Assembly (NCBI GenBank): GCA_006226595.1
Contig: SBGP01000030.1
Coordinates: 1 to 64,000, forward strand
Reading direction: 5' to 3'
DNA: 64,000 nucleotides
Source of the DNA: Deltaproteobacteria bacterium
GTDB taxonomy: Bacteria > Myxococcota_A > UBA796 > GCA-2862545
Shown here: positions 1-64,000 of the stretch, in pieces
Position numbering within the stretch: position 1 is the stretch's first letter
How the letters are laid out: each line of letters opens with the position of its first letter
Notes under the pieces: generated by a model
The model's input: only the letters and a program-made list of their open reading frames with translations
Told to the model about the DNA's origin: nothing
The model's database searches: none
Made by a program: the position numbers and the translations under genes

Positions 1-56
1 CGCCCGCGGAGCCCCCGCCCGCTCCGCCGGCACCCGCCGAGCCCAGCGCGCCCTAG
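1..56 (+). CDS. C-terminal end of a truncated upstream protein (Pro/Ala-rich tail)
   Basis: The frame beginning at base 3 reads as a Pro/Ala/Glu-rich tail (PAEPPPAPPAPAEPSAP) and stops at TAG 54-56. Such tails are common at the C-termini of secreted and membrane-anchored proteins in this genome, for example the kinase at 11412. Only 17 residues are inside the window, so no function can be given. The open frame could also be chance in G+C-rich DNA. Confidence 0.35.
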   Translation, partial: PAEPPPAPPAPAEPSAP

Positions 57-210
57 CCAGGCCCGCGAGACCTCCCGCTCCCCACGACGCGGCGCGTGCA
101 CCTCGACCGGCGGCCTTTGTCACCGCGCTGTCCCGGCGCACCCGAGCGAATGTGATATGTGCCCGCTTCCCCTCGCCGCCGGCGCGAAGCCGGCCCAGCT
201 GGAGGTCCCC

Positions 211-2124
211 TTGAAGCTCACCGGCCGCATTCTCCACCTCGTCGATCAGCCCGACCAGCTCGCGGCGCAGCTGTCCGGCGAGAGCCCGGACCTCGCCGAC
301 TCCTACGTCTACGGCGTGAACACCGACGCGATGATCTCGGGCCAGGCGTGCACCCTCGGCTACACCCCCGAGGTCCTCGGCCCGTACTTCCTCGAGAACT
401 TCCAGGACGCGGTGAGCAAGGACGGCGTGAAGGACGGCGGCTTCCAGGTCGTCGTCGGTGGCCACGCGTACGGCTCCGGCTCTTCCCGCGAGGTCGCGGT
501 GGTCGCGCACCAGGGCGCGGGCATCGAGCTCGTCGTCGCCGACAGCTTCCAGCGCATCTTCCAGGAGAACATGGTCTACAGCGGCATGCCGTTCACCACC
601 GACCGCAGCGTCATCGGACGCCTCGAGGCCGGTGAGGACGTCGACGTGACCAAGTTCTACGCCGACCTGCCGCCCTTCTTCCGCGCGGTGGCCGAGCAGG
701 GCGGGCTGATGTCCTACGGCACCCAGCTGCTCGCCGGCGAGATCGAGCCCACCTACGCCACCGAGCGCGAGGCCCGTCCGCTGAACGTCGTCGAGAAGCT
801 CATCGCCCGCAAGGTGTGGAAGGGCGAGGACGCCGAGGACGGCATCGCCAGCGTCTCCCCCGGCGATCAGGTGCTCGCCCGCTGTGCCTTCCGCGGCATG
901 CACGAGTACACGTGCGGCATGGTCATGGACCTGTACGGCAAGGAGTGGGGCGACGCGCCCGTGTACCGCCCCGAGCAGGTCGCCGCGTTCGAGGACCACT
1001 TCGTGCTCATCTCGCACGACGCGGTGCCGGACTTCGCGAAGAAGGCCCGGCTCGGCCCGGCGATGCAGCTGACCAAGGAGATGGTCGAAGCTTGCGAGCG
1101 CTCGGGCATCCGCCTGCACGGCCCGGGGCGTCCGTTCCCCGCCGGCGTGTGCCACCGCATCGTCGTCGAGGACTACGGCCTGCCGGGCGACATCATCGTG
1201 CTCACCGACAGCCACACCCCGACCGCGGGCGTGATGAACGCCTTCGCCTTCGGCGTGGGCAGCACCGCCATGGCCTTCGCGCTGCGCACCGGGCTGATCC
1301 CGGTCACGGTGCCGAAGGTCGTGCGCGTCGAGGTCACCGGCAAGCCCAGCGGCGGGCTGACCCCGAAGGACCTCATCCTGCACCTCATCGGCGACCCCTA
1401 CTTCCGCGAGGAGCACTGGCGCGAGACCCCGACCGACACCTGTGTGGTCGAGTTCGGTGGCCCGGCGCTGGCGCACTGGAACGTGGACGAGCTGTCGGTC
1501 CTCACCAACATGACGGTCGAGGGCGGACTGATGACCGGCGTGGTCGAGCCCTGCCAGCCGATCCTCGACTTCCTGAAGGAGCGCCGCGGCGTCGACGCGA
1601 GCGACCTGCTCGTGCACGCCGACGAGGGCGCTTCCTACGCTCGCGTGATCTCCGTGAACCTCGACGAGGTTCCGCTCACGGTGGCGACCCCGGGCGACTC
1701 CCGCAACCGCGCGCCGCTCGACGCGCACACCGACGTGGCCGTGCAGAACGTGGTCATCGCGAGCTGCACCGGCGGCTCGCTCGCCGACCTGCGCGCCGCC
1801 GCCGAGGTGCTCAAGGGCCAGACCCTCGCCGAGGGCGTGCGCCTGACCGTGACCCCGAGCAGCACCGATGTGGCCAAGGCCGCCGAAGAAGAGGGCCTTC
1901 TCGAGCTGTTCCGCTCGCTCGGCGCCGTCGTGAGCCCCCCGGGCTGTGGCAGCTGCATCGGCAACGGTCCCGGCATCCCGCTTCCCGGCGAGACCACCGC
2001 GAGCACCACGAACCGGAACTTCGCGCGCCGCATGGGTGCGCCGGGCCCGGTGTACCTGGTGTCCCCCGCCGTAGCGGCCGCGAGCGCAGTGACCGGCCAC
2101 CTCGCCGATCCCCGCAAGCTCTAG
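211..2124 (+). CDS. Aconitase/isopropylmalate dehydratase-family protein, swivel domain first
   Basis: This is a 4Fe-4S hydro-lyase of the aconitase superfamily, which isomerises hydroxy-di/tricarboxylates by dehydration and rehydration. The small-subunit-like swivel domain (YGSGSSREVA near residue 87) comes before the large-subunit-like catalytic part (GVCHR, DSHTPTAG, MTVEGG). Cluster ligands are visible as C519 in ASCTGG and C579/C582 in GCGSCIG. This is the domain order of AcnB without its HEAT-like N-terminus; AcnA and archaeal fused enzymes have the reverse order. The usual SCTN(S/G)R motif is altered to SCTGGS, so the substrate is uncertain. I chose TTG 211 because GGAGGT lies at 201-206; an ATG at 157 has no Shine-Dalgarno and would add a non-conserved leader. 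The exonuclease gene follows 7 bases after the stop. Confidence 0.85.
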   Translation: MKLTGRILHLVDQPDQLAAQLSGESPDLADSYVYGVNTDAMISGQACTLGYTPEVLGPYFLENFQDAVSKDGVKDGGFQVVVGGHAYGSGSSREVAVVAHQGAGIELVVADSFQRIFQENMVYSGMPFTTDRSVIGRLEAGEDVDVTKFYADLPPFFRAVAEQGGLMSYGTQLLAGEIEPTYATEREARPLNVVEKLIARKVWKGEDAEDGIASVSPGDQVLARCAFRGMHEYTCGMVMDLYGKEWGDAPVYRPEQVAAFEDHFVLISHDAVPDFAKKARLGPAMQLTKEMVEACERSGIRLHGPGRPFPAGVCHRIVVEDYGLPGDIIVLTDSHTPTAGVMNAFAFGVGSTAMAFALRTGLIPVTVPKVVRVEVTGKPSGGLTPKDLILHLIGDPYFREEHWRETPTDTCVVEFGGPALAHWNVDELSVLTNMTVEGGLMTGVVEPCQPILDFLKERRGVDASDLLVHADEGASYARVISVNLDEVPLTVATPGDSRNRAPLDAHTDVAVQNVVIASCTGGSLADLRAAAEVLKGQTLAEGVRLTVTPSSTDVAKAAEEEGLLELFRSLGAVVSPPGCGSCIGNGPGIPLPGETTASTTNRNFARRMGAPGPVYLVSPAVAAASAVTGHLADPRKL

Positions 2125-2131
2125 GGGTCGG

Positions 2132-2929
2132 ATGCGCGTCGTCACCTGGAACGTGAACAGCCTCAAGGTGAGGCTGCCGCAGATGCTCCCGTGGCTGGAG
2201 GAAGCCGATCCCGACGTCCTCTGCCTGCAGGAGATCAAGTGCACCGAGGACAAGGTGCCCTATGCGGCCCTCGCCGAGCGCGGCTACACGCACCATGTGG
2301 TGTGGAGCGAGCGCACCTACAACGGCGTGGCCATCTTCTCGAAGCACCCGATCGAGGACCCTCGGCAGGGCTTCGCAGCCGGCCACGACCACCCGGCCTT
2401 CATGCCCAACAAGGACGGCAACCCGCAGACACGGCTGGTCTCCGGGCTGATCAAGGGTGTGCGCATCGTCGACGTGTACGTGCCGAACGGCAGTCGCGTG
2501 GGCAGCGAGAAGTTCGCGTACAAGATGGCGTGGCTCGCCTTCTTGCGCCGCGAGCTCGAGGAGTACGCCGGCGAGGAGGTACTGCTCTGCGGTGACATGA
2601 ACATCGCGCTCACCGACCGGGACGTGTGGGACCCCTTCGAGTGCGACGGCAGCCTGCTGTACCACCCGGCCGAGCGCGACGCGCTCAACCGCGTGCTCGG
2701 CTTCGGCCTGTCCGACGCGTACCGGCACGTGCACCCCGAGACGACCGACTACTCCTGGTACGACTACCGCGGCGGCGCGCTGTGGAAGAACCAGGGCTTC
2801 CGCATCGACCACGTCTTCGTCACCGAGGGCCTGCTGCCCAGGCTGACCGAGGCTCAGATGTGGAAGAGCGTGCGCAAGCTGGACAAGCCGAGCGACCACC
2901 TGCCGGTCGGCGTCGACCTCGACGTGTAG
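2132..2929 (+). CDS. xth: Exodeoxyribonuclease III (AP endonuclease)
   Basis: This is an exonuclease III/APE1-family Mg-dependent endonuclease that nicks DNA at abasic sites in base-excision repair and removes 3' blocks. At 265 residues it is normal length. The family landmarks are MRVVTWNVNSLKVRL at the N-terminus, LQEIK (metal-binding Glu), YVPNGS, CGDMNIA and the C-terminal SDHLPVGVD. It starts 7 bases after the upstream hydro-lyase stop and probably shares its transcript, although the two functions are unrelated. It is convergent with the gene ending at 2933. Confidence 0.95.
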   Translation: MRVVTWNVNSLKVRLPQMLPWLEEADPDVLCLQEIKCTEDKVPYAALAERGYTHHVVWSERTYNGVAIFSKHPIEDPRQGFAAGHDHPAFMPNKDGNPQTRLVSGLIKGVRIVDVYVPNGSRVGSEKFAYKMAWLAFLRRELEEYAGEEVLLCGDMNIALTDRDVWDPFECDGSLLYHPAERDALNRVLGFGLSDAYRHVHPETTDYSWYDYRGGALWKNQGFRIDHVFVTEGLLPRLTEAQMWKSVRKLDKPSDHLPVGVDLDV

Positions 2930-2932
2930 GTC

Positions 2933-3391
2933 TCAGGGGACGACGACCTCGAAGGTGACCGCGCCCTCGGCTCCGAGCTCATCGTCGTAGAAGCCCTCCA
3001 CCGAGGCAAGCAGCAGCACGGTTGCCGCGGATCCCGTGTCGTTGGCCAGCATCACCGTGGCCGGGACTTCGGGGCTGCACAGCAGCGAGCGACTCTCGAC
3101 GCTGACGATGTCCTGCGTGCCGCACAGATCGATGCGGACCTCACTGTCGAGCCCGCTGTCCGCGCCCCCCTCACCGCCTTCCTCGATGCGGAAGACCAGT
3201 TCGAGCGCAGCCAGCGCGTCGGGCGGCGGGCTGCGCTCCCAGGTCACCTGCAGGTCGGCCTCCCACGTGTCACCAGGCTCGAGCACCACGCGCGTGCTGC
3301 CATCCGCGAACACTTCTCCCACGCCCGGGCTGTTGCCCAGGGTCGCGACCAACGACAGGCCGAGCACGGCCCCTCCCATCCAAGCGCGCAT
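2933..3391 (-). CDS. Secreted protein of a local two-member 'ATLGNSP' family
   Basis: The protein is 152 residues with an N-terminal signal segment (MRAWMGGAVLGLSLVATLGN) and no recognised domain. It is a paralogue of the product of 32335-32796. Both carry ATLGNSP right after the hydrophobic segment, a beta-rich body and a segment D(S/T)GLD(S/T)xxR(I/V)DL. ATG 3391 was chosen because GGAG precedes it by five bases; an upstream in-frame ATG at 3424 would put residues before the signal peptide. Three cysteines in the mature part could form a disulfide. The function is unknown. The predicted location is periplasm or outside the cell. Confidence 0.7.
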   Translation of the reverse strand: MRAWMGGAVLGLSLVATLGNSPGVGEVFADGSTRVVLEPGDTWEADLQVTWERSPPPDALAALELVFRIEEGGEGGADSGLDSEVRIDLCGTQDIVSVESRSLLCSPEVPATVMLANDTGSAATVLLLASVEGFYDDELGAEGAVTFEVVVP

Positions 3392-3440
3392 CTTCACTCC
3401 GGGTGCCCACCCGGAGGCTGCCACACCGTCGCGCGACCCG

Positions 3441-4298
3441 CTATCGGCGTCGCTTCGGCAGGCTGCGGTCCACCGGGATCTGCCGGTCGACCGCCTTGAT
3501 CACGCGCCCATCCTCGAGCCACACCCTCAGCTCACCGAGCCGAGTCGAACCCTTGGTGCTGCGAACCCACACGGCACCATGGCTGGCGTCGGCCTCCCAG
3601 CGAGCCGTGTAGCCGCCCGCCTCGATGAGCACGTCGACGCCCGGGAGCGCGGCGAGGTCGTCCGTGAGATCGGCGGTGTCGTAGGCCAGCACCACGTGGA
3701 GGTCCGCCTCCGGCGCGTCAGCGAGTGCGGAGGTAAGCGCGTCGACGGGGTCTGCGGCCGAGAGCCCCGAGGGAAAGCGCTCGGTGGACTTCGCGGCGCT
3801 GACCCCGGTCACGGCGACGGTCACCCCCTCCCGCTCGACCAGGCGCCACGCGGACCAGGGACCCGTGATCGAGGCCGAGACCAGGCCATCGGGGAGAGAC
3901 GGCTTCCAGGCCTCGGCCCACGCTGCCCCGTCCAGGTAGCGACCGAGCCCGGGTGCATCGCGAAAGCCGACGTGCAGGGCGTCCCAGTCACCGACCTCGC
4001 CGATCATCGCGTCGTTGCGGTCGTCCTGCATCGGTCGTGGATCGAGAAAGCCCCCCGCGTGAAGCAGGAACACCGGGGCATCGCCGCGGGCGACCGCGGT
4101 GCGGTAGCCGCGAATTCGCTCCATGCCGCCCCGCTCCACGGCGTCGCAGCCGCAGGGTCCGAGCTCGCCTTCCTGCTCGGAGCCGTACACCAGTACGACA
4201 TCGGCATCGTCCTCCGCGAGGCGCGCCCGAAGCGAGCCCGACGGGTCGTCGGCACTCAGCATGGGGGTGGCGAACGCGGTGGTCAGCAGGAAGAGCAT
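3441..4298 (-). CDS. Exported UshA/5'-nucleotidase-like protein, probably degenerate
   Basis: The protein has 285 residues with a short signal peptide (MLFLLTTAFATPML). The block GELGPCGC, then GGMERIRGYR and LHAGGF, resembles metallophosphoesterase-like proteins of the UshA group found in delta-proteobacteria and planctomycetes, in which a CGC motif precedes a GG..R segment. I do not see the usual DxH and GNH(D/E) metal-binding motifs, so catalytic activity is doubtful. It begins with ATG 4298 behind AGCAGGA. It lies 49 bases upstream of the ATLGNSP secreted protein in the same direction, so the two may be cotranscribed. Confidence 0.55.
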   Translation of the reverse strand: MLFLLTTAFATPMLSADDPSGSLRARLAEDDADVVLVYGSEQEGELGPCGCDAVERGGMERIRGYRTAVARGDAPVFLLHAGGFLDPRPMQDDRNDAMIGEVGDWDALHVGFRDAPGLGRYLDGAAWAEAWKPSLPDGLVSASITGPWSAWRLVEREGVTVAVTGVSAAKSTERFPSGLSAADPVDALTSALADAPEADLHVVLAYDTADLTDDLAALPGVDVLIEAGGYTARWEADASHGAVWVRSTKGSTRLGELRVWLEDGRVIKAVDRQIPVDRSLPKRRR

Positions 4299-4616
4299 GG
4301 TTCCTGCTCACCCGTCCCCGGGAAGTTCGCCAGACGAGCAGGCACGAGCTTCGTCGATCTTCGTCGATCCACGCTCCCGGGGGGCTCGATGCTCACGTTC
4401 GCCGCAGGGCTCTGACACGGCATCCACAGGCGAAGGATGGGTACGACACCCGGCCCGCGCCACCGCGATTGCACCCCAGAACCTGGCGTTCTCACGCGCT
4501 CGTGGCGCGCATCTTGCACCGACGTCTCTCGGGGCCGAACCCGCACCAACGCGTTGTCCGGCCACCGCAAAGCGAGCGGGATACGCTGTGCTTCACCCCC
4601 CGCTTCTGGAGCAACC
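4299..4616. other. Divergent intergenic region with a 10-base tandem repeat
   Basis: These 318 bases separate the leftward UshA-like gene from the rightward deformylase gene, so promoters for both must lie here. The only clear structure is a direct tandem repeat of TTCGTCGATC at 4350-4359 and 4360-4369. I found no convincing -35/-10 pair and no small gene. Confidence 0.5.
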
Positions 4617-5249
4617 GTGGCCATCCTCAAGGTCGCCCGCATGGGCCACCCCGTCCTGCGCATGGTCGCCGAGCCGGTACCCCCCGAGCTCATCCCGACC
4701 GCGGAGTTTCAGCGCTTCTGCGACGACCTGCTCGACACGATGCACGAGTACGACGGCGCCGGTCTCGCCGCCCCGCAGGTCCACGAGTCGATTCGCGTGT
4801 GCGTGCTCGAGCTCTCGGCAGAACGCGGCCCCGAGTTCCTCATCAACCCGGTGATCACCGTGCTCGGCGACGAGACCCGCCGCTACTACGAGGGCTGCCT
4901 CTCGGTCACCGACCTGCGCGCCGCCGTCGACCGCCCCGCCCACATCCGGCTCGAGGCCCTCGGCCGTGACGGCGAGCCCAAGCACTACGAGCTCAAGGGC
5001 TTCGCCGCGATCGTGACCCAGCACGAGTGCGATCACCTCGACGGCGTGCTGTTCATCGACCGCTGCGACACCACCACCCTCGCGTTCCTCGACGAGTACC
5101 GTCGCTGGGGACCGCTCGACGAGCTGGTCGACGGCGACATCGAAGACGACGACGGGGACGAGGAAGACGCCGAGGCCCTGGGCTGGGACGAGCTCCCGTC
5201 GGAGTTCACCGAAGATGCCGAGCTCGAGCCGACGGAGGTCATGCAGTGA
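4617..5249 (+). CDS. def: Peptide deformylase with an acidic C-terminal tail
   Basis: It removes the N-formyl group from nascent proteins using a bound metal. The three family motifs are intact: GAGLAAPQ, EGCLS (metal-ligand Cys) and QHECDHLDG (HExxH-type, two His ligands and the catalytic Glu). GTG 4617 is preceded by TGGAG five bases upstream and gives 210 residues beginning VAILKVARMGHPVLR, as expected for the family. The last 40 or so residues form a strongly acidic extension (IEDDDGDEEDAE...), beyond the usual end of the enzyme. The stop TGA overlaps the next ATG by one base (TGATG), indicating translational coupling. Confidence 0.95.
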   Translation: MAILKVARMGHPVLRMVAEPVPPELIPTAEFQRFCDDLLDTMHEYDGAGLAAPQVHESIRVCVLELSAERGPEFLINPVITVLGDETRRYYEGCLSVTDLRAAVDRPAHIRLEALGRDGEPKHYELKGFAAIVTQHECDHLDGVLFIDRCDTTTLAFLDEYRRWGPLDELVDGDIEDDDGDEEDAEALGWDELPSEFTEDAELEPTEVMQ

Positions 5250-6556
5250 TGGGTCTTCTCTCCTGGCTGTTCCCCTCCGACGAGGACCGGGTGAAGCGCG
5301 CCCAGGCGCTGGTCGACAAGGGCCGTTTTGCCGACGCGCGCCTCGAGGTCATGGACATCGAGCTGCCCGAGGCCGTCGCCATCGTCGACGCCTGCGAGCG
5401 CGAACTCGCCGAGCTCAACCTCAAGGAGGCCATCTCCTGGGGTCAGGCCAACGACGAGCGCCGCGTCGACATGCACATGGAGCTCGCGACCAACTTCCAG
5501 AAGCCCGGCATGGAAGAGCGCTTCCGGGAGGTTCGCAGGATCCTCCGCGAGCAGCGCCAGGCCCGCCGCGAGGCTGACCGTCGCGCCCGCGAGGAGAAGG
5601 AAGCCCGCATGCTCTCCGTCGATCCGTTCGGCATGAGCGGTGGCGGCTCCCTGCTCGAGCCCGTGCCCGGCTTTGGGAACCTCGAAGAGGACGCCGAAGA
5701 GCGCGCTCAGCGCCTGGCGCTGATCATCGAGAACTACCCGGCCGAGCTCCGCAACAGCGTGGAGGGCCTCGGCAGCGAGTTCTCCCAGGCCCTGCTCGAC
5801 CTCGAGGACGGTCGCCCCGACCTTGCGCTTCCCACGCTGCTCGGCATGCCCGACGACCGCAGCCTCGTGCGTTGGGAACGGGCGCGCGCCGCGTACGCCC
5901 TCGGAGATGCGAAGGCCGCGGCCCGCGAGGTTCGCGCCTTCTCCGAGCAGGCTGGTGGCCACTTCGCGATGGGCCGCATGCACTCCGGCGTCTTCCTCGC
6001 CCAGCTCACGGCCGAAGCCGGGGATCTGCCGGCAGCGATCCGCATCCTCCGCACCCTACGCGCGCAGGATCCCAAGGTCGGCGGGGTGCTGCTCGCCCAG
6101 CTGCTCGAGGCCACGGGCGAGCTCGCCGAGGCCGACGCACTGCTTCGCGAGCAGATCAAGGCCTTCCCCAAGGCGATGCAGCTGTACCAGCTGCTCGCGC
6201 GAGTTCGCGTGCGAGGCGGTGACCGTCGCGCCGCGATCCAGGCTCTGGAAGCCTCGCAGGTGCACCAGTGCTCCAGCGGACGATGCGGCACCGTGCCCGT
6301 TCAGCCCGAGATGCTCCGCGATCTGGCCATCCTCTACTTCGAGGAGGGCATCGAGGCGCAGCGCGCGCTGCAGCTCGTCCGCGAAGCCGAGCAGATGGGT
6401 CTGCAGCCGAGCTGGGAGACGGCCTACCTCGTCGCCCTCGCCGCGAAGTCCGAGGGACATCCCCAGGCCTTCGAGCTCGCGCAGAGCCTGCGTGAGCAGA
6501 CGCCGGAAGGACCGCTCCGCGACAAGCTCGACGAGCACCTGCTCCCCGCCGCCTGA
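5249..6556 (+). CDS. TPR-like repeat protein coupled to deformylase
   Basis: The protein has 435 residues and no signal peptide. Residues 1-130 are a highly charged helical region with a probable coiled coil (REQRQARREADRRAREEKEAR). A series of TPR-like helical pairs follows, for example ALPTLLGMPDDRSLVRWERARAAYALGD and PAAIRILRTLRAQDP. A short cysteine pair (CSSGRC) interrupts the repeats. TPRs are protein-binding scaffolds; the partner is unknown. The start overlaps the def stop (TGATG), so both are made from one message. Confidence 0.75.
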   Translation: MGLLSWLFPSDEDRVKRAQALVDKGRFADARLEVMDIELPEAVAIVDACERELAELNLKEAISWGQANDERRVDMHMELATNFQKPGMEERFREVRRILREQRQARREADRRAREEKEARMLSVDPFGMSGGGSLLEPVPGFGNLEEDAEERAQRLALIIENYPAELRNSVEGLGSEFSQALLDLEDGRPDLALPTLLGMPDDRSLVRWERARAAYALGDAKAAAREVRAFSEQAGGHFAMGRMHSGVFLAQLTAEAGDLPAAIRILRTLRAQDPKVGGVLLAQLLEATGELAEADALLREQIKAFPKAMQLYQLLARVRVRGGDRRAAIQALEASQVHQCSSGRCGTVPVQPEMLRDLAILYFEEGIEAQRALQLVREAEQMGLQPSWETAYLVALAAKSEGHPQAFELAQSLREQTPEGPLRDKLDEHLLPAA

Positions 6557-6562
6557 GGCCCC

Positions 6563-7048
6563 ATGCGTACGATCCGCCCCGCGACGCCCGCCGACGCCGC
6601 GACGCTGCACCGGTTCATCGTCGAGCTCGCCGTGTATGAGAAGGAGCCCGACGCGGTCGAGGTCACCCCCGAGATCCTCGCGTCGCAGATCGCCCAGGAA
6701 CGGCCGCCGTTCGAGTGCGTTCTCGCCGAGGTCGACGGAGAGCCTGTTGGCTACGCCCTGTTCTTCCACACGTACTCGACCTGGCGCGGCGCCCCCGGTC
6801 TGTACCTCGAGGACCTGTACGTGACGCCGGAGCGCCGGGGTGCGGGCCACGGGCGCGCGCTGCTGGCGCACCTCGCCGCCATCGCCGTGGAGCGTGGATG
6901 TGCGCGCATGGAGTGGTCGGTGCTCGACTGGAACGAGCCAGCGATCGGCTTCTACAAGGCGCTCGGCGCGTTCGGCATGGATGAGTGGACCGTGCACCGC
7001 CTGACCCGCGAGCCGCTGTACGCCCTCGCCGCGAGCGCCGATCGCTAG
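6563..7048 (+). CDS. GNAT-family N-acetyltransferase (SSAT-like)
   Basis: This 161-residue protein is a complete GNAT fold. MRTIRPATPADAATLHRFI opens the fold. The acetyl-CoA loop is RRGAGHGRALL, and the C-terminal motif WNEPAIGFYKALGA is typical of the spermidine/spermine or thialysine N-acetyltransferase subgroup. It probably acetylates a small amine, but the exact substrate cannot be read from sequence. It follows the TPR gene by 6 bases. Its TAG stop (7046-7048) overlaps the stop of the convergent methyltransferase within CTAG. Confidence 0.85.
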   Translation: MRTIRPATPADAATLHRFIVELAVYEKEPDAVEVTPEILASQIAQERPPFECVLAEVDGEPVGYALFFHTYSTWRGAPGLYLEDLYVTPERRGAGHGRALLAHLAAIAVERGCARMEWSVLDWNEPAIGFYKALGAFGMDEWTVHRLTREPLYALAASADR

Positions 7049-7818
7049 TTCGACGCCGCCCAGCGCACGAGCAGGAACTTCACCCGCTGGCGGTCGCCCG
7101 CGCCCTCCCCGAACCAGGCCTCCGCATCGAGTCCTCGCGCATCCAGGGACGGCGGGACCTTGGCCCACAGCTCCCCCGTGCGCGCAGCCACGAGCTCCGG
7201 CAGCAGAGGCAGCGCGTCCAGCGTCACGCACACCTTGTCGTACTCGCCACCCCACGGTGGATCGACGAAAGCCAGGTCCTCGACGGCCACCTCACGGGCG
7301 TCCGCGTGGACGAACTCGATGCGGTCGGCCACGCCGTACACCTGGGCGTTGTGGCGCGCGAGGGCCAGCCGCTGCTCGTCTCGCTCCACCGCGCGCACGT
7401 GGCAGCCGGCGCGCGCAAAGCCAATCGCGTTGCCGCCTGCCCCACAGCCGAGGTCCGTCACGTGCCTGCCCTGTGCCCGCTCACCCAGCCGCAGCGCGAG
7501 CACCTCGGGAGTGAGCGAGAACCGCCCCTCCTCGTCGAGGCGCACGCCGGGCCGCGTGAACCCGGGGGTCGACGACCGGCGCGCGCGCGCTTCCTCGGTG
7601 CGACCCGCGCGGATCGCCGGACGCTTCAAGCTCGGGTACACCCGAACCCCGAGCGGCTGACCGAAGCCGATGCCCCGTAGCCGCGCGAGCAGGAACGCCG
7701 CCGCCTCGCGAGACAGCTCCGCGCGCCACGCGCCGTCGGCTGGAGCGAAGCCACGACCCAGCAGTCGACGGGCATCGACCCACTCCGGGATGCCCGTCAC
7801 CTCGACGCGATGCGTCAT
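7045..7818 (-). CDS. Class I SAM methyltransferase, TGS1-like (DPPWGG motif)
   Basis: The protein has 257 residues. The SAM-binding motif I is VTDLGCGAGGNAIGFA. The catalytic motif is FVDPPWGGEYD, whose PPWGG core is characteristic of the trimethylguanosine-synthase/RNA guanine-N2 methyltransferase family. An N-terminal domain of about 115 residues precedes the methyltransferase fold and may bind substrate. A target RNA is likely from family, but unproven. The start ATG overlaps the stop of the upstream gene (ATGA, 7815-7818). The stop shares CTAG with the convergent acetyltransferase. Confidence 0.75.
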   Translation of the reverse strand: MTHRVEVTGIPEWVDARRLLGRGFAPADGAWRAELSREAAAFLLARLRGIGFGQPLGVRVYPSLKRPAIRAGRTEEARARRSSTPGFTRPGVRLDEEGRFSLTPEVLALRLGERAQGRHVTDLGCGAGGNAIGFARAGCHVRAVERDEQRLALARHNAQVYGVADRIEFVHADAREVAVEDLAFVDPPWGGEYDKVCVTLDALPLLPELVAARTGELWAKVPPSLDARGLDAEAWFGEGAGDRQRVKFLLVRWAASN

Positions 7819-9089
7819 CCCCGGCGCCGGCGCACCATGACCAGCGGCAGCAGCCCCAGCCAGCTCACGCTCCACGGCGAGGAGGTGCTGCACCCGCAGC
7901 CGCTCACGCCGAGCGAGCGTCCCTCGTAGCTGTAGCCGTCGTCGCTGGTCTCGGGCTCGGGCACGAAGCCCAGGCCACGCAGCGGGATCTCGAGCTCCGG
8001 CTGACGGGGGTCGTTGCTGGTGATGCGCAGGATCGCTGTGGTCTCGATGGCCTCGTCCGGGGCGAAGCTGACGACCACACCGTCGGTCTCACCCGGCTGC
8101 GCGAAGAAGTACTCGGGAAACACGGTGATGTTCTCGGCCCCGACGACCTCGACCCAACCCTCGAGGTACATCTCGCCCTGGTTCGACAGCGGCAGCTCGA
8201 AGTTGAGCGTGTTGCCCACCAGGACCTCGCCGAAGTCATGGCTCGGATCCGGCGGGATGATCGACGGCAGCGGATGGTTGACCAGCACGGGCGCGAAGCT
8301 GCGCGCCTGCTCGGTGTCGATGAGGTCGATCGGAATGTCGAAGGCGGCGAGCTCGAAGCACTGCCCGATCACGCACAGATCGACGGCCGGCGTGAGCACG
8401 AGGGACAGGGTCGCCGCGAGCTGCGCCTGGTAGGTCGACAACAGCTCGATCCAGCCGGGATGCGACGCGGGCACATCGAAGATGCTGACGTCACCCTCGA
8501 AGTCCGTGGCGATCAGCGCGCTGCCATCGGTATTGTCGATGCGAACTCCAGCCAGATCGGCCTGGGCCTGCGGGATGAGGTCCATGCTGAACGCCACCTC
8601 GACGCCGGTGACCACGCTCTGGCTGAAGTTGAAGCTCTGCAGCGAGCCGCCCGCCGCCTGCACGCTCGCGGACTCCGGGTTGCCCTGGGGCAGCAGCAGT
8701 CCGTCGAAGGTCATCGCGTCCTCGAAGAACAGACCTTCGCTCCACAGCGGCTCGGTGCCGCTCACGCCGAAGATGTCCCACGACAGGTCGAGGTTCAGGC
8801 TGATGTCGGTGATCAGCGCGAGCGTGCCACCCGAGGGGTACGACGCCCAGGACTGCGACAGCGGATCGGGCCACTCCATGAGCGAGGCCGACTCGATGTC
8901 GGTGTACGCGCCGCCATCCGAGGCGATGTAGAAGCGCACGGTGACGGGAGAACCCGAGGGAAGCGGGCCCGTGTCGAACTCGACGGCCGACCACACGTCC
9001 ACCTCGTCGCTGAACACCACGGGCTGTTCAGGGGATTCGTAGGCCATTGCCGCTGGGGAGAGCAGCAGGCCGAGCGCAAGCAGACGCAT
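7815..9089 (-). CDS. Exported protein with choice-of-anchor-D-like domain and MYXO-CTERM-like tail
   Basis: The protein has 424 residues. It begins with a signal peptide (MRLLALGLLLSPAAMA) behind the strong ribosome site GGAGGAC. A large beta-rich body follows. A C-terminal Ig/ASH-like module contains DFGEVLVGNTLNFELPLSNQG and LRITSNDPRQPELEIPLRGLG, the signature of choice-of-anchor D domains. The end reads GCGC, then a hydrophobic stretch (WLGLLPLVMV) and RRRRG. That is the layout of MYXO-CTERM surface-sorting tails of Myxococcota. It is therefore probably surface-exposed. The function of the body is unknown. It overlaps the TGS1-like gene by 4 bases. Confidence 0.75.
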   Translation of the reverse strand: MRLLALGLLLSPAAMAYESPEQPVVFSDEVDVWSAVEFDTGPLPSGSPVTVRFYIASDGGAYTDIESASLMEWPDPLSQSWASYPSGGTLALITDISLNLDLSWDIFGVSGTEPLWSEGLFFEDAMTFDGLLLPQGNPESASVQAAGGSLQSFNFSQSVVTGVEVAFSMDLIPQAQADLAGVRIDNTDGSALIATDFEGDVSIFDVPASHPGWIELLSTYQAQLAATLSLVLTPAVDLCVIGQCFELAAFDIPIDLIDTEQARSFAPVLVNHPLPSIIPPDPSHDFGEVLVGNTLNFELPLSNQGEMYLEGWVEVVGAENITVFPEYFFAQPGETDGVVVSFAPDEAIETTAILRITSNDPRQPELEIPLRGLGFVPEPETSDDGYSYEGRSLGVSGCGCSTSSPWSVSWLGLLPLVMVRRRRG

Positions 9090-9148
9090 GACCGTCCTCC
9101 GGGGCCCCACGATAACCGACGGACCGGGCTTGCCGCTCCGGAACTGCG

Positions 9149-9796
9149 TCAGCTGCCGCCCTGCCACAGCAGTCGACCCACGCCATCGTTGGCGAAGGGA
9201 TCGACGAACACGTACGCCATGCCGCCCGGCGTGATGTCGAAGCTCACCAGGTTCGTCGTCATCTGGAGCGCGAGGCGCATCGGCCCTTGTCCAGTCGGCG
9301 ACTGGGGCGTCTGGTCGCCGTGCAGCCACACGGCGCCGCCACCGATCTTGTCGTGGCGAAGCTCGTCGAGCGCGTCGGACATGGCCAGGCCCTCGTGCTT
9401 CACCCGGCGCATCAGCGCGAGCTCGTCGAGGGGCTGCTCGACGGTGAGCAGCTTGCGACGGTACACGCGCACGGTCGGCGGCCCGTCGTACAGGCTGTCG
9501 TCGTCTGTGGGGTGCAGGACCACGCGGTTCGCGCCCTTCCAGGGATCCCAGTCCTCGCAGCGCCCACCGGTGGCGTGACAGATGAACACGCTCATGCGCG
9601 TCGCACCGCCGAGGTCCAACCACGGCCCCGCCATGATCTGCGCCATGTGGCACATGGGGTTGCCGCACACCGCGCACCGCGGCCACTGGTTGGCCCGCAC
9701 GCCGCGCGGGTGACCACCGAACGAACCCACCACCGGGTCACCCGGTTGGGGCTTGGTCTTGAGACGGTAGGAGACCCAGGCAGATCGCGTCGTCAT
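9149..9796 (-). CDS. DUF1963-like (YwqG-type) protein
   Basis: The protein has 215 residues, no signal peptide and begins at ATG 9796 (AGGA 8-11 bases upstream). It carries PRCAVCGNPMCHMAQI (a CxxC pair), KIGGGAVWL and a closing GRLLWQ. Together these resemble DUF1963/YwqG proteins, which have KxGG-W, C-x2-C..M and a terminal QC/WQ segment. Their function is unknown; a metal or nucleic-acid role through the CxxC pair is only a guess. It lies 59 bases upstream of the MYXO-CTERM-like gene in the same orientation and may head that operon. Confidence 0.6.
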   Translation of the reverse strand: MTTRSAWVSYRLKTKPQPGDPVVGSFGGHPRGVRANQWPRCAVCGNPMCHMAQIMAGPWLDLGGATRMSVFICHATGGRCEDWDPWKGANRVVLHPTDDDSLYDGPPTVRVYRRKLLTVEQPLDELALMRRVKHEGLAMSDALDELRHDKIGGGAVWLHGDQTPQSPTGQGPMRLALQMTTNLVSFDITPGGMAYVFVDPFANDGVGRLLWQGGS

Positions 9797-10123
9797 GGCA
9801 CCATCCTGCCAAAGATGCTGGGACGACGCACGCGGCGCCTGCGGAGGATCCGCCACTGGCGCGGTCCTTCGCATGTTTCGCGCGGATGGTGCTCCTGGAT
9901 GCGGCAAGCCGCGAGCCGGGGCGAACGGACCTGGCAGGCGGCCGAAAGGTCGAACCGAGCGGTCTGAGGGCCGTTGCGCGCATTCGGCGGCTCGTGAAGC
10001 GATTGCTCGAGCGTCGAGGAGGGGGCCCACCGGGTCGGCGAGAGGCCCTTGGCCTGTGCCAAGGGCACCGTAGGGCGGGCCGAAGCACGTGACCTACGAG
10101 CCGACGGAGTGTTCAGCATCCCG
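9797..10123. other. Intergenic region with a 9-bp hairpin
   Basis: These 327 bases lie between the DUF1963-like gene and the stop of the RlmL-like gene, both leftward. I see no gene. A perfect 9-bp stem with a CTGT loop occupies 10045-10066 (GCCCTTGGC/GCCAAGGGC), about 60 bases beyond the RlmL-like stop. It lacks a T-tract on either strand, so it may be a transcript-stabilising structure or weak terminator rather than a classical one. The promoter for the DUF1963-like gene should lie near 9800-9900 but is not obvious. Confidence 0.5.
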
Positions 10124-11302
10124 CTAGGGGATGCGTCCCACGAAGAGGGTGACCGGCAGCGATCCGTTCTTGAACGCCGCAACTTCCTCCACCGGAAGGT
10201 CCAGGGCACCGGTGTGGCGCGGCGATGGCAGGAGGATCGCGATCTTCCACCCGCTCCACCGCTCCTTCATGACCTTGCCGAAGTCGCGGTAGATCGCCCC
10301 TACCTTGGAACGGGCGCCCACACGCTCGCCGTAGGGCGGGTTCACGACCACCAGTCCGGTCTCCGCCGGGGGCTCGAGCTCGTGGAAGGTGGTCTGGATC
10401 AGCTCGATCCGAGGCAGAACCCCTGCCCGCTTCGCGTTCTTGCGCGCGGCGAGGATCGCACCCTCTTCGCGATCGCCACCGACGATCGGCGCGCTGACGT
10501 CGAGCGCCTCCACGCCCGCTGCGGCACGCGCCTTCTTCATGGCCGCCGCGTCGTGGCTGGGAAAGCGCTCGAAGGCGAACTCACGACTCGCCCCGGGAGC
10601 CCGACCCAGGGAGATCGTCGCAGCCTCGATGGGGAAGGTTCCCGATCCGCACATCGGATCGACGAGGGGCGTTCCCGGATCCCAGTCCGCGAGACGGAGG
10701 ATCGCCGCCGCCAGGTTTTCCCGGATGGGAGCGCGCGCCACGTCGGTGCGCCACCCTCTCTTATAGAGAGGATCACCGGTCGCATCGATCGACGCGATCA
10801 GCTTGCCCTCGGCAAGGCGCACGTGGACGACCGCCTCGTCCCGGGGCGGCTTCGGGCCGGGAAGCCGCGGCCCCCGCAGCGCATCCTTGATCGCGAGCTC
10901 CACCTTCTTGGCGACGCGCGGGCGATGCCGGAAGCGGCTGCCCGTGACGGACACGGAGACGCGGAGCGGCTGCGTCGGGTGCACGAACTGCTTCCACGGT
11001 CCGGCGCGCACGACACGCGCGACGTCATCGAGGTTCTCGACCCGTCCGCGCGCCACGCGCACCCGCACCTGGCTCGCGATCCTCGAGAGCAGGCAAATGT
11101 CGCGCAGCGCGCCCTCGCCCCCCTGGATCGCGATCCCTCCCTTTTCGGATCGCCCGCTTAGCCCGAGATCGCGGAGCTCGTCCGCGAGCGCCTCCTCGAA
11201 GCCTGGAGCGGTGAGAGCGAAGATTTCGCGGGTACCAAACCCGCTCTTTTTCGCAGAACTGGGGCGTTTACGCCGCGTGTCCTGAGCTTGCCTGTGGGCC
11301 AA
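10124..11302 (-). CDS. RlmL/THUMP-type 23S rRNA guanine-N2 methyltransferase-like protein
   Basis: The protein has 392 residues of the COG0116 family. It contains an N-terminal THUMP-like RNA-binding region (REIFALTAPGFEEALADEL), YKRGWR, DPMCGSGTFPIEA (SAM motif I) and VVNPPYGERV (catalytic NPPY). These enzymes methylate N2 of guanine in 23S rRNA. It corresponds to the N-terminal half of E. coli RlmL; the RlmK half is absent, as in many bacteria. No ATG gives a sensible start. TTG 11302 follows GGAGGATCA and leaves about 20 basic residues before the conserved region. The divergent kinase gene starts 110 bases away. Confidence 0.85.
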   Translation of the reverse strand: MAHRQAQDTRRKRPSSAKKSGFGTREIFALTAPGFEEALADELRDLGLSGRSEKGGIAIQGGEGALRDICLLSRIASQVRVRVARGRVENLDDVARVVRAGPWKQFVHPTQPLRVSVSVTGSRFRHRPRVAKKVELAIKDALRGPRLPGPKPPRDEAVVHVRLAEGKLIASIDATGDPLYKRGWRTDVARAPIRENLAAAILRLADWDPGTPLVDPMCGSGTFPIEAATISLGRAPGASREFAFERFPSHDAAAMKKARAAAGVEALDVSAPIVGGDREEGAILAARKNAKRAGVLPRIELIQTTFHELEPPAETGLVVVNPPYGERVGARSKVGAIYRDFGKVMKERWSGWKIAILLPSPRHTGALDLPVEEVAAFKNGSLPVTLFVGRIP

Positions 11303-11411
11303 TGATCCTCCGGCACTCGACTTATCACCACACCCGTACTGGGCACTTCGGCAAAAAAGGATCAGGCTGGAACCGAAAGGGCTGTGGTAGAGTCCACTCA
11401 CACAGGTAACC

Positions 11412-12854
11412 ATGAGCGAAAAGACCGATACACGTGCCCGCAACGAACCTCGTGGCGGCACCATCATCGCTGACCGCTATCAAGTCGACCGGCTGATCGC
11501 GCGTGGAGGTATGGCTGCTGTCTACCTCGCGCACCACATCAAGCTGAACCGACCGATCGCGCTCAAGATCCTGTCCCCACCGCCGGAGGCAGACGATGCC
11601 GGTGCGTTCGAGGAGCGCTTCCGTCTCGAAGCCGAGACGCTCGCGTCCCTCGACCATCCGAACATCGTCGTACTCCACGACTTCGGTGAGACCGAAGACG
11701 GGCGGTTCTTCCTCGCCATGGAGTACATCGAGGGCAGTCGGCTCTCCGATATCCTCCGTGACGGGCCGGTCCCCGTAGACCGCGCACTCGGCCTGATCAT
11801 GCAGGTGTGTGCGGCCCTCCGGTACGCGCACAAGCGTGGTCTGGTGCACCGCGACCTCAAGCCGTCCAACCTCCTCATCCGTGAGAAGGACGAAGGCGTC
11901 GAGCAGGTCAAGGTCGTGGACTTCGGTCTCGTGAAGCTCACCGAGGCGGACCAGTCCATCACGCGTGCCGGCCTGATCCTCGGATCGCCGCACTGTATGT
12001 CGCCCGAGCAGGTCAAGGGCCTGGACGTCGACCACCGCGCCGACATCTACGCCACCGGCGTGCTCCTGTTCCGCTGCCTCACCGGGCAGTACCCGTTCCA
12101 CGGGCCGAACAGCGCCGCGACGATGATCGCTCACCTCAACCAGCCGGTGCCGACCTTCTTCAGCGTCGCCCCGGACCTGGTGGTCCCCGCAGGCCTCGAA
12201 GAGGTCGTGCGCAAGTGCCTCGAGAAGGCGCCGGGCGATCGCTTCCAGAACATGAGCGAGCTCATGGAAGACCTCGCGGTCTGCATGAACGTCTCGCCGG
12301 ACAACTTCCGCTCCGTGAGCCAGTCGCACAGCACGATCCAGCGTGCGGCGCCTGTCCAGAACAGCGGCGGCGGCAAGTGGATGGCCCTCGCGGGCGTGCT
12401 CGGTCTCCTTCTCCTCGGCGTCGGCGGTGTGGCCGGCTACGCGCTCATCGGCGCGGGCGGCGGCACTGGCGAGGGATCCGCAGGCAACCCGCCTCCGACC
12501 CAGGTCGACGGCGCTGCGGCTGCAGGAACCACCGCCGAGGACGAAGAGGCCAAGAAGAAGGCCGAAGAAGAGGCCAAGAAGGCCGAAGAAGAGGCCAAGA
12601 AGGCCGAGGGCACCGAAGACGGTGCGAAGGAAGAGGGCACCGAGGGCACCGAAGAGGGTACCCCCGAGGTCGAGCCCGAGCCCGAGCCCGTGGCTCCGAA
12701 GCCCCGCCCACGGCCCCGCCCGCGTCCCCGCCCGCGTCCGCAGCCCGCTCCCGAGCCCGTGGCTCCGGCGCCGGCTCCGAAGCCGGCTCCGGCCGAGGCG
12801 CCTCCCGGGTACGAGGGACTGCCGAAGGAATTCTGGCCCGACTACGAGGGCTGA
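11412..12854 (+). CDS. Membrane Ser/Thr protein kinase with Arg-Pro tail
   Basis: The protein has 480 residues. A Hanks-type kinase domain spans about 22-285, with the glycine loop (IARGGMAAVY), the lysine in IALKIL, HRDLKPSN near 146, DFGLVK and SPEQ. A single transmembrane helix near 320-345 (MALAGVLGLLLLGVGGVAGY) follows. The outside part is low complexity: an Ala/Glu/Lys coiled segment (repeated EEAKKAE), then an alternating Arg-Pro run and a Pro/Ala tail. It probably phosphorylates cytoplasmic targets in response to an envelope signal. The tail may sense or contact the cell wall. It is monocistronic, followed by a strong terminator at 12876. Confidence 0.9.
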   Translation: MSEKTDTRARNEPRGGTIIADRYQVDRLIARGGMAAVYLAHHIKLNRPIALKILSPPPEADDAGAFEERFRLEAETLASLDHPNIVVLHDFGETEDGRFFLAMEYIEGSRLSDILRDGPVPVDRALGLIMQVCAALRYAHKRGLVHRDLKPSNLLIREKDEGVEQVKVVDFGLVKLTEADQSITRAGLILGSPHCMSPEQVKGLDVDHRADIYATGVLLFRCLTGQYPFHGPNSAATMIAHLNQPVPTFFSVAPDLVVPAGLEEVVRKCLEKAPGDRFQNMSELMEDLAVCMNVSPDNFRSVSQSHSTIQRAAPVQNSGGGKWMALAGVLGLLLLGVGGVAGYALIGAGGGTGEGSAGNPPPTQVDGAAAAGTTAEDEEAKKKAEEEAKKAEEEAKKAEGTEDGAKEEGTEGTEEGTPEVEPEPEPVAPKPRPRPRPRPRPRPQPAPEPVAPAPAPKPAPAEAPPGYEGLPKEFWPDYEG

Positions 12855-13157
12855 CGCCACTCTCGAGCCAACAGTAAAGCCACCCTCGCGGGTGGCTTTT
12901 TCGTTTTTGGCATGCGCGACGCCGGCCGTTGGTCGACTGAATGGCCACCCAGTCGGAAATGAGGCGGGCTCCAGCCGCATCATCCCGGAGCAATCCGCAC
13001 GACCGGCGCGACGGCCTACCTGCTTTACACCGCGTTCACCAAAGGACGTAAAAATCCTGTGGATGCGCACGGACAGCCGAACTGCACGATTTCGGTGCAA
13101 ACTTCGGCCGACAGGACGTGTCCGCCCGATGCAGAATTGGCGACAAGAGGTGCACAG
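12855..13157. other. Intergenic region between kinase and TonB receptor
   Basis: These 303 bases hold the kinase terminator at their left edge and must hold the promoter and leader of the TonB receptor gene. No obvious operator palindrome or convincing -35/-10 pair was seen. There is no supportable small gene. Confidence 0.5.
12876..12905 (+). terminator. Rho-independent terminator after the kinase gene
   Basis: A perfect 10-bp stem, AAAGCCACCC (12876-12885) with GGGTGGCTTT (12890-12899), closes a TCGC loop and runs into TTTTTCGTTTTT. It begins 22 bases after the kinase stop codon. Confidence 0.9.
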
Positions 13158-15782
13158 ATGACGCTCACTCGCAGGCTCGGTGTCCTTGCGCTCATCGCAT
13201 GGCTGCCGAGCGTGGCACTCGCCGACCCCAAGGACGACGCACGCCGCCACTTCGTGGCAGGACTCGAAGCCGCCAAGGCTGAACAGTTCGAGGTCGCTCT
13301 TCAACACTTCCTGGCTGCCCAGGACGCGTTCCCTCACCCGGCGACGCTGTACAACATCGCGCGGACGTACACCGACCTCGGTGACTACCAGAACGCGCTG
13401 ACGTACTACCGCCTGTTCCGCGACCTCGACCCGAGCCGCGCGGACGAGGTGGACCCCGTCATCGACGCCATCCAGATGCGTCTCGCCCAGCGCACGGCGC
13501 CGACGACCGTCACCACCGGTACGCCGGCCGTGGCTTCGGGTGGCGGCGGTGGCGGCAACGGCCCGACGCAGATCGTCAACGCCGGCCCGACCATGGAAGA
13601 GATCGCCCGCCTGCAGGCGATCGCCGCCGAGCTCGAGGCCCTGTCCGGCACCATCGAGCAGCGCAGCAAGAACCCCGAGGCCCTCGCGGGCATCAGCGGA
13701 GGCGGCAGCGACGCCGAGGCCGCGGCCATGGGCGGCAAGCCCGTCCCCGAGAAGGACATCCCGATCAGCCTGCCCGGCGGTGGCTACGCGGAGGAAGCGT
13801 ACGAGCGCCTCGTCGTCACCGCGTCCCGCTACGGCCAGGACCCGCTCGACTCGCCGTCCACGCTCACCGTGCTCACCGCGGAGGACATCCGCCTCTCTGG
13901 CGCGGTGGACCTCGGCGACGTGCTGCGGCGCGTGGCCGGTGTCGAGGTCATGTCCCCGCGCGCGGGCCAGACCGAGATCAGCATCCGTGGCCTCAACCAG
14001 CAGTTCTCGAACAAGATCCTGGTGCTGGTCGACGGTCGGTCGACCTACCTCGACTTCGTCGGTACCACCATGTGGTGGTCGCTCCCCCTCACCCTGGAAG
14101 AAATCGACCGCGTCGAGATCATCCGCGGCCCGGGCTCCGCGATCTATGGCGCGAACGCCATGAACGGCGTCGTCAACATCATCACCAAGACTCCCGGCGA
14201 GGGGAAGAACACGGTGAAGCTCGAGGGGGGACTGCCTGGCTACACCAAGGCCGCTGCCATGGTCTCGGGCCGCAGCGGCACCACCGCCTATCGCTTCGCC
14301 GCGGACTACCGCCGCACCGGTCGGTACGAAAAGGAGTTCGAGGAAGGCGAGTTCTCGAGTCTGTCCACCTGGAGTGACGACCAGGACACCGGCTACTCCG
14401 GTATCCGCGCCAGCGGTCGCCTGGATCAGACCTTCCTCGACGGTGACGGCTTCGCCTCGGTCAGCGGCTCCTACAACCAGGCCGACTTCGAGTTCATCAA
14501 CATCGGTGTGCTCGGGCCCTACGGCATGCAGTACCGCACCGCCCACCTGCGCGGCGACCTCTCGTATGGTCCGCTGCACGGGCGCGTGTTCTTCAACAAG
14601 GAAGGCAGCGCCACGGGCCCCTGGGCCGAGCCGGCCTACGCCCCGTACCCGCTCAACACGCCCTGGGGATCGACCACCTTCGACACCGAGGTCGAGTCGA
14701 GTGGCGAGGTCGATACGGGTCCGATCACCCACCGCCTCAACGCGGGCGTGTCCTACCGTCGCAAGACGATCAGCGACTTCAGCTTCCTCGGACTCACACC
14801 GGGTGCGGCCGACTGCCGCCTGCCCGGCGACGCGGAAGAGTGCGGTCGCTACCTCCAGGACCACTGGGCCGGCTTCATCCAGGACGAAGCGACAGCGGGC
14901 CGCCTCAAGGTCGTCGCCTCGCTCCGCTACGACGTCCACCCGCTCCTCAAGGCGACCGAGACCTTCTCTCCGCGCGGCACGATCATCTACCGCATCGCCG
15001 ACAAGACCTCGATTCGCGTGAACGGCGGCACCTCGTTCCGCGGTCCGACGATGACCGAGTCCTACGTGGACTTCCGCCTTCCGACCGGCGTCGACGGCGT
15101 CTACATCCAGGACACCGGTAGCGTCGACCTCGCTCCGGAGCGCACCGTCACCGCCGAGATCGGGTTCCACGACGAGTCGACGCTGTACCACACCGCGGAT
15201 GTGGCGGTGTACTACAACCGAGTCACCAACTTCATCTTCCTGCGCAGCGTGACGCCCGAAGCGGCGTTCTACGTCGAAGACGAGATTGGCTACATCGCAG
15301 GAAGCTCGGGCTTCGAGAACACCTCGCCCGTCGTGAACGTCATGGGCCTCGAGGCCGAAGCCGAGCTCTTCCCGACGGACGGTCTCGACATCTACGCCAA
15401 CGCCACCCTCACCCGCCTGGTCGAGAACGATGGCGGTGAGAAGAACGTCGACCTGGGCACGAGCGCCCTCAAGCTCAACTCCGGGGTCATGTACCGTACG
15501 CCCTATGACATCGACCTCTCGGCGGACGTGCTCTTCGCCTCCATGCAGCGGTGGCGTCAGCGTGAGTTCGACTCCTCGGGCCAGCTGTTCGTCAACGAGA
15601 TCGACCTGCCGACCCGCGTGTGGCTCAACGCCCGCGTCGGCGCGCGGCCGTTCGCCGACGGAAACCTCGAGCTGGCCGTCGCCGGCCAGAACATCCTCGG
15701 CTTCTTCAACCCCGTAGAGGAACACCCGCTCGGCCACAAGGTCGCCGGTCGCCTCCACGGCACGCTCTCCTACAGCTTCTGA
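13158..15782 (+). CDS. TonB-dependent receptor with N-terminal TPR domain
   Basis: The protein has 874 residues starting at ATG 13158 (AAGAGG seven bases upstream). After a signal peptide (MTLTRRLGVLALIAWLPSVALA) come two TPR-like units (about 25-115), a Gly-rich linker and a short acidic helix. The plug domain covers about 215-330, with VVTASR, SIRGLNQQFSNKILVLVDGR and VEIIRGPGSAIYGANAMNGVVNIITK. A 22-strand-type barrel ends in the terminal Phe (TLSYSF). It imports an unknown ligand across the outer membrane. The periplasmic TPR module is an unusual addition that may dock partner proteins. The lipoprotein gene at 15791 follows 8 bases later and is probably cotranscribed. Confidence 0.9.
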   Translation: MTLTRRLGVLALIAWLPSVALADPKDDARRHFVAGLEAAKAEQFEVALQHFLAAQDAFPHPATLYNIARTYTDLGDYQNALTYYRLFRDLDPSRADEVDPVIDAIQMRLAQRTAPTTVTTGTPAVASGGGGGGNGPTQIVNAGPTMEEIARLQAIAAELEALSGTIEQRSKNPEALAGISGGGSDAEAAAMGGKPVPEKDIPISLPGGGYAEEAYERLVVTASRYGQDPLDSPSTLTVLTAEDIRLSGAVDLGDVLRRVAGVEVMSPRAGQTEISIRGLNQQFSNKILVLVDGRSTYLDFVGTTMWWSLPLTLEEIDRVEIIRGPGSAIYGANAMNGVVNIITKTPGEGKNTVKLEGGLPGYTKAAAMVSGRSGTTAYRFAADYRRTGRYEKEFEEGEFSSLSTWSDDQDTGYSGIRASGRLDQTFLDGDGFASVSGSYNQADFEFINIGVLGPYGMQYRTAHLRGDLSYGPLHGRVFFNKEGSATGPWAEPAYAPYPLNTPWGSTTFDTEVESSGEVDTGPITHRLNAGVSYRRKTISDFSFLGLTPGAADCRLPGDAEECGRYLQDHWAGFIQDEATAGRLKVVASLRYDVHPLLKATETFSPRGTIIYRIADKTSIRVNGGTSFRGPTMTESYVDFRLPTGVDGVYIQDTGSVDLAPERTVTAEIGFHDESTLYHTADVAVYYNRVTNFIFLRSVTPEAAFYVEDEIGYIAGSSGFENTSPVVNVMGLEAEAELFPTDGLDIYANATLTRLVENDGGEKNVDLGTSALKLNSGVMYRTPYDIDLSADVLFASMQRWRQREFDSSGQLFVNEIDLPTRVWLNARVGARPFADGNLELAVAGQNILGFFNPVEEHPLGHKVAGRLHGTLSYSF

Positions 15783-15790
15783 GGGTCCGC

Positions 15791-16999
15791 ATGCGTATCG
15801 CCATCCTTGCAGTCCTCGCCCTCTCGTTCACGGCATGCCAGTACTCGGCTCCCCTTGCCGACGACCGGGAGACGCCGCTCAACGTCATCGCCGGCACGGT
15901 CGCGGCCGACTCGGTCGACAACCCGACGCACACCATCCTGTTCGTCACCGACGCCGCCAACCCCGGTCCGCCGGCCGGCACCGGTAGTCCCGAGACCTTC
16001 ACCACGGTCCCGGGAAGCGCGTTCACCGATCCGAGCCTCGCCGGCCTGTCGGGTGCGCACTGGTCGATCACCAACGTGCCCGACGGCGACTGGCTCGTCA
16101 GCGGGTTCATGGACCAGGACAACGACTTCTACTTCAGCACGCAGATCAGCGTGCTCGCCGGCGCCACCTGCGGTGACGTCATCGGCGCCCACGTGGCGGA
16201 CGTCGTGAGCCAGGCCCTCGCACCCGTCTCGGTGTACGGCGGTGTGCTCGCCGACGACGTGACCGTCGCGCTCGCCGTGCGGCTGACCACCGAGCGCCCG
16301 GCGTTCACCATCGAGAGCGCGCAGATCGACGCGTCGAGCGGCAACGGACCCGACATCAGCATCGCGACCGCGAATGCGGGCGGCCCGTTCCCACAGCAGT
16401 TCGCGCTGCGCGCCACCGGCGTGCACACGGACGTGCCGGGACTCGGAGAGGTGCACCTCGACGGCCCGTTCGACCCGACCGCTCCCGCACCCTGCCAGAC
16501 CGCGATCCTCACCAGCATCGTCGACGCGAACCTCGACGGCGTGCCCGACGAGCCGCCGGGCCTCGAGGGCAACGGCCTGATCGACACCTGGCCGAAGATC
16601 TACCTGCAGTACCTCGGCGACACCGGCGACGACTCGACCTGGGCCGCCCAGGCCTTCGTGAGCCCGCTGTTCCGCGCCACCCTCGCTGGCGAGAACAACT
16701 CCTACGACGACGACGGTGACGGCACCGTCGACGAGTCCTACGACATCCCGCTGAACACGCCGAGCTACCTGCCCGAGATCCAGGTCACCTGGATCCCTGG
16801 CGCGCTGCACACGCTCGCCGACGGCACCCAGGAAGTCGTGACCGTGCCCGACCAGATCCCGCAGGGTGACTGGTCGATCACCATCGTCGAGGAGACCGGT
16901 CAGACGTGGTCGGTCCCGAACCAGCTCGCGAGCTGGCCGAGCATCGACAACAGCTTCGATCCGACCAAGCAGGCCGCGACGCTGGTCATCGGGCCCTAG
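15791..16999 (+). CDS. Lipoprotein partner of the TPR-TonB receptor
   Basis: The protein has 402 residues with a signal peptide ending in the lipobox-like FTAC, so it is probably an outer-membrane or periplasmic lipoprotein. The body is beta-rich. It contains two acidic segments, VDANLDGVPDEPPG and DDDGDGTVDESYD, of the kind that bind calcium in EF-hand-like or thrombospondin-3-like loops. GAGGG precedes ATG 15791. Gene order suggests it works with the receptor, perhaps as surface ligand binder, but no family is recognised. Confidence 0.7.
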   Translation: MRIAILAVLALSFTACQYSAPLADDRETPLNVIAGTVAADSVDNPTHTILFVTDAANPGPPAGTGSPETFTTVPGSAFTDPSLAGLSGAHWSITNVPDGDWLVSGFMDQDNDFYFSTQISVLAGATCGDVIGAHVADVVSQALAPVSVYGGVLADDVTVALAVRLTTERPAFTIESAQIDASSGNGPDISIATANAGGPFPQQFALRATGVHTDVPGLGEVHLDGPFDPTAPAPCQTAILTSIVDANLDGVPDEPPGLEGNGLIDTWPKIYLQYLGDTGDDSTWAAQAFVSPLFRATLAGENNSYDDDGDGTVDESYDIPLNTPSYLPEIQVTWIPGALHTLADGTQEVVTVPDQIPQGDWSITIVEETGQTWSVPNQLASWPSIDNSFDPTKQAATLVIGP

Positions 17000-17019
17000 C
17001 GTCCGTCCCTTCGCTCCGG

Positions 17020-17039
17020 CGCGCCCTCATTCGGGCGCG
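17020..17039. terminator. Hairpin between convergent genes
   Basis: A perfect 7-bp stem CGCGCCC/GGGCGCG with a 6-base loop lies between the stop of the lipoprotein gene (16999) and the stop of the HTTM gene (17040). There is no T-tract on either strand, so it would be a weak or protein-assisted bidirectional terminator. Confidence 0.4.
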
Positions 17040-17975
17040 TCACCCCTTGGACCGCAGCCTCGACCAGGCTGCGGTCAGTTCGTCGTGGCCGTAGAACGCC
17101 GGGTAGAACGCGAGCGAGATCATCGAGAACGGCCCCACGTTCATCAGCGCGTGGATCACCAGGTGGAAGATCACGCCGAGCACCAGGTAGACCTCGCGCA
17201 CATGCATGCGGTTGAACCAGGCTCGGAGCTTGCCTTCACGCTCGGCCGTCGCCGCGTAGTAGGCCGAGAGTCCCCACAGCGGCGCGAACACCTCCCAGAA
17301 CCACGAGACCGCCGTTCCGATCTGCGTGAACAGGAAGAAGCTCGACACCCAGCGCATGTCGAAGCGGTGCCAGCTCGGCTGCTGGAGGATGTAGTACAGC
17401 GCCGAGAAGTCGCCGCCGGGCACCCAGTGGCTCGACACCTTCTGCAGGCCCGTCGTCCAGTACACGAGCACGATCTGGTACACGATCAGCCAGCGCACCC
17501 AGCTCGGCCGCGGCGTGTCATCCGTCCACGCGCCCGTGCGGAGCTTGCAGTCGAGCGACAGTGTCGCCGTCGACGGCGCGAGGAAGCACAGGAACAGCGC
17601 ATTCGCGATGAGCAGGTCGTAGCTTCCGCCGGTGTGGTTGTTCAGCGAGGTCACGGCCCGAAACGCGAGCGCGGTGACGAGGACCGAGAACCGCCCGCCC
17701 ACTCCGAGGACCATCGCGAGGCCACCGAGCAGCGATGCCCACACAAGCCCCCACACGACCTGTGGCGTCGGACCACCGAGCGCGTCGATCACCGGGTTGC
17801 CCTGGACCAGCTTGCGCATGCCGCCGTCGGCGATCTCGTGCCAGATGACGGGCACCAGCCCGGCCCACACGACCGAGCCGATCGCGGAGATCACGCTCAT
17901 CCCGACGAGGATGCGGTACAACGCCAGCGGCGTCGCCGGCTCACGCTGGTCGAAGAAGGCCGCGAAGCGTCTCAT
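17040..17975 (-). CDS. HTTM-domain integral membrane protein
   Basis: The protein has 311 residues with several transmembrane helices. It resembles the HTTM family, which shares the fold of the vitamin K-dependent gamma-carboxylase membrane region: ALYRILVGM near the N-terminus, RAVTSLNNHTGGSYDLLIANALFLCFLAPS, and YQIVLVYWTTGLQKVSSHWVPGGDF. The bacterial function is unknown; redox or iron roles have been suggested from context in other genomes. Its ATG overlaps the stop of the upstream 222-residue partner by 4 bases (ATGA), so they are translated as a pair. Confidence 0.85.
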   Translation of the reverse strand: MRRFAAFFDQREPATPLALYRILVGMSVISAIGSVVWAGLVPVIWHEIADGGMRKLVQGNPVIDALGGPTPQVVWGLVWASLLGGLAMVLGVGGRFSVLVTALAFRAVTSLNNHTGGSYDLLIANALFLCFLAPSTATLSLDCKLRTGAWTDDTPRPSWVRWLIVYQIVLVYWTTGLQKVSSHWVPGGDFSALYYILQQPSWHRFDMRWVSSFFLFTQIGTAVSWFWEVFAPLWGLSAYYAATAEREGKLRAWFNRMHVREVYLVLGVIFHLVIHALMNVGPFSMISLAFYPAFYGHDELTAAWSRLRSKG

Positions 17976-18640
17976 CGGCGAATCACCCGCGACGAGCCGT
18001 AGTTGCCGTCCGGATCCATGCCCGAGGCGGCCTCTTCCGGCGACAGCGTGCGGTAGGCGAAGAAGCGAGACTCGAAGGCCGTGGCCTCGGGGAACTCACG
18101 CAGCGCCATGCGGCCGTAGTACTCGGAGAAGCGGTTGTAGTGCGCGGCGTAGTGCGGCCACGCGTAGCGGAACACCGCGGAGCGCATGCGGTCGTGATCG
18201 AAGTGCTCGGCGTGCCACCGGAAATCGGGGCTGCGCGTCGCGTAGATCGTGCGCCACTTGCCATTCTCTTCGATGCGGAACTCGAGGCGGGCCGGAAAGC
18301 GGTGCGGAGCCACGAACATGCGCCAGGACTGCGCCGTGCCCGTGTAGCGGTAGTAGGTCCCGAACGGCGCCAACACCTTGCTGCGCGCCTTCATCAGCCC
18401 CGACGCGAGGTCCCACAGCGTGTCCTCGAACTCTGCGGGCGTGTAGTCCATGCCCATCGCGTTCACGCGGCCGGTCCACGCGCGAAACTCGGCCTGCACC
18501 GTCGGCGTCTTCCACGCGGTGCGCGACATGCCGCCACCCGGCGCGGGGAGCGCCATGAGCGTGATCGCGGTGAGGTGGAACGCGATGAATGCAGCGCGTG
18601 CCCAGGCCCAGGGCCCCAGATCAGAGCGGGAGGTCGTCAT
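17972..18640 (-). CDS. HTTM-partner membrane-anchored protein
   Basis: The protein has 222 residues with one N-terminal hydrophobic helix (AAFIAFHLTAITLMALP) and a polar domain rich in aromatic residues and arginine (TYYRYTGTAQSWRMFVAPHR, FRIEENGKWRTIYATRSPDFRWH). Proteins of this type commonly sit immediately before HTTM genes. It overlaps the HTTM gene by 4 bases and the gloB-like gene by 20 bases, forming a three-gene operon. The function is unknown, probably as a subunit with the HTTM protein. Confidence 0.7.
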   Translation of the reverse strand: MTTSRSDLGPWAWARAAFIAFHLTAITLMALPAPGGGMSRTAWKTPTVQAEFRAWTGRVNAMGMDYTPAEFEDTLWDLASGLMKARSKVLAPFGTYYRYTGTAQSWRMFVAPHRFPARLEFRIEENGKWRTIYATRSPDFRWHAEHFDHDRMRSAVFRYAWPHYAAHYNRFSEYYGRMALREFPEATAFESRFFAYRTLSPEEAASGMDPDGNYGSSRVIRR

Positions 18641-19499
18641 CGGTCAGGCTCTTGTGGGCGCCGCCGTTCTTGAGGCGACGGGCCGCGGCGAAGATCGCCG
18701 CCGGTGACGAGAGGTCCGCGTCGGGTGCCGCTTCGCACAGTGCGCGCACGAGCGGACGACCGCGGAGGAACGGGTTGGTCGCCTTCTCCTCGCCAATGGT
18801 CGAGGGCACCGCGCAGCCGCCGTCGGCGCGCACGGCCCACACCTCGCGAATGCGCTGCGACAGCCCCGCGTTCTCCCAGTCGATGCTCCACGCAAAGCGC
18901 AGGTTGTCCTCGGTGTACTCGTGGGCACAACACACGCGGGTGTCGTCGGGGAGCGAGGCCAGCCGCTGCAAGGAGTGGTGCATCTTCTCGGGCGGGCCGT
19001 CGAAGAGGTAGCCGCATCCCCCCGTGAACAGCGTGTCGCCACAGAACACGACGCCGTCGCCCTGCTCGCCGACGAACACGAAGGAGAGATGCCCGTCGAT
19101 GTGCCCCTCCGTCAGCCACACCTGGCCTTCGACCTCGCCGACGCGAACGGTGTCGCCGTCCCCCACCGGCTCGGTGAGCCCGGGGATCTCGGACGCCCGG
19201 GCGCCGCAACCCACGACCCGCATCCCGTCGAGCAGCCCGCGCCGCGCGAGGTCCATGTTCACGCCGATATGGTCGTGGTGGGTGTGGGTATTGAGCACCA
19301 CGCCGAGCTCGAGTCCGTGGGCCTCCGCGTACGCGAGAGCCTCCTTCGCGCCCGGGCCGTCGACCACGGCGGTCTCGCCGGTGGCGGTGCACTCGACGAG
19401 CCACACGAGGTTGTCCCGCGCAGCGGGGACCTGATGGACCCGGATCTTGCCGTCCACCGCGAGGAAGGGCTCGCGAGGACGCGTGACGACATGCGACAT
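18621..19499 (-). CDS. Hydroxyacylglutathione hydrolase-like metallo-beta-lactamase (glyoxalase II type)
   Basis: The protein has 292 residues with GGAGG before ATG 19499. The binuclear metal motif THTHHDH is intact. Further motifs are GHIDGH (in place of GHTxGH), CGDTLFTGGCG, HEYTEDNL and a C-terminal TNPFLR, which is characteristic of GloB. It should hydrolyse S-lactoylglutathione or a related thioester in methylglyoxal detoxification. The Thr-to-Ile change in GHIDGH and the operon with an HTTM pair leave the true substrate open. Confidence 0.85.
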   Translation of the reverse strand: MSHVVTRPREPFLAVDGKIRVHQVPAARDNLVWLVECTATGETAVVDGPGAKEALAYAEAHGLELGVVLNTHTHHDHIGVNMDLARRGLLDGMRVVGCGARASEIPGLTEPVGDGDTVRVGEVEGQVWLTEGHIDGHLSFVFVGEQGDGVVFCGDTLFTGGCGYLFDGPPEKMHHSLQRLASLPDDTRVCCAHEYTEDNLRFAWSIDWENAGLSQRIREVWAVRADGGCAVPSTIGEEKATNPFLRGRPLVRALCEAAPDADLSSPAAIFAAARRLKNGGAHKSLTDDDLPL

Positions 19500-19607
19500 G
19501 GGGCCTCCACCCGCCGATTACCCGGCGCTCTCGCGATGCGCATCCCCGGCTGCGGTTTCCCTCTCCGGGCCCATGGGATATCACTCCGGTTTCCCGGGAA
19601 CCCGACC

Positions 19608-21686
19608 TTGTCCGAGCACCGCATCATCCAGGAAGAGCTCGACCTCCTCGCGAGTGTCCGCAACCTCCTCGAGGAGATCCCGTACGAGCTGCCGCCCTCC
19701 GAGGCCGGCATCGTCGCGGAGCTCGTGCGCATTCGAGACGAGATGGTCGGCGCGAAGGAAGAAGACAAGGGCGCGCTCATGGAGCAGTACAACCGCCAGT
19801 ACTCGCTTCTCGACCAGCTGCGCGAAGCCCGCAAGCGCCCCCAGGTCGACCCGGACTCGCCGTACTTCGCACACCTGCGGCTGCGCGAAGAAGGCCGCGA
19901 GCGCGACCTGTGTTTGGGCAAGGCCACTCGCATCCAGCGCGGCATTCGCATCGTCGACTGGCGCGACGCCCCGATCTCCAAGATCTTCTACCGCTACCAG
20001 CAGGGCGAGGAGTACGAGGAGGAGATCGGGACGCGCGAGCTCATCGGAGAGGTCGTCGCCCGACGCACGGTCGCCATTCGCGGCGGCCAGCTCGAGCGCA
20101 TCCTCTCCCCCGAGGGCAGCTTCTCGTTCCACGATGGCGAGTGGCGCCAGGAACAGCAGGAAGCGCCTCGCATGGCCGGCGGCGAAGGGGCCGCGATGCG
20201 CGCCCACGACCCCGGTCAGGGCAGCGGTCGTCGCCTCGGCACGGACCTCGAGGGACACCGTCGCCGCACCGACAAGCGCCTGCCCGACATCGCCGGACTC
20301 ATCGACGCCGAGCAGTTCGAGCTGATCACCCAGCCGAAGTCCGGCTTCGTCGTCATCCGCGGCACCGCCGGCTCCGGCAAGACCACGGTCGCGCTGCACC
20401 GCATCGCCTACCTCGCCTATGACGACCCGAGCATCGACTCGGCGCGCACGATGTTCGTCGTGTTCAGCAAGGCCCTGCGCGACTACGTCGCCCACGTGCT
20501 TCCCGCCCTCGGCGTCGAGAACGCCCAGGTCCGCGCGTTCCCCGAGTGGGCCGAGGAGCAGCGCCGCAACCACTTCCAGAAGCTGCCGAAGAAGCGCCGC
20601 GACGACACCCCCGCCGTCGTACTCCGCCTCAAGAACCACCCGGTGATCCTCGCCGCGCTCGAGGCCCAGGTTCGCGATGTCGACGCGCCCAACACCCGCG
20701 AGCAGGCCGTCGACGACTGGATGAGCGTGCTCGTCAACGCGCCGCTGCTCCAGCGCGTCGTGCAGCAGCTCGCCCCCGGCAGCTTCTCCGCCGCCGAGAT
20801 CGAGCGCATCACCACGTGGAGTCGCGACCGCAACGAAGAGATCGTCGCGTGGCTCGACGGCGACCGCGAGGTGACCGCGGAGCTCGACCACGAGGACGAC
20901 GCCCTGCTCCTGCGCGCCTGGCAGCTCCGCGTCGGGCCGCTCCGCCACAAGGGGCGCCCGCTCAACTACCGCCACGTGGCCATCGACGAGGTGCAGGACT
21001 TCTCGCCCATCGAGGTCCGGGTGCTCATCGAGACCCTCGATCGCGAGCAGAGCATCACCCTCGCCGGCGACACCCAGCAGCACGTCATGCAGGAGTCCGG
21101 CTTCACCAGCTGGGAGGACTTCTTCCGGCATCTGGGCGTCGAAGGCACGGCCGTGAACACGCTGCGCGTCGCCTACCGCAGCAGCCATCCCATCGTCAGC
21201 TTCGCCGTCGACCTGCTCGGCGAGTACTGGGAAGACGACGACGTGCCGCTGACCACGCGCTCGGGCCCACCGGTCGAGCTGTTCCAGTTCACCGACCACG
21301 GCGCGACCGTCGCCTTCCTCTCGGACGTGCTCAAGGAGCTCATCCGCGCGGAGCCCCTCGCGTCCGTGGCGGTGCTCACACCGAGCAAGGACCTGTCGCG
21401 GCTCTACCACCGCGGCCTGGACAAGGGCGAGGTCCCGCGCCTGCGCCTCGTCGAGAACCAGGACTTCACCTTCGCTCCCGGCGTCGAGGTCACCGAGGTC
21501 GAGGCCGTGAAGGGCCTCGAGTTCGACTACGTGATCCTCGTCGAGACGAGCGCTGCCGAGTACCCGGACCACGCCGCGGCACGGCGTCTGCTTCACGTCG
21601 GCGCGACCCGCGCGGTGCACCAGCTGTGGCTGACCAGCGTCGGCACCCTCTCGCCGGTCGTCCGCGAAGCGATGAAGCGCGACTGA
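19608..21686 (+). CDS. HelD-like superfamily 1 helicase
   Basis: The protein has about 692 residues. An N-terminal coiled coil (1-75) is followed by IRIVDWRDAPISKIFYRYQQG, closely resembling the 'VDWRAPVSxxFY' segment of HelD. Then come the Walker A GTAGSGKTTVALHRIAYL (about 252), IDEVQDFSPIE (motif II), GDTQQ, GLEFDYVILVE and HVGATRAVHQLWL (motif VI). HelD proteins use ATP to displace RNA polymerase from DNA. TTG 19608 is the likeliest start (MSEHRIIQEEL); an in-frame ATG at 19536 is the alternative. It is transcribed away from gloB across about 108 bases. Confidence 0.85.
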   Translation: MSEHRIIQEELDLLASVRNLLEEIPYELPPSEAGIVAELVRIRDEMVGAKEEDKGALMEQYNRQYSLLDQLREARKRPQVDPDSPYFAHLRLREEGRERDLCLGKATRIQRGIRIVDWRDAPISKIFYRYQQGEEYEEEIGTRELIGEVVARRTVAIRGGQLERILSPEGSFSFHDGEWRQEQQEAPRMAGGEGAAMRAHDPGQGSGRRLGTDLEGHRRRTDKRLPDIAGLIDAEQFELITQPKSGFVVIRGTAGSGKTTVALHRIAYLAYDDPSIDSARTMFVVFSKALRDYVAHVLPALGVENAQVRAFPEWAEEQRRNHFQKLPKKRRDDTPAVVLRLKNHPVILAALEAQVRDVDAPNTREQAVDDWMSVLVNAPLLQRVVQQLAPGSFSAAEIERITTWSRDRNEEIVAWLDGDREVTAELDHEDDALLLRAWQLRVGPLRHKGRPLNYRHVAIDEVQDFSPIEVRVLIETLDREQSITLAGDTQQHVMQESGFTSWEDFFRHLGVEGTAVNTLRVAYRSSHPIVSFAVDLLGEYWEDDDVPLTTRSGPPVELFQFTDHGATVAFLSDVLKELIRAEPLASVAVLTPSKDLSRLYHRGLDKGEVPRLRLVENQDFTFAPGVEVTEVEAVKGLEFDYVILVETSAAEYPDHAAARRLLHVGATRAVHQLWLTSVGTLSPVVREAMKRD

Positions 21687-21732
21687 CCCGGTCCGTCCTT
21701 GCCATCTGGCGAAGCGTGCACAGCTTCCCAGC

Positions 21733-22074
21733 ATGAACAAGAACACGAGGACACGACAGAACGGTACCCCCTACTCCCGCATGGTCGGCCGCAGCGGCCC
21801 GTTCTTCGTCTACCGCGTCCTCGGAATCCTCGGCCTGCTCGGCTGCTTCTACGGGCTGTTCTCCTTCGGCCTGCTGTTCATGGGCGTCATCGCACTGCTC
21901 GACGGACCGGACAGCGCGTCGCTGGGCACCGCGTTCCTCGCGTTCGGCATCCCCGGCCTCGCCCTGCTCGTGCCGGCGGCGGCCCTCGCGTTCTTCGGCC
22001 TCTCGCGCTCCATCCGCGAGGGCATCGCCCTGCGCGAGTCCTACATCCGGGACGTGGCGACCACGCGGAGCTGA
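21733..22074 (+). CDS. Small two-helix membrane protein
   Basis: The protein has 113 residues with a basic N-terminus and two long hydrophobic segments (FFVYRVLGILGLLGCFYGLF with FGLLFMGVIALL, then FLAFGIPGLALLVPAAALAF). No strong ribosome site precedes ATG 21733 and no family is recognised. It fills the gap between the helicase and the convergent MFS gene, ending one base before the MFS stop. A real gene is likely from its hydrophobic pattern, but the function is unknown. Confidence 0.6.
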   Translation: MNKNTRTRQNGTPYSRMVGRSGPFFVYRVLGILGLLGCFYGLFSFGLLFMGVIALLDGPDSASLGTAFLAFGIPGLALLVPAAALAFFGLSRSIREGIALRESYIRDVATTRS

Positions 22075-23361
22075 CTACTCCCGCGGTGCGGTCTTCATCG
22101 CGACGAGCGGCCAGATCACCGCGGGAAGCAGCATGTACAGGGCCATCGCGCCGGTGAGGTCGCGCGCCGATAGCTCCCAGGCATCGGTCACCACGCCCGC
22201 GACATACGCCGTGCCCGCGCTGACCAGGGTCATCACACCCCACTCCACCGCGAACACCCGCCCGCGCAGGGGGCCCTCGGAGGCTCGCTGAGCCAGGGTG
22301 CCGCCAAAGACCCAGATCGTGCCGGTGCCGACCGCGGCTCCGAAGAACCCGACCGCCGCCCAGCCGATGCTCGGCGCCCACGACAACAGGGCGTACGAGC
22401 CGCCCGCGAGCACGAAGCACGGGAGCATCGCCCGCCGCATGGCGAGATCGCTGTCGCCGGTGAGCAGCCGCGTGCCCATCGAGCCGACCAGTGCTCCGAA
22501 GCCGCGCGCCGAGTACAGCAGCCCGATGAACAGAGGCCCCGCCGCCTTCTCGAACACCCCGTTTCCGTAGAGCGGCACGGTGACGAGCGCCGCTGACTGC
22601 ACCGCCATCGCCGGCTTGAGCGACAGGGTGGTCGCGAGCCAGGGATGCGAGCGGATGTAGCGCAGGCCCTCGGCGAAGCTCTTGTCGCTGCCGTGCTCGC
22701 TCTCTTCCGGCGGCAGGCTCGGCAGCCCCCACAGGAACCACGCGGAGAGCAGGTACGTGAGGCCATCGAGCGCGAACGCCCCGTGGATGCCCACGATCTC
22801 GGTGAGCACCCCGCCGATGGCCGCCCCGAACGCGAGCATGATCGACCACGTGCCGCCGGAGAGCGCCATGGCCACCGGAAGCTGCCGCTCGGTGCACACC
22901 TGCCCGATGACCGCGGTGCGCGCCGGGATGAACAGGCCCGAGAACGCCATCTGGAGCGCCAGGGTCAGGTACAGCAGCGGAAGCGACTGCCACTGCCACG
23001 CCGCCATCAGCCCGAGCACGAGCACCGCCCGGGCCACGTCGGTCGCGAGCAGGATGAGCCGCCGGTCGAAGCGATCGACCAGGGGACCAGCAATCGGCGT
23101 GACCAGGAAGATCGGCAGGGTCTTGCCGACGAGCACGCCGGCAATGGCGGTCGTCGAGTCCGTGAGCTCCTGAACCACCGTGTACAGGGCAATCAGCGAG
23201 AACCAGTCGCCGAGGAAGCTCACCACCTCCCCGAGCCAGACCCGACGGAAGTCCACGTTCGCGGCAAGCACCGCGCGATAGGAAAGGGGCGAACTCACCG
23301 GCCACAGGTAGCTCGCTGGCGGACGGAGAGACGTCGGAATCTGTCGCCGTGGGTTGTGCAT
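22075..23361 (-). CDS. MFS exporter (EntS/MFS_3-like)
   Basis: The protein has up to 428 residues with about 12 transmembrane helices. FRRVWLGEVVSFLGDWFSLIALYTVVQ at the first helix and GPLVDRFDRRLILLATDVAR in the helix 2-3 loop are typical of the MFS_3 group that includes the enterobactin exporter EntS and macrolide exporters. It probably exports a small molecule. The substrate is not evident and there is no siderophore synthesis gene nearby. The first 21 residues before VSSPLSYRAVL are not conserved in character, so GTG 23298 may be the true start. Confidence 0.8.
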   Translation of the reverse strand: MHNPRRQIPTSLRPPASYLWPVSSPLSYRAVLAANVDFRRVWLGEVVSFLGDWFSLIALYTVVQELTDSTTAIAGVLVGKTLPIFLVTPIAGPLVDRFDRRLILLATDVARAVLVLGLMAAWQWQSLPLLYLTLALQMAFSGLFIPARTAVIGQVCTERQLPVAMALSGGTWSIMLAFGAAIGGVLTEIVGIHGAFALDGLTYLLSAWFLWGLPSLPPEESEHGSDKSFAEGLRYIRSHPWLATTLSLKPAMAVQSAALVTVPLYGNGVFEKAAGPLFIGLLYSARGFGALVGSMGTRLLTGDSDLAMRRAMLPCFVLAGGSYALLSWAPSIGWAAVGFFGAAVGTGTIWVFGGTLAQRASEGPLRGRVFAVEWGVMTLVSAGTAYVAGVVTDAWELSARDLTGAMALYMLLPAVIWPLVAMKTAPRE

Positions 23362-23387
23362 CGCGATGGGACAGGTGAACGGGCGGC

Positions 23388-25514
23388 GTGCTCTCCCTGC
23401 TCGCCGGACTCGCCCTCGCCGCTCCGCTCGACATTCCCGAGCTGAGCGACGTGGACGTGCGCGTGGATGGCAGCATGGACGAGGCCGCCTGGGAACAGGG
23501 CGCGCTGGTCACCGACTTCCAGCAGTACCTGCCGATGGCGGGCGGCGCGCCTGCGGGAAGCACCGAGATCCGCATGCTCCACGACGAGCGGACGCTGTAC
23601 ATCGGCGTGCGCGTGCGCGACTCCGCGGTGCCGATCCGCGCACGGGTCTCGGCCCGGGAGCTGATCAACGCCGACGACCAGATCGGGCTGTACCTCGACC
23701 CCTTCGCCGAGGGCGGCAGCGGCTACATCTTCTACCTGAACGCGATCGGTATCCAGCAGGACATGCAGGTCCTGCCGGGTAGCTACAACATGAACTGGGA
23801 CACGGTCTTCCGGAGCAAGGGCAAGCTCGTCGGGGACCACGGCTACGATCTCGAGATCGCGATGCCCTTCCGCTCGCTGAAGTACGCGGGCACCGAGGGC
23901 GAGCAGGACTGGCGGCTGATCATCACCCGCAAGGTCCCCGGTCTCGGCGTGAAGTATGCGTGGCCGGAGATCGAGCGCAACGTGCCCCGCGTGTTCACCC
24001 AGGGACATCCCATTGCCATCGACCCGCCGAACGTGGGCTCGGGGCTCGAGATCCGCGGCGAGCTCGCGGTGGTCGAGACGGCGGCGCGCGACCCCGAGAC
24101 CGACAAGATGGAGTGGGCGCCCTTCGGTCCGCGCACGGTCCGCCCGGGCCTCGACCTCAAGTACGGCATCACCCCGAACATCGGGCTCGGCGCGACGTTC
24201 AACCCGGACTTCAGCCAGGTCGAGAACGACGAGACGCCCATCGACGTGAACCAGCGCTTCGCGTTCTACTTCTCGGAGCGACGCCCGTTCTTCCTCGATG
24301 GCGCGGGCTTCTACGCCGACCAGGCGTCGACGCTGTACTCGCGGTCGATCGTGAACCCCGTGTACGGCCTGAAGCTCACCGGACGCGAGGGTCCCTTCGC
24401 CACCGGCGTCCTCCACGCGCTCGACCGCAGCCCCCGCGCCTCGGTGCACCAGTACGGCGCCCCCGGATTCGCCGAGGAAGACGTGGACGGCGCTCTCGCG
24501 ACGAACAGCGTCGGCCGACTCGCGGTGGACGTGCTCGACGGCGGTCATGTCGGCGTGACCTTCGCGGACAAGCGGCTGTTCGGTAACGACGGCCTGCGCG
24601 GTGCCCACGACAGCGCCGAGGCCCAGCTGTTCACGCCCATCGGCGAGCGGTGGACCTTCTCGGCGTACACGCTGCACACGCTCACCGGAGCCGACGACGG
24701 CCCGACCCTGTACGGAAGCGCGAACAGCGCGGTCCTGCAGCGCTCGGCGGCCGCGGGCTTCGGCACCTCGATGTACGTCTTCCAGAGCACCCCCGGCGTT
24801 CGCCAGGAGACCGGCTTCCGAACACAATCGGGCGCCGTGGACGGCGGCGGCGGCGCATCGTGGACCTTCGAGCCCGGCGGTATCGTGAACACCCTGACGC
24901 CCGGCGCTTCCGCGAGCATGCGCGTCGAAGACGAGGGCGACAGCTACCGAACCGCCTCGGTATACGCGAGCACCGTGCTCGGCGGCCTGTACAAGGCCAA
25001 CGTCGAGGTCGGCACCCGAGAGACCGTCGAGCAGGGCCTCGTCGTTCCGGGACGGTGGTTCGACGTGGGCTTCGGCGGCGACAGCACTCGCTGGCTCTCA
25101 TGGGACGCCGATCTGGGCCTGTCGCGCACCATCGACTGGCGCACGCTCGACCAGGCGAACCGCGTGGAGGCGACCCTCGACACCACGCTACGGCCCACCG
25201 CCGGACTGCGCCTCGACACCGTGGTCCGCCACGACCGGCTCACCCCCGACAGCGGCGCGCTCCGCTGGGCTTCCAGCGTGCGGACGCGCGCGACGTGGCA
25301 GTTCACTCAGCAGCTCGGCGTGCGGCTGATCGGCCAGCACGTGCTCGACTCGGAAGACGGCCCCTCGCTCACCAGCTCGGTGCTGTTTACATGGCTGCAG
25401 CACCCGGGCACCGCCCTGTATCTGGGCTACGCCGAGACCACGCAGCTGGCCGATGGCGTGCTCCCCACCCACCGCACCGTGTTCGCCAAGGGCACGGTCC
25501 TCCTTCGGATGTGA
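23388..25514 (+). CDS. DUF5916 outer-membrane protein with CBM9-like N-terminus
   Basis: The protein has 708 residues starting at GTG 23388 (AGGTGA upstream), with a short signal peptide (MLSLLAGLALAAP). A CBM9-like carbohydrate-binding domain (about 20-200: VDGSMDEAAWEQ..., LYIGVRVRDS, IGLYLDPF) precedes the DUF5916 signature at 255-310, LKYGITPNIGLGATFNPDFS then QRFAFYFSERRPFFLDG. The rest is predicted beta-barrel. Such proteins are thought to sit in the outer membrane and bind glycans or peptides; the activity is unproven. The 25517 gene follows directly. Confidence 0.85.
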   Translation: MLSLLAGLALAAPLDIPELSDVDVRVDGSMDEAAWEQGALVTDFQQYLPMAGGAPAGSTEIRMLHDERTLYIGVRVRDSAVPIRARVSARELINADDQIGLYLDPFAEGGSGYIFYLNAIGIQQDMQVLPGSYNMNWDTVFRSKGKLVGDHGYDLEIAMPFRSLKYAGTEGEQDWRLIITRKVPGLGVKYAWPEIERNVPRVFTQGHPIAIDPPNVGSGLEIRGELAVVETAARDPETDKMEWAPFGPRTVRPGLDLKYGITPNIGLGATFNPDFSQVENDETPIDVNQRFAFYFSERRPFFLDGAGFYADQASTLYSRSIVNPVYGLKLTGREGPFATGVLHALDRSPRASVHQYGAPGFAEEDVDGALATNSVGRLAVDVLDGGHVGVTFADKRLFGNDGLRGAHDSAEAQLFTPIGERWTFSAYTLHTLTGADDGPTLYGSANSAVLQRSAAAGFGTSMYVFQSTPGVRQETGFRTQSGAVDGGGGASWTFEPGGIVNTLTPGASASMRVEDEGDSYRTASVYASTVLGGLYKANVEVGTRETVEQGLVVPGRWFDVGFGGDSTRWLSWDADLGLSRTIDWRTLDQANRVEATLDTTLRPTAGLRLDTVVRHDRLTPDSGALRWASSVRTRATWQFTQQLGVRLIGQHVLDSEDGPSLTSSVLFTWLQHPGTALYLGYAETTQLADGVLPTHRTVFAKGTVLLRM

Positions 25515-25516
25515 CC

Positions 25517-26323
25517 ATGAACCAGCGCGCCCTCGTCCTCGTCGGAGCCGGTCTCGCGCTCGTCGGCGGCGTGCTCGCGTGGCAGCTGTCCGGGTCCACC
25601 TCGCGCGCCGAGGCCGAAGACACCGCGTGGGGGCTGATCGCCGCCGGCCACTCCGTGCACTACTGCACGGCGCCCGAGGCCGCCGTGTACCGCAGCCGCG
25701 ACGTGTCCTTCCTGCACCCCACGGCGCGCGGGCTCGGCGTCGCCACGCACGCGCCGACCGGCGACACCACGCTGCTCGACGGGGAGCGCCCGATCGGCCA
25801 CCTGAGCTGGACCCCCGAGGGGTGCAAGGTCGACGCGGTCCGCACTCGTCCGCTGACCATCGAGGTGCGAGAGGCCGACGGCACGCCGGTCGAGGGCGCC
25901 TACGTGGCGAGCTGCGTCTGGCTGCCTCTCGCGGCGACCGACAGCGAGGGACGGGTGGCCATCGAGGTGCCCACCCACGTGCGCTGCAAGATCCAGGCGA
26001 CGCTGCTCGTCGAAGAGACGAGCTTCCGGGCCTCGGAGGGGGTGGCGCTCGCGGACGAGGGTGATGTGGTGACCCTCACCCTGTCACCGGAGACCGCGCA
26101 GATCGCGGATCAGAAGCGCGAGGTGGCGGCGGCACTGGACCTGATCGGCAACCGCGCGCAGAAGACGGCCTACGACCACGCCATGGAGGATGCCTCTCCT
26201 GCGGTTCGCGAGGTCCTCGGCGAGTGGAAGGCCCAGTACCGGGACCGCCAGAAGGCAGCCCTGAAGATCATGCGGCACCAGCTGGACGAGGAAGAGCTGG
26301 GGTGGGTTCGCCTCTCCCGGTGA
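25517..26323 (+). CDS. Membrane-anchored periplasmic protein with regulatory-like Ig domain
   Basis: The protein has 268 residues. One N-terminal helix (ALVLVGAGLALVGGVLAW) anchors it. Residues 110-185 (LTIEVREADGTPVEGAYVA, TDSEGRVAIEVP) look like a carboxypeptidase-regulatory/Ig-like fold. The C-terminal 70 residues are helical and charged (AALDLIGNRAQKTAYDHAM). It starts two bases after the stop of the DUF5916 gene, so the two form an operon. No function can be assigned. Confidence 0.65.
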   Translation: MNQRALVLVGAGLALVGGVLAWQLSGSTSRAEAEDTAWGLIAAGHSVHYCTAPEAAVYRSRDVSFLHPTARGLGVATHAPTGDTTLLDGERPIGHLSWTPEGCKVDAVRTRPLTIEVREADGTPVEGAYVASCVWLPLAATDSEGRVAIEVPTHVRCKIQATLLVEETSFRASEGVALADEGDVVTLTLSPETAQIADQKREVAAALDLIGNRAQKTAYDHAMEDASPAVREVLGEWKAQYRDRQKAALKIMRHQLDEEELGWVRLSR

Positions 26324-26332
26324 TCCTCTCGA

Positions 26333-26355
26333 TTCTTGAAAGTCACTTTCAAGAA
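26333..26355. promoter_or_regulatory. Perfect 23-base palindrome, Fur-like operator (upstream copy)
   Basis: Two perfect 11-bp arms, TTCTTGAAAGT (26333-26343) and ACTTTCAAGAA (26345-26355), flank one base. The inner 15 bases (26337-26351) have the 7-1-7 form TGAAAGT-N-ACTTTCA, comparable with the Fur box TGATAAT-N-ATTATCA. It sits 10 bases after the preceding stop and 131 bases before the DUF4856 gene. A second copy lies at 26452. The A+T-rich block stands out sharply from its surroundings. Confidence 0.7.
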
Positions 26356-26451
26356 CAGCCGCCTCCCGTCTACGTTTTCGCGATGACCCGCACCACAGCG
26401 GGTCTTCCGGGGTGGACGACCGTGGTGCTGTCCGCTAGAACGGAGTCTCAC

Positions 26452-26466
26452 TGAAAGTGATTTTCA
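26452..26466. promoter_or_regulatory. Fur-like 7-1-7 operator (promoter-proximal copy)
   Basis: TGAAAGT-G-ATTTTCA repeats the upstream site with one change, and matches 11 of 14 arm positions of the Fur consensus TGATAAT-N-ATTATCA. It continues into ATTTTCATTTTCA, which adds further half-sites. It ends 19 bases before ATG 26486, so a bound repressor would block the promoter or the first transcribed bases. Its centre is 115 bases from the centre of the upstream copy, which would allow looping or cooperative binding. Confidence 0.65.
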
Positions 26467-26485
26467 TTTTCACGGAGCGAATGCC

Positions 26486-27847
26486 ATGCCTCGTCTGCTT
26501 CCCCTGCTCACCCTCCTCGCTTGCAACGGCCCCGGTGGCGACGACACCACCGACGCGACCACCTACGCGTTCGAGCGCGGCGGCGAGAGCTCGGTCTCGT
26601 ACAGCGGGCAGACCTTCCGGCACGTGCTCATCGACGACATGAAGGGCCACATCGGCGGACTCACCGACCGGCTCAACGGCGGCAGCTTCTTCCCCACCGA
26701 GGGCGAGGTCGCGGGTGAGCTCGAGTTCTACCTGGGCTTCGACTCGTCGGTCGCGGGCAGCCTCGAGGTCGGCTTCTCCGCGGACCTCCCCCTCGATCAG
26801 AGCGTCTACGACGACATCTCCAGCGACAAGAACCTCCGCGAGAAGCTCGCCGGCAATGACACGGTGACCGACCACGTCGACTGGCAGACCGCGTTCGTAG
26901 GCTGGCCGGGCGCCGAGAGCCCGGAGGCGCTGGTCGACCTGTGGGTTGACACCCTCGACGCCCAGGCCGTGGGCTGGAACAGCGCTCCTCCGCTCGATCC
27001 CGACGGCGCACCGGTGAGCGCCGTGTACGTGACCGCCGAGGGCCAGGACCTGCAGCAGCTGCTGCAGAAGTTCCTGCTCGGCGCCGTCGCCTTCTCCCAG
27101 GGTGCGGACGACTACCTCGACGACGACGTCGACGGAAAGGGCCTGCTCGCCGACCACAGCGCGCCGGCCGAGGGCAAGGCGTACACGGAGCTGGAACACG
27201 CGTGGGACGAAGGCTTCGGCTACTTCGGTGCCTCCGCGTCGTACGGCGAGTGGACGAAGGACGAGATCGCCGCCGGCGTGAAGGATGCCGACGACAGCGG
27301 CTCGATCGACCTCGGCAGCGAGGTCTGCTGGGGTGCCAGCGCCAACGCCGCCAAGCGTGACCTCGGCGCGGTGAGCGCCACCACGTTCACCGAGGACGCC
27401 TGGGCCGGCTTCCACGGCGGCCGTGCCCTGCTCGCGTCGATCGACGGCGACCTCGACGAGGCGCAGCTCGACGAACTTCGCGGCTACCGCGACCAGGCCG
27501 TGCTCGCCTGGGAGTCCGCCATCGCCGCGACCATCGTGCACTACATCAACGAGGTGATCGTCGATACCGAGGCCATTGGCACCGGCGACTACGACTTCGC
27601 GGGCCACGCCAAGCACTGGTCCGAGATGAAGGGCTTCGCGCTGTCGCTGCAGTTCAGCCCCCACAGCCCGCTGTCCGACGACGACTTCGCGGCCGTGATG
27701 GACAAGATGGGCACCGCGCCGGCCCTCGATGGGGACGACCTCACGGCCTACGCGACCGCGCTCCGCGAGGCGCGGGGCCTGATCGGCGAGGCCTACGGCT
27801 TCGACGCCGCCAACCTGGGAGACGAGCATGGACAGAACGGCTGGTAG
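26486..27847 (+). CDS. DUF4856 lipoprotein, first gene of a probable iron operon
   Basis: The protein has 453 residues. A short signal peptide ends at a lipobox-like LLAC. YAFERGGESSVSYSGQTFRH is the opening block of the DUF4856 family, whose members usually lie next to imelysin genes in iron-responsive loci. The rest is mainly helical and acidic (DDYLDDDVDGKG, KDADDSGSIDLG). It is expected at the cell surface or in the periplasm; its activity is unknown. GGAG lies eight bases before ATG 26486. The 3' end overlaps the imelysin-like gene by 20 bases. Confidence 0.8.
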   Translation: MPRLLPLLTLLACNGPGGDDTTDATTYAFERGGESSVSYSGQTFRHVLIDDMKGHIGGLTDRLNGGSFFPTEGEVAGELEFYLGFDSSVAGSLEVGFSADLPLDQSVYDDISSDKNLREKLAGNDTVTDHVDWQTAFVGWPGAESPEALVDLWVDTLDAQAVGWNSAPPLDPDGAPVSAVYVTAEGQDLQQLLQKFLLGAVAFSQGADDYLDDDVDGKGLLADHSAPAEGKAYTELEHAWDEGFGYFGASASYGEWTKDEIAAGVKDADDSGSIDLGSEVCWGASANAAKRDLGAVSATTFTEDAWAGFHGGRALLASIDGDLDEAQLDELRGYRDQAVLAWESAIAATIVHYINEVIVDTEAIGTGDYDFAGHAKHWSEMKGFALSLQFSPHSPLSDDDFAAVMDKMGTAPALDGDDLTAYATALREARGLIGEAYGFDAANLGDEHGQNGW

Positions 27848-29012
27848 TCGCCTCGGAAACGCGGCTCTGTTCGCGGGACTCGGCATTGCCGCGATCCTGC
27901 AGCCCGCGGCCTGTGACGCGCCCGGCGGCGCGAGCCTGCCCGAGGAGAGCATCGTCCTCGCGCTGGATCCGGTCGGTGGACTGATCCAGCAGGAGCTCGA
28001 GCAGTTCTCGTCCGACCTCGGAACCCTCGACGCCTCACTGGAAGCCTGGCAGCTGGCTCTCGAGGTTGGCGACGGCGTGACCGAGCAGCAGGCCGCTCAG
28101 GCCGACTTCCTGGTGGCCATGGCCACCTGGCAGCGCCTCGAGATGCTCCAGATCGGCCCCGCGGCGAGCTCGCTGACGGCGGTCGGCGGCGAGGACCTGC
28201 GCGACGAGGTCTACTCCTGGCCCGACGCGGTGAGCGGCTGTCGCGTCGACACGGAGACGGTCGAGGCGGTGTGGGACGAGGCGGACTTCTTCACCGCGAA
28301 CCTCGTGAACAGCTACGGCCTCGACGCGCTCGAGCACCTGCTCTTTGCGCCCCTCTCCACCGAGTGCCCGAGCCAGGTCGGCATCGACGCCCAGTGGACG
28401 GCCCTCGGCGACGCCGGCGTGCGCGCCAACCGCGCGGACTACGCCCGCGCCCTCGTCGCCCATTCGGACGGTATCGCGACCGAGCTCGCCACCCGCTGGC
28501 AGGCCGAGCTCACGACCGCGCTCATCGAGGGCGCCAGTCCGTGGGCAAGCCGGAGCGAGGCGCTGAACGAGGTGTACAACGCCCTGTTCTACCTGGATCT
28601 CGCGACCAAGGACCGCAAGCTCGCCGAACCCATGGGTCTGCGCGACTGCACCCTCGACTGCACGCTGTTGGTCGAGTCCGGCCTCTCCGACCACTCCGTG
28701 AGCTGGATTGCCGAGAACCTCGTCGCGACCCAGGCCGTGGTCCGGGGCGGCGAATCGGACGGTTTCGATGCGCTGCTCACCGAGCTCGGGCACGGCGACG
28801 TCGCGGTGGCACTCGACACCGCGATCACCGACGCCATCGCCGTCGCCGAGTCCATGGAGGACCAGCCCCTCGACGAGCTGATCACCGCGAACCCGACCGC
28901 GGCGACCGAACTGTACGAGGCGGTACAGCTCGTCACCGACCTGCTCTCTGGCGACTTCGCGACCGTGCTCCTCCTCGAGATCCCGAGCGAAGCCGCGGGA
29001 GACAACGACTGA
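27828..29012 (+). CDS. Imelysin-like (peptidase M75/IrpA family) protein
   Basis: The protein has 394 residues, starting at ATG 27828 behind GGGAG, with an export signal. TWQRLEMLQIGPA matches the conserved 'W...E..QxGP' of imelysins, and YGLDALEHLLFAP matches the GxHxxE region (normally G-F/x-H-A-I-E-x-L-L-F). Here the His is Asp. Imelysins are iron-regulated outer-membrane or periplasmic proteins thought to bind iron or a carrier; proteolysis is doubtful. The 20-base overlap with the DUF4856 gene and the receptor downstream support an iron-uptake role. Confidence 0.8.
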   Translation: MDRTAGSRLGNAALFAGLGIAAILQPAACDAPGGASLPEESIVLALDPVGGLIQQELEQFSSDLGTLDASLEAWQLALEVGDGVTEQQAAQADFLVAMATWQRLEMLQIGPAASSLTAVGGEDLRDEVYSWPDAVSGCRVDTETVEAVWDEADFFTANLVNSYGLDALEHLLFAPLSTECPSQVGIDAQWTALGDAGVRANRADYARALVAHSDGIATELATRWQAELTTALIEGASPWASRSEALNEVYNALFYLDLATKDRKLAEPMGLRDCTLDCTLLVESGLSDHSVSWIAENLVATQAVVRGGESDGFDALLTELGHGDVAVALDTAITDAIAVAESMEDQPLDELITANPTAATELYEAVQLVTDLLSGDFATVLLLEIPSEAAGDND

Positions 29013-29026
29013 TCGCGGAACTGCCG

Positions 29027-29914
29027 GTGGTGGACGCCCTGCTCGGACCGTTCATGGATCCGGGCAGCCGCACGTTCTGGGGTGGACTGGTCGCATCCGC
29101 GGCCGTCGCCGGAGCGGTGTGGTTGAGTGGCGGACACGCGAGCCCAGGGCGCTTCCTGGCGGCACTGCGCCACCGCTCCACCTGGCTCGACGTGCAGCTG
29201 TACGTGGGCCGACGCCTGCTCGGCCTCGCACTCGCTGGCGCGACGACGGGTGCCGCGTTCGCACTCGCCACCCATGGGGTTCGCCGCATCGACGCGCTCC
29301 TGGGACGACCCGAGCTCTCCGCGGACCCCACGGTCATCGTCGCGCTGTACAGCGTGTGCCTGTTCGTCGCATGGGACCTGTCGCGCTTCGCGGTGCACTA
29401 CGCCATGCACCGCATCCCCGCGCTGTGGGCGATCCATCAGGTCCACCACTCCGCGGAAGTGCTGACCCCGCTGACGTTTCACCGTATCCACCCGCTCGAG
29501 TCGCTCGTCTACCAGCTTCGCGGGCTGGTGGTCACCACGGCGATGGCCACGGGCTTCTTCTGGCTGTTTCGCGAGGCCGCGTCCCCATGGACGCTGCTCG
29601 GCGTGCACGGCATCGGCTTCGTGCTCAACGTCGCGAGTGGGAACCTGCGCCACTCCGAGGTGTGGCTGCGCTTCGGGCCAGCAGAGAACTGGCTGATCTC
29701 GCCTGCGCAGCATCAGATCCACCACGGTCTCGGCACCGACGACCGCAACTTCGGCACCTGGCTGGCGCTGTGGGACCGCCTCGCCGGGACCCTCGAGCTG
29801 GCCGGCCCGGAGCCGGTGGCCGCGTTCGGCATCGCCCCCGAGACCCGCAACCACGGGGACGACCTGCTCTCGGCATGGTTCGGTCCCGTGCGCGACATGC
29901 TGGGAGGCACGCGC
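29027..29914 (+). CDS. Sterol desaturase/fatty-acid hydroxylase-like domain, in frame with the next receptor
   Basis: About 296 residues with several membrane helices carry the three histidine clusters of the di-iron hydroxylase superfamily: HYAMH, HQVHH and HQIHH, plus FHRIHPLES. The start is uncertain: GTG 29027 (GGAA six bases upstream), GTG 29030 or ATG 29054. There is no stop codon at the end of this domain. The frame continues directly into the signal peptide and barrel of the TonB receptor, ending only at 32338. Either the protein is a genuine 1103-residue fusion, or the stop has been lost by mutation or sequencing error while the receptor is made from its own internal start. Confidence 0.75.
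29902..29907 (+). promoter_or_regulatory. Internal ribosome binding site for the FecA-like receptor
   Basis: GGGAGG lies seven bases before ATG 29915, the first codon of a classical signal peptide. It is inside the long open frame that begins with the hydroxylase domain. This site decides the start of the receptor and suggests that the receptor is translated independently of the fusion. Confidence 0.65.
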
Positions 29915-32338
29915 ATGCATGCCGCCGTTGCCGCGATGCTGCTCGCCGCTGGCGTGGCTCGCGCCGAGGAGCCCACGCCCTCGGACGAGGCCCCCTCGGA
30001 GCCGGCGACCGAGACCCCGACGGCATCCGAGGAGATCGCGCCCCAGGCTCCCGAAGCCGACACTCCGGCGCCCGAAGCTGCGCCTGCTCCGGAGGCTCCG
30101 GCCCCCGACGCCGACGAGCCGACGCCGGACGCCCGGGCAGTGCCCGCTCCCGAGACCGAAGTCCCGCCGCCCGCTTCCGCGACGGAAGACACCGCCCTCC
30201 CGCCCGAGGACGAGCCTGTCGACGATGGCAGCGACTGGGATGACTGGGACAGCGAGGACCTCATCGTCTACGCGCCGGACGGCACGCCCCGCGTCGCTGG
30301 CTCCGCGCATCAAGTCGACGCCGAGACGCTCGAGACCTGGGAGTACGACGACATCGAGAAGGTCGTCACCACCGTACCCGGCATCACCACCCGCGGCGAG
30401 GACGGCTTCGGCCTGCGCCCGAACATCGGCATCCGCGGCGTGAACAGTGACCGCAGCGCGAAGATCACGCTGCTCGAGGACGGCATCCCGCTGGTGCCCG
30501 CCCCCTACGCGGCCCCGGCCGCCTACTACTTCCCGATGAGCACGCGACTGGTGGGCGTCGAGGTCTTCAAGGGCCCCGCCGCCACCACGCACGGTCCCCA
30601 GACCGTGGGGGGCGCCATCAACCTCAAGACCCGCGACGTTCCGGAGGGCCCGGACGGCGGCCTCGATCTCGCGATGGGTCTGCGCGGCACCTACAAGGCC
30701 CATGCCTGGGGCGGAACCGGCGGCAAGCGAGCCGGCATCCTCGGCGAGGTGGTGCACCTGCAGACGGCCGGGTTCAAGCAGCTCGACGATGGCGGTCCCA
30801 CCGGCTTCGCCCGCACCGAGGCGATGCTCAAGGGCTTCGTGCAGCCCGCCGACGGCCACCGCGTGCAGGTCAAGCTCGGCTTCGCACACGAGAGCAGCCA
30901 CGAGACCTACCTCGGCCTCGCGATGTCCGACTACGAGGTCAACCCCTACCGGCGCTACGCCGCGAGCCAACTGGGCGACATGGCGTGGAACCGGACTCAG
31001 GCCGAGCTCTCGTGGAAGGCCGACCTCGGTGCCGTGCGGGTCCACACCGTCGCCTACCACCACTGGCTGAGCCGGGACTGGACCAAGTTCAACCGCTTCG
31101 CGAGCGGCATCGACACCCACGACCTGCTCCAGGCCGACCCGAGCGGTGGCAGCGCGGCCGCGTACATGGCCATCCTCCGCGGAGAGGCGGACAGCCTCAC
31201 GCCAGAGCAGCTGCTGCAGATCGGCACCAACCACCGCGAGTACCACGCGTTCGGCGTACAGACCCGCGGACGCTGGGAAGTGTTCGGCGAGGGCTGGTCC
31301 AGCACCCTGCGCTTCGGACTGCGCGTACACGGCGACCGCGTGTACCGGCGCCACACCGAGGAAGCGCACGCGATGACCGGGGGACAGCTGGTCCACGCCG
31401 GTGAGGACACCGAGGTGCTGCTCGACGCACGGTCGAGCGCCGACGCCCTGGCCGTGCACGTCCAGGAGGACTTCGAGGTCGGGCGCCTCCACGTGCTCCC
31501 CGGCTCGCGGGTCGAGGTCATCCAGACCGAGCAGCACGACGTCGGTGACAGCGCCAAGTCCCCCACCCTGCGCGCGGTGTGGCTGCCGGGCGTCGGCATG
31601 CTCGCCGCCCTCAGCGATGGCGTGGACGTCTTCGCCGGCATCCACAAGGGCTTCTCGCCCGTCGCGCCCGGACAGCCCGCCGAGGTCGACCCCGAGGTGA
31701 GCTGGAACAGCGAGCTTGGCATTCGAGCCCACTCGGGCGGCCTGCACGGCGAGCTCACCGGCTACGTCAACGACTACCTGAACCTCACCGGTCAGTGCAC
31801 GATCAGCGGCGGCTGCGACGGGGCCCTGGTCGATCTGCAGTTCAACGGCGGTCGGGTGCTCGTCGTCGGTCTCGAGAGCGTGGTCGGTCAGACGTGGATG
31901 TTGCCGAATGGCTGGAAGCTGCCGGTCGAGGGCACCTACACCCTGACCCACGGCCGCTTCCGCAGCGACTTCGTGTCCTCGTTCCCCCAGTTCGGCAGCG
32001 TGTCGGCCGGCGACGGCCTGCCCTATGTGCCCACCCACAGCGGCAGCGGACGCATCGGCATCGAGACCCGCCGCCTGCGTCTCGGCCTCGGCGCCACCGC
32101 ACGCAGCGGCATGCGTGACATCGCGGACAGCGGAGCCCTCGACGAGGACGACATCCCCGCACTGCTCCTGCTCGATGCGGCCGCGGAGGCCCAGGTCCTG
32201 CCGAATCTCGCGGTGTATGCCACCGGCACGAACCTGACCCAGAGCACGGCGCACACGTCCTGGCGTCCGTTCGGTGCCCGCCCCACGGCCCCACTCCAGG
32301 TCATGGTCGGCCTGAAGCTGTCTCCGGCGACCCGCTAG
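29915..32338 (+). CDS. FecA-like TonB-dependent receptor
   Basis: From ATG 29915 the protein has 807 residues. It has a signal peptide (MHAAVAAMLLAAGVARA), a Pro/Ala/Glu linker of about 80 residues, then the plug with VVTTVPGITTRGEDGFGLRPN, IGIRGVNSDRSAKITLLEDG and APYAAPAAYYFP. That block is very close to the ferric-dicitrate receptor FecA. VFKGPAATTHGPQTVGGAINL and a barrel follow. No N-terminal signalling domain of the FecA/FecR type is seen. The likely substrate is a ferric chelate. The stop TAG shares CTAG with the convergent gene. Confidence 0.88.
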   Translation: MHAAVAAMLLAAGVARAEEPTPSDEAPSEPATETPTASEEIAPQAPEADTPAPEAAPAPEAPAPDADEPTPDARAVPAPETEVPPPASATEDTALPPEDEPVDDGSDWDDWDSEDLIVYAPDGTPRVAGSAHQVDAETLETWEYDDIEKVVTTVPGITTRGEDGFGLRPNIGIRGVNSDRSAKITLLEDGIPLVPAPYAAPAAYYFPMSTRLVGVEVFKGPAATTHGPQTVGGAINLKTRDVPEGPDGGLDLAMGLRGTYKAHAWGGTGGKRAGILGEVVHLQTAGFKQLDDGGPTGFARTEAMLKGFVQPADGHRVQVKLGFAHESSHETYLGLAMSDYEVNPYRRYAASQLGDMAWNRTQAELSWKADLGAVRVHTVAYHHWLSRDWTKFNRFASGIDTHDLLQADPSGGSAAAYMAILRGEADSLTPEQLLQIGTNHREYHAFGVQTRGRWEVFGEGWSSTLRFGLRVHGDRVYRRHTEEAHAMTGGQLVHAGEDTEVLLDARSSADALAVHVQEDFEVGRLHVLPGSRVEVIQTEQHDVGDSAKSPTLRAVWLPGVGMLAALSDGVDVFAGIHKGFSPVAPGQPAEVDPEVSWNSELGIRAHSGGLHGELTGYVNDYLNLTGQCTISGGCDGALVDLQFNGGRVLVVGLESVVGQTWMLPNGWKLPVEGTYTLTHGRFRSDFVSSFPQFGSVSAGDGLPYVPTHSGSGRIGIETRRLRLGLGATARSGMRDIADSGALDEDDIPALLLLDAAAEAQVLPNLAVYATGTNLTQSTAHTSWRPFGARPTAPLQVMVGLKLSPATR

Positions 32339-32796
32339 TCGGCGCCGTAGGCGAGCACGAGGTCCGAGGCTTCGTGGTCCCCGGGCCCGACCACCTCGGA
32401 GATCGCCACCGCGGTGAACGCGACGCGCACGTCCTCCCTACTGGTGTTGGCAATCTCGAGCTCCGCCGGGAAGCGCGACGCGAACAGCGTCCACCGTCCC
32501 CCGGGCTGAATGGTGTTGTCCCAGTCCTCGAGCCGTAGTCGCAGATCGACGCGCGATCCCGTGTCCAAGCCGGTGTCCTCCGACGTACGCTCGACCGTGA
32601 GCGTGACCACCAGCTCCTCGTGGTCGGGGTCCGCAAAGCCGCCCGTGGTCGTGAACATGCCGCGGTGACTGCCACCGGCGGGCACGTCGAAGGCCTCCGT
32701 GAGCTCCGCCCCGCGGCCCTGCTTCGTCGGCGAGTTTCCGAGCGTCGCCAGCGCGCACACCGCGAGTGCGGCCCACGCCCATCTCTGTCGCAACAT
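32335..32796 (-). CDS. Second secreted 'ATLGNSP' family protein
   Basis: The protein has 153 residues with a signal segment (MLRQRWAWAALAVCALATLGN) and no known domain. It is a paralogue of the product of 2933-3391, sharing ATLGNSP at the same place, DTGLDTGSRVDLRL and overall beta-rich composition. GGGAGA lies eight bases before ATG 32796. Its stop overlaps the FecA-like receptor stop within CTAG (32335-32338). Unlike its paralogue it has no cysteine in the mature part. The function is unknown. Confidence 0.7.
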   Translation of the reverse strand: MLRQRWAWAALAVCALATLGNSPTKQGRGAELTEAFDVPAGGSHRGMFTTTGGFADPDHEELVVTLTVERTSEDTGLDTGSRVDLRLRLEDWDNTIQPGGRWTLFASRFPAELEIANTSREDVRVAFTAVAISEVVGPGDHEASDLVLAYGAD

Positions 32797-32924
32797 CGGT
32801 GCGTCTCCCAAGTCCCTTCCCGGGCACCATGCCCGTCTGCGGCGAGGGCCGCCACCCGATGTCGCTCGCGCTCGTCGCCTCCCCCTCCCCGGGATAGGCC
32901 GGCGGAGCACAGAAGGAGGACTCC

Positions 32925-34238
32925 GTGCTCGATCCCCGCATCCTGGCTGACGACCCCGACCTGGTGAAGGCGCACCTCATGCGTCGCAACGCGGACGACA
33001 GCCTGATCTCCAGCGTGGATCGTCTCGTCGAGCTCCGCGACAACCGCAACGCGCTCATCGCCGAGGGCGACGAGCTGCGGGCCGCTCGCAACACGCTGTC
33101 GAAGCAGATTGGCGCGCTGATGCGCGAGGGCAAGCGCGACGAGGCCGAGGGCATCAAGGCCGAGGTCGCCGCCGGTAAGGACCGCATCGCCGCCATCGAC
33201 GAAGAGCTCGCTCAGATCGAGGCCGAGCGCCACGCCCTGTCGATGGCGCTGCCGAACCTGCTCCACGACGATGTGCCGCCGGGCAATGGCGACGAGGACA
33301 ACCTCGAGGTCCGCCGGTGGGGCACGCCGCGCGAGGACGCGACCGAGAGCCACGTCGAGATCGCCGAGAAGCTCGGCATCCTCGATGTCGAGCGCAGCAC
33401 CAAGCTCGCCGGCGCCCGCTTCGCGGTGCTCAAGGGCCACGGTGCCCGCCTCGAGCGCGCGCTGATCAACTTCTTCCTCGACGTGCACACCACCGAGCAC
33501 GGCTACGAAGAGCTGATGGTGCCGTACATCGCGCACCGCAGCATCCTCGAGGGCACCGGCCAGCTGCCGAAGTTCGAGGCCGACCTGTTCAAGCTGCAGG
33601 GCGAGCTCAACGGTCAGGACGCGTTCCTGATCCCGACCGCCGAGGTCCCGGTGACCAACCTCCACCGCGAAGAGATCCTCGCGGGCGAGGAGCTCCCGAA
33701 GAAGTACTGCGCGTTCACGCCGTGCTTCCGCAGCGAGGCCGGCTCGGCGGGCAAGGACGTCCGCGGCCTCATCCGCCAGCACCAGTTCCACAAGGTCGAG
33801 CTCGTGTGGTTCGTCGAGCCCGAGAAGGCCGAAGAGGCTCACGAGCAGCTCACCGGCCACGCCGAGACCATCCTGCAGCGTCTGGGCCTGCCCTATCGGG
33901 TGATGACCCTGTGCGGCGGCGACATCAGCTTCTCGGCGCACAAGTGCTACGACCTCGAGGTGTGGCTGCCGAGCCAGGGCGCGTTCCGCGAGATCAGCTC
34001 GTGCAGCAACTTCGACACCTTCCAGGCGCGTCGCATGGGACTGCGCTACCGCCCCGAGACCGACGGCAAGAAGGCCAAGCCGCGCGCCGCCGCGACCCTC
34101 AACGGATCCGGCCTCGCGGTGGGTCGAACGCTGGTCGCGATCCTGGAGAACTACGTCCAGGACGACGGCAGCGTGGTGATCCCCGAAGCTTTGCGGCCTT
34201 GGATGGGCGGAATCGAGCGGATCACGCCAAAGGCGTAA
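32925..34238 (+). CDS. serS: Seryl-tRNA synthetase
   Basis: The protein has 437 residues starting at GTG 32925 with AGGAGG five bases upstream. The N-terminal coiled-coil arm (about 30-105) that grips the long variable arm of tRNA-Ser is clear. Class II motif 2 is [15 protein letters not shown]...QHQFHKVE and motif 3 is [18 protein letters not shown]. It charges tRNA-Ser with serine. Two tRNA-Ser genes follow directly downstream, a linkage that could allow coordinated supply. Confidence 0.97.
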
Positions 34239-34247
34239 TTTCCTGCC

Positions 34248-34276
34248 TTGACGCCCCCTGGGCAGTCGCATAGATG
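34248..34276 (+). promoter_or_regulatory. Sigma-70-type promoter for the tRNA operon
   Basis: TTGACG (34248-34253), a 17-base spacer and TAGATG (34271-34276) form a good housekeeping promoter. The predicted start of transcription is near 34283, about 10 bases before the first tRNA. A G+C-rich discriminator (GCGGGG) follows the -10 element, as in stringently controlled tRNA promoters. Confidence 0.65.
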
Positions 34277-34292
34277 GGCGGGGCCTCCCAAC

Positions 34293-34377
34293 GGGGGCGT
34301 GGCCGAGTGGTTTAAGGCAGCGGTTTTGAAAACCGCCGACTCGAAAGGGTCCGTGGGTTCGAATCCCTCCGCCTCCG
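34293..34377 (+). tRNA. tRNA-Ser (anticodon UGA)
   Basis: It folds as a class II tRNA. The acceptor is GGGGGCG/CGCCTCC, the D arm has GCCGAGTGGTTTAAGGC, the anticodon stem GCGGT/ACCGC encloses TTTGAAA, and a long variable arm follows. The discriminator is G. The T stem is GTGGG/CCCTC, with a T-T mismatch at the second pair. The three bases after the discriminator are CCC, not CCA, unlike the next two tRNAs. Confidence 0.9.
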
Positions 34378-34397
34378 CCCGTTCTTTTTCACATTCT

Positions 34398-34488
34398 GGA
34401 GTCGTGACCGAGAGGCCGAAGGTGCTGGATTGCTAATCCAGTGTGGGGTATCACTCCACCGAGGGTTCGAATCCCTCCGACTCCGCCA
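34398..34488 (+). tRNA. tRNA-Ser (anticodon GCU)
   Basis: It folds as a class II tRNA with acceptor GGAGTCG/CGACTCC, anticodon stem CTGGA/TCCAG around TTGCTAA, a long variable arm, and a perfect T stem GAGGG/CCCTC. CCA is encoded (34486-34488). It reads AGC and AGU codons. Confidence 0.95.
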
Positions 34489-34502
34489 GAAAACAGTTTC
34501 AA

Positions 34503-34579
34503 GCACCCATAGCTCAATTGGATAGAGCGTCGGACTACGGATCCGAAGGTTAGGGGTTCGACTCCTCTTGGGTGCGCCA
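34503..34579 (+). tRNA. tRNA-Arg (anticodon ACG)
   Basis: It folds as a class I tRNA with acceptor GCACCCA/TGGGTGC, anticodon stem TCGGA/TCCGA around CTACGGA, and T stem AGGGG/CCTCT with one G-T pair. CCA is encoded. The first anticodon base A is presumably deaminated to inosine by TadA so that CGU, CGC and CGA can be read. Confidence 0.95.
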
Positions 34580-34584
34580 TCGAG

Positions 34585-34620
34585 ACCCCCGTCACGCAAG
34601 TGGCGGGGGTTTCCTTGTTT
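34585..34620 (+). terminator. Rho-independent terminator of the tRNA operon
   Basis: An 11-bp stem (ACCCCCGTCAC with GTGGCGGGGGT, one T-G pair) around a GCAA tetraloop begins 6 bases after the tRNA-Arg and is followed by TTTCCTTGTTT. Confidence 0.85.
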
Positions 34621-34657
34621 CTGGCCCCGGAAACGCGACGGCCAGGCTCCGCGGAGG

Positions 34658-36376
34658 CTAGAGCTCGAGGTTCCAGGTCAGCCGCAGGCCACCCGCCGGC
34701 ATGCTCGGCACGTAGTACACCGCATCCAGGGTCGGTCCGTGTCGCCGTCGGCCGCGCAGCTCGAAGGGCAAGAACGCGGCGCGCACGCCGAAGCCCGCGA
34801 GGACGATGCCCGCGGTGGCGTACGGTCCGATGCTGGCGTTCTCGGAGCCCACGGCGAAGCCGAGTGAGGCCGCAGCAACATGCGGGTTGCCCTGGTCCGT
34901 CGCCCGGTCGGCCGGCGGCACGTAGAACAACGTGGGCGCCGTGCTGCCACGGACCCACCAGCGCACCTTTCCGGGCCCCTCGCAGGCCATGGTCAGCGCC
35001 GGCGAGCCCGAGAGAACGAGGCTTCGGCCGATGAAGTTCCAGCTCAGACGCACGTTCGACAGCGCTGCCGCCGCGCCAAAGCCGACGGTGCAGCGCTCGA
35101 TCGAACCCGACCGCCGCGGCACGAGCCGCGGGTCACCGGTCTGGGGGGACGCTGCGGCTGAATCGCCCTCCGGGTCGGAGGAGGACTCGCCCTCACCGCG
35201 CACGACGAGGCGCACCGTCGCCGAACGACGCGTCATGCCAGAGGTCATGCGCACGCTCAGCGCGTAGGTCCCGACGTGCTCGGCCTGCGCCTTGTAGTCG
35301 ATGAGCCCGTCGGGCAGCACCACGAAGCCCACCGGTCCGCCGCGCGCCGCGAAGCTCATGCCGCGGCCGCCGGCGTCCTCGAGCTGCACGCGCACGCGCT
35401 GGCCGACGGTGACGGCGATCTCCGGGATGGTGCGTCCATCGAGGGTTACCAGGATGATCTCTCCCGGGGCCTGCTCGGCCGCGGGAGCGGGCTCGGCCGG
35501 CACCGGAGCCGACACGCTGGCCACCACCCCGCACTCGCCGGGGAACTCGCGCAGCTCGGTCTGCGAGGCCACCCACACGGAAGGGCAGGCTCGCCCGTCG
35601 ACGCCGACGGCGCGGACGTCCGTCCGCCAGGGCAGGACGAGCTCGGTCTCGTCGCGAAGCAGACCCACGCGGTCCGCGTGACGCACGACCACGTCGTCCA
35701 CGCCGTCGCCGTTGAGGTCCGTGACCTGGAGCGCCCGTGGCTCCCGCGCGGTGAGCAGCTCCGCGCGAAGCTGGCCGGTGATCACGTCGTCCTCGACGGA
35801 GGACCACACCCACAGCCCGTCCCGGTAGCCCAGCCCACCAATCGGCCCTCCGGTGGCCAGCGTCGAGACGCCACGGGACGACAGCTCGGTGATACCGGGC
35901 TTTCCGTCGATACCGAGCGCGATCAGACCGCCGCCCGTCGCGAGGAGCGGGGTGCCCTCGGGGCGAGACTCTCGCCGTACCTCGACCAGCGCGCCCTCGG
36001 AGAGTCCGAGGACCACGACGTCCTTGCCCACCGCGACGAGGCTGCCCGCACTGTCGCCGAGCGCCTCGCAGCCCTCGCCGAAGGTCGCGACCGCCTCTCG
36101 CGCGGGCCAGGTCCACAGCGACAGCGACGTGTCCGTGCACGTCGCGAGGTGCGTCGCGCCGCTCACTTCGACCAGCGCCGCCACCGTGGAAGCGAGCTCG
36201 ACCGGTCGACGCTGGCCCGAGGCCAGGTCCATGACCACGCCGCGCGCCTCGCCCAGGGCGATCAGTGTCTCACCGTCGCCGACGATGCTGTGCACGGGGG
36301 CTTCGAGAGCGATGGGCTCGCCGGCGTTCGCCGACACGGCGAAGGCGAGCGCCAACAGCGAACTGCTGCGGTGCAT
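34658..36376 (-). CDS. Exported beta-propeller-like protein with FG-GAP segment
   Basis: The protein has 572 residues starting at ATG 36376 behind GGAGGAG, with a signal peptide (MHRSSSLLALAFAVSANA). Residues 20-290 are repeated short beta segments (GGGLIALGIDGKPG, GGPIGGLGYRDGLWVW) ending with a calcium-type DLNGDGVDDVVVRH, as in propeller/VCBS proteins. A middle Ig-like part (EIAVTVGQRVRVQLEDAGG) and a C-terminal region suggestive of a small outer-membrane barrel ending in LEL follow. The function is unknown. Confidence 0.65.
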   Translation of the reverse strand: MHRSSSLLALAFAVSANAGEPIALEAPVHSIVGDGETLIALGEARGVVMDLASGQRRPVELASTVAALVEVSGATHLATCTDTSLSLWTWPAREAVATFGEGCEALGDSAGSLVAVGKDVVVLGLSEGALVEVRRESRPEGTPLLATGGGLIALGIDGKPGITELSSRGVSTLATGGPIGGLGYRDGLWVWSSVEDDVITGQLRAELLTAREPRALQVTDLNGDGVDDVVVRHADRVGLLRDETELVLPWRTDVRAVGVDGRACPSVWVASQTELREFPGECGVVASVSAPVPAEPAPAAEQAPGEIILVTLDGRTIPEIAVTVGQRVRVQLEDAGGRGMSFAARGGPVGFVVLPDGLIDYKAQAEHVGTYALSVRMTSGMTRRSATVRLVVRGEGESSSDPEGDSAAASPQTGDPRLVPRRSGSIERCTVGFGAAAALSNVRLSWNFIGRSLVLSGSPALTMACEGPGKVRWWVRGSTAPTLFYVPPADRATDQGNPHVAAASLGFAVGSENASIGPYATAGIVLAGFGVRAAFLPFELRGRRRHGPTLDAVYYVPSMPAGGLRLTWNLEL

Positions 36377-36538
36377 GCGGGTCTCCTCCGCCCGAAGGTA
36401 CATCAACCCGTCGCCTTCGTCCTGCTCCACGCCCGACCCCTCCCCTGCTCCGGCGTCGCGATGTGCCGCAAAGCGCGTGATGAAGGGCCCCTCAGCGAAA
36501 CACCCGGGTTAGGACACGCCGCTTCCCGAGGGGTACGC

Positions 36539-37708
36539 ATGGCTGACATGTGGGCGCTCACCTTCGACCGGTCCCGCGAGGACTGGGACAGCTCCACCGG
36601 ACTCGTCAAAGAGCGCGTTCCCGTACCGGAACTCGTCGAGGGTCCGCAATCGCGCGATCACAGCCAGGTGATCGTGAAGGTCCGCTACGCCGGCTTCTGC
36701 GGCAGCGACCGCTCGATCTGGTGGCGCAAGGCCTTCGGCGACAGCATCCTCGGCTCCCTCGAGGAGGAGGGCCGCGACAAGCGCATCGTCGGCCACGAGC
36801 TGCTCGGCGAGATCGTCGCGGTGGGCAGTCGGGTCACGGCCAAGTACGGCTACAAGCCCGGGGACATCGTCTCCACCGAGTCGCACATCGTGTGCGGCAC
36901 CTGCACCCAGTGCCGCATGGGCCAGGCCCACGTGTGCGCGAACAACCGCACCATCGGCTTCGCCACCGACGGGGCGTTCGCCGAGTACATCAAGCTGCCA
37001 GCCAAGGCCCTCTGGCGCACCGACATCAGCCGCATCCGGCCTGAGGTCGCCGCCATCCAGGAGCCCTTCGGCAACGCCGTGCACGCGTGCCAGGTCAGCG
37101 ACCTGCGCGGCAAGAGCGTGGCCATCCTCGGCACCGGCACCATCGGCCTGTTCGCGGTGCTCATCGCCCGCGCGATGGGCGCCAGGCAGGTCATCGGCGT
37201 CGAGCCCGACCCGAAGCATCGGGCCATGGCCGAGCAGCTGGGCGCGGACGAGGTGATCGTGCCCGGTCCGCTCGACCCGGAGAACCCGTGGAAGAGCGAC
37301 CCGAGCGTCATCGCGCGGGTCAAGGAGCTCACCCGGGGCCAGGGCGTGGACGTCGCCATGGAGATGGCCGGCCTCAACGCGAGCGTGAACAACGCCCTGA
37401 AGATCACCCGCCCCGGTGGACAGGTCGTGCTCTTCGGCATCCGCGCCGGAAACATGGTGCTCGAGGACTCGGACAAGGTCGTGCTCAACGGCCTGCAGCT
37501 CCACGGAGTGGTCGGCCGCAAGCTGTTCGCGACGTGGGAGATGACGCGGGCCCTGCTCGAAGCCGACAACGGCATCCAGGACGCGATCTGGGACGTGATC
37601 CTCAACCGCGGCGAGGGCGCGATGGTGTCCATCGCCGACTGGGAGAAGGAGAGCTTCGAGGACATGATCCGCGCCAACCCGAAGCCGCTGATCGACTTCT
37701 CGCAGTAG
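36539..37708 (+). CDS. Zinc-dependent medium-chain dehydrogenase (threonine dehydrogenase-like)
   Basis: The protein has 389 residues. GAGGGG precedes ATG 36539. Catalytic zinc ligands are in GFCGSD and GHELLGE; the structural zinc site is CGTCTQCRMGQAHVC. The Rossmann motif is GTGTIGLFAVLIARAMGA, followed by VEPDPKHR, whose acidic residue favours NAD over NADP. The overall pattern is closest to L-threonine 3-dehydrogenase and sorbitol-type enzymes. No threonine-pathway gene such as kbl is nearby, so the alcohol substrate is uncertain. Confidence 0.85.
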   Translation: MADMWALTFDRSREDWDSSTGLVKERVPVPELVEGPQSRDHSQVIVKVRYAGFCGSDRSIWWRKAFGDSILGSLEEEGRDKRIVGHELLGEIVAVGSRVTAKYGYKPGDIVSTESHIVCGTCTQCRMGQAHVCANNRTIGFATDGAFAEYIKLPAKALWRTDISRIRPEVAAIQEPFGNAVHACQVSDLRGKSVAILGTGTIGLFAVLIARAMGARQVIGVEPDPKHRAMAEQLGADEVIVPGPLDPENPWKSDPSVIARVKELTRGQGVDVAMEMAGLNASVNNALKITRPGGQVVLFGIRAGNMVLEDSDKVVLNGLQLHGVVGRKLFATWEMTRALLEADNGIQDAIWDVILNRGEGAMVSIADWEKESFEDMIRANPKPLIDFSQ

Positions 37709-37752
37709 CGCCCGCCGCGCCCCGACGTGGCATGCTGGGCGCAGGAGGTCCC

Positions 37753-38325
37753 GTGATCCTGCTCCTCGCCGCTGCCCTCGCCGCCCCGCCGGACGGCTTC
37801 TCGCTCACCAAGTCCGACGTGTCGGGCTGCGAGCTGTACAAGGGAAGCGCCGACGCGAAGGGCGACGTGCCCATGCGCGCCGAGTGCCGCTGGGCCGACA
37901 TCAGCCTCGAGACCTTCCACGCGAAGTTCTCGGACTGGGAGGCTCACGACGACATCTTCTCGAGTGTCGTGTCCTCGCGGATCCAGCGAAGCGGTGACCC
38001 GGTGCTGGTCCACCAGCGGCACTACGCGAGGGGCATCAGCGACCGCGAGATCCTCCTGTGGGGCAAGACCGAGAAGGTCGGCGATGGCTGGCGCTTCTCG
38101 TGGAGTCGCGCCACGGGCGAGACGTTGACCCCCGCCTCGGGCAATGTCGCCGCCGAGCGCAGCGACGGCGCCTGGGAGGCCCACCCCCACCCGGACGGCG
38201 GCGTGACGGTCACCTACGAGCTCACCTACGACCCGGGCGGCAGCGTGCCCGGCTTTCTCGTGCGCAGCTTTCAGGGCTCCGGCTTCGCGGCGGTCGTGAC
38301 CGAGCTCCACGACTACCTCAAGTAG
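37753..38325 (+). CDS. Exported START-like lipid-binding domain protein
   Basis: The protein has 190 residues starting at GTG 37753 with AGGAGG upstream, and a short signal peptide (VILLLAAALAAPPDG). The body matches START/SRPBCC helix-grip proteins: LETFHAKFSDWEAHDD, VLVHQRHYARGISDREILL, TVTYELTYDPGGSVPGFLVR and a C-terminal helix FAAVVTELHDYL. These bind lipids or hydrophobic ligands. It probably acts in the periplasm. It follows the dehydrogenase gene by 44 bases. Confidence 0.75.
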   Translation: MILLLAAALAAPPDGFSLTKSDVSGCELYKGSADAKGDVPMRAECRWADISLETFHAKFSDWEAHDDIFSSVVSSRIQRSGDPVLVHQRHYARGISDREILLWGKTEKVGDGWRFSWSRATGETLTPASGNVAAERSDGAWEAHPHPDGGVTVTYELTYDPGGSVPGFLVRSFQGSGFAAVVTELHDYLK

Positions 38326-38329
38326 CCGC

Positions 38330-39052
38330 TCACCGAAGCAAGAAGCCGAACCAGCGCTCGATGGCGGCCTCGTCCACGCCGTCGCCGCGCCAGTGCTGCA
38401 GGGGGTAGGCCGAGTCCCGCGCGTAGAAGTGCGCGGTCTGGAGTTCCCCCTCGCGCGCGTCGGCGTCGACCCACTGCACCTCGTAGGACGGCACGTCCGG
38501 GGTCCGCAGGATGCCCGCGATGGCGAAGGCCTCGAGCACGTACTTCCGCTGGTTCTTGTTCGACGGGAAGATCTTGCGGATCGCGGCGTCGAGCTGTCCC
38601 AGCCGGGCCTCGGGACCGAGCGCGCGCAGGCCGTCGAGCACGGCGGCCAGCATGCGTCGGTCCTCCGCAGTGGGTTCGCGGGCCGCGAGGGCGCGGAAGG
38701 TCGCCAGGTCGGCGAGCGCGTAGGCGGTGTCGTAGAAACGCACGAGGGACTTCTGGTTCGCGCGGAGCGCCTCGAAGCCCGGCCCACCCGCCCCGACGCC
38801 ATGCTCCGGAAGCTCGCAGACCGCGCAGAAGCGGCCCTGGTAGTAGCGAGACGGCGCGAAGTCGTGTGTGGGCAGGTGCTGCATCGCAGCCCAGGAGCCC
38901 AGGGCCGACCGCCAGTCGAGTCGACGGGCGGAGAGGCTGGCGGCGAATGACCTCGCGACCTCCTCGCGCGAGATGTCGGCGACCAGGGCTTGCACCAGGC
39001 CGACGGCCTCGTCGTGTGTACGCATGCGCGAAGAATAGCTGAAGGCGGTCAT
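38330..39052 (-). CDS. Hypothetical cytoplasmic protein
   Basis: The protein has 240 residues (231 if ATG 39025 is used), mainly helical and without signal or membrane segments. It contains an FCAVCELP cysteine pair and the segment RKIFPSNKNQRKYVLEAFAIAGIL. I do not recognise a family. It is convergent with the START-like gene, with only four bases between stops, and divergent from the nuclease-like gene at 39085. Neither candidate start has a strong ribosome site. Confidence 0.6.
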   Translation of the reverse strand: MTAFSYSSRMRTHDEAVGLVQALVADISREEVARSFAASLSARRLDWRSALGSWAAMQHLPTHDFAPSRYYQGRFCAVCELPEHGVGAGGPGFEALRANQKSLVRFYDTAYALADLATFRALAAREPTAEDRRMLAAVLDGLRALGPEARLGQLDAAIRKIFPSNKNQRKYVLEAFAIAGILRTPDVPSYEVQWVDADAREGELQTAHFYARDSAYPLQHWRGDGVDEAAIERWFGFLLR

Positions 39053-39084
39053 TTTTTGACCGCCCCACCAGGTACAACCGCATC

Positions 39085-39573
39085 ATGGATCACGCTGTTC
39101 CCATGTCCTGGCTCCTCGTCGCGGTGGGGGTCACGTGTGTCGCGCTGCTGGGGTGGTGGCGCGCCGCATACCGCATGACCCGGGGGAACCGCCGGCGTCA
39201 GGTACGGGCACAGCGTGGAGAGGACGGGGCCGCCGATGTGCTCGCGGCTGCCGGCTTTACCATCCTCGACCACCAGGTCACGGCGGAGTGGAGCTACTGG
39301 CTCGACGACGCCGAGGTGGTCGTTCGGTGCCGTGCCGATCTGCTCGTCGAGGGGGACAGCGGGCGGTACGTCGCCGAGGTGAAGACCGGCGCGCGAGCCA
39401 TCGATCCAACGAATCCGGCCACCCGCCGCCAGCTCCTCGAGTACCGTCTCGCCTTTCCGGTCGATGGCGTGCTGCTCGTGGACATGGAGGAGCGGCGGGT
39501 GGTCGCGGTGGACTTCGACCTGGATCACACCGGTGACTTCATCTGGGATTACGAGTCGGCCGCCGCGAGCTGA
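39085..39573 (+). CDS. Membrane-anchored PD-(D/E)XK nuclease-like protein
   Basis: The protein has 162 residues. One N-terminal helix (WLLVAVGVTCVALLGWW) is followed by a basic patch (TRGNRRRQVRAQRG) and a small domain with RADLLVE...RYVAEVKTG. The Asp and the E-x-K pair are the core of PD-(D/E)XK nucleases. RRQLLEYRLAF and DGVLLVDMEE continue the fold. It may process DNA at the membrane, but a non-catalytic role cannot be excluded. The 3' end overlaps the convergent sigma-factor gene by 25 bases. Confidence 0.6.
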   Translation: MDHAVPMSWLLVAVGVTCVALLGWWRAAYRMTRGNRRRQVRAQRGEDGAADVLAAAGFTILDHQVTAEWSYWLDDAEVVVRCRADLLVEGDSGRYVAEVKTGARAIDPTNPATRRQLLEYRLAFPVDGVLLVDMEERRVVAVDFDLDHTGDFIWDYESAAAS

Positions 39574-40454
39574 CCGCCCGCGAGCTTGTGCGGCGCCAGC
39601 ACGGTCCACACGCGATGCACCCGGCCATGCCGCACGCCGAACATCGTCACCGCCAGCGTCGCGAAGCGCGACGGCCGGTCGCCAGACCGCAGCACCACCG
39701 CTGGACAGCCGCCGATCACCGCCGCCTCGTAGTGCCCTCCCGGCGTCTTTCGCGCCAGACCGATGAGCAGCCTGGCGACGCGCTCGGGTCCGCGCACGGG
39801 CCGGGTGGCCGCGTGGTACACACCGCCGCCGTCGCTCAGGGCCACAGCATCGGCATCGAGCAAGGCCACCACCCCCTCGACGTCCCCCTGGAGGATGCAC
39901 GCCGCGAGCGCGCCCACCGCCGCGAGCCCCGGCCCCAGCTCGCTCTGGGGCTCCATCGCATCGGAGAGCGCCTTGCGCGCGCGGTGCAGGCTCACCTTCA
40001 CGCTGCCGTCCCCGATCGCCAGGATCTCCGCCGCCTCCGCGGTCGACAAGCCCATCACCTCGCGGAGCAGCCAGACGGCGCGCTGGCCGGGCGTCAGGCG
40101 CTCGAGGGCGACGAGCAGCGCGTAGGACACGGTCTCCAGCCGCTCACCGGGAAGCTCCGGGTCGACGGCCGGCACGGGTAGCCCCCCGCTGCCCAACTCG
40201 TCCACCGGCGAGGGCAGCCACGGCCCGACGTACGGCGCGCGTCGCCGTCGCCGCAGCTTGTCGCGGGACGTGTTGAGCACCACCCGAACCAGCCACGGGC
40301 GCAGGGGTCGGTCGCTGGCTGGCGGCGAGCGGAGGGCCTTCACGAAGCTCTCCTGCAGCGCCTCGTCCGCATCGGCGGCGGTGCCGAGCATGCGGTACGA
40401 CAGGCCCCAGAGCAGGGCCTGGTGCTCGCGAAAGGCGGCCTCGAGCGCCGTCAT
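39549..40454 (-). CDS. ECF sigma factor, ECF41-like, with SnoaL-type C-terminal domain
   Basis: The protein has 301 residues. Region 2 (YRMLGTAADADEALQESFVKA) and region 4 (LTPGQRAVWLLREVMGLSTAEAAEIL...SVKVSLHRARKAL) are clear. The linker has WLPSP in place of the ECF41 WLPEP, and the extra C-terminal domain carries DGGGVY in place of DGGGK. Both mark the ECF41 group, which has no classical anti-sigma factor and controls itself through this domain. Its ATG overlaps the stop of the FAD oxidoreductase gene by 4 bases; ECF41 genes are typically next to such redox genes. Confidence 0.88.
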   Translation of the reverse strand: MTALEAAFREHQALLWGLSYRMLGTAADADEALQESFVKALRSPPASDRPLRPWLVRVVLNTSRDKLRRRRRAPYVGPWLPSPVDELGSGGLPVPAVDPELPGERLETVSYALLVALERLTPGQRAVWLLREVMGLSTAEAAEILAIGDGSVKVSLHRARKALSDAMEPQSELGPGLAAVGALAACILQGDVEGVVALLDADAVALSDGGGVYHAATRPVRGPERVARLLIGLARKTPGGHYEAAVIGGCPAVVLRSGDRPSRFATLAVTMFGVRHGRVHRVWTVLAPHKLAGGQLAAADS

Positions 40455-41695
40455 GCGACGGCCTTGCGCGCGAGGAGTCCGGCGGCCGCGGCAAGCGCGC
40501 TCTCGACGGCCGCATCGAGGAGGAGGTGCTCGCCTTGCACCCAGTCGCCCGCCACCCACAGGTCGGCAGCGAGCCGGCCCGGACAGCGCGGCTCGCCGGG
40601 ACGCGGCAGGTCGTGAGCCACGGTCATCGCCGGCAGGAAGCGGTCGTGCACCTGCCGGGCGCGCCAGTCGCCGTACAGCAGGTCCATGGCTTCCTCCAGC
40701 TCGTTGCGAAGCAGGCCGGGGTCGGTCCCGCCGTGCACGTCTTGTCCACCGTAGACCGCCGCGTGGACCACGGTGAACCCCGGCGGGCCAAAGCGGGCGA
40801 CGGAGGAGTGCTCGCTCACGTACACGGGCCGATCGACGCCGAGCGCGAAGCGGCGGGCCGGGTCGACGTCCCCGCGGAGCACGAGGTCGAGACAGGCGGC
40901 GCGCACGGGCGTGGCCCGGTCCAAGGCCTCGGCGAGCCGCGGATGACCGGTGAGCTTGTGCGCCACTTTGGGGGAGACTGCGAGCACCGCCCCGCTCACC
41001 CCGAGCTCTCCGGCATCGGTGGTGACCAGCCCACCTTCGACCCGCCGCACGGCCGCGTGCTCGTGGATCACCACCCCGAGCGCCTCGCACCGCGAGCGGA
41101 GCCCGTCGACAAGCGATTGCCAGCCCCCGTCGAGGTAGAGCACGCCGTGCAGCGCCCGCTGGAGCTGAGCCGCCGCCGCGCCCGCGTCGAAGCGCTCGAG
41201 ATCGGCGCAGTACGTGCTCACCCGCACCAGCGCGCCGAGAACCCGCCGAACCCGCGGCGCCAGCGGGGCCAGCCACTGGGACACGCTCCGCCCCCGCAGA
41301 CTCTCCGGGCGGAGCAGCGCGAGTCCAGCGACCCACCGGGCCAGGGCGAAGCGTTCTCCTGCGGTGAGCAAGGGCGTAGACGCCGCGGCCATCGGCGTGA
41401 ACGGCAGCGGGTGGAGCTCGCCCTCCACCAGGCCCAACGTCGACAAGGGCGGGCGCCCACCGCGGATCGACACACCGAGATCGAGGAGCGCCCGTCGTGC
41501 CAAACCCTGCACATAGAGGGCGTGGGGGCCGAGGTTCACGGCGAACTCCCCCATCCACTCCGAACGTCCGCGACCGCCAAGGCGCGAGCCCTCGAACAAG
41601 TGCACCTCGCGGCCCCCGCGAGCGAGCGTGGCCGCGGCGATCAGGCCGGCGAGTCCCCCTCCGACGACAGCGAGGGGTGCGTGAGCGTGGGTCAT
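40451..41695 (-). CDS. FAD-dependent amine oxidase/desaturase-like oxidoreductase
   Basis: The protein has 414 residues starting at ATG 41695 behind AAGGAGG. The dinucleotide motif LAVVGGGLAGLIAAATLARGG is followed by EGSRLGGRGRSE, as in phytoene-desaturase and amine-oxidase families. A second FAD contact is seen near the C-terminus (LWVAGDWVQGEHLLLDAAVESALAAA). The substrate is unknown. It is translationally coupled to the ECF41-like sigma factor, which suggests that the sigma factor and this enzyme belong to one stress or lipid-redox response. Confidence 0.8.
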   Translation of the reverse strand: MTHAHAPLAVVGGGLAGLIAAATLARGGREVHLFEGSRLGGRGRSEWMGEFAVNLGPHALYVQGLARRALLDLGVSIRGGRPPLSTLGLVEGELHPLPFTPMAAASTPLLTAGERFALARWVAGLALLRPESLRGRSVSQWLAPLAPRVRRVLGALVRVSTYCADLERFDAGAAAAQLQRALHGVLYLDGGWQSLVDGLRSRCEALGVVIHEHAAVRRVEGGLVTTDAGELGVSGAVLAVSPKVAHKLTGHPRLAEALDRATPVRAACLDLVLRGDVDPARRFALGVDRPVYVSEHSSVARFGPPGFTVVHAAVYGGQDVHGGTDPGLLRNELEEAMDLLYGDWRARQVHDRFLPAMTVAHDLPRPGEPRCPGRLAADLWVAGDWVQGEHLLLDAAVESALAAAAGLLARKAVA

Positions 41696-41869
41696 GGTGC
41701 CTCCTTGTACCCACACCACGTCTCGGAGCTGGCGAAGGTTACCGACCTCGCGAAAAAGTGCTCCTCGGAGCGTGCCGAGCGGGCTACATGCGCCCACCAC
41801 GAGTGGCCCCGCTTGACGATGGGCCCGCTGAAAGCCACTCTATCGACCTGTGCGCCCGCGGAGTGCCCC

Positions 41870-43519
41870 TTGTCACGACCCCTCCTCCTCGCCCTGCTCC
41901 TCTCCTCCGGCTGTGCACGCATGGTCCCGCAACAGGTCGCCGACGGCGTGGCCCAGCTGACCGTACGCGATCTCGGCGGCGTGCTGCTCGCCGTAAACGG
42001 CGACGAGACCTGTGGCTTCTCGAGCGCCGCGGTAATCGACAACCCGTCGATCGCCGGAGAGGTCGGCGAGACCGGCACCGTGACGTACACGGTCACGGAC
42101 TGCGCCATCGACCTCGGGAGCGAGCCCGTCGACCTCAAGACCGACTGCAACGACATCACCACCGCTGGCACCGGTGCCGTCACGGTCACGGCCCGCAAGA
42201 TCGTCACCGGACGGCTCACTGGCGACCCGGAGACTCCGGTCATCCCCGAGGAACCGGACGCCGCGAGCTTCGTCATCGACCAGGCGACCTTCGTCGACTT
42301 CGACGTGACCAAGACGGGCAGCGACAGCCACATGCGCATCGTCGACGGCTCGCTGTCGGCGACGATCACGCCGATGCTCGCGGTCGACGTCGAGAACGGT
42401 GCGTGCTCGGTCCTCACCCCGCACATCGCGTTCAGCGACATCACCTGGGGCGCATCGACCGTGTCGGTGACCTCTGGCAAGCGGGAGTTCGAGGTGCCCA
42501 TCGCCAACGGCAGCCTCGACGCGGTCAACGGCACCATCGGTGAGCACGAGAACTGGGTCGAGGGCTCCCTCACGGTGTGGAAGAAGACCAAGGACGTGCT
42601 GCTGGAGGGCCCGACCGAGGGTCTCGACCCCGACTACGACGCGCAGCTCATCGAGGACTCCTACACCTGCAACCCCGAGCTGGCGCAGCCGGTCAGCTTC
42701 AGCTGCGACCTCGACCCGAAGCTCGCCGAGGGCGCCGCGCGCCTGATCGTGAAGAACTTCGGCCTGGTCACCAAGACCACCGACCTCGACACGGACTGCG
42801 GCTTCGGAAACCTCATGGAGCAGGTCTCGGGGCTGATCTCCATCGGCGCCCTCACCGGCCTGTTCACCGGAGACCCCGAGACCATCGAGATCAACGCCGA
42901 TGCCTGCGCGCTCGGCGGCGACATGTTCCCGATCATCGAGGACTGCGTCGGGACCGAGTACTTCCTCGACGGCAACGTGGTCGTCACTGGCACCAAGACG
43001 GTCACGGGCAAGGTCGTGCTCTCTACGAACCCGCTGCAGCCGCAGGACCGCGAGAGCGCCGTCGTCGAGATCGACCAGGTGCTGATCTCCGAGGCGACGC
43101 CGCTGGAGCTCCCCCCGGGTGCGAGCGACTACGAGCCGCACCTCACGATGCACAACGGCACGCTGTCGGGCACGTACAACCCGATCACCGGCGAGGCCGC
43201 GGACACCCCCGGCGCCTACTTCGTCGTCATCCCCGTCGGCGGCTTCGAGGGCGTGCGCCTGCAGAACGCCGAAGTCACGCTGCACCAGGGCGCGATGCGC
43301 TTCCCGATGCGCGTCGACGACAGCGACCTGTACGCCTTCACCGGCGCATACCAGGACGAGTCGAACTGGCTTTACGGCACGGTGACGATCGACGGCACGA
43401 CCTGGGAGATCGGCTCGAGCAGCACCCCCATCCAGCTCGACCCGGACTTCGACCTCGCCGCCTTCGAGCTGTCCTACGAGTGCATCGACAACCTCAAGGA
43501 AGTGCTGCCCGCGGGGTAG
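41870..43519 (+). CDS. Lipoprotein with an internal duplication
   Basis: The protein has 549 residues. TTG 41870 with GGAG upstream gives a short signal ending LSSGC, a lipobox. The body is two related halves of about 260 residues. Each has a (G)xxTGDPET segment, a VxIDQ strand, a hydrophilic strand ending DGSLSAT or NGTLSGT, and a closing 'ENW..G(S/T)(L/V)T...LDPD(Y/F)D' followed by YxCxxxL. The halves are diverged, implying an old duplication. No family is recognised. A possible promoter has TTGACG at 41813-41818. Confidence 0.7.
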   Translation: MSRPLLLALLLSSGCARMVPQQVADGVAQLTVRDLGGVLLAVNGDETCGFSSAAVIDNPSIAGEVGETGTVTYTVTDCAIDLGSEPVDLKTDCNDITTAGTGAVTVTARKIVTGRLTGDPETPVIPEEPDAASFVIDQATFVDFDVTKTGSDSHMRIVDGSLSATITPMLAVDVENGACSVLTPHIAFSDITWGASTVSVTSGKREFEVPIANGSLDAVNGTIGEHENWVEGSLTVWKKTKDVLLEGPTEGLDPDYDAQLIEDSYTCNPELAQPVSFSCDLDPKLAEGAARLIVKNFGLVTKTTDLDTDCGFGNLMEQVSGLISIGALTGLFTGDPETIEINADACALGGDMFPIIEDCVGTEYFLDGNVVVTGTKTVTGKVVLSTNPLQPQDRESAVVEIDQVLISEATPLELPPGASDYEPHLTMHNGTLSGTYNPITGEAADTPGAYFVVIPVGGFEGVRLQNAEVTLHQGAMRFPMRVDDSDLYAFTGAYQDESNWLYGTVTIDGTTWEIGSSSTPIQLDPDFDLAAFELSYECIDNLKEVLPAG

Positions 43520-43565
43520 GCTTTCCGTGCGAGAAGGCTCGCGGGTCCAAGCAACAGGAGGTCCG

Positions 43566-44630
43566 ATGCATCGCCCCGTCCTGCTGCTCACGCTCGCTGC
43601 GTGCTCGCCGCGCATCGACTTCGGAGACCAGGCCATCCCGCTCACCGAGGTGTGGGGCCAGGCCACTCCGAGCGACGAGGCCCTGGCCCGCTACCAGTCC
43701 GCGGCGGACTACGCCGAGGAACACCGCGCCGTCGAGATGCTCGTCCTCCACGGAAGCGACGTGGTGTTCGAGTGGACGCGCGAGGACTACGACCCGACCA
43801 CACCCCGGCATCTGTTCAGCGGCACCAAGAGCTTCGGCTGCGCGGTCGGCGAGGTGCTGGGCGCCCAGGACCGACTCGATCTGGACGCGCCGGTCGCCGA
43901 CGCCCTGCCCTCGCTGGCGGCGGGCCGCGACGTCACCGCGCGCCAGCTGCTGCAGTTCACGAGCGGCGTCGCTCAGGACAAGCGTGCGCTGACCAAGGAC
44001 GGGCTTCGCGAAGAGCAGCGCATCGACGACAAGTACGCCTACGCCGTCGGCCTCGACGCAGCGTGGCCCGCCGGCTCGCACTTCGAGTACGGCAGCTCGC
44101 ACCTGAGCGTGTTCGGCGCGCTGGTCGAAGAAGTCACCGACGGCGAGGACGCGGTCGCCGTGCTCGACGCCGAGGTGTTCGCTCCGCTCGACTTCCGGTA
44201 CGGGGGCTGGCACCGCGATCCCGACGGCCACCCGATGCTCGCGTACGGCGCGTGGACCACGGCCCACGAGTGGGCGAAGTACGGTGTGCTCCTGCGCGAC
44301 GACGGCCTGTGGCAGGGCCAGCGCGTGCTCCCCGAGGGCGTGCGCGAGCGCTGCACCAGCGGCAGTGTCGCCAACCCGGCCTACGGCCACACCCTGTGGC
44401 TCAACCAGCCCATCGAGGACACCTCGACGCTCGCGAAGCTGCCGTGGACCATCGCCACGGACGGCGAGCCCATCCTGCATCCCGGCGGCTACCCGGACGC
44501 CTTTGCCGCCGCCGGCTTCGGCGACCAGCGCCTGTACGTGTTTCCCTCCGAAGACCTCGTCGTGGTGCTGCTCTCCGACGGCTCGCTACGCTTTCGCGAC
44601 CGCGAGTTCGCGACCCGGCTGCTCCCGTGA
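43566..44630 (+). CDS. Beta-lactamase-family serine hydrolase lipoprotein
   Basis: The protein has 354 residues behind AGGAGG, with a lipobox LAAC. The class C/PBP-like motifs are LFSGTKSFG (nucleophile Ser in SxxK) and FEYGSSH (YxS in the place of YxN). The C-terminal LHPGGYPDAF region may supply the third motif. Such proteins are usually esterases, amidases or D-peptidases rather than antibiotic-resistance enzymes. The stop overlaps the next GTG by 4 bases (GTGA), so it is coupled to the depolymerase-like esterase. Confidence 0.8.
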   Translation: MHRPVLLLTLAACSPRIDFGDQAIPLTEVWGQATPSDEALARYQSAADYAEEHRAVEMLVLHGSDVVFEWTREDYDPTTPRHLFSGTKSFGCAVGEVLGAQDRLDLDAPVADALPSLAAGRDVTARQLLQFTSGVAQDKRALTKDGLREEQRIDDKYAYAVGLDAAWPAGSHFEYGSSHLSVFGALVEEVTDGEDAVAVLDAEVFAPLDFRYGGWHRDPDGHPMLAYGAWTTAHEWAKYGVLLRDDGLWQGQRVLPEGVRERCTSGSVANPAYGHTLWLNQPIEDTSTLAKLPWTIATDGEPILHPGGYPDAFAAAGFGDQRLYVFPSEDLVVVLLSDGSLRFRDREFATRLLP

Positions 44631-45517
44631 GCGCGCGGGCAGCGCTGGTCGCTCTGTGGCTCTCGGGCTGTGCCGTCGGCGAGTACGTCGCCCTCGAGCA
44701 CGATGGCGAGAGCCGGAACTACTACCTTGCGTCCCCCGAGGGTCTCGACGAGGCGCCGCTCCTGCTCGTCATGCACGGTGGCGGTCCCGCGGGACGTCGC
44801 AAGGGTCGCCGCATGGGGGCCTTCACGGGGCTCGCAGCACTCGCCGAGTCCGAGGGCTTCGTGGCCGCGTTCCCCTCGTCGCTCGCCGGCAACTGGAACG
44901 ACGGCCGCGAGCTGGACGCGGGCTACGTCTCGGCGGACACCGATGACGCGGGCTTTCTCCTCGCGGTGATCGACGACGTCGCCGAGCGCGCGTCCATCGA
45001 CCCGAGCCGTGTCTACGTCAGCGGCATCAGCAACGGCGGGTTCATGACCCAGCGCATGCTCTGCGAACACGCCGATCGCTTCGCGGCAGGCGTCAGCGTC
45101 ATCGCGACCATGCCGACGACACTGACGTGCGCGCCCTCCACGCCCGTGCCCGTGCGCTTCGTGCTCGGCACGGAAGACCCGCTCGTGCCCTGGGAGGGCG
45201 GCGAGGTCGCGGGCGGAGACCGGGGCGAGGCCCTCTCCGCCGACACCGCCTTCGCGTTCTGGCGCGCACACAACCAGTGCACCGGCGAGCCCGTGTCCAC
45301 CGAGCTCCCCGATGCGGACCCCGAGGATGGAACCACCGCTCGCGTCGAGCGGGCCCAGGACTGCGCAGCCCCCACCGAGCGCGTGGTGCTCGATGGCGGC
45401 GGGCACACGTGGCCGGGCGGCGTGCAGTACCTCCCGGAACGCACGGTGGGGCGCGTCAGTCACGACGTCGATGGCGCCGAGCTCGTGTGGGGGTTCGTCT
45501 CCGAACAGGTGCGGTAG
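44627..45517 (+). CDS. PHB depolymerase/feruloyl esterase-like lipoprotein (LpqC type)
   Basis: The protein has 296 residues starting at GTG 44627, with a lipobox LSGC. The alpha/beta-hydrolase motifs are LLLVMHGGG (oxyanion strand), VSGISNGGFM (nucleophile Ser), GTEDPLVPWEGG (Asp) and GGGHTWPGG (His), typical of the PHB-depolymerase/LpqC family. It probably hydrolyses an ester at the cell surface. It overlaps the serine-hydrolase gene by 4 bases. A related esterase lies at 51747. Confidence 0.85.
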   Translation: MSARAALVALWLSGCAVGEYVALEHDGESRNYYLASPEGLDEAPLLLVMHGGGPAGRRKGRRMGAFTGLAALAESEGFVAAFPSSLAGNWNDGRELDAGYVSADTDDAGFLLAVIDDVAERASIDPSRVYVSGISNGGFMTQRMLCEHADRFAAGVSVIATMPTTLTCAPSTPVPVRFVLGTEDPLVPWEGGEVAGGDRGEALSADTAFAFWRAHNQCTGEPVSTELPDADPEDGTTARVERAQDCAAPTERVVLDGGGHTWPGGVQYLPERTVGRVSHDVDGAELVWGFVSEQVR

Positions 45518-45571
45518 TCGGGTGCCAGAGCCGTGCCATCCCCGGCGGTGCATCGCCATCGGGATAGGGAT

Positions 45572-45587
45572 TGGCACGACTCCTGCT
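45572..45587 (+). promoter_or_regulatory. Possible sigma-54 promoter for the DUF202 gene
   Basis: TGGCACGACTCCTGCT fits the -24/-12 pattern TGGCAC-N5-TTGC with the GG and GC pairs exactly 12 bases apart. Transcription would start near 45598, just before the GAGGA ribosome site of the gene at 45608, leaving a very short leader. It is a single match found by eye. Confidence 0.35.
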
Positions 45588-45607
45588 CTCTGGTGCACGA
45601 GGACCCC

Positions 45608-45877
45608 ATGCCAGACAAACTGATCCTTCGCGACGTACTCGCACTCGACCGCACCTCGCTCGCCAACGAGCGCACGCTGCTGGCCTACATCCGCACCGCC
45701 GTCGGCCTCGTCGCCGGCGGCTTCGGCCTCACCCAGATCATGCCGGACACCTGGGCATTCCTGACCGGCTGGGGCACGGTGCTCGTCGGGTTGCTCACCG
45801 CGAGCGCGGGCATCGCCCGGTTCATCGTCGTACGCCGCCACATCATGAAGGAGATGGAGATCGTGCCGCCGAAATGA
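45608..45877 (+). CDS. DUF202 (YidH-like) small membrane protein
   Basis: The protein has 89 residues behind GAGGA. RTSLANERTLLAYIRTAVGL is the hallmark of the DUF202 family, followed by two hydrophobic helices and a basic end (IVVRRHIMKEME). Members are inner-membrane proteins of unknown function. It stands alone between the esterase gene and the RetSat-like gene. Confidence 0.9.
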   Translation: MPDKLILRDVLALDRTSLANERTLLAYIRTAVGLVAGGFGLTQIMPDTWAFLTGWGTVLVGLLTASAGIARFIVVRRHIMKEMEIVPPK

Positions 45878-45891
45878 CGCAATCTGTTTCA

Positions 45892-45905
45892 TGTCTCATG
45901 AGACA
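45892..45905. promoter_or_regulatory. Perfect 14-base palindrome, operator-like
   Basis: TGTCTCATGAGACA is perfectly self-complementary and lies 61 bases before ATG 45966, in the only intergenic space before the RetSat-like gene. A degenerate copy of its left half, TGTTTCATG, occurs immediately upstream at 45885. Its size suits a dimeric repressor such as a TetR-family protein. Confidence 0.5.
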
Positions 45906-45965
45906 GGTTGAAGACGCCCGAGGCAGGCCGCCACGTGAGACGATGCGGCCACACCTGGGGTGGGC

Positions 45966-47546
45966 ATGAGCGAGAAGTACTGGGACAAGCGCGGCGGCGA
46001 GGGCCCGTGGGACGTCATCGTCATCGGGTCGGGCATCGGCGGCATGACCTGCGCCGCGATGCTCGCCAAGTGGGGCTACAAGGTGCTCGTGCTCGAACAG
46101 CACTACACCGCCGGCGGCTTCACCCACACCTTCCGCCGCAAGCAGTGGACCTGGGACGTCGGCGTGCACGCGGTCGGCGAGGTCGGTGACCGCGCGATGC
46201 CCGGCAAGCTCCTCAAGTGGCTCACCGACGGCCGCCTGACCTGGACCTCGCTCGGGGCCGTCTACGACGCCTTCCACTTCCCGGACGGCGTGGACATCGA
46301 CTTTCCCGACAACAAGCGCCAGTTCCGGGACAACCTCATCGCGGCCTTCCCCGACGAGGTCGACGCCATCGATCAGTACCTCGGTCTCGTGCGCGAGGTG
46401 GGCCAGTCCATGCGCGGCTACTACCTGTCGCGCATCGCGCCCCCCGGACTGCGTCGCCTCTCGCGCCGCATGATGGCCGGCCCCGCGGAGAAGTGGCTGC
46501 AGCGGCGGACCGCGGACGTGCTCGACGAGCTCACCGACAACGAGCAGCTCAAGACCGTGCTCGCCGCGCAGTGGGGCTACTACGGCAGCGTGCCGAGCCG
46601 CTCCTCCTTCGCGATGCAGGCGCTGGTCGTGCGCCACTTCTGGCACGGTGGCTTCTACCCGACGGGCGGCTCCGGCGAGATCGCGACCCAGCTTCTCAAG
46701 ACCGTCGCCGATGCCGGCGGGTGGACGCGCATCTACGCCGACGTACAGGAGATCCTCGTCGAGAACGGCAAGGCCGTGGGCGTGCGTATGGCGGACGGCC
46801 AGGAGATCCGCGCGTCTCGCGTGGTCAGCGCCGCCGGCGTGATGTCGACCATCCAGAGGCTGCTGCCCGACGACGCGAAGGGCGCCTGGTCCGAGCAGGT
46901 CGAGCAGCTGCGACCCGCCAGCGCGCACGTGTGCCTTTACCTGGGCTTCGAGGGCGACATCACGAAGGCCGGCGCGGGCTCGGCGAACCAGTGGTTCTGG
47001 AACACCTGGGACGCGGAAGCCGATGTCTGGGACATCGACGCCGACCCGATCCCGGACGCGCCGATCCTGTACTGCTCGTTCCCGTCGCTCAAGGACCCCC
47101 ACCACGACCCGGGCAAGAAGCAGCTGCACACCGGTGAGGTCGTCACCTTCGTCCCGTGGTCGACCTTCGAGCCCTTCCTCGGCACGAAGTGGAAGAAGCG
47201 TGGCCCCGAGTACGACGCCCTCAAGCAGAAGCTGCACGACAAGCTGCTCGCGCAGTTCCTCGCGAAGATGCCCGAGCTCGCCCCGATGCTGAAGTACGCC
47301 GAGCTCTCCACGCCGCTGTCGACCGAGCACTTCGCGCGGCCGATGCGCGGCTCGATCTACGGCATCGAGCCGACGCCGGAGCGCTTCGCGACGGACGGCC
47401 TCAAGCCGCGCTCGCCGATCTCCGGCCTGTACTTCGCGGGCTCCGAGGTGAGCACGGTGGGGGTGATCGGCGCGATGATGGGCGGCGTGCTCGCCGCGTG
47501 CGCCATGGAGCCGGTCAAGGGCATGCAGGCGCTGCGCAACCTGTAG
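45966..47546 (+). CDS. FAD-dependent RetSat/carotene isomerase-like oxidoreductase
   Basis: The protein has 526 residues from ATG 45966 (GTG 45960 is an in-frame alternative). The dinucleotide motif is VIVIGSGIGGMTCAAMLAKWG, followed by LEQHYTAGGFTHTF, and the C-terminal FAD contact is LYFAGSEVSTVGVIGAMMGG. This is the family of retinol saturase, CrtISO and phytoene desaturases, which reduce or isomerise polyene or fatty double bonds. There is no carotenoid gene nearby, so a lipid substrate is as likely. A palindrome precedes the gene. Confidence 0.85.
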   Translation: MSEKYWDKRGGEGPWDVIVIGSGIGGMTCAAMLAKWGYKVLVLEQHYTAGGFTHTFRRKQWTWDVGVHAVGEVGDRAMPGKLLKWLTDGRLTWTSLGAVYDAFHFPDGVDIDFPDNKRQFRDNLIAAFPDEVDAIDQYLGLVREVGQSMRGYYLSRIAPPGLRRLSRRMMAGPAEKWLQRRTADVLDELTDNEQLKTVLAAQWGYYGSVPSRSSFAMQALVVRHFWHGGFYPTGGSGEIATQLLKTVADAGGWTRIYADVQEILVENGKAVGVRMADGQEIRASRVVSAAGVMSTIQRLLPDDAKGAWSEQVEQLRPASAHVCLYLGFEGDITKAGAGSANQWFWNTWDAEADVWDIDADPIPDAPILYCSFPSLKDPHHDPGKKQLHTGEVVTFVPWSTFEPFLGTKWKKRGPEYDALKQKLHDKLLAQFLAKMPELAPMLKYAELSTPLSTEHFARPMRGSIYGIEPTPERFATDGLKPRSPISGLYFAGSEVSTVGVIGAMMGGVLAACAMEPVKGMQALRNL

Positions 47547-47549
47547 CGG

Positions 47550-48170
47550 TCAGCGCACCGGCATCGCGTCGTGGCCCTCGAGCTTCTCGAGCCACTCGGC
47601 GAGCAACAGCCTCGCGCTGCGCGGATCCGAGGCCTCCTCCGGCACCTGCTCGAGCGCTTCCTTGAGCTGCTGACGCGCGCGGTGCAGGCGGCTCTTCGCC
47701 GTGCCGGGCGGGATGTCGAGCGCCTCGGCGAGCTCGCCGACCGACAGCTCTTCCCAGTAGTACAGCTCGACGATGATCTGGCTCTCGATGGGAATGAGCT
47801 GCAGGGCCCGCAGCAGGAAGCGGGACTCGGCCCGGCGCGCAGCCTGGGTCGACACGCCCGGATGCACGTCCGCCACGGACAGCGCGTGGAAGTCGGTGTG
47901 CTTGCCAGCGCGGATGTCCCGGCGGATGTGCTCATAGAGCACGTTGCGTGCGATGCCGAACAGGAATGCGCGGAAGGTGCCGCCTCCAGAGTAGCGGCTC
48001 GCCGCCTCGCTGCATGCGAGGAAGGTGCGCTGCACGAGGTCATCCGCTTCGCGCGCCGCCTTGGTCTGGAAGAAGCGCGTGATCGCGTCGTAGTGCCGCG
48101 AGATCAGGGTCATGCCCGCCTCGCGGTCGCCCTCCTTCCATCGGGCGAGCAGGGTCTCATCAGCGGTCAT
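47550..48170 (-). CDS. ECF sigma factor coupled to a kinase-GAF protein
   Basis: The protein has 206 residues starting at ATG 48170 behind GGAGG. Region 2 (FFQTKAAREADDLVQRTFLACSEA...FLFGIARNVLYEHIRR) and region 4 (IPIESQIIVELYYWEELSVGELAEAL...GTAKSRLHRARQQL) are clear. No anti-sigma gene is adjacent. Its ATG overlaps the stop of the Ser/Thr kinase gene by 4 bases, so activity may be controlled by phosphorylation. The stop lies just beyond the convergent RetSat-like gene. Confidence 0.9.
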   Translation of the reverse strand: MTADETLLARWKEGDREAGMTLISRHYDAITRFFQTKAAREADDLVQRTFLACSEAASRYSGGGTFRAFLFGIARNVLYEHIRRDIRAGKHTDFHALSVADVHPGVSTQAARRAESRFLLRALQLIPIESQIIVELYYWEELSVGELAEALDIPPGTAKSRLHRARQQLKEALEQVPEEASDPRSARLLLAEWLEKLEGHDAMPVR

Positions 48171-49732
48171 GGTGCGCCTCCAAGGCGTGCGCATAGGTCT
48201 TCGATGCGTTCGGCCACGGCGTGCACGGAGCTGCCGGTCACGGTGGCGATGTCTTCGACGGCGAGGCCCCGGCTCCACAAGCGGAGCAACAGGACGTCAC
48301 CGTCGGTGGGCTCGTCGGCGCGGGGCTCATGGGCCGCCAGGCCGAGGGCTAGGATCGGGGCGGCCGCGGCGAGCAGGCGCTGCTCGCGGTCCGAGAAACG
48401 CGTGCCCCGGGCATTGCGGCTGATCTGGAGCGAGCCGAGCTGCTTTCCCGCCGCGGCCAGCGCGGCGACGGCCATCACCCGCGTGCCCTTCTTCCCGAGC
48501 AGGTCGGCGTGAAACGCGCTCATCGACCGGTCGCGCTGCGAGAGCACCTCGGTGTCGGTGACCGGACGCCGCGCGGCGGCACTCGCGAGCTCGAGGCCCA
48601 CGAGCGGCGGCGCGTAGAGCTCCGGCGCCTCGCGAAACTGCGCGAGGAGCGTGTCTTCGAAGCCCTCGATGCGCGGACCGAGCTCGCCTTCGCGATCGGC
48701 GCGGCCGAGCAGCGCGGTGTCATAGCCGACCACCCGCTGCACCCAGCCGAGCGCCGCCTCCAGGTAGCTCTGCCGATCGGTGGCCTCCTGGCCGATGGCG
48801 ACCAGATCCTCGAGCGACGGCTGCGACAGCCGGGCAGCCGGGCGAAGCAGATCCTCGAGCTCGGCGATGACCGCGTCCATGCTGTCGAAGCGAGCCTCGG
48901 GCTCGCGCTGCGTCCCCTGCGCGATCAGGTCGTCGGCGAGACCGGTCGCGCGGTCCCCGAGCAGCTCGCGCAGCGACACGAAGAACGCGTACTGGTCGCT
49001 CGCCGCCGAGGCGGGAACCCCGCGTAGCAGCTCCGGCGCGAGGTAGCTGGCGGTCCCCTCGATCACCGACGAGCCCGGACTGCCTGCCGAGAGCTCGGTG
49101 AGCAGCTCCTGGTGACGGGCAAGGCCGAAGTCCGAGACGCGCGCGCGCCCCTCGGCACCGATGAGCACGTTGTCGGGCTTGAAGTCGCGATGCACCAGGC
49201 CCATGCGGTGGGCGGTCGCCAGCCCACGCGCGGACTCGAGGAAGCGCTCGACGATGCTCTGCCAAGAGCGGGTCTGGGCGCTCACCCACTCGCGGAGCGT
49301 GCCGCCGGTGACCAGCTCGGTGACGATCCACGCGCTCTCGTCGTCGACGCCGACGTCGTGCACGGCGAGCACGTTCGGATGGGCGACCGCCGCGAGGCTG
49401 CGCGCCTCGGCCGCCATGCGGGTCGCGGCCTCTGCGCCGCCCTCCATGCGCAGTACCTTGAGGGCGACATCGCGGGAGAGCAGCGGATCGTGCGCCCGGA
49501 AGACGACGCCCATGCCGCCCTCGCCGAGCTTGGAGACGACGCGATAGCGGCCGACGTGCGGGGGCTCCGCCGCCCCGAGCCGCGCGGCGAGCAGCTGCAT
49601 GCCGAGCTCCCGGGCGAGCCCGCCGTGCTGCCGCAGGCGCACCCCGCGCAGCATCGCCTCGAGCCCACTGGTCGGCTCACGCTCGACCGTCGGGTCAGCG
49701 GGCGCCGCGGGCTGGGATGAGGGCAGGTGCAT
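48167..49732 (-). CDS. Ser/Thr kinase with GAF-like and C-terminal HTH-like domains
   Basis: The protein has 521 residues starting at ATG 49732 behind GGAGG. The kinase domain spans about 62-310, with LGEGGMGVVFRAHD, VALKVL, HRDFKPDN and SDFGLARH. A GAF-like sensor segment (about 335-465: YLEAALGWVQRVVGYDTALLG to AAAAPILALGLAAHE) follows. The last 45 residues (LLLRLWSRGLAVEDIATVTGSSVHAVAERIEDL) look like a LuxR/sigma-region-4-type helix-turn-helix. It has no membrane helix, so it senses a cytoplasmic signal. It is coupled to the ECF sigma gene. Confidence 0.85.
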   Translation of the reverse strand: MHLPSSQPAAPADPTVEREPTSGLEAMLRGVRLRQHGGLARELGMQLLAARLGAAEPPHVGRYRVVSKLGEGGMGVVFRAHDPLLSRDVALKVLRMEGGAEAATRMAAEARSLAAVAHPNVLAVHDVGVDDESAWIVTELVTGGTLREWVSAQTRSWQSIVERFLESARGLATAHRMGLVHRDFKPDNVLIGAEGRARVSDFGLARHQELLTELSAGSPGSSVIEGTASYLAPELLRGVPASAASDQYAFFVSLRELLGDRATGLADDLIAQGTQREPEARFDSMDAVIAELEDLLRPAARLSQPSLEDLVAIGQEATDRQSYLEAALGWVQRVVGYDTALLGRADREGELGPRIEGFEDTLLAQFREAPELYAPPLVGLELASAAARRPVTDTEVLSQRDRSMSAFHADLLGKKGTRVMAVAALAAAGKQLGSLQISRNARGTRFSDREQRLLAAAAPILALGLAAHEPRADEPTDGDVLLLRLWSRGLAVEDIATVTGSSVHAVAERIEDLCARLGGAP

Positions 49733-49881
49733 CGAGTCCTCCGCGAGGGCAGAGCCTTCCGGCACACATGTGATCCGGCGCGCTCTCTGGTTCGCAAGTT
49801 TCTCGATTTTCTGCCGAAGCCGCATTCGACGGCAACTCAGCGGCAGTGAGCTTCCGGTGGATTCCCGGCCTCGGACCCCGG

Positions 49882-50067
49882 CTACACGCCGGAGTCGCAC
49901 TCCCCGACCGTGGTGTCGTCGATTCCCGCACACGCCGCGAAGCAGGCATTGCCGTAGGTCTCGCCGTCCGAGCCACACACGGGCGCGTACTCCTCGGTAC
50001 AGGTGCACTCGCCGCTCGTCGTACCGCAGCCGGCGACGAGCAGGAGCACGAGCCACAGAGCACGCAT
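49882..50067 (-). CDS. Small Kazal-domain lipoprotein
   Basis: The protein has 61 residues. The signal peptide MRALWLVLLLVAGC ends in a lipobox, and almost all the mature part is one Kazal domain: CTCTEEYAPVCGSDGETYGN then ACFAACAG and GEC, with the conserved six-cysteine spacing and PVCGSDGxTYxNxC core. Kazal domains inhibit serine proteases. The gene follows the 50067-50684 lipoprotein with a one-base overlap (TGATG). It probably protects the surface from proteases, its own or foreign. Confidence 0.85.
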   Translation of the reverse strand: MRALWLVLLLVAGCGTTSGECTCTEEYAPVCGSDGETYGNACFAACAGIDDTTVGECDSGV

Positions 50068-50684
50068 CAGTTCCCCCAGGCGCCGATGGGCAGGTTCGTC
50101 GCGGAGGCAACCTCGCCATCCACGCTCTCGCCCTGACCGGAGAGCTCGCCGGCGCTGCCATCGGCGTCGAAGGTGCCCATGCCGAAGTAGCGCACCTCGT
50201 CGTAGGGGCTCTCGTCGATCTGGAAGCTGCCATGCAGCGACGCGACCTCCCCGAACCAGCTCGCAAGATCGGCACTCGAGGCCTCGAGCTCGACGTCGAA
50301 GCTCTCGTCCACCGCGCCGTCGTCCGTCACGACCGTGACGGTCCCGGGCACGACCACCGCGTCCTCGCAGTCCATGGCCATCTCCATGCCGCTGCCGTCG
50401 TCCTGGTACTCGCGCTCCTCGAAGCGGGCCTGGCCGCTGGCGGTGAACGTGACGGTCACGCCGACGGAACCGCCCTGCTCGAAGGCGAAGGTCTCGGTGT
50501 GGCTTCCCTCGGCGAGGTCGAGGAGGGCCTGGGGCGTGAAGCCGAGCGGGCTGGTCTCGTCGACGGCAAGGTCCGCCGTGGTCGTCGGCAGGCAGCCGAT
50601 CTGCTCGCTGCCCGACTGGCCTCCGTTGAACCCGTCGTCGCAGGCGCCGAGTGCGACCAGCATCAGGATGGCGGTGTACCGCAT
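50067..50684 (-). CDS. Lipoprotein upstream of the Kazal protein
   Basis: The protein has 205 residues starting at ATG 50684 behind GGAGGAG, with a lipobox LGAC. The mature part is acidic and beta-rich (SVGVTVTFTASGQARFEER, GTVTVVTDDGAVDESFDVELEA) with no recognised domain. It is translationally coupled to the Kazal lipoprotein. The divergent DUF4423-type regulator at 50797 may control both. Confidence 0.7.
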   Translation of the reverse strand: MRYTAILMLVALGACDDGFNGGQSGSEQIGCLPTTTADLAVDETSPLGFTPQALLDLAEGSHTETFAFEQGGSVGVTVTFTASGQARFEEREYQDDGSGMEMAMDCEDAVVVPGTVTVVTDDGAVDESFDVELEASSADLASWFGEVASLHGSFQIDESPYDEVRYFGMGTFDADGSAGELSGQGESVDGEVASATNLPIGAWGN

Positions 50685-50746
50685 GTCTCCTCCATGTGCC
50701 CTGATCACAACATGCCTTGCCTCCGCAGGGCTCACCACTCCGGAGC

Positions 50747-50784
50747 TGCACATTTCGTCGCGCAAATGGGCCCCATGATGTGCA
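50747..50784. promoter_or_regulatory. Spaced inverted repeat between lipoprotein and regulator genes
   Basis: TGCACAT (50747-50753) and ATGTGCA (50778-50784) are perfect inverted 7-base arms 24 bases apart, in the 112-base space between the divergent genes starting at 50684 and 50797. They are a candidate autoregulatory operator for the two-HTH regulator. Short spaced repeats of this length can occur by chance. Confidence 0.35.
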
Positions 50785-50796
50785 ATTCTGCTAGAC

Positions 50797-51750
50797 ATGG
50801 ACCACGAACTACTCGCCAGGGAGCTGATCCGAGCCCTCCGGGGCTCACGCAGCCAGGTCGCCCTCAGCCGCCGCCTCGGGTACACGAGCAACGTCGTGTA
50901 CGCCTGGGAGGCGGGTCGCCGGTGGCCGACCGCCGCCGAGACGCTGCGGGCCGCGGCACGTGTCGGCGTCGACGTCGAGGCGGCCGTCGTCGCCTTCTTC
51001 CGCCGCCGCCCGACCTGGCTCGACGAGGTCGACCCAGCGAGTCCCGAAGGCGTGGCCGCACTGCTCACCGACCTCCGCGGGAGCACTCCCCTCGTCGAGG
51101 TCGCCGCGCGGATCGAGCAGTCACGCTACACGGTGTCCCGCTGGTGCAGCGGTCAGACCGAGCCCCGCCTGCCCGACTTCCTGCGCCTGGTCGAGGTGCT
51201 GTCGCTGCGGACCCTCGACCTGCTCTCGGAGCTTGTACCCATCGAGTCGATGCCCAGCGCCAGGCGGCACTGGCGGGCCGTGCAGCGCCAGCGGGACCTC
51301 GCCTACGAACGCCCCTGGACCCAGGCCATCCTCCGCGTGCTCGAGCTCGAGCAGTACCACGGAGGCCGCGACGAGGCGTGGATGGCCGGACGCCTGGGCA
51401 TCGCCACCGACGCCCTGCGCGACGACCTCGAGGCCCTGCGCGCCGCCGGCGTCGTGCACCGTCATCGGGGACGGTGGGTCGCCCGGGAGCTGGCCGTCGA
51501 CACGCGGCCGAGCGACGAGGCGAACCGAGCGCTCAAGGCCCACTGGGCCGAGGTCGCTGCCGAGCGCGTGCGCAGTGGAGACGACGGGCTGTTCGCCTAC
51601 AACGTGTTCAGCTGCAGCCGCGACGATCTCGCTCGCCTCCGCGCACTCCAGCTCGCCGCGTTTCGGGAGCTGCGCAGCGTGGTCGCGAGCTCGCCCCCCG
51701 AGGTCGTCGCGGTCGTGAACCAACAGCTGTTCGCGCTCGACGGGGACTAG
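50797..51750 (+). CDS. DUF4423/TIGR02147-like transcriptional regulator with two HTH units
   Basis: The protein has 317 residues. Two XRE-like helix-turn-helix units lie near 18-45 (SQVALSRRLGYTSNVVYAWE) and 96-122 (PLVEVAARIEQSRYTVSRWC). The C-terminal part, with AWMAGRLGIATDALRDDLEAL, FSCSRDDLARLRALQLAAFR and VAVVNQQLFALD, matches the DUF4423 module of TIGR02147 proteins, common in myxobacteria, Bdellovibrio and fibrobacters. The target genes are unknown; the divergent lipoprotein-Kazal pair is the likeliest. The stop shares CTAG with the convergent esterase gene. No ribosome site is visible before ATG 50797. Confidence 0.8.
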   Translation: MDHELLARELIRALRGSRSQVALSRRLGYTSNVVYAWEAGRRWPTAAETLRAAARVGVDVEAAVVAFFRRRPTWLDEVDPASPEGVAALLTDLRGSTPLVEVAARIEQSRYTVSRWCSGQTEPRLPDFLRLVEVLSLRTLDLLSELVPIESMPSARRHWRAVQRQRDLAYERPWTQAILRVLELEQYHGGRDEAWMAGRLGIATDALRDDLEALRAAGVVHRHRGRWVARELAVDTRPSDEANRALKAHWAEVAAERVRSGDDGLFAYNVFSCSRDDLARLRALQLAAFRELRSVVASSPPEVVAVVNQQLFALDGD

Positions 51751-52577
51751 TCGAGCTCCGCGAAGAACCCGCGCACCGCCTCGGAACCGAAGGCCGGCCA
51801 CAGGTGCCCGTCCGGATGCGAGCAGTAGGTCATCGGCGTGCCTTGCGCGCAGCCGGTCGCCTCGACGCACACCGGCTCCGCATCGACCACCGGCTCCTCG
51901 GCGATCGGTTCGCAGCCCGCCTGTGCAGCGATCTCGTCGCGCAGCGCGAGGCGTCCGGCGCCCATCTCCTCCTGCCCGATGGTCACCCAGCCCGCCGGCG
52001 CGTGTGTGCACTCGGCCGGATCGATGTAGAGCACGGCCCCGCCCGTCGCGATCGCGCGTACCCAGTCCCGCGTGCAGCCCAGGGCGAAGGCAAAGGACCC
52101 GCCCCCCGAGAAGCCCATGGCGAAGGTCCGCGTCTCGTCCACGCACAGCTGCTCGGTCGCCGTGACATGCAGCGCGTCGAGGAATGCGAACTCCTGATCC
52201 ATGCGCGCCGGCCAGGTACTCTCGTCTGCGTTGTAGTCGCGCCAGTTCCCGTCGATCGCGTTCGGAAGCACGAGGATGGCGTCGTCCTCGAACGGCCCGC
52301 GCACGCTGTGTGGCGCATCCTCCATGTCCCAGTACCAGGCGCCGGTCTCGTTGGGATGCAGCGCGAAGACCAGCGGCCAGGCGCGCTCGGTGCTGTAGCC
52401 ATCGGGCAGGCGGACGATGAACTCGCGCTCCAACCCGTCGACGAGCAGGGTCTGCTCGCCCTCTTCGAGACTCGCGGTCGCGGTGCATCCGGGCGAGCCG
52501 TTCGCGAGCGGGTCCTCGACGGTCTCGGCGGTGCCGCAGCCCACGAGCAGGCACAGCGGCAGAAAGCGCAGGGACAT
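51747..52577 (-). CDS. PHB depolymerase/LpqC-like esterase lipoprotein
   Basis: The protein has 276 residues starting at ATG 52577 behind GGAGGACCC, with a lipobox LVGC. The alpha/beta-hydrolase nucleophile elbow is AMGFSGGGSF (GxSxG), the oxyanion strand is PLVFALHPNETG, and the C-terminal His is in SHPDGHLWP. It is related to the esterase at 44627 but is clearly diverged. The stop overlaps the regulator's stop within CTAG. The divergent TetR gene begins 60 bases from its start. Confidence 0.8.
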   Translation of the reverse strand: MSLRFLPLCLLVGCGTAETVEDPLANGSPGCTATASLEEGEQTLLVDGLEREFIVRLPDGYSTERAWPLVFALHPNETGAWYWDMEDAPHSVRGPFEDDAILVLPNAIDGNWRDYNADESTWPARMDQEFAFLDALHVTATEQLCVDETRTFAMGFSGGGSFAFALGCTRDWVRAIATGGAVLYIDPAECTHAPAGWVTIGQEEMGAGRLALRDEIAAQAGCEPIAEEPVVDAEPVCVEATGCAQGTPMTYCSHPDGHLWPAFGSEAVRGFFAELD

Positions 52578-52639
52578 GGGTCCTCCGGGCCCCAGCCTAC
52601 CCGAAGCCTGTCCGCGGCCGCGCTATAGGAGGACCCATG
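52575..52639. repeat. Perfect 12-bp inverted repeat formed by two divergent start regions
   Basis: CATGGGTCCTCC (52575-52586) and GGAGGACCCATG (52628-52639) are perfect inverted copies 41 bases apart. Each arm is the ribosome site plus the start codon of one divergent gene, the esterase to the left and the TetR regulator to the right. The identity may arise from shared initiation sequence, but it also makes a symmetrical site that a dimer could recognise. Confidence 0.6.
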
Positions 52640-53206
52640 GCGGACACCACCCGACGAACCAAGGGCGTACAGCGCGGCCAGCGGAGCCAGCGCGTCGTGG
52701 AGAGCGTGCGGCGGGCCACGCTCTCGGAGCTCGCCCGGGTCGGCTACGCGCAGCTCACCATGGACGGCGTGGCGACCGAGGCCGGCGTCCACCGCACGAC
52801 CCTGTACCGTCGCTGGCCGACGAAGCAGGACCTCGTGGCGTCGCTGCTCGACGATGGGCTCGACCGCTTCACCCACGTGCCGGCGACCGACGATCTGCGC
52901 GCGGACCTGCTCGCCCTCGCACGTCAGCTCGCCACGGACCTCTTCGACCCGGTGGGCCGAGCCCTCGCGGCCGTGCTCGCTTCTCCTGCCCCCGAGCTGC
53001 GCGAGGTCGTCGACCACGGGCGCACCGTGGTGAAGCAGACCTTCGAGGACCGCTTCGCGCGCGCCATCGCCACGGGCGCGCTGCCGGCGAACACCGACAT
53101 CGCCGCGCGCGCACACCTGCTGTTCTTCGGCGTCGTCCACCTCGCGCTGGACGAGGTGCCGCCGGGAGATCCGCGCTACGCGAGGCTCGTCGCGCAGCTT
53201 GCGTGA
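52637..53206 (+). CDS. TetR-family transcriptional regulator
   Basis: The protein has 189 residues behind GGAGG. The N-terminal helix-turn-helix is ATLSELARVGYAQLTMDGVATEAG followed by TTLYRRWPTKQDLV, the canonical TetR pattern; the C-terminal ligand domain is typical in length. It probably represses the esterase at 52577, itself, or the convergent SDR gene. The ligand is unknown. It ends one base before the SDR stop. Confidence 0.88.
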   Translation: MADTTRRTKGVQRGQRSQRVVESVRRATLSELARVGYAQLTMDGVATEAGVHRTTLYRRWPTKQDLVASLLDDGLDRFTHVPATDDLRADLLALARQLATDLFDPVGRALAAVLASPAPELREVVDHGRTVVKQTFEDRFARAIATGALPANTDIAARAHLLFFGVVHLALDEVPPGDPRYARLVAQLA

Positions 53207-54010
53207 TCAGCTGCCGAGCATCTTCTTCATCTGACGCTGGATGAAGCGGATCGACCACTGCGGGGCGATGCGCATCAGCGTGAACAGCGCCAGCGCGTCC
53301 TTGCCCACGAGGATGTGCAGGCGGTCCCGCTCCATGCCGTCGAGGATGATGCGCGCGGCTTCGGGCGCGGGGAGCGGCTTCAGTGAGGAGTTCTCGGGAT
53401 CACCGCCGGGCATGTCGGTGACACCGGAGTTCTCGCTGATGTGCGTGTCCACCGCCCCGGGCATGACCACCGACACAGACACCGAGGTATCCGCGAGCTC
53501 GGCGTACAGGCCCTCGGTGAGCAGCTTCACCGCCGCCTTGGACGCGCCGTACATCGTCTGGCCCGGAAACGGCATGAACCCGCCCATACTCGACACGTTG
53601 ACGATGTGGGCCTCGGGGCGAGCGCTCAGCCACGGCAGGAATGCGCGCAGCATGCGGATCGTGCCGTACAGGTTCACGTCGAGCACGCGCTCGATGGCCT
53701 TGTCGTCCAGCTCCGCGAAGGGCACGAACGGCTGGATGATGCCCGCGTTGTTGATCAGCGCATCCACCGCGCCGTGATGCGCGATGACCGCCTCGGGAAG
53801 CGCATCCACCGTCGCCTTGTCGGTGATGTTGGCCACATGCAGGGACAGGCGATCCCCTGCCCCGAGCAGCGCCGCGGTCTCGTCCAGTGCTTCCTGGTTG
53901 AGGTCGACGGCCGCCACACGCGCGCCGCGTTCGAGCAGCGCGGTGACGAGCGCGCGGCCGATGCCGCTGCCTCCTCCGGTGACGACGACGACCTTGTCCC
54001 TCACGCGCAT
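53207..54010 (-). CDS. Short-chain dehydrogenase/reductase
   Basis: The protein has 267 residues starting at ATG 54010 behind AGGAGG. The Rossmann motif is VVVTGGGSGIGRALV, then NNAG, the catalytic Ser in NVSSMGGF and YGASK (YxxxK). The Asp in AAVDLNQ after beta-2 favours NAD. The C-terminal basic extension (RIAPQWSIRFIQRQMKKMLG) is typical of lipid-related SDRs that associate with membranes. It is the first gene of the lipid-oriented region. Confidence 0.88.
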   Translation of the reverse strand: MRVRDKVVVVTGGGSGIGRALVTALLERGARVAAVDLNQEALDETAALLGAGDRLSLHVANITDKATVDALPEAVIAHHGAVDALINNAGIIQPFVPFAELDDKAIERVLDVNLYGTIRMLRAFLPWLSARPEAHIVNVSSMGGFMPFPGQTMYGASKAAVKLLTEGLYAELADTSVSVSVVMPGAVDTHISENSGVTDMPGGDPENSSLKPLPAPEAARIILDGMERDRLHILVGKDALALFTLMRIAPQWSIRFIQRQMKKMLGS

Positions 54011-54053
54011 GGAGCCTCCTGAGCGTCTCCTCCGTCCTACGCACCGCTCACGC

Positions 54054-54076
54054 AAAGGCAACACTGTGATGCCTTT
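54054..54076. promoter_or_regulatory. Near-perfect 23-base palindrome between SDR and ArsC-like genes
   Basis: Arms AAAGGCA-A-CAC (54054-54064) and GTG-A-TGCCTTT (54066-54076) mirror each other around T54065, with one mismatch in eleven pairs. The site lies 43 bases before the SDR start on one side and 96 bases before ATG 54173 on the other, an ideal place for a shared operator. It is distinctly more A+T-rich than its surroundings. Confidence 0.6.
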
Positions 54077-54172
54077 TGTGGCAGCCCTGCGTCGACGGCT
54101 TGGCGACAGGCCGGTGAACGCACTTGCGTCCGAGGCGGCCGTCGCTATGGAACCCACCCTGGAGGCCCACCG

Positions 54173-54598
54173 ATGACCTTCGACAGCATCCTGTTCCTGT
54201 GCGTGGCGAACTCGGCCCGCAGCCAGATGGCCGAGGCTCTGGCTCGGCATCACTTCGGCGACGCGGTGCGCGTGCAGTCCGCGGGCAGCGCGCCCTCCCG
54301 GGTGAACCCCTACGCCGTACGCGCACTCGCCGAGCTGGGCATCGGCACCGAAGACCTGCACAGCAAGCACGTCGACACCATCGACCCCAGCTCGGTGGAC
54401 CTGGTGATCACGCTGTGCGCCGAGGAGTCGTGTCCCCTGTTCCTCGGCGACGCGGTGCGCGTGAGCTGGGCCATGCCGGACCCGGACCGCAAGCACGAGG
54501 ACCTCGACGACGATGCGCGCCTCGCCCACTTCCGTCACGCGCGCGACGTGATTGCGGGCCGCATCGCGACCCTCGCCGAGGAGCGGGCCGCTCGCTGA
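54173..54598 (+). CDS. Low-molecular-weight phosphatase/ArsC-like arsenate reductase
   Basis: The protein has 141 residues. The P-loop is LFLCVANSARSQMAEAL (CxxNxxRS, with the catalytic Cys), the second cysteine pair is CAEESCPLF as in thioredoxin-linked ArsC, and WAMPDPD carries the acid Asp. Function as an arsenate reductase is likely from the extra cysteines, but no arsR or arsB gene is nearby, so a protein-tyrosine-phosphatase role is possible. It begins a plus-strand unit with the acyltransferase 13 bases downstream. Confidence 0.85.
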   Translation: MTFDSILFLCVANSARSQMAEALARHHFGDAVRVQSAGSAPSRVNPYAVRALAELGIGTEDLHSKHVDTIDPSSVDLVITLCAEESCPLFLGDAVRVSWAMPDPDRKHEDLDDDARLAHFRHARDVIAGRIATLAEERAAR

Positions 54599-54611
54599 TC
54601 TCGCCGGGGCT

Positions 54612-55799
54612 ATGCTCCCGACGATGGATGCGCCTGTTCACATCGAGCCCACCGCGGCGAACCTGGTGGCCGTCACCCGGCGAGTAGAGCGGGTGCGCCC
54701 CTTGTTCAGGGCCGGGCTGTGGCCCTTCGTGCGCCTCGACGTCGAGGGGGTCGAGAACCTGCCCGCGAACGGGCCCGTCATCCTGCTCGCGAACCACGCG
54801 AACATGCTCGACCCCATCCTGCTGTCCACGGTCACCCCGCGACCCATCCAGTGGATGGGCACCGAGACCCTGCAGCGAACCCGGGTGCTCGGTCCCCTGC
54901 TCAAGGCCGCGGGCACCATCCCCACCAAGCGCTTTCGCCGCAACCTGCAGGCCGCGCGCCTCGCGAAGGCCTGGTGCAAGCAGGGCGCAGTGGTCGGCGT
55001 GTTTCCCGAGGGCGAGCGCAGCTGGTGCGGGCGCGTGCAGGAGCTGCGACCCGGCATCGCCACGCTGGTGCGCATAGTCGGCGCGCCAGTCGTGTTTGCC
55101 CAGGTCCAGAACAGCTACCGACACTGGCCCCGCTGGACGACCTTCCCGCGCAATGGACGCATCGTCGTCCGCTACTCCGAGCCCGTGCACTTCGCGCGCG
55201 ACGCGGCACCCGAGCACATCCTCGCCACCATCCGCGACGCGCTGGACGTCGACCCGCGGGCCCGCGAAGACCTGCCCACGCGCGGCCTTCGCCTGGCTCA
55301 GGGCCTGTCGAACCTGGTGTTCGTATGTCCGGCCTGCGATGAGGAGGAGTGCGTCGACGAGCAGTGGAACACGCTGCGCTGCCGCCGGTGCGGCGCGTCC
55401 TGGCACGTGGACGCCGCGAGTCGCCTTTGGCCCGCGACCGGTGGCGAAGCGATCGCGCTCGAGCAGTGCATGGACGCGACCGAGGCCCGCTTCGATCGCC
55501 TGTGGAACGCGCGCGCGGACGATCCGGGCCCAGTGTTCACCGCCGACGGGGTCACGCTCCAGGCAGAGGATGGACGCCGCGAGCGCGGCGAGCTCGCGCT
55601 GTTTCCCGACCGACTCGCCCTGCGCCGCGAGGGCGAGGAGCCGTGGAGCCTCGCCCTTGGTGAGGTCGAGAACCTCAACGTCGAGTTCCAGCGCATGCTC
55701 GAGGTCCACACCGCGACCGCGAGCTTCAAGGCCGAGCTGCGCATGGGATCGGCGTGGAAGTGGCCATGGGCCGCCCGCTGGTGGGCTCAGCGGGGGTAG
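54612..55799 (+). CDS. PlsC-type acyltransferase with C-terminal zinc ribbon
   Basis: The protein has about 395 residues from ATG 54612 (alternative 54624). The acyltransferase domain (about 30-235) has NHANMLD (HX4D), and FPEGERS, as in 1-acylglycerol-3-phosphate acyltransferases. After residue 235 comes a treble-clef or zinc-ribbon-like CPAC...CRRCGASWHVD, then a beta-rich extension ending WAARWWAQRG. The extra module is not part of ordinary PlsC enzymes and may bind lipid, membrane or a partner. It overlaps the convergent sulfotransferase gene by 13 bases. Confidence 0.85.
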   Translation: MLPTMDAPVHIEPTAANLVAVTRRVERVRPLFRAGLWPFVRLDVEGVENLPANGPVILLANHANMLDPILLSTVTPRPIQWMGTETLQRTRVLGPLLKAAGTIPTKRFRRNLQAARLAKAWCKQGAVVGVFPEGERSWCGRVQELRPGIATLVRIVGAPVVFAQVQNSYRHWPRWTTFPRNGRIVVRYSEPVHFARDAAPEHILATIRDALDVDPRAREDLPTRGLRLAQGLSNLVFVCPACDEEECVDEQWNTLRCRRCGASWHVDAASRLWPATGGEAIALEQCMDATEARFDRLWNARADDPGPVFTADGVTLQAEDGRRERGELALFPDRLALRREGEEPWSLALGEVENLNVEFQRMLEVHTATASFKAELRMGSAWKWPWAARWWAQRG

Positions 55800-56884
55800 C
55801 CCCACGCGTCGAAGCACGGGTCCGCGGCCTGCTGAACTCGCGCCTTCGTCGCCTCGTCGAGAGGCTCGAAGCGGTTGGCGCGGTACGGTCCGAGCTCGTC
55901 CAGGTACGCGCGAAACAGCGGCTCTCGGGCCTCGAAGCGACCGAGGTCGAGCTGCGCATAGATGCGCGCGAGCTGGTTCATCGGGTCGGCGACGAGCTGC
56001 TCGTAGCCGAGCTCGACGAGCTGCCCCTCGGGAATGAGCTCCCGGTCGGCGAACCACGCCTCGTGCATCTGCCGGTACTGCCGGAGGATGGTCGCATCGA
56101 CGTTCGGGTCACGGTCCTGGAGCGTCCAGAACCAGTCCACCGTGTCGTAGAGGTGCCGGGTCGATGCGAACACCCGGTACGGGTCCCGGTGGATGTGGAT
56201 GAAGCGCGCATCCGGGAACAGCTCGAGCAGCAGCCGCACCCGAGCGGTGTGCGCCGGCGACTTGAGCAGGAGCGGCGTGCCGCCGTGCACCGTGAGCCGC
56301 CGCATGAACTCGACCATCGCGGTGGCGAAGGCGTCGCGCTCGGGCTCGGTGCAGTCGTGGAGCGTGAGGAAGCGCTCGTAGTGCGCCAGCCGATCGGGGA
56401 ACGAGCGCCCGAGGTACGGCGTACACCCCGAGAGGATGCCGATCGCGTACTCGTCCTCCTCGGGGGTGTGAAAGCCCATCGGCACGTCGTCCTGGACGCG
56501 CTTGTTCGGGATCAGCGCGCGGAACGCCCGCGAGCTGAAAGCCTCGGTGGACAGGAAGGTGCGCGGATTGACGACCTGGAACGCGTTCGGAGCGGTGAGC
56601 TCCGGGTCGTGGGCGAGCAGGTGATAGAGCCAGGTGGTGCCGCTCCGCCAGTGGCCGAGGATGAACACGGGACGCTCGATCGCGACGTGGTCGTAGTCCG
56701 AGCCGAGCCTGATTCGCTCGAAGCGCGTGAGCGCCGAGTTGTAGGTCGCGAGCACGGTGAGCAGGGCAACCCGATGCGCGTAGGTCGCGGAGGGGCGGTT
56801 GTCGCGCAGCAGGCGCGCCCACTGGGACAGCGTCACCCCCGACAGCCAGTTCATGTCGGTACGCCAGCGGTACTTCACGGTCAT
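55787..56884 (-). CDS. PAPS-dependent sulfotransferase
   Basis: The protein has 365 residues. The 5'-phosphosulfate loop is VFILGHWRSGTTWLYHLLAHD and the 3'-phosphate site is FIHIHRDPYRVFAS, both intact, as in the Sulfotransferase_3 group that sulfates lipids, glycans and small molecules. It is the last of five genes in a minus-strand operon, and its ATG overlaps the stop of the epimerase-like gene by 4 bases (ATGA). The acceptor is unknown; the neighbouring acyltransferases and hydroxylases suggest a hydroxylated lipid. Confidence 0.88.
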   Translation of the reverse strand: MTVKYRWRTDMNWLSGVTLSQWARLLRDNRPSATYAHRVALLTVLATYNSALTRFERIRLGSDYDHVAIERPVFILGHWRSGTTWLYHLLAHDPELTAPNAFQVVNPRTFLSTEAFSSRAFRALIPNKRVQDDVPMGFHTPEEDEYAIGILSGCTPYLGRSFPDRLAHYERFLTLHDCTEPERDAFATAMVEFMRRLTVHGGTPLLLKSPAHTARVRLLLELFPDARFIHIHRDPYRVFASTRHLYDTVDWFWTLQDRDPNVDATILRQYRQMHEAWFADRELIPEGQLVELGYEQLVADPMNQLARIYAQLDLGRFEAREPLFRAYLDELGPYRANRFEPLDEATKARVQQAADPCFDAWGYPR

Positions 56885-57795
56885 CGCTGCCCCGCGTACC
56901 AGTCGCGCGCGCCCTCGACCACCGCCCGACGAGGGGTGAACGCGAGCTCTGGCAGCCACCTGGCGAGGCGGTGACTCGCGAAGCTCTGGTCGGTCGCGAC
57001 CAGTCGCAAGCGGATCGACGACAGGGACGAGGCGGTGGTCTCGGGATCGATGCGCAGCAGCATCTCTCTCGCGCGCACCGGCGCCATCAGCATCCACAGG
57101 GGTAGCGAGCGCGTCGGGGGGGAGCCTCCCAGCACCTCGCAGAGCTCGGTCGCGAAGGTGCGGAAGGACACGGGGTCTCCGTCGGTGACGTGGAACACGG
57201 ACTCGCCCTCCGGAAGCGCGCGTTCGGTCGCGAGATGGAGCACCGCGGCGAGGTCGTCGACGCCCACCAGCGACAGCATCGCTTGGCCCCCGCCCACCCA
57301 CACGGGAGAGCGCCGCACCGCACCGTGGATGCGCGGCACCACATGGTGATCGCCGCGCCCGACGACGAAGCGCGTGCGCAGGACGACACCCTCGACCCCA
57401 CCTTCGCGGCGGGCGGCGAGCACCAGCCGCTCGGCCTCGGCCTTGGACCTGGAGTAGGGCGTGTCCGGTGAGACCGGCGTGTGCTCGTCGGCGTTGCGGT
57501 GCGCGCCATGCCCGTACACCCCCACGGTCGAGAGCAGCACCACTCGTCGCACGGCCCGAGAGCGGGCCGCGGCGAGCACGATGCGCGTGCCGTCGACGTT
57601 CACCGCGAAGCCGGCTCCCTGATCCACCACGCGCTGCGCAAGGTGCACGATGGCGCGACAGCCCTCGGCCTGTGCCGCCACTGCCTCGAGGTCACGTACG
57701 TCCCCTTCGAGCGCACGCCAGGACTCGCCGCTCGCGTCGAGGTGCCGCCCGAGGGCCTGGCCGACGAAGCCCCGCGCACCGGTGACGAGGATCAT
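56881..57795 (-). CDS. NAD-dependent epimerase/3beta-HSD-like dehydrogenase
   Basis: The protein has 304 residues. MILVTGARGFVGQALGRHL is an extended-SDR Rossmann motif, and YSRSKAEAERLVL carries YxxxK. Substrates of this group are nucleotide sugars or, in the 3beta-HSD/NSDHL branch, sterols and hydroxylated lipids. The long helical C-terminus (LPLWMLMAPVRAREMLLRI) favours the lipid branch. It overlaps the acyltransferase and sulfotransferase genes by 4 bases each. Confidence 0.85.
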   Translation of the reverse strand: MILVTGARGFVGQALGRHLDASGESWRALEGDVRDLEAVAAQAEGCRAIVHLAQRVVDQGAGFAVNVDGTRIVLAAARSRAVRRVVLLSTVGVYGHGAHRNADEHTPVSPDTPYSRSKAEAERLVLAARREGGVEGVVLRTRFVVGRGDHHVVPRIHGAVRRSPVWVGGGQAMLSLVGVDDLAAVLHLATERALPEGESVFHVTDGDPVSFRTFATELCEVLGGSPPTRSLPLWMLMAPVRAREMLLRIDPETTASSLSSIRLRLVATDQSFASHRLARWLPELAFTPRRAVVEGARDWYAGQR

Positions 57796-58370
57796 CGCGG
57801 CTCCAGGGCCGACACGGCCGCGTGCAGGGCTTCGGTGAGCGCCTCGGCATCGCCGCTCGCCTCGAGCGGCCGTCCCACGAACAGCGACACCCGCCGCTCG
57901 CGTGGCTCGCCGGTGCCGTGGAGAAACACGGGAAGCACGGGCACACCCGCCGCGAGCGCGACCTCGGCGGGCCAGGTGCTGAACACGTCGAGGCGCGGCC
58001 GCCGGCCCATCTCCGGGTACACGAGCAACACCCGTCCGCGAGCGAGCAGCGCGGTGCAGTCGGCGACGTACTGCGCGTGATCGTCGACCCTGAGCACGTT
58101 CGCGAAGGCCATGAGCGCGCGCCGGCGACGGTTCTTGAACAGGCGGGGCTTGCCTCCGCACACCACCAGCGACGGGCGGATCGCCGCGGTCAGGTACACG
58201 GAGTCGGCGAAGCTCGCATGGTTGCACGCGACGATGGCGGGGCCCCCGGTGGGCAGGCGCTCGGCACCGTGGATGGTGAGCGCCCCCGAGGCCCTCAGCG
58301 CCGGCGCGAGCAGCGCGCGGGCCGTCCGATTGAGCAGGCGCGGCAACCGGCGGTCGACGCCGTCGATCAT
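57792..58370 (-). CDS. PlsC-type acyltransferase
   Basis: The protein has 192 residues. NHASFADS supplies the HX4D motif and LVYPEMGRRPR takes the place of FPEGTRS, so the acyltransferase core is recognisable but its substrate motif differs from true PlsC. It lacks long membrane helices. It overlaps both neighbours by 4 bases (amidohydrolase upstream, epimerase downstream). It probably transfers an acyl chain onto the lipid made by this operon. Confidence 0.82.
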   Translation of the reverse strand: MIDGVDRRLPRLLNRTARALLAPALRASGALTIHGAERLPTGGPAIVACNHASFADSVYLTAAIRPSLVVCGGKPRLFKNRRRRALMAFANVLRVDDHAQYVADCTALLARGRVLLVYPEMGRRPRLDVFSTWPAEVALAAGVPVLPVFLHGTGEPRERRVSLFVGRPLEASGDAEALTEALHAAVSALEPR

Positions 58371-59299
58371 GCCAGCGCGTCCTCGGCGAAGCGGGCCCCG
58401 TTGTCGTGCAGCAGCGCGGGGGCGAGGGTCGACGCCCCGGCGCGGTCGAGCGCACCGAGCAAGAGCCGCAGGTTCAGGGGGTACGCGTACGGCGGGCTGT
58501 CGTTGCCCCAGAAGAGCTTGTTCCAGTTCACCGCTACGCCGGCGAGCAGCCGCTGAAGCGCGAAGATGCCCGTGCCCGAGAGGTCCGCCCACACGTGCTC
58601 GTGCTGGCTGATCATCTGGGCGGCCGCCTCGAAGCCGATGGCGCCGCCCGCGTGGCACAGAATGACGCGCAGATCGGGAAACTCGCGGCAGGGCTTGTCG
58701 AAGAACAGCGGATCCGCGTGGGTCGAGCTCATGTAGGCGCCGGCCGCGGCTTCCTCTTCCTTGTGCCGGGCGGTGAAGAAGCCCGTGTGCACCATGGCCG
58801 CGAGCCGCAGCTCGCTCATCGCCGCCCAGAACGGCACCAGGCTCGGGTCATCGGCACGCCAGCCGGTGACCGGGAGCAGCTTGATCACGCGATGCCCGCG
58901 GTCGGCCGCTGCCTGCAGCTGCGCGAGCGCCTCGGGATGGCGCGGATCGACGAACTGACTTGCCCAGAACCGACCGGGATGCGTCCTGGCCACCTCGGCG
59001 AGTGCGGCATTGCCCTGGAGCGAGGTCGCCTCGTCTGGCGCGGACTGGAGGAGCGCCGTGCGGATGTTGAGCTGGTCCATCGCCAGCAGCTGGTAGCGCT
59101 CGATACCCGGGTACGCGGGCAGGATCTGGTGCATGTCGAGCATCGCCGGCGGCAGTCCCTGCAGCGATGCCATCGCTCCGAGGAAGAACGCCGGATTGCG
59201 CAGGTCGGCCGGATCCGGCGGATGCCCACACCGCGGACACGGCGCCGAGGGGTCCGCGAGGAGGTGTCGGCAGTAGACGTAGGCGCACTGCGCGATCAC
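58367..59299 (-). CDS. Amidohydrolase-2-family protein with N-terminal zinc-binding motif
   Basis: The protein has 310 residues starting at GTG 59299, which overlaps the stop of the upstream gene (GTGA). Residues 4-26 contain C-x4-C...CPRCGHP, a small zinc site. The rest is a TIM-barrel of the amidohydrolase 2/metal-dependent decarboxylase type: MVHTGFF, VILCHAGGAIG and LFWGNDSPP. The usual N-terminal HxH is missing or replaced by MHQI (residues 44-48), so it may be a non-canonical hydrolase or decarboxylase. Confidence 0.75.
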   Translation of the reverse strand: MIAQCAYVYCRHLLADPSAPCPRCGHPPDPADLRNPAFFLGAMASLQGLPPAMLDMHQILPAYPGIERYQLLAMDQLNIRTALLQSAPDEATSLQGNAALAEVARTHPGRFWASQFVDPRHPEALAQLQAAADRGHRVIKLLPVTGWRADDPSLVPFWAAMSELRLAAMVHTGFFTARHKEEEAAAGAYMSSTHADPLFFDKPCREFPDLRVILCHAGGAIGFEAAAQMISQHEHVWADLSGTGIFALQRLLAGVAVNWNKLFWGNDSPPYAYPLNLRLLLGALDRAGASTLAPALLHDNGARFAEDALA

Positions 59300-59892
59300 G
59301 CGTTCTCCTTCATGCGCTTGCGCATCCGCGCCATCACCGCTTCGGGCACCACACTCCACGTGCCGGTGAGCGTGCCGATCGACCGCCCGTGCTGCAAGTA
59401 GTGCCCGGTGTAGCGCATCTGCGTGAGCCGCTCGCGCTTCATACGCACGTCCTCGACCAGACCGAGCCCGAACACGGGGGCCTCGAGCTCGGCGAAGGAG
59501 TCGAAGTGCGCGTGCAGGTCCTGGATGAAGAAGGCGTACCCCTCGAGCGGTACGCCGTAGAACCGGTGTGCCACCGCGAGCCCGCACTGGCGGCCCGCCT
59601 CGATGAGCGCGAGCCCGGGCACGTGGTCTACCGGGTGCTCGAAGAAGTACGGATGGTCCGGCGGGAAACCCAACTGCGCGGCGTACACGTGGGCGCGACC
59701 GACCACGGCCTCGACCCGGCGGAGGAACACGTTGGCTTCCCGGTGCTTGTGGACCAGGCGCTTGTCGACCGTCGGCCGGGCCCCGCGGGCGGCCTCGGCG
59801 GACCATGCGTCGTGCACGGGCAACCAACGGTCGAGAGGAGACGTCATCACAGGCTCGGCGGGAAGGCGCGGGTGGGTCGAGAGCGAGGTCAC
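59296..59892 (-). CDS. AfsA-type hotdog-domain protein
   Basis: The protein has 198 residues. I chose GTG 59892 because GGAG lies seven bases upstream; ATG 59847 is the alternative. LVHKHREANVFL, YAAQLGFPPDHPYFFEHPVDH, LALIEAGRQCGLAVAHRFYG and VPL match the AfsA (A-factor biosynthesis) hotdog signature, including the 'E..RQ' and 'AHR.YGVPL' blocks. AfsA enzymes join a beta-ketoacyl-ACP to dihydroxyacetone phosphate in gamma-butyrolactone synthesis. Only one repeat is present, while streptomycete AfsA has two. It is the first gene of the five-gene operon. Confidence 0.8.
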   Translation of the reverse strand: MTSLSTHPRLPAEPVMTSPLDRWLPVHDAWSAEAARGARPTVDKRLVHKHREANVFLRRVEAVVGRAHVYAAQLGFPPDHPYFFEHPVDHVPGLALIEAGRQCGLAVAHRFYGVPLEGYAFFIQDLHAHFDSFAELEAPVFGLGLVEDVRMKRERLTQMRYTGHYLQHGRSIGTLTGTWSVVPEAVMARMRKRMKENA

Positions 59893-60137
59893 GGTAGCAC
59901 TCCGGATGCAGCGTTTCCCAGGGAGTTGCAGGATGGGTGCCAGCGGGCCGTCGGCCGCGCGGTTCGCGTGGGAGGATCGGTCCCGACCACGGTGCCTCGC
60001 CCGTGTGCGGCGGTCCCGCCCTCGCTCGCATGGAGGCCAACCGTCACCGATCGTTTCCGACCGTCCACGATCCGGGACACCTGAAATCGCCGAAAACCCG
60101 CGCGCCGAGCGCATTGCCGCCGTGCTACCATCCGCCC

Positions 60138-60944
60138 ATGACCCGCTGCGATGGACATCCCCTCGGCGTGCTGCGCGCGCCACTGGCCCTGCTCGTGCTG
60201 CTCGGCACGACCGCCTGCCATGTCGAGGACGCGCCCGAGAACCTCGAAGAGCTCGTGGTCTTCGGGTTCATCCACTTCTCGGACAGCCGCGCGGACGAGG
60301 CGCCGACCGGGCTGCTGCCGCTCACCGAGCAGTACGCCGACGAGCTGGTCGAGGGCATGCGCGTCACCGCCATGTCCTCGGAACACCTGGAAGAAGCGGG
60401 TATCGAGGCCGAGCAGGTCAATCCGATCATCGGCATGTCGGCCACCGTCAGCATGCGCTCGTCGGTCGACGAGTTCGCGATGGCGTGGAGCTACCCGAAC
60501 ATGAACGAGGTGGTCGAAGGCACCCTCGACTTCCGCGTCGACACCGAGTACGGCGACCGCGAGTGCTTCCTCGCCGGCGAGTGCGACACCTACGGCTACG
60601 ACGGGTGGCGCCACAACGACCTCGGCTTCTTCGGCACCTCCGCCCAGGACTTCACCCGCGAGTTCATCTGGATCGACGTGGTCGATGGACCGCGGGTGCT
60701 GGTCAGCCGCGACATCGTGCCGACCGACGCCGAGATGACCGGCGGGCTGTTCCGCGTGCATCAGCAGTACACCTACAGTCTGGTGTTCCCCGCGGACGGC
60801 GGCGGGACCACGCGACTCGACACGTTCTGGGTCGATGCAGAGCTCATCGGCGTCGACGTGCCCGACTACTTCGCGCTCGAGACCACGGTCAACAACCTGC
60901 AGAACACCGCCGACGACGTCGACGCCTTCGTAGACGCGCAGTAG
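60138..60944 (+). CDS. Putative lipoprotein, first gene of the plus-strand lipid set
   Basis: The protein has 268 residues with an N-terminal hydrophobic segment (LRAPLALLVLLGTTAC) ending in a lipobox-like TTAC. The body is acidic and beta-rich; CFLAGECDTYGYDGW could form a disulfide. No family is recognised. It begins 245 bases from the divergent AfsA-like gene, and the COG3687-type gene follows 8 bases after its stop, so it is probably part of that transcript. Confidence 0.7.
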   Translation: MTRCDGHPLGVLRAPLALLVLLGTTACHVEDAPENLEELVVFGFIHFSDSRADEAPTGLLPLTEQYADELVEGMRVTAMSSEHLEEAGIEAEQVNPIIGMSATVSMRSSVDEFAMAWSYPNMNEVVEGTLDFRVDTEYGDRECFLAGECDTYGYDGWRHNDLGFFGTSAQDFTREFIWIDVVDGPRVLVSRDIVPTDAEMTGGLFRVHQQYTYSLVFPADGGGTTRLDTFWVDAELIGVDVPDYFALETTVNNLQNTADDVDAFVDAQ

Positions 60945-60952
60945 CCGACGCC

Positions 60953-61795
60953 GTGAACCGTCCCGCCGAGAACGCCGTCACCACGCGGACGATCACCGTT
61001 CGCAAGCCCACGCTCGACCTCGACGCGCCGGCTCCTCGCTACTGGTGGGACGACTCCCCGGCCATCACCTGCTTCGCGTACGCCATGTCGGCCGCGTTTC
61101 CCGTCGGGGAGCGGTTCTTCGTGCGCACCGTGCACCAGGTCAAGGACCAGGTCCGCGACCCTGCCCTGCTCGCCGAGATGCGCGGGTTCATGGGTCAGGA
61201 GGGTCAGCACGCGAACACGCACGAACGCTACAACCAGCGGGCCGAGGCCGAGGGATTCCCGGTGTCGCGCATCACCGCGAACCTCCAGAAAGGGGCGAGC
61301 CGCGTGACCCGCTGGGTCTCGGTGCCGAACCAGCTCGCACTCACCGCCGCCTTCGAGCACTTCACGGCGATGGCGTCCTGGCAGATGCTCGGTGGCGAGC
61401 GGATCATGGACCGCGTCGCCTCGCCCCATCGCGAGCTGTGGCTGTGGCACGCCGCCGAAGAGCTCGAGCACAAGGCCGTCGCCTTCGACGTGTACATGGC
61501 GGTCGATGGCAGCTACCTGCGGCGCGCGTTCGCCTACCTCGTCGCCACGCTCTCGATGGGCCTGATGACCCTGTTTCGCACGTGGTTCTTGATGTACGCG
61601 GACGGCAGCCTGTTCGTCCCGCGGCACCACTGGACCTTCGTCCGCTGGCTGCTGTGGTCTCCGGGACTGGCACGCATTCTGCTGTGGCGTTGGGTGGACT
61701 ACCTGCGGCCGGGCTTCCATCCCTGGCAGCACGACGACCAGGCGCTGCTGCTTGCGTGGCGGCGCGAGTGGGATTCCCACTCGGGTGCGGCGTGA
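60953..61795 (+). CDS. COG3687-type metal-dependent hydrolase (ferritin-like)
   Basis: The protein has 280 residues starting at GTG 60953. Conserved blocks are PAITCFAYAMSAAFPVGERF, GQEGQHANTHERYN and HAAEELEHKAVAFDVY. The E..Q..H and EELEH arrangements suggest a di-iron four-helix site. The family (Metal_hydrol, PF10118) is annotated as a predicted metal-dependent hydrolase but may be an oxidase. A membrane helix (LVATLSMGLMTLFRTWFLMY) follows. The lipid context fits a membrane-lipid modifying enzyme. Confidence 0.82.
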   Translation: MNRPAENAVTTRTITVRKPTLDLDAPAPRYWWDDSPAITCFAYAMSAAFPVGERFFVRTVHQVKDQVRDPALLAEMRGFMGQEGQHANTHERYNQRAEAEGFPVSRITANLQKGASRVTRWVSVPNQLALTAAFEHFTAMASWQMLGGERIMDRVASPHRELWLWHAAEELEHKAVAFDVYMAVDGSYLRRAFAYLVATLSMGLMTLFRTWFLMYADGSLFVPRHHWTFVRWLLWSPGLARILLWRWVDYLRPGFHPWQHDDQALLLAWRREWDSHSGAA

Positions 61796-61824
61796 TCCGG
61801 GCGCGGGCCTGAACCAAGGAACGG

Positions 61825-62775
61825 ATGATGAGTCGCTCACCGCGTTGGCTCGAGAGCCCCAAGCCACAACACCCCCACCGGGCGCAGCTCGCGTACGTCC
61901 TCCTCGTGGTAGGCCCCTCGCTCCTGTCCGTGGGCCTGCTCGCGGGCTTCGGCGCGCTCACCGGCACCACCTTCTCGCTCGGGCTGTTCTTCGTCGCGCT
62001 GATGAGCCTGCGGCAGGTCAACGTCGTGGTCGTCACCCTGCTCTACCACCGGAGCATGAGTCACCGGACGCTCAAGCTGCACCCGGTGCTCGAGTACGTC
62101 TTCCGCATCTGGGGCTGGCTCACCCTGGCCATCGGCACGCGCATCTGGTCGCTCACCCACCGCGTTCACCACGCCCACGCCGATACCGACAAGGACGTGC
62201 ACAGCCCGGTCACCGAGGGCCACAGCCTGTGGACCGTCGGGCGGCAGTCCATCGACGCGGTACGCAAGGTCGGTGCGGACCAGAGCCTGTTCGAGCGCCT
62301 CGGCTCGGACCTGCCCTCGGACCGTCTCGAGCGCATCATCGAGTGGGACCACCGCCGGCACTTCGGCATGACCGGCATCCGCTTTCCGCTGCTCCTGTCG
62401 CTGATCACGCTGGCGTGGCTGTCCCTGGGCTACGCCCCCGGCATCGCGCTGGGCGCGGCGGTGTGCTCGCTGCCCGGCATCAACCTCTCCGTGTTCACGT
62501 CGACGGTGTTCCTCGTCAACGGCGTGGCGCACGTGTGGGGCTACCGGAACTACGAGGGCCTCGACCACAGCACGAACCTGCTGCCCATCGACTTCTTCGG
62601 GCTCGGCGAGGCGCTGCACAACAACCACCACGCGGCGCCGGGCTGCGCGAACAACGCCCACCGCGAGGGCGAGATCGACCCCGGCTTCCTGCTCGCCAAG
62701 CTGCTCGCGTCGGTCGGGCTGGTCACCGAGCTCAAGGAGGGGCCGGCTCGCCACGCGCGTCGCGCCCTCGAGTAG
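61825..62775 (+). CDS. Acyl-CoA/lipid delta-9-type fatty acid desaturase
   Basis: The protein has 316 residues. It begins MMSRS behind AAGGAACGG, with two adjacent ATGs at 61825 and 61828. The three histidine boxes of stearoyl-CoA-type desaturases are intact: HRSMSH, HRVHHAH and HNNHH. About four membrane helices are present (LAYVLLVVGPSLLSVGLLAG, then VFRIWGWLTLAIG and FPLLLSLITLAWLSL). It introduces a double bond into an acyl chain using a di-iron centre. It lies between the COG3687-type and hydroxylase genes. Confidence 0.92.
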   Translation: MMSRSPRWLESPKPQHPHRAQLAYVLLVVGPSLLSVGLLAGFGALTGTTFSLGLFFVALMSLRQVNVVVVTLLYHRSMSHRTLKLHPVLEYVFRIWGWLTLAIGTRIWSLTHRVHHAHADTDKDVHSPVTEGHSLWTVGRQSIDAVRKVGADQSLFERLGSDLPSDRLERIIEWDHRRHFGMTGIRFPLLLSLITLAWLSLGYAPGIALGAAVCSLPGINLSVFTSTVFLVNGVAHVWGYRNYEGLDHSTNLLPIDFFGLGEALHNNHHAAPGCANNAHREGEIDPGFLLAKLLASVGLVTELKEGPARHARRALE

Positions 62776-62779
62776 CCCG

Positions 62780-63808
62780 ATGATCGACGCCAACGTCCTC
62801 GTGATGCCCGCCTTCGTCGGTCTGATGGCCGCGGAGTACGCCGTGGGCCGCGCGAGGGGCCACCAGCTGTACAGCCTCGGCGGCACCCTCGACGACGTCG
62901 CGAGCTCGCTCACCCATCTCGTCGGTCTCGCCGTGCTCGGCACGACCACCTTCGCGATGTACGAGGCACTGCGCGTCCACATCGCCGTCACCGCCTTCCC
63001 GATGGACCAGTGGTGGGCGTGGGTGCTCGGATGGGTGCTCTCGGACTTCTGCTGGTACTGGCGGCACCGCTTCGGGCACGACACCTCGCTGGGCTGGGCC
63101 ATCCACGAGGTCCACCACCAGTCGCGGGAGATGAACCTCGCCGTCGGCCTGCGGGTGAGCGCGTTTCAGTGGGCGCAGACCGCCCCGTTCATGCTGCCGA
63201 TGGCGCTGCTCGGCATGCCCATGCCGATGTTCGCGGCCATCTTCGGGGTCGCCCACACCTACCAGACCCTGCTCCACACCCAGCTGGTCGACCGCTTCGG
63301 GCCCTTCGGGTGGCTGCTCACCCAGCCCGCCGACCACCGGCTGCACCACGCGCGCAACCCGCGCTACCTGAACAAGAACTTCGGTCACAACCTGATCATC
63401 TGGGACCGACTGTTCGGCACCTACGCCGTCGAGGACCCGGCGGACCCGGTGGTGTACGGCATCGAACGCCCCCGCGCCGCGTGGGACCCGGTCCGCAACA
63501 ACCTCGAGCCATGGCTGGACCTCGTCGGTCGACGCGCCGAGCCGGGCGAGCCGATTCACGCCACGGCCACCCCCACCCATCGCGCGCTCGGCGTCGCGTG
63601 GTTCGCGGTGGCCCTCGGAAGCGCGGCCCTGCTCATCCAGCACCACGCGACCTGGCCGCTCGCCCTCCGCGTGGCCGCCGCCGTGTGGGTGCTGTGGACC
63701 TTCGGACATGCAGGACGCGTGATCGAGGGGCGTGCCAGCCCCTTGTGGGCCGAGGGAAGTCGCGTCGCCCTCGGCGCGGCCGTGCTCTTCGCCGCGGTCG
63801 GCGCATGA
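62780..63808 (+). CDS. Sterol desaturase/fatty acid hydroxylase superfamily protein
   Basis: The protein has 342 residues with several membrane helices. The di-iron histidine clusters are HRFGHD, HEVHHQS and HRLHHA. Such enzymes hydroxylate or desaturate sterols, fatty acids or ether lipids. It starts 4 bases after the desaturase stop; the stop TGA overlaps the ATG of the MMPL gene (ATGA). It is more complete than the hydroxylase domain fused to the FecA-like receptor at 29027 and is not its close copy. Confidence 0.9.
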   Translation: MIDANVLVMPAFVGLMAAEYAVGRARGHQLYSLGGTLDDVASSLTHLVGLAVLGTTTFAMYEALRVHIAVTAFPMDQWWAWVLGWVLSDFCWYWRHRFGHDTSLGWAIHEVHHQSREMNLAVGLRVSAFQWAQTAPFMLPMALLGMPMPMFAAIFGVAHTYQTLLHTQLVDRFGPFGWLLTQPADHRLHHARNPRYLNKNFGHNLIIWDRLFGTYAVEDPADPVVYGIERPRAAWDPVRNNLEPWLDLVGRRAEPGEPIHATATPTHRALGVAWFAVALGSAALLIQHHATWPLALRVAAAVWVLWTFGHAGRVIEGRASPLWAEGSRVALGAAVLFAAVGA

Positions 63809-64000
63809 GCCTTGGTGGGCTGGCTCGCGCGGTGATGGCCCACCCTCGTCGGGTGGCGCTCGGGGCCGTGTGTCTCGCCGTCGTCGCCATGCTCATCGGC
63901 CTTCCCGTGCGCCTCGACCCGAGCATCGTCGCCCTGCTGCCGCCGGACAACCCCCACGCGCAGGCCCTGAAGCGGGTCGCGAGCGAGACCGGCGGCATCA
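63805..64000 (+). CDS. MMPL/RND-family exporter, N-terminal fragment (runs off the window)
   Basis: Only the first 65 residues are present. A basic start (LARAVMAHPRRVALG) leads into one membrane helix (AVCLAVVAMLIGLPV), then LDPSIVALLPPDNPHAQALK, the typical periplasmic entry of MMPL/RND lipid exporters ('LLPxxxP..Q'). MMPL proteins move lipids across the inner membrane. Coupling by ATGA to the hydroxylase suggests export of the lipid made by this region. Confidence 0.8.
   Translation, partial: MSLGGLARAVMAHPRRVALGAVCLAVVAMLIGLPVRLDPSIVALLPPDNPHAQALKRVASETGGI

Follow-up and report, generated by a model that had tools for sequence, protein, structure and literature searches.

The window, i.e., the whole 64,000-nucleotide stretch of DNA analysed here, contains a gene in which a hydroxylase is joined in frame, through an internal signal-peptide-like segment, to a FecA-like TonB receptor. 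The fusion and a predicted signal peptidase site at its junction are conserved among relatives, and start codons for the receptor have been lost in many of them. It is likely that the gene encodes a polyprotein, from which signal peptidase would release an exported partner, leaving the enzyme in the inner membrane.

Architecture of the fused gene and its neighbourhood

The features referred to below are the following.

26486-27847 (+): DUF4856 gene, with which the recognised part of the cluster begins (PF16148, 4.2e-20), also found upstream of the fusion in relatives
27828-29012 (+): imelysin (M75) gene (PF09375, 4.7e-22)
29027-32338 (+): fused gene, hydroxylase with internal signal peptide and TonB receptor, 1103 aa, GTG start
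29027-29905 (+): hydroxylase module, residues 1-293, with its PF04116 match at residues 110-255
29396-29410 (+): histidine box HYAMH, residues 124-128, His invariant in 16/16
29435-29449 (+): histidine box HQVHH, residues 137-141, His invariant in 16/16
29711-29725 (+): histidine box HQIHH, residues 229-233, His invariant in 16/16
29891-29965 (+): internal signal-peptide-like segment, residues 289-313 (RDMLGGTRMHAAVAAMLLAAGVARA), with an equivalent in 38/38 fused genes
29902-29917 (+): Shine-Dalgarno-like GGGAGG and ATG, a possible internal start read from the sequence, not conserved (such starts in 3/38 fusions)
29957-29965 (+): predicted site of signal peptidase I (A311-R312-A313), the cut following 29965; A311 and A313 invariant in 16 sequences
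29966-30265 (+): acidic Pro/Ala/Glu-rich linker, by its sequence, with which the predicted mature receptor would begin
30293-30616 (+): receptor plug domain, residues 423-530 (PF07715, 1.4e-11, over cut-off)
30962-32236 (+): receptor beta-barrel, residues 646-1070 (PF00593, 1.2e-21, over cut-off)

Translation of the frame at 29027-32338 (+) yields 1103 residues without a stop, in which the Pfam matches to FA_hydroxylase, Plug and the TonB barrel all exceed their cut-offs. The earlier note had described one uninterrupted frame leading from a hydroxylase into a complete FecA-like receptor; this is confirmed, and its motifs and coordinates are correct (HYAMH, HQVHH and HQIHH; GGGAGG at 29902-29907, ATG at 29915-29917 and GGA at 29903-29905). 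The start of the gene was placed by the N-terminus conserved across aligned relatives, a second GTG being present at 29030. Upstream, the 3' end of the DUF4856 gene overlaps the start of the imelysin gene, the end of which lies 14 bases before the fused gene. The window imelysin has a Cys after a hydrophobic stretch at its N-terminus and is thus lipoprotein-like.

By its domain match (PF04116, 1.2e-21, 77.9 bits against a cut-off of 31), the hydroxylase is a member of the di-iron PF04116 fatty-acid hydroxylase family. It shares the domain and the invariant histidine boxes with the sterol desaturases and OlsE of the PF04116 superfamily but differs from them in being joined to a presumably exported partner, and it falls under the OlsE cut-off (24 vs 475 bits). 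Modelled alone with AlphaFold2, the hydroxylase part reaches a pLDDT of 92.3; its fold resembles that of predicted viral fatty acid hydroxylases, and no match to a solved structure was found in the PDB by fold or sequence profile. In the PF04116 superfamily the metal site is located on the cytoplasmic side. Since H276, the last invariant histidine, lies within a few residues of the module's end, the C-terminal tail should, by analogy, share the side of the metal site and be cytoplasmic, as a signal peptide requires. Further weak matches to the hydroxylase family can be found in the window at 63029-63466 (+) (1.3e-5) and, beyond it on the same contig, at position 66324.

In the AlphaFold2 model of the fused protein, two well-folded modules are separated by a low-confidence stretch (residues 295-409). 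The best solved match of the receptor half is FecA from E. coli (PDB 1kmo and 1po3; profile 1.6e-41), which is also its nearest solved fold (TM-score 0.84 by target length). Identity to FecA is however only 18%, FecA itself is not fused to an enzyme, and the cut-off of the FecA equivalog NF041676 (NCBIfam) is not reached (82.2 vs 1100 bits). From profile and model, the receptor half is a complete FecA-like TonB receptor with plug and barrel.

The length of the open frame was dropped as proof of the fusion: the frame is open already from 27917, far past the gene and across the imelysin gene, over 1473 codons. On the opposite strand, 28589-32254 (-), a 1221-codon open frame faces the fused gene and is most likely a GC shadow frame. 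Because open frames are cheap in GC-rich DNA, a single genome proves little.

Conservation of the fusion among relatives

To collect relatives, 58 genomes were searched with the hydroxylase part; 27 close homologues from genomes other than that of the window were obtained and fetched with their surroundings. Contigs of named genomes were scanned with the fused alignment, 80 of the 279 related loci being taken, and 41 further stretches were fetched for the relatives set. In a search of the phylum, the hydroxylase was found in 64 of 377 genomes. Five weak hydroxylase loci were left out (G252, G256, G297, G342 and contig 71 of G337), and removal of duplicates by shared sequence reduced 100 entries to 74 hydroxylase genes, the near copies L096 and L104 both being kept. 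These 74 non-redundant genes comprise 38 fused to a receptor (the window included), nine fused to an imelysin, 23 unfused and four cut by a contig end.

Where a receptor lies directly downstream, the two are fused in frame in 38 of 41 cases, the window included; two pairs are split by a stop (L060, in which the stop overlaps a GTG start, and L082) and one is frame-slipped (L043). In the latter, the reading frame slips by one within a GC-rich part of the junction and the receptor has no start codon, reflecting either an assembly indel or a real frameshift. Within the phylum, the receptor fusions are spread over nine family codes, and one of them is from the isolate Paraliomyxa miuraensis SMH-27-4 (L072). 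In the stretches read at the Myxococcus, Corallococcus and Sorangium loci, the hydroxylase is absent and the receptor stands as a gene of its own. Hydroxylases without an exported partner behind them end, in most cases, shortly past their domain.

The comparison of related genomes for a stop between the two domains, as proposed in the earlier note, has thus shown in-frame fusion to be the rule, and the constant separation by a stop among relatives, which the note had named as refuting its reading, is not seen, only two of the 41 loci being split in this way. Its suggestion that a stop had been lost holds as regards the stop-free fusion, not as regards a recent change at 29903: relatives with only 44-64% full-length identity are fused too, and their retention of the fusion raises it above chance. 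Likewise, the arrangement was called rare; it has been found in one phylum alone, the only one searched systematically, and is common there.

The junction and its predicted peptidase site

All 38 fusion junctions display a basic stretch, then a hydrophobic core, then a small-x-small site. Most of these sites are of the AxA type (29), the others being VxA (five), TxA, AxG, AxS and SxA (one each), so that nine of 38 deviate from A-x-A and two of 38 end in a residue other than Ala. Between P287 and L435, an alignment of 16 fusions has no invariant columns other than A311 and A313, although in a wider alignment of 27 sequences the A-x-A columns are not invariant, some sequences having Val or Thr at -3. 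The cut sites were picked by a scoring rule of our own, hence the use of a strict version for controls: the strict rule was satisfied by 36/38 junctions vs 33/116 windows taken from inside the hydroxylases of these proteins (Fisher 1.1e-13), and shuffled junctions passed it in 13% of cases.

The n-region of the internal signal peptide was also examined for signs of translation. Its 468 codons contain no in-frame stop, against eight and three in the other frames and 5.4 expected, which is only modest evidence of translation. Codon periodicity was rejected as proof, the GC content by codon position (0.78/0.72/0.75) giving no clear signal. Over the 38 fused genes, GC3 in the n-region is below the amino-acid expectation (0.74 vs 0.84), a weaker version of the dip seen at true gene starts (0.66 vs 0.87 in 29 hand-picked unfused receptors). 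Located at codons -30 to -21 from the predicted cut, the dip of the fused genes could mean internal initiation, whether leftover or real; it is read here as a relic or as something that n-regions of signal peptides probably have in general.

A second fusion, between hydroxylase and imelysin

In nine genomes, from two other family codes of the same phylum, the hydroxylase is fused to the imelysin instead, with the receptor encoded on its own downstream (L171, L172, L173, L174, L175, L177, L183, L204 and L207). Both domains were confirmed with Pfam in 9/9, and a lipobox is present at each of the nine junctions (LGGC, LLSC, LIGC, VAGC and AGGC once each, TATC and VTGC twice each). A lipobox functions only when its Cys becomes the N-terminus, and its presence in the imelysin fusions therefore points to cutting at the junction. 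The strict lipobox pattern was discarded as a measure of the background rate: it is too strict, fitting just 34/80 unfused imelysins, and most of those outside it show, by eye, a Cys after a hydrophobic stretch.

Proposed processing of the fusion proteins

The following route can be proposed. Ribosomes would translate the hydroxylase, which would insert in the inner membrane and end on its cytoplasmic side. Translation would continue into the internal signal peptide, whose positive n-region would be the hydroxylase's own tail; the receptor part would be exported by Sec and cleaved by signal peptidase I after the conserved A-x-A. The freed receptor would then pass through the periplasm to be assembled in the outer membrane, leaving the hydroxylase in the inner membrane. 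The imelysin fusion would follow the same plan with a lipoprotein partner, a lipobox and signal peptidase II. The earlier note had found it hard to picture an enzyme of the inner membrane joined to a barrel of the outer one; if the conserved internal peptidase site is cut, the puzzle is gone.

An alternative, which the earlier note had considered, is a nested gene: most of the receptor would arise from internal initiation at ATG 29915, with read-through from the hydroxylase a mere by-product. In the window, GGGAGG (29902-29907) is found seven bases before this ATG, and the GC3 dip and the Shine-Dalgarno-like starts of three fused genes point the same way. Of the nine imelysin fusions, just one (L173) lacks every start codon, which counts against the polyprotein reading; six of these nine junctions are without ATG, and L174 has an ATG with a Shine-Dalgarno-like motif. 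However, 13 of the 38 fused junctions have no ATG, GTG or TTG at all and 28 have no ATG, whereas among 56 unfused receptors only the slipped L043 lacks any start and nine lack ATG; a start with a Shine-Dalgarno-like motif is seen in 3/38 vs 26/56. In the fused genes, starts were sought from the end of the hydroxylase to ten residues before the cut, and in the unfused receptors by a like rule; the stretch searched is often shorter in the fused set, yet covers everything outside the hydroxylase. The startless junctions include that of L038, from the same genus as the window, and internal initiation is, as judged from the junction sequences, not the general mechanism of the fused family. Moreover, the GC3 dip is about equally large in startless fused genes, the n-region of a receptor started at 29915 would consist of MH and be free of Lys and Arg, and no stop intervenes, so that ribosomes coming from the hydroxylase would still enter the receptor. 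Internal initiation as the main source of the receptor is thus improbable; the Shine-Dalgarno motif and ATG of the window are an exception among the fusions, and in this organism an internal start may act as a supplement.

It could also be imagined that the fused protein stays uncut and spans both membranes, with the receptor tethered to the inner membrane. The single stop-free frame and the long linker of the window (about 100 residues, 314-413) would be compatible with such a tether. A span of 56-58 residues is nevertheless too short to bridge the periplasm, and the predicted cut is separated from the plug motif by only 56 residues in L063 and 58 in L064, so the proteins of these two loci could hardly remain uncut across it. 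In addition, nothing else in the junction is as well conserved as the peptidase-type site, and the lipobox Cys of the imelysin fusions makes sense only as a new N-terminus, leaving the tether very unlikely. An assembly error or a recent stop loss in one genome, the genes being in fact two ordinary neighbours, would find some support in the ease with which open frames arise in GC-rich DNA and in the split or slipped relatives L060, L082 and L043. With in-frame fusions in 38 of 41 cases, drawn from numerous assemblies and including the genome of an isolate, it is refuted as a general account and is hardly credible for the window.

The polyprotein reading has a parallel in FbcH of Bradyrhizobium, the cytochrome b/c1 precursor, in which a polytopic inner-membrane protein and, behind it, an exported one are likewise encoded by one gene and reportedly separated by a signal-peptidase cut. 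FbcH gives two subunits of one inner-membrane complex, whereas the second product of the fused gene would be an outer-membrane receptor and that of the imelysin fusion a lipoprotein with a lipobox. As judged by titles and abstracts, no hydroxylase-TonB receptor or hydroxylase-imelysin fusion was found in the literature. On balance, the two fusions can be taken together as a modular strategy, in which the hydroxylase would serve as a membrane-borne leader for whichever exported partner of the cluster follows, signal peptidase I (receptor) or II (lipoprotein) splitting the products. Enzyme and partner would thereby be made in a fixed one-to-one ratio, and a polytopic inner-membrane protein would open the export route of an outer-membrane barrel. 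Should this be true, cleavage by signal peptidase allows a single bacterial gene to serve two different membranes, and the design is a repeated one, as seen from the two fusion types, each with its own kind of site. The co-translational export of an outer-membrane barrel behind an inner-membrane protein would become directly testable, and the question would arise of why a fixed one-to-one synthesis of enzyme and partner is favoured. Annotation would otherwise read such genes as odd chimeras.

Possible function of the cluster

DUF4856, imelysin, hydroxylase and FecA-like receptor form a recurrent cluster, which is probably involved in the TonB-dependent uptake of an iron complex. In Leptospira, imelysins are described among the genes up-regulated under iron limitation (PMC7567364). 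As in known iron clusters with an imelysin and a TonB receptor, the two adjoin each other in the window; the window-type cluster differs from these by the additional hydroxylase, fused to one or the other exported member. Both fusion partners belong to the same cluster, which would tie the hydroxylase to TonB-dependent uptake, where it would act either on the ligand or on a membrane lipid.

Evolution of the fusions

A cleaned tree of 69 rows was used, from which the four contig-cut rows and the long row L203 were excluded and in which L043 was scored as fused. Receptor fusion requires eight changes on this tree, be they gains or losses, and imelysin fusion one. The nine imelysin fusions lie on one side of a branch whose support (78/69) is not strong. 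As far as the sequences tell, the receptor-fused state is old and conserved. In a first tree, which contained a wrongly chosen outgroup row, the receptor fusion L179 was placed among unfused genes, possibly reflecting a second receptor fusion or a transfer. In L051, the hydroxylase is followed by a signal-peptide-like tail and no receptor, and this tail is perhaps the relic of a lost receptor.

Follow-up and report, generated by a model that had tools for sequence, protein, structure and literature searches.

A rare four-gene AfsA–amidohydrolase–acyltransferase–SDR core, probably for an undescribed lipid, conserved in three bacterial phyla

Introduction

Most of what is known of AfsA enzymes concerns signalling butenolides and butyrolactones and PKS chain release. 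The mycobacterial SL-1 loci, which combine acyltransferases, a PAPS sulfotransferase and an MMPL exporter for a sulfated lipid, offer a parallel in working only; to our knowledge, neither AfsA nor an amidohydrolase takes part in the SL-1 pathway. For an AfsA domain at the end of a PKS, condensation of 3-ketothioesters with DHAP has been demonstrated in vitro (PMC7756379). In Ruegeria pomeroyi DSS-3, the gene for an AfsA-domain protein lies between those of two hypothetical proteins, in a cluster with regulators and a transporter (PMC7426152).

The window analyzed here (the whole stretch of 64,000 nucleotides) carries an AfsA-type gene in different company. The initial annotation proposed a five-gene operon matching no described pathway, and our literature searches likewise found no described pathway with this gene set. 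The core of the operon probably links a fatty acyl chain with a sugar phosphate of three carbons, giving an undescribed lipid; in the window's lineage, further modification, sulfation and export of this lipid seem to follow. We tentatively favor, at somewhat less than even confidence, a rare four-enzyme module for a lipid or specialised metabolite, enlarged here to a locus of about 12 genes and acting by the four-step scheme given below.

Operon and AfsA-type leader protein

The operon runs on the minus strand from 59847 to 55787 and consists of five genes in the order AfsA, amidohydrolase (Amh), PlsC1, SDR and sulfotransferase. As first described, all four junctions are overlaps of exactly 4 nt: GTGA between AfsA and Amh (59296–59299), and ATGA between Amh and PlsC1 (58367–58370), PlsC1 and SDR (57792–57795), and SDR and sulfotransferase (56881–56884). 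The five family assignments also held in a profile search, each protein exceeding the cut-off of its Pfam family (PF03756, PF04909, PF01553, PF01370 and PF13469, respectively).

The leader gene (59296..59847, minus strand) encodes an AfsA-type protein of 183 aa, scoring 97.6 bits against PF03756 (gathering cut-off 24 bits). The upper end of the operon had been placed at GTG 59892; ATG 59847 is the more likely start, because two family homologues begin with 'MT' at the same point. Both the sequence and the AF2 model, which adopts a hotdog fold, contain one hotdog only, and the ScbA/BarX equivalog profile NF041195 gives 81.1 bits, under its 200-bit cut-off. The signature VHK...HPxDHxPG...Q, which is of AfsA type, is conserved; in the Bacteroidota copy, the EAxRQ motif has D in place of E and K in place of R.

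Literature searches found no published activity for single-hotdog AfsA proteins. An alternative, which we consider rather improbable, is that the window protein acts on an acyl chain as a dehydratase or thioesterase of FabZ type and makes no use of DHAP, the module then modifying or offloading fatty acids for an acylated lipid. Its nearest structural neighbors are indeed FabZ dehydratases (top Foldseek match 6n3p, E 3e-6), a profile match to FabZ 7qv0 was obtained (E 0.0018), and FabZ likewise has a single hotdog. However, in the characterized members of the AfsA family that PMC7756379 discusses, DHAP serves as a substrate, and the conserved signature, through which the single AfsA of M. rhizoxinica and the ScbA halves align, argues for the AfsA assignment.

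Amidohydrolase, acyltransferase and SDR-like protein

The second core gene (58367..59299, minus strand) encodes Amh, a zinc-ribbon amidohydrolase-2 of 310 aa (PF04909, 76.6 bits). Its AF2 model is a TIM barrel (pLDDT 90), with structural matches at VIA Z scores of 21.5 to 3irs, 19.0 to the decarboxylase 2dvt and 18.6 to 4i6k, a probable PDC lactonase. The N-terminal four-Cys zinc ribbon (C5/C10/C21/C24) and the predicted metal-ligand set (D55/H57/H171/H216/D267) are each invariant in nine Amh homologues. The metal site is predicted to be decarboxylase-like; the comparison is based on gamma-resorcylate decarboxylase, which carries the E-x-H-x-A variant. We also considered a dead enzyme with a broken HxH motif and rejected it, as the D-x-H...H...H...D set is invariant and fits the decarboxylase type. 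Similarity of the modelled fold does not by itself fix the reaction.

PlsC1 (57792..58370, minus strand; 192 aa; PF01553, 48.3 bits) keeps the HX4D catalytic dyad in all nine homologues but has no EGTR-type glycerol-phosphate motif, that place being occupied in the nine by PEMGR, PELGR, PAFGR or PEMSK. The fourth core gene (56881..57795, minus strand) encodes an extended-SDR-like protein of 304 aa (PF01370, 105.6 bits). Its catalytic YxxxK motif is present in the window protein, whereas the Tyr is replaced by F, V or L in the other eight of nine homologues, and the Lys by Arg in three. Three core proteins are atypical: AfsA with one hotdog instead of two, PlsC1 without EGTR, and the SDR with its Tyr mostly lost. 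The loss of this Tyr and the missing phosphate motif of PlsC1 mean that a scheme of reducing and then acylating a lysophosphatidate fits poorly.

Sulfotransferase and surrounding locus

The last gene of the operon (55787..56884, minus strand) encodes a sulfotransferase of 365 aa (PF13469, 142 bits) with the 5′-PSB motif of PAPS sulfotransferases, RSGTT. The initial annotation treated all five genes as one unit. The sulfotransferase is kept in two related loci, G010 and G013, without being contiguous with the core: a P450 gene intervenes in G010 and an MMPL gene in G013, and outside the window's family it does not adjoin the module. It is a lineage-specific addition; both relatives in which its position is visible have it apart from the core genes, and its link to the core is seen in three loci only. 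No such scattering was seen for the other four genes, and the conserved unit is AfsA–Amh–PlsC–SDR, four genes and not five.

Around the core, a larger locus is conserved within the window's family. Convergent with the operon lies PlsC2 (54612..55799, plus strand; PF01553), a second PlsC-type acyltransferase with a C-terminal CxxC/CxxC ribbon and homologues in G010 and G013; in the Acidobacteriota loci, a PlsC gene follows the SDR gene in three and is convergent to it in the fourth. On the other side, divergently and on the plus strand, are encoded a lipoprotein-like conserved protein (60138..60944; no Pfam match; homologues of 45–58% in G010 and G013), a PF10118 predicted metal-dependent hydrolase (60953..61795; 259 bits; homologue in G013), a DesA-family fatty acid desaturase-like protein (61825..62775; PF00487; 66% homologue in G013; 168 bits against NF049918, under its cut-off of 400) and an OlsE-like fatty acid hydroxylase family protein (62780..63808; PF04116, 95 bits; homologues in G010 and G013). 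They are followed by the 5′ part of an MMPL/HpnN-like exporter gene (63805..64000, plus strand; PF03176, 94 bits; 187 bits against the HpnN-like profile, below cut-off), which ends on the contig at about 66081, and by a second OlsE-like PF04116 hydroxylase (66078–67250 of the contig). The MMPL gene adjoins the SDR gene in G013 and G015. Such lipid-type surroundings were seen only in the window's family, where the conserved second PlsC, lipoprotein, PF10118 protein, desaturase, two hydroxylases and MMPL suggest that the product is a lipid, sulfated and exported, and not a butyrolactone signal.

A butyrolactone-type signal had been offered as one product of the operon, and the results weaken this proposal to the point where we hold it unlikely. 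AfsA would make a butenolide, the SDR would reduce it, the other enzymes would tailor it, and a TetR receptor would sense the diffusible product. Membership of AfsA in PF03756 and a TetR gene in the neighborhood (52637–53206) agree with this, as does the AfsA-domain GBL cluster controlling killing in Gram-negative Ruegeria pomeroyi (PMC7426152). However, the single-hotdog AfsA misses the ScbA/BarX equivalog, the SDR Tyr is mostly lost, and MMPL, hydroxylases and acyltransferases are unlike GBL clusters. The neighboring TetR protein reaches only 27 of the 150 bits set for the ScbR profile, and none of 44 TetR-type matches in the genome assembly attains the NF041196 cut-off (best 71 of 150 bits).

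Gene junctions and distribution of the core

An overlap of exactly 4 nt is also found in 5 of the 16 other same-strand pairs with gaps of at most 30 nt in the window, and the homologous junctions of relatives vary (−4, −7, −10, −13, +7, up to +288). The overlap pattern is by itself ordinary; it suggests translational coupling only, and production in fixed proportion, earlier deduced from it, does not follow. The signal beyond chance is the co-occurrence of single-hotdog AfsA with Amh.

The core order is kept in three phyla: that of the window, Acidobacteriota and Bacteroidota. In the window's phylum, the core is found in 4 of 379 genomes, all of one family, and single-hotdog AfsA and Amh occur together in exactly the same four. 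Across the whole class Thermoanaerobaculia, it is present in 4 of 149 genomes, and a phylum-wide sample of 199 Acidobacteriota genomes contained one with the core. Bacteroidota contributed a single Chitinophagaceae genome, with no further copies among 296 phylum-wide and 246 family-wide genomes. Every Amh-positive genome searched outside the window's phylum had one AfsA, and the four core proteins diverge in parallel (r 0.87–0.98). That the five genes are unrelated neighbors packed by chance in a gene-dense genome is extremely improbable and, despite the frequent 4-nt overlaps, is refuted for the four core genes by their conserved order and exact co-occurrence.

Detecting the module required an amidohydrolase alignment as the query; a contig scan with a single AfsA protein gave no match. 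Viral contigs contained no module, and plasmids no further one, the Amh search there returning only a distant Nonomuraea amidohydrolase. Plasmid AfsA matches were canonical ScbA proteins and one stand-alone AfsA in Mycetohabitans, located among transposase fragments.

Proposed pathway

The genes, their families, conserved linkage, co-occurrence and altered motifs are directly established. In the four-enzyme module that we favor, judging from family membership, an AfsA dimer would condense a beta-ketoacyl thioester with DHAP, the thioester coming from fatty acid synthesis or, in one Acidobacteriota version, from a PKS. In that version (G379, Thermoanaerobaculia), a PKS with AT-ACP-AfsA stands beside Amh–PlsC–SDR in place of the lone AfsA, and other loci have FAAL-like or PPTase genes nearby, which together fits a beta-ketoacyl-ACP donor. 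The resulting beta-ketoacyl-DHAP ester would cyclise to a phosphorylated 2-acylbutenolide. In the second and weakest step, Amh, given its lactonase/decarboxylase-type fold and metal site, may open the butenolide and/or decarboxylate the beta-keto acid that results, after which a C–C bond would still hold the chain to the three-carbon unit. PlsC1, perhaps with PlsC2, would then acylate free hydroxyls, and the SDR-like protein may contribute a redox or non-canonical reaction. Finally, in the window's family only, the desaturase, hydroxylases and PAPS sulfotransferase would decorate the lipid, and MMPL would export it.

We further speculate on a new backbone, a C–C-linked, PlsC-acylated glycerolipid analogue arising from a DHAP butenolide opened and decarboxylated by Amh, and here sulfated and exported; in this specific form, the proposal is quite doubtful. 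More generally, a module that is conserved in three Gram-negative phyla and couples single-hotdog AfsA with Amh and with acyltransferases of phospholipid type would bring lipids into the range of AfsA chemistry, and the zinc-ribbon amidohydrolase would be a clear genetic handle for finding producers.

Comparison with known systems

Unlike loci of SL-1 type, the window locus shows no trehalose genes or Pks2. The Ruegeria pomeroyi DSS-3 GBL cluster is likewise Gram-negative and has an AfsA domain, but the text describing it does not contain the words amidohydrolase, acyltransferase or epimerase (PMC7426152). The phosphorylated butenolide synthase (PBS) domain of the gladiostatin PKS is also of AfsA type and from outside Actinobacteria (PMC7756379), and the AT-ACP-AfsA PKS of G379 is comparable to it; whereas the gladiostatin domain belongs to a glutarimide PKS, AfsA of the window is free-standing and accompanied by Amh, PlsC and SDR. 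The amidohydrolase-2 decarboxylases and lactonases 2dvt and 4i6k share with Amh the TIM barrel (Z 18.6–19.0) and the D-x-H, H, H, D site; Amh differs in its extra N-terminal four-Cys zinc ribbon. With the AfsA/ScbA/BarX gamma-butyrolactone synthases, the window AfsA has its Pfam family and the HPxDHVPG and EAxRQ motifs in common; three ScbA/BarX-type references possess two hotdogs in 286–333 aa, whereas the window protein, with one in 183 aa, unites the VHK/VHR motif of the ScbA-type N-terminal half and the DHVPG motif of the C-terminal half in a single domain.

Organization of the Operon in the Window

The operon occupies the minus strand and encodes, in order, an AfsA-type protein (59847-59296), a zinc-ribbon amidohydrolase (Amh; 59299-58367), a PlsC acyltransferase (PlsC1; 58370-57792), an extended-SDR-like protein (SDR; 57795-56881) and a sulfotransferase (56884-55787). 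All five proteins match their Pfam families above the cut-off. AfsA, whose AfsA-type label in the initial annotation was borne out by the PF03756 profile search at 97.6 bits, provides the only match to this family in the whole 7.23 Mb assembly. Its start codon is likely the ATG at 59847, since homologues begin at the same point. The gene arrangement had also been described correctly: each of the four junctions is an exact four-base overlap (ATGA three times, GTGA once). The same -4 spacing occurs in 5 of the 16 other close same-strand gene pairs of the window, making the overlap pattern ordinary.

Distribution and Conservation of the Core

The PF03756 search covered 58 relatives as well as 379 genomes of the window's phylum, and the amidohydrolase profile was run against the same 379. 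In this sample, which is incomplete and consists mostly of MAGs, exactly four phylum genomes yielded strong AfsA and amidohydrolase matches, always both together. The four carriers represent four genera, all within the window's family; a genus-mate of the window genome present in the sample lacks strong matches to both proteins. The order AfsA-Amh-PlsC-SDR is kept in the three other carriers (G010, G013 and G015, the last with its AfsA gene cut by a contig end), the proteins showing approximately 40-67% identity to those of the window.

A profile-guided scan of genome contigs additionally revealed the core in one Thermoanaerobaculia MAG and one Chitinophagaceae MAG, and a search of the class Thermoanaerobaculia added three further carriers, for a total of four. 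Three of these four possess AfsA-Amh-PlsC-SDR followed by a second acyltransferase (PlsC2) on a single strand. The AfsA and Amh genes of the Bacteroidota copy likewise overlap in GTGA with a -4 spacing; genes outside the window were partly called with a simple codon-bias caller, and their starts are approximate. Divergence of the four core proteins is parallel (r 0.87-0.98).

The sulfotransferase behaves differently. It is encoded within the G010 and G013 loci but is not contiguous with SDR, being separated from it by a P450 gene or, on the other strand, by an MMPL gene. Thus, the five-gene set proposed in the initial annotation stands for its first four members only. Given their retained order, co-occurrence and parallel divergence, these four form the real unit, a core that usually has a second PlsC in its vicinity; the sulfotransferase is an addition specific to the window's family. 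We consider it almost certain that the core is a genuine biosynthetic unit. The P450 intervening in G010 (L005:2842-4140) represents an oxygenase choice different from that of the window's locus.

Genomic Surroundings of the Core

Within the window's family the core is part of a more extensive locus whose genes are conserved in G010, G013 or both. It comprises the second PlsC, a lipoprotein, a PF10118 protein, a DesA-like desaturase, two PF04116 hydroxylases resembling OlsE and a putative HpnN-like MMPL exporter. The lipoprotein-like protein (60138-60944) has no Pfam match but is conserved in the corresponding loci of two relatives; it is possibly a carrier or surface part of an export system. 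A TetR regulator (52637-53206) and a short-chain dehydrogenase (53207-54010) adjoin the locus; no homologues of either were seen in the fetched loci of the relatives, and their belonging to it is uncertain.

In Thermoanaerobaculia, genes close to the core encode Sfp-type phosphopantetheinyl transferases at two loci, a FAAL-like AMP ligase at one locus and a FAAL-like C-terminal fragment at one locus.

Features of the Core Proteins and Proposed Pathway

AfsA is predicted to form one hotdog fold (AF2 pLDDT 76), with FabZ as the nearest solved folds. Unlike the two-domain ScbA, its single domain unites the VHK motif typical of the N-terminal half and the HPxDHVPG motif of the C-terminal half, hinting that a homodimer could form complete sites. 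The amidohydrolase model (pLDDT 90) is a TIM barrel closest to 3irs, 3cjp, 2f6k and 2,6-dihydroxybenzoate decarboxylase; residues D55, H57, H171, H216 and D267, as well as ribbon cysteines 5, 10, 21 and 24, are invariant in nine homologues. PlsC1 keeps the HX4D motif and lacks the EGTR-type motif, which suggests an acceptor other than ordinary lysophosphatidate. The catalytic Tyr of SDR is replaced in 8 of 9 sequences, and the protein may not be a standard reductase.

From gene content, linkage, protein families and motifs we infer the following scheme. AfsA would most likely convert a beta-ketoacyl thioester and DHAP into a phosphorylated 2-acylbutenolide, its use of DHAP being fairly probable. 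The amidohydrolase might then open the lactone and/or catalyze decarboxylation, a step we regard as doubtful. Acylation would be performed by PlsC1 and possibly PlsC2, with an SDR-like step following. Desaturation, hydroxylation, sulfation and MMPL export would be added in the window's family, where we tentatively envisage a sulfated exported lipid as the product. The butyrolactone-type signal also put forward in the initial annotation is less likely, because the window AfsA misses the equivalog cut-off of the gamma-butyrolactone synthase ScbA, no receptor of the ScbR type reaches its cut-off, and the locus resembles one for lipid export.

AfsA-Type Proteins and Polyketide Synthases

Two further AfsA-type cases were encountered. 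In another family of the window's phylum, two PF03756 matches lie in one 1126-aa open frame (G109:C137:23342-24010; L010/L012), which is not of the single-hotdog type. The megaplasmid of Mycetohabitans rhizoxinica encodes a stand-alone single-hotdog AfsA (L037:8959-9519; 37-40% identical), whose surroundings contain transposase fragments as well as an NRPS/PKS gene and lack the amidohydrolase.

A free AfsA was not found in the Thermoanaerobaculia genome G379 (Acidobacteriota). Beside its Amh-PlsC-SDR core, at a distance of approximately 3.6 kb, lies a fragment of a PKS that combines AT and ACP domains with a C-terminal AfsA-type region (L036:17491-19617, minus strand). The gladiostatin PKS contains an AfsA-type enzyme that takes beta-ketoacyl-ACP in vitro (PMC7756379). 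The G379 fragment is likely a second example of an AfsA domain acting in PKS release, here in Acidobacteriota, and by analogy the Thermoanaerobaculia context fits an enzyme using beta-ketoacyl-ACP.
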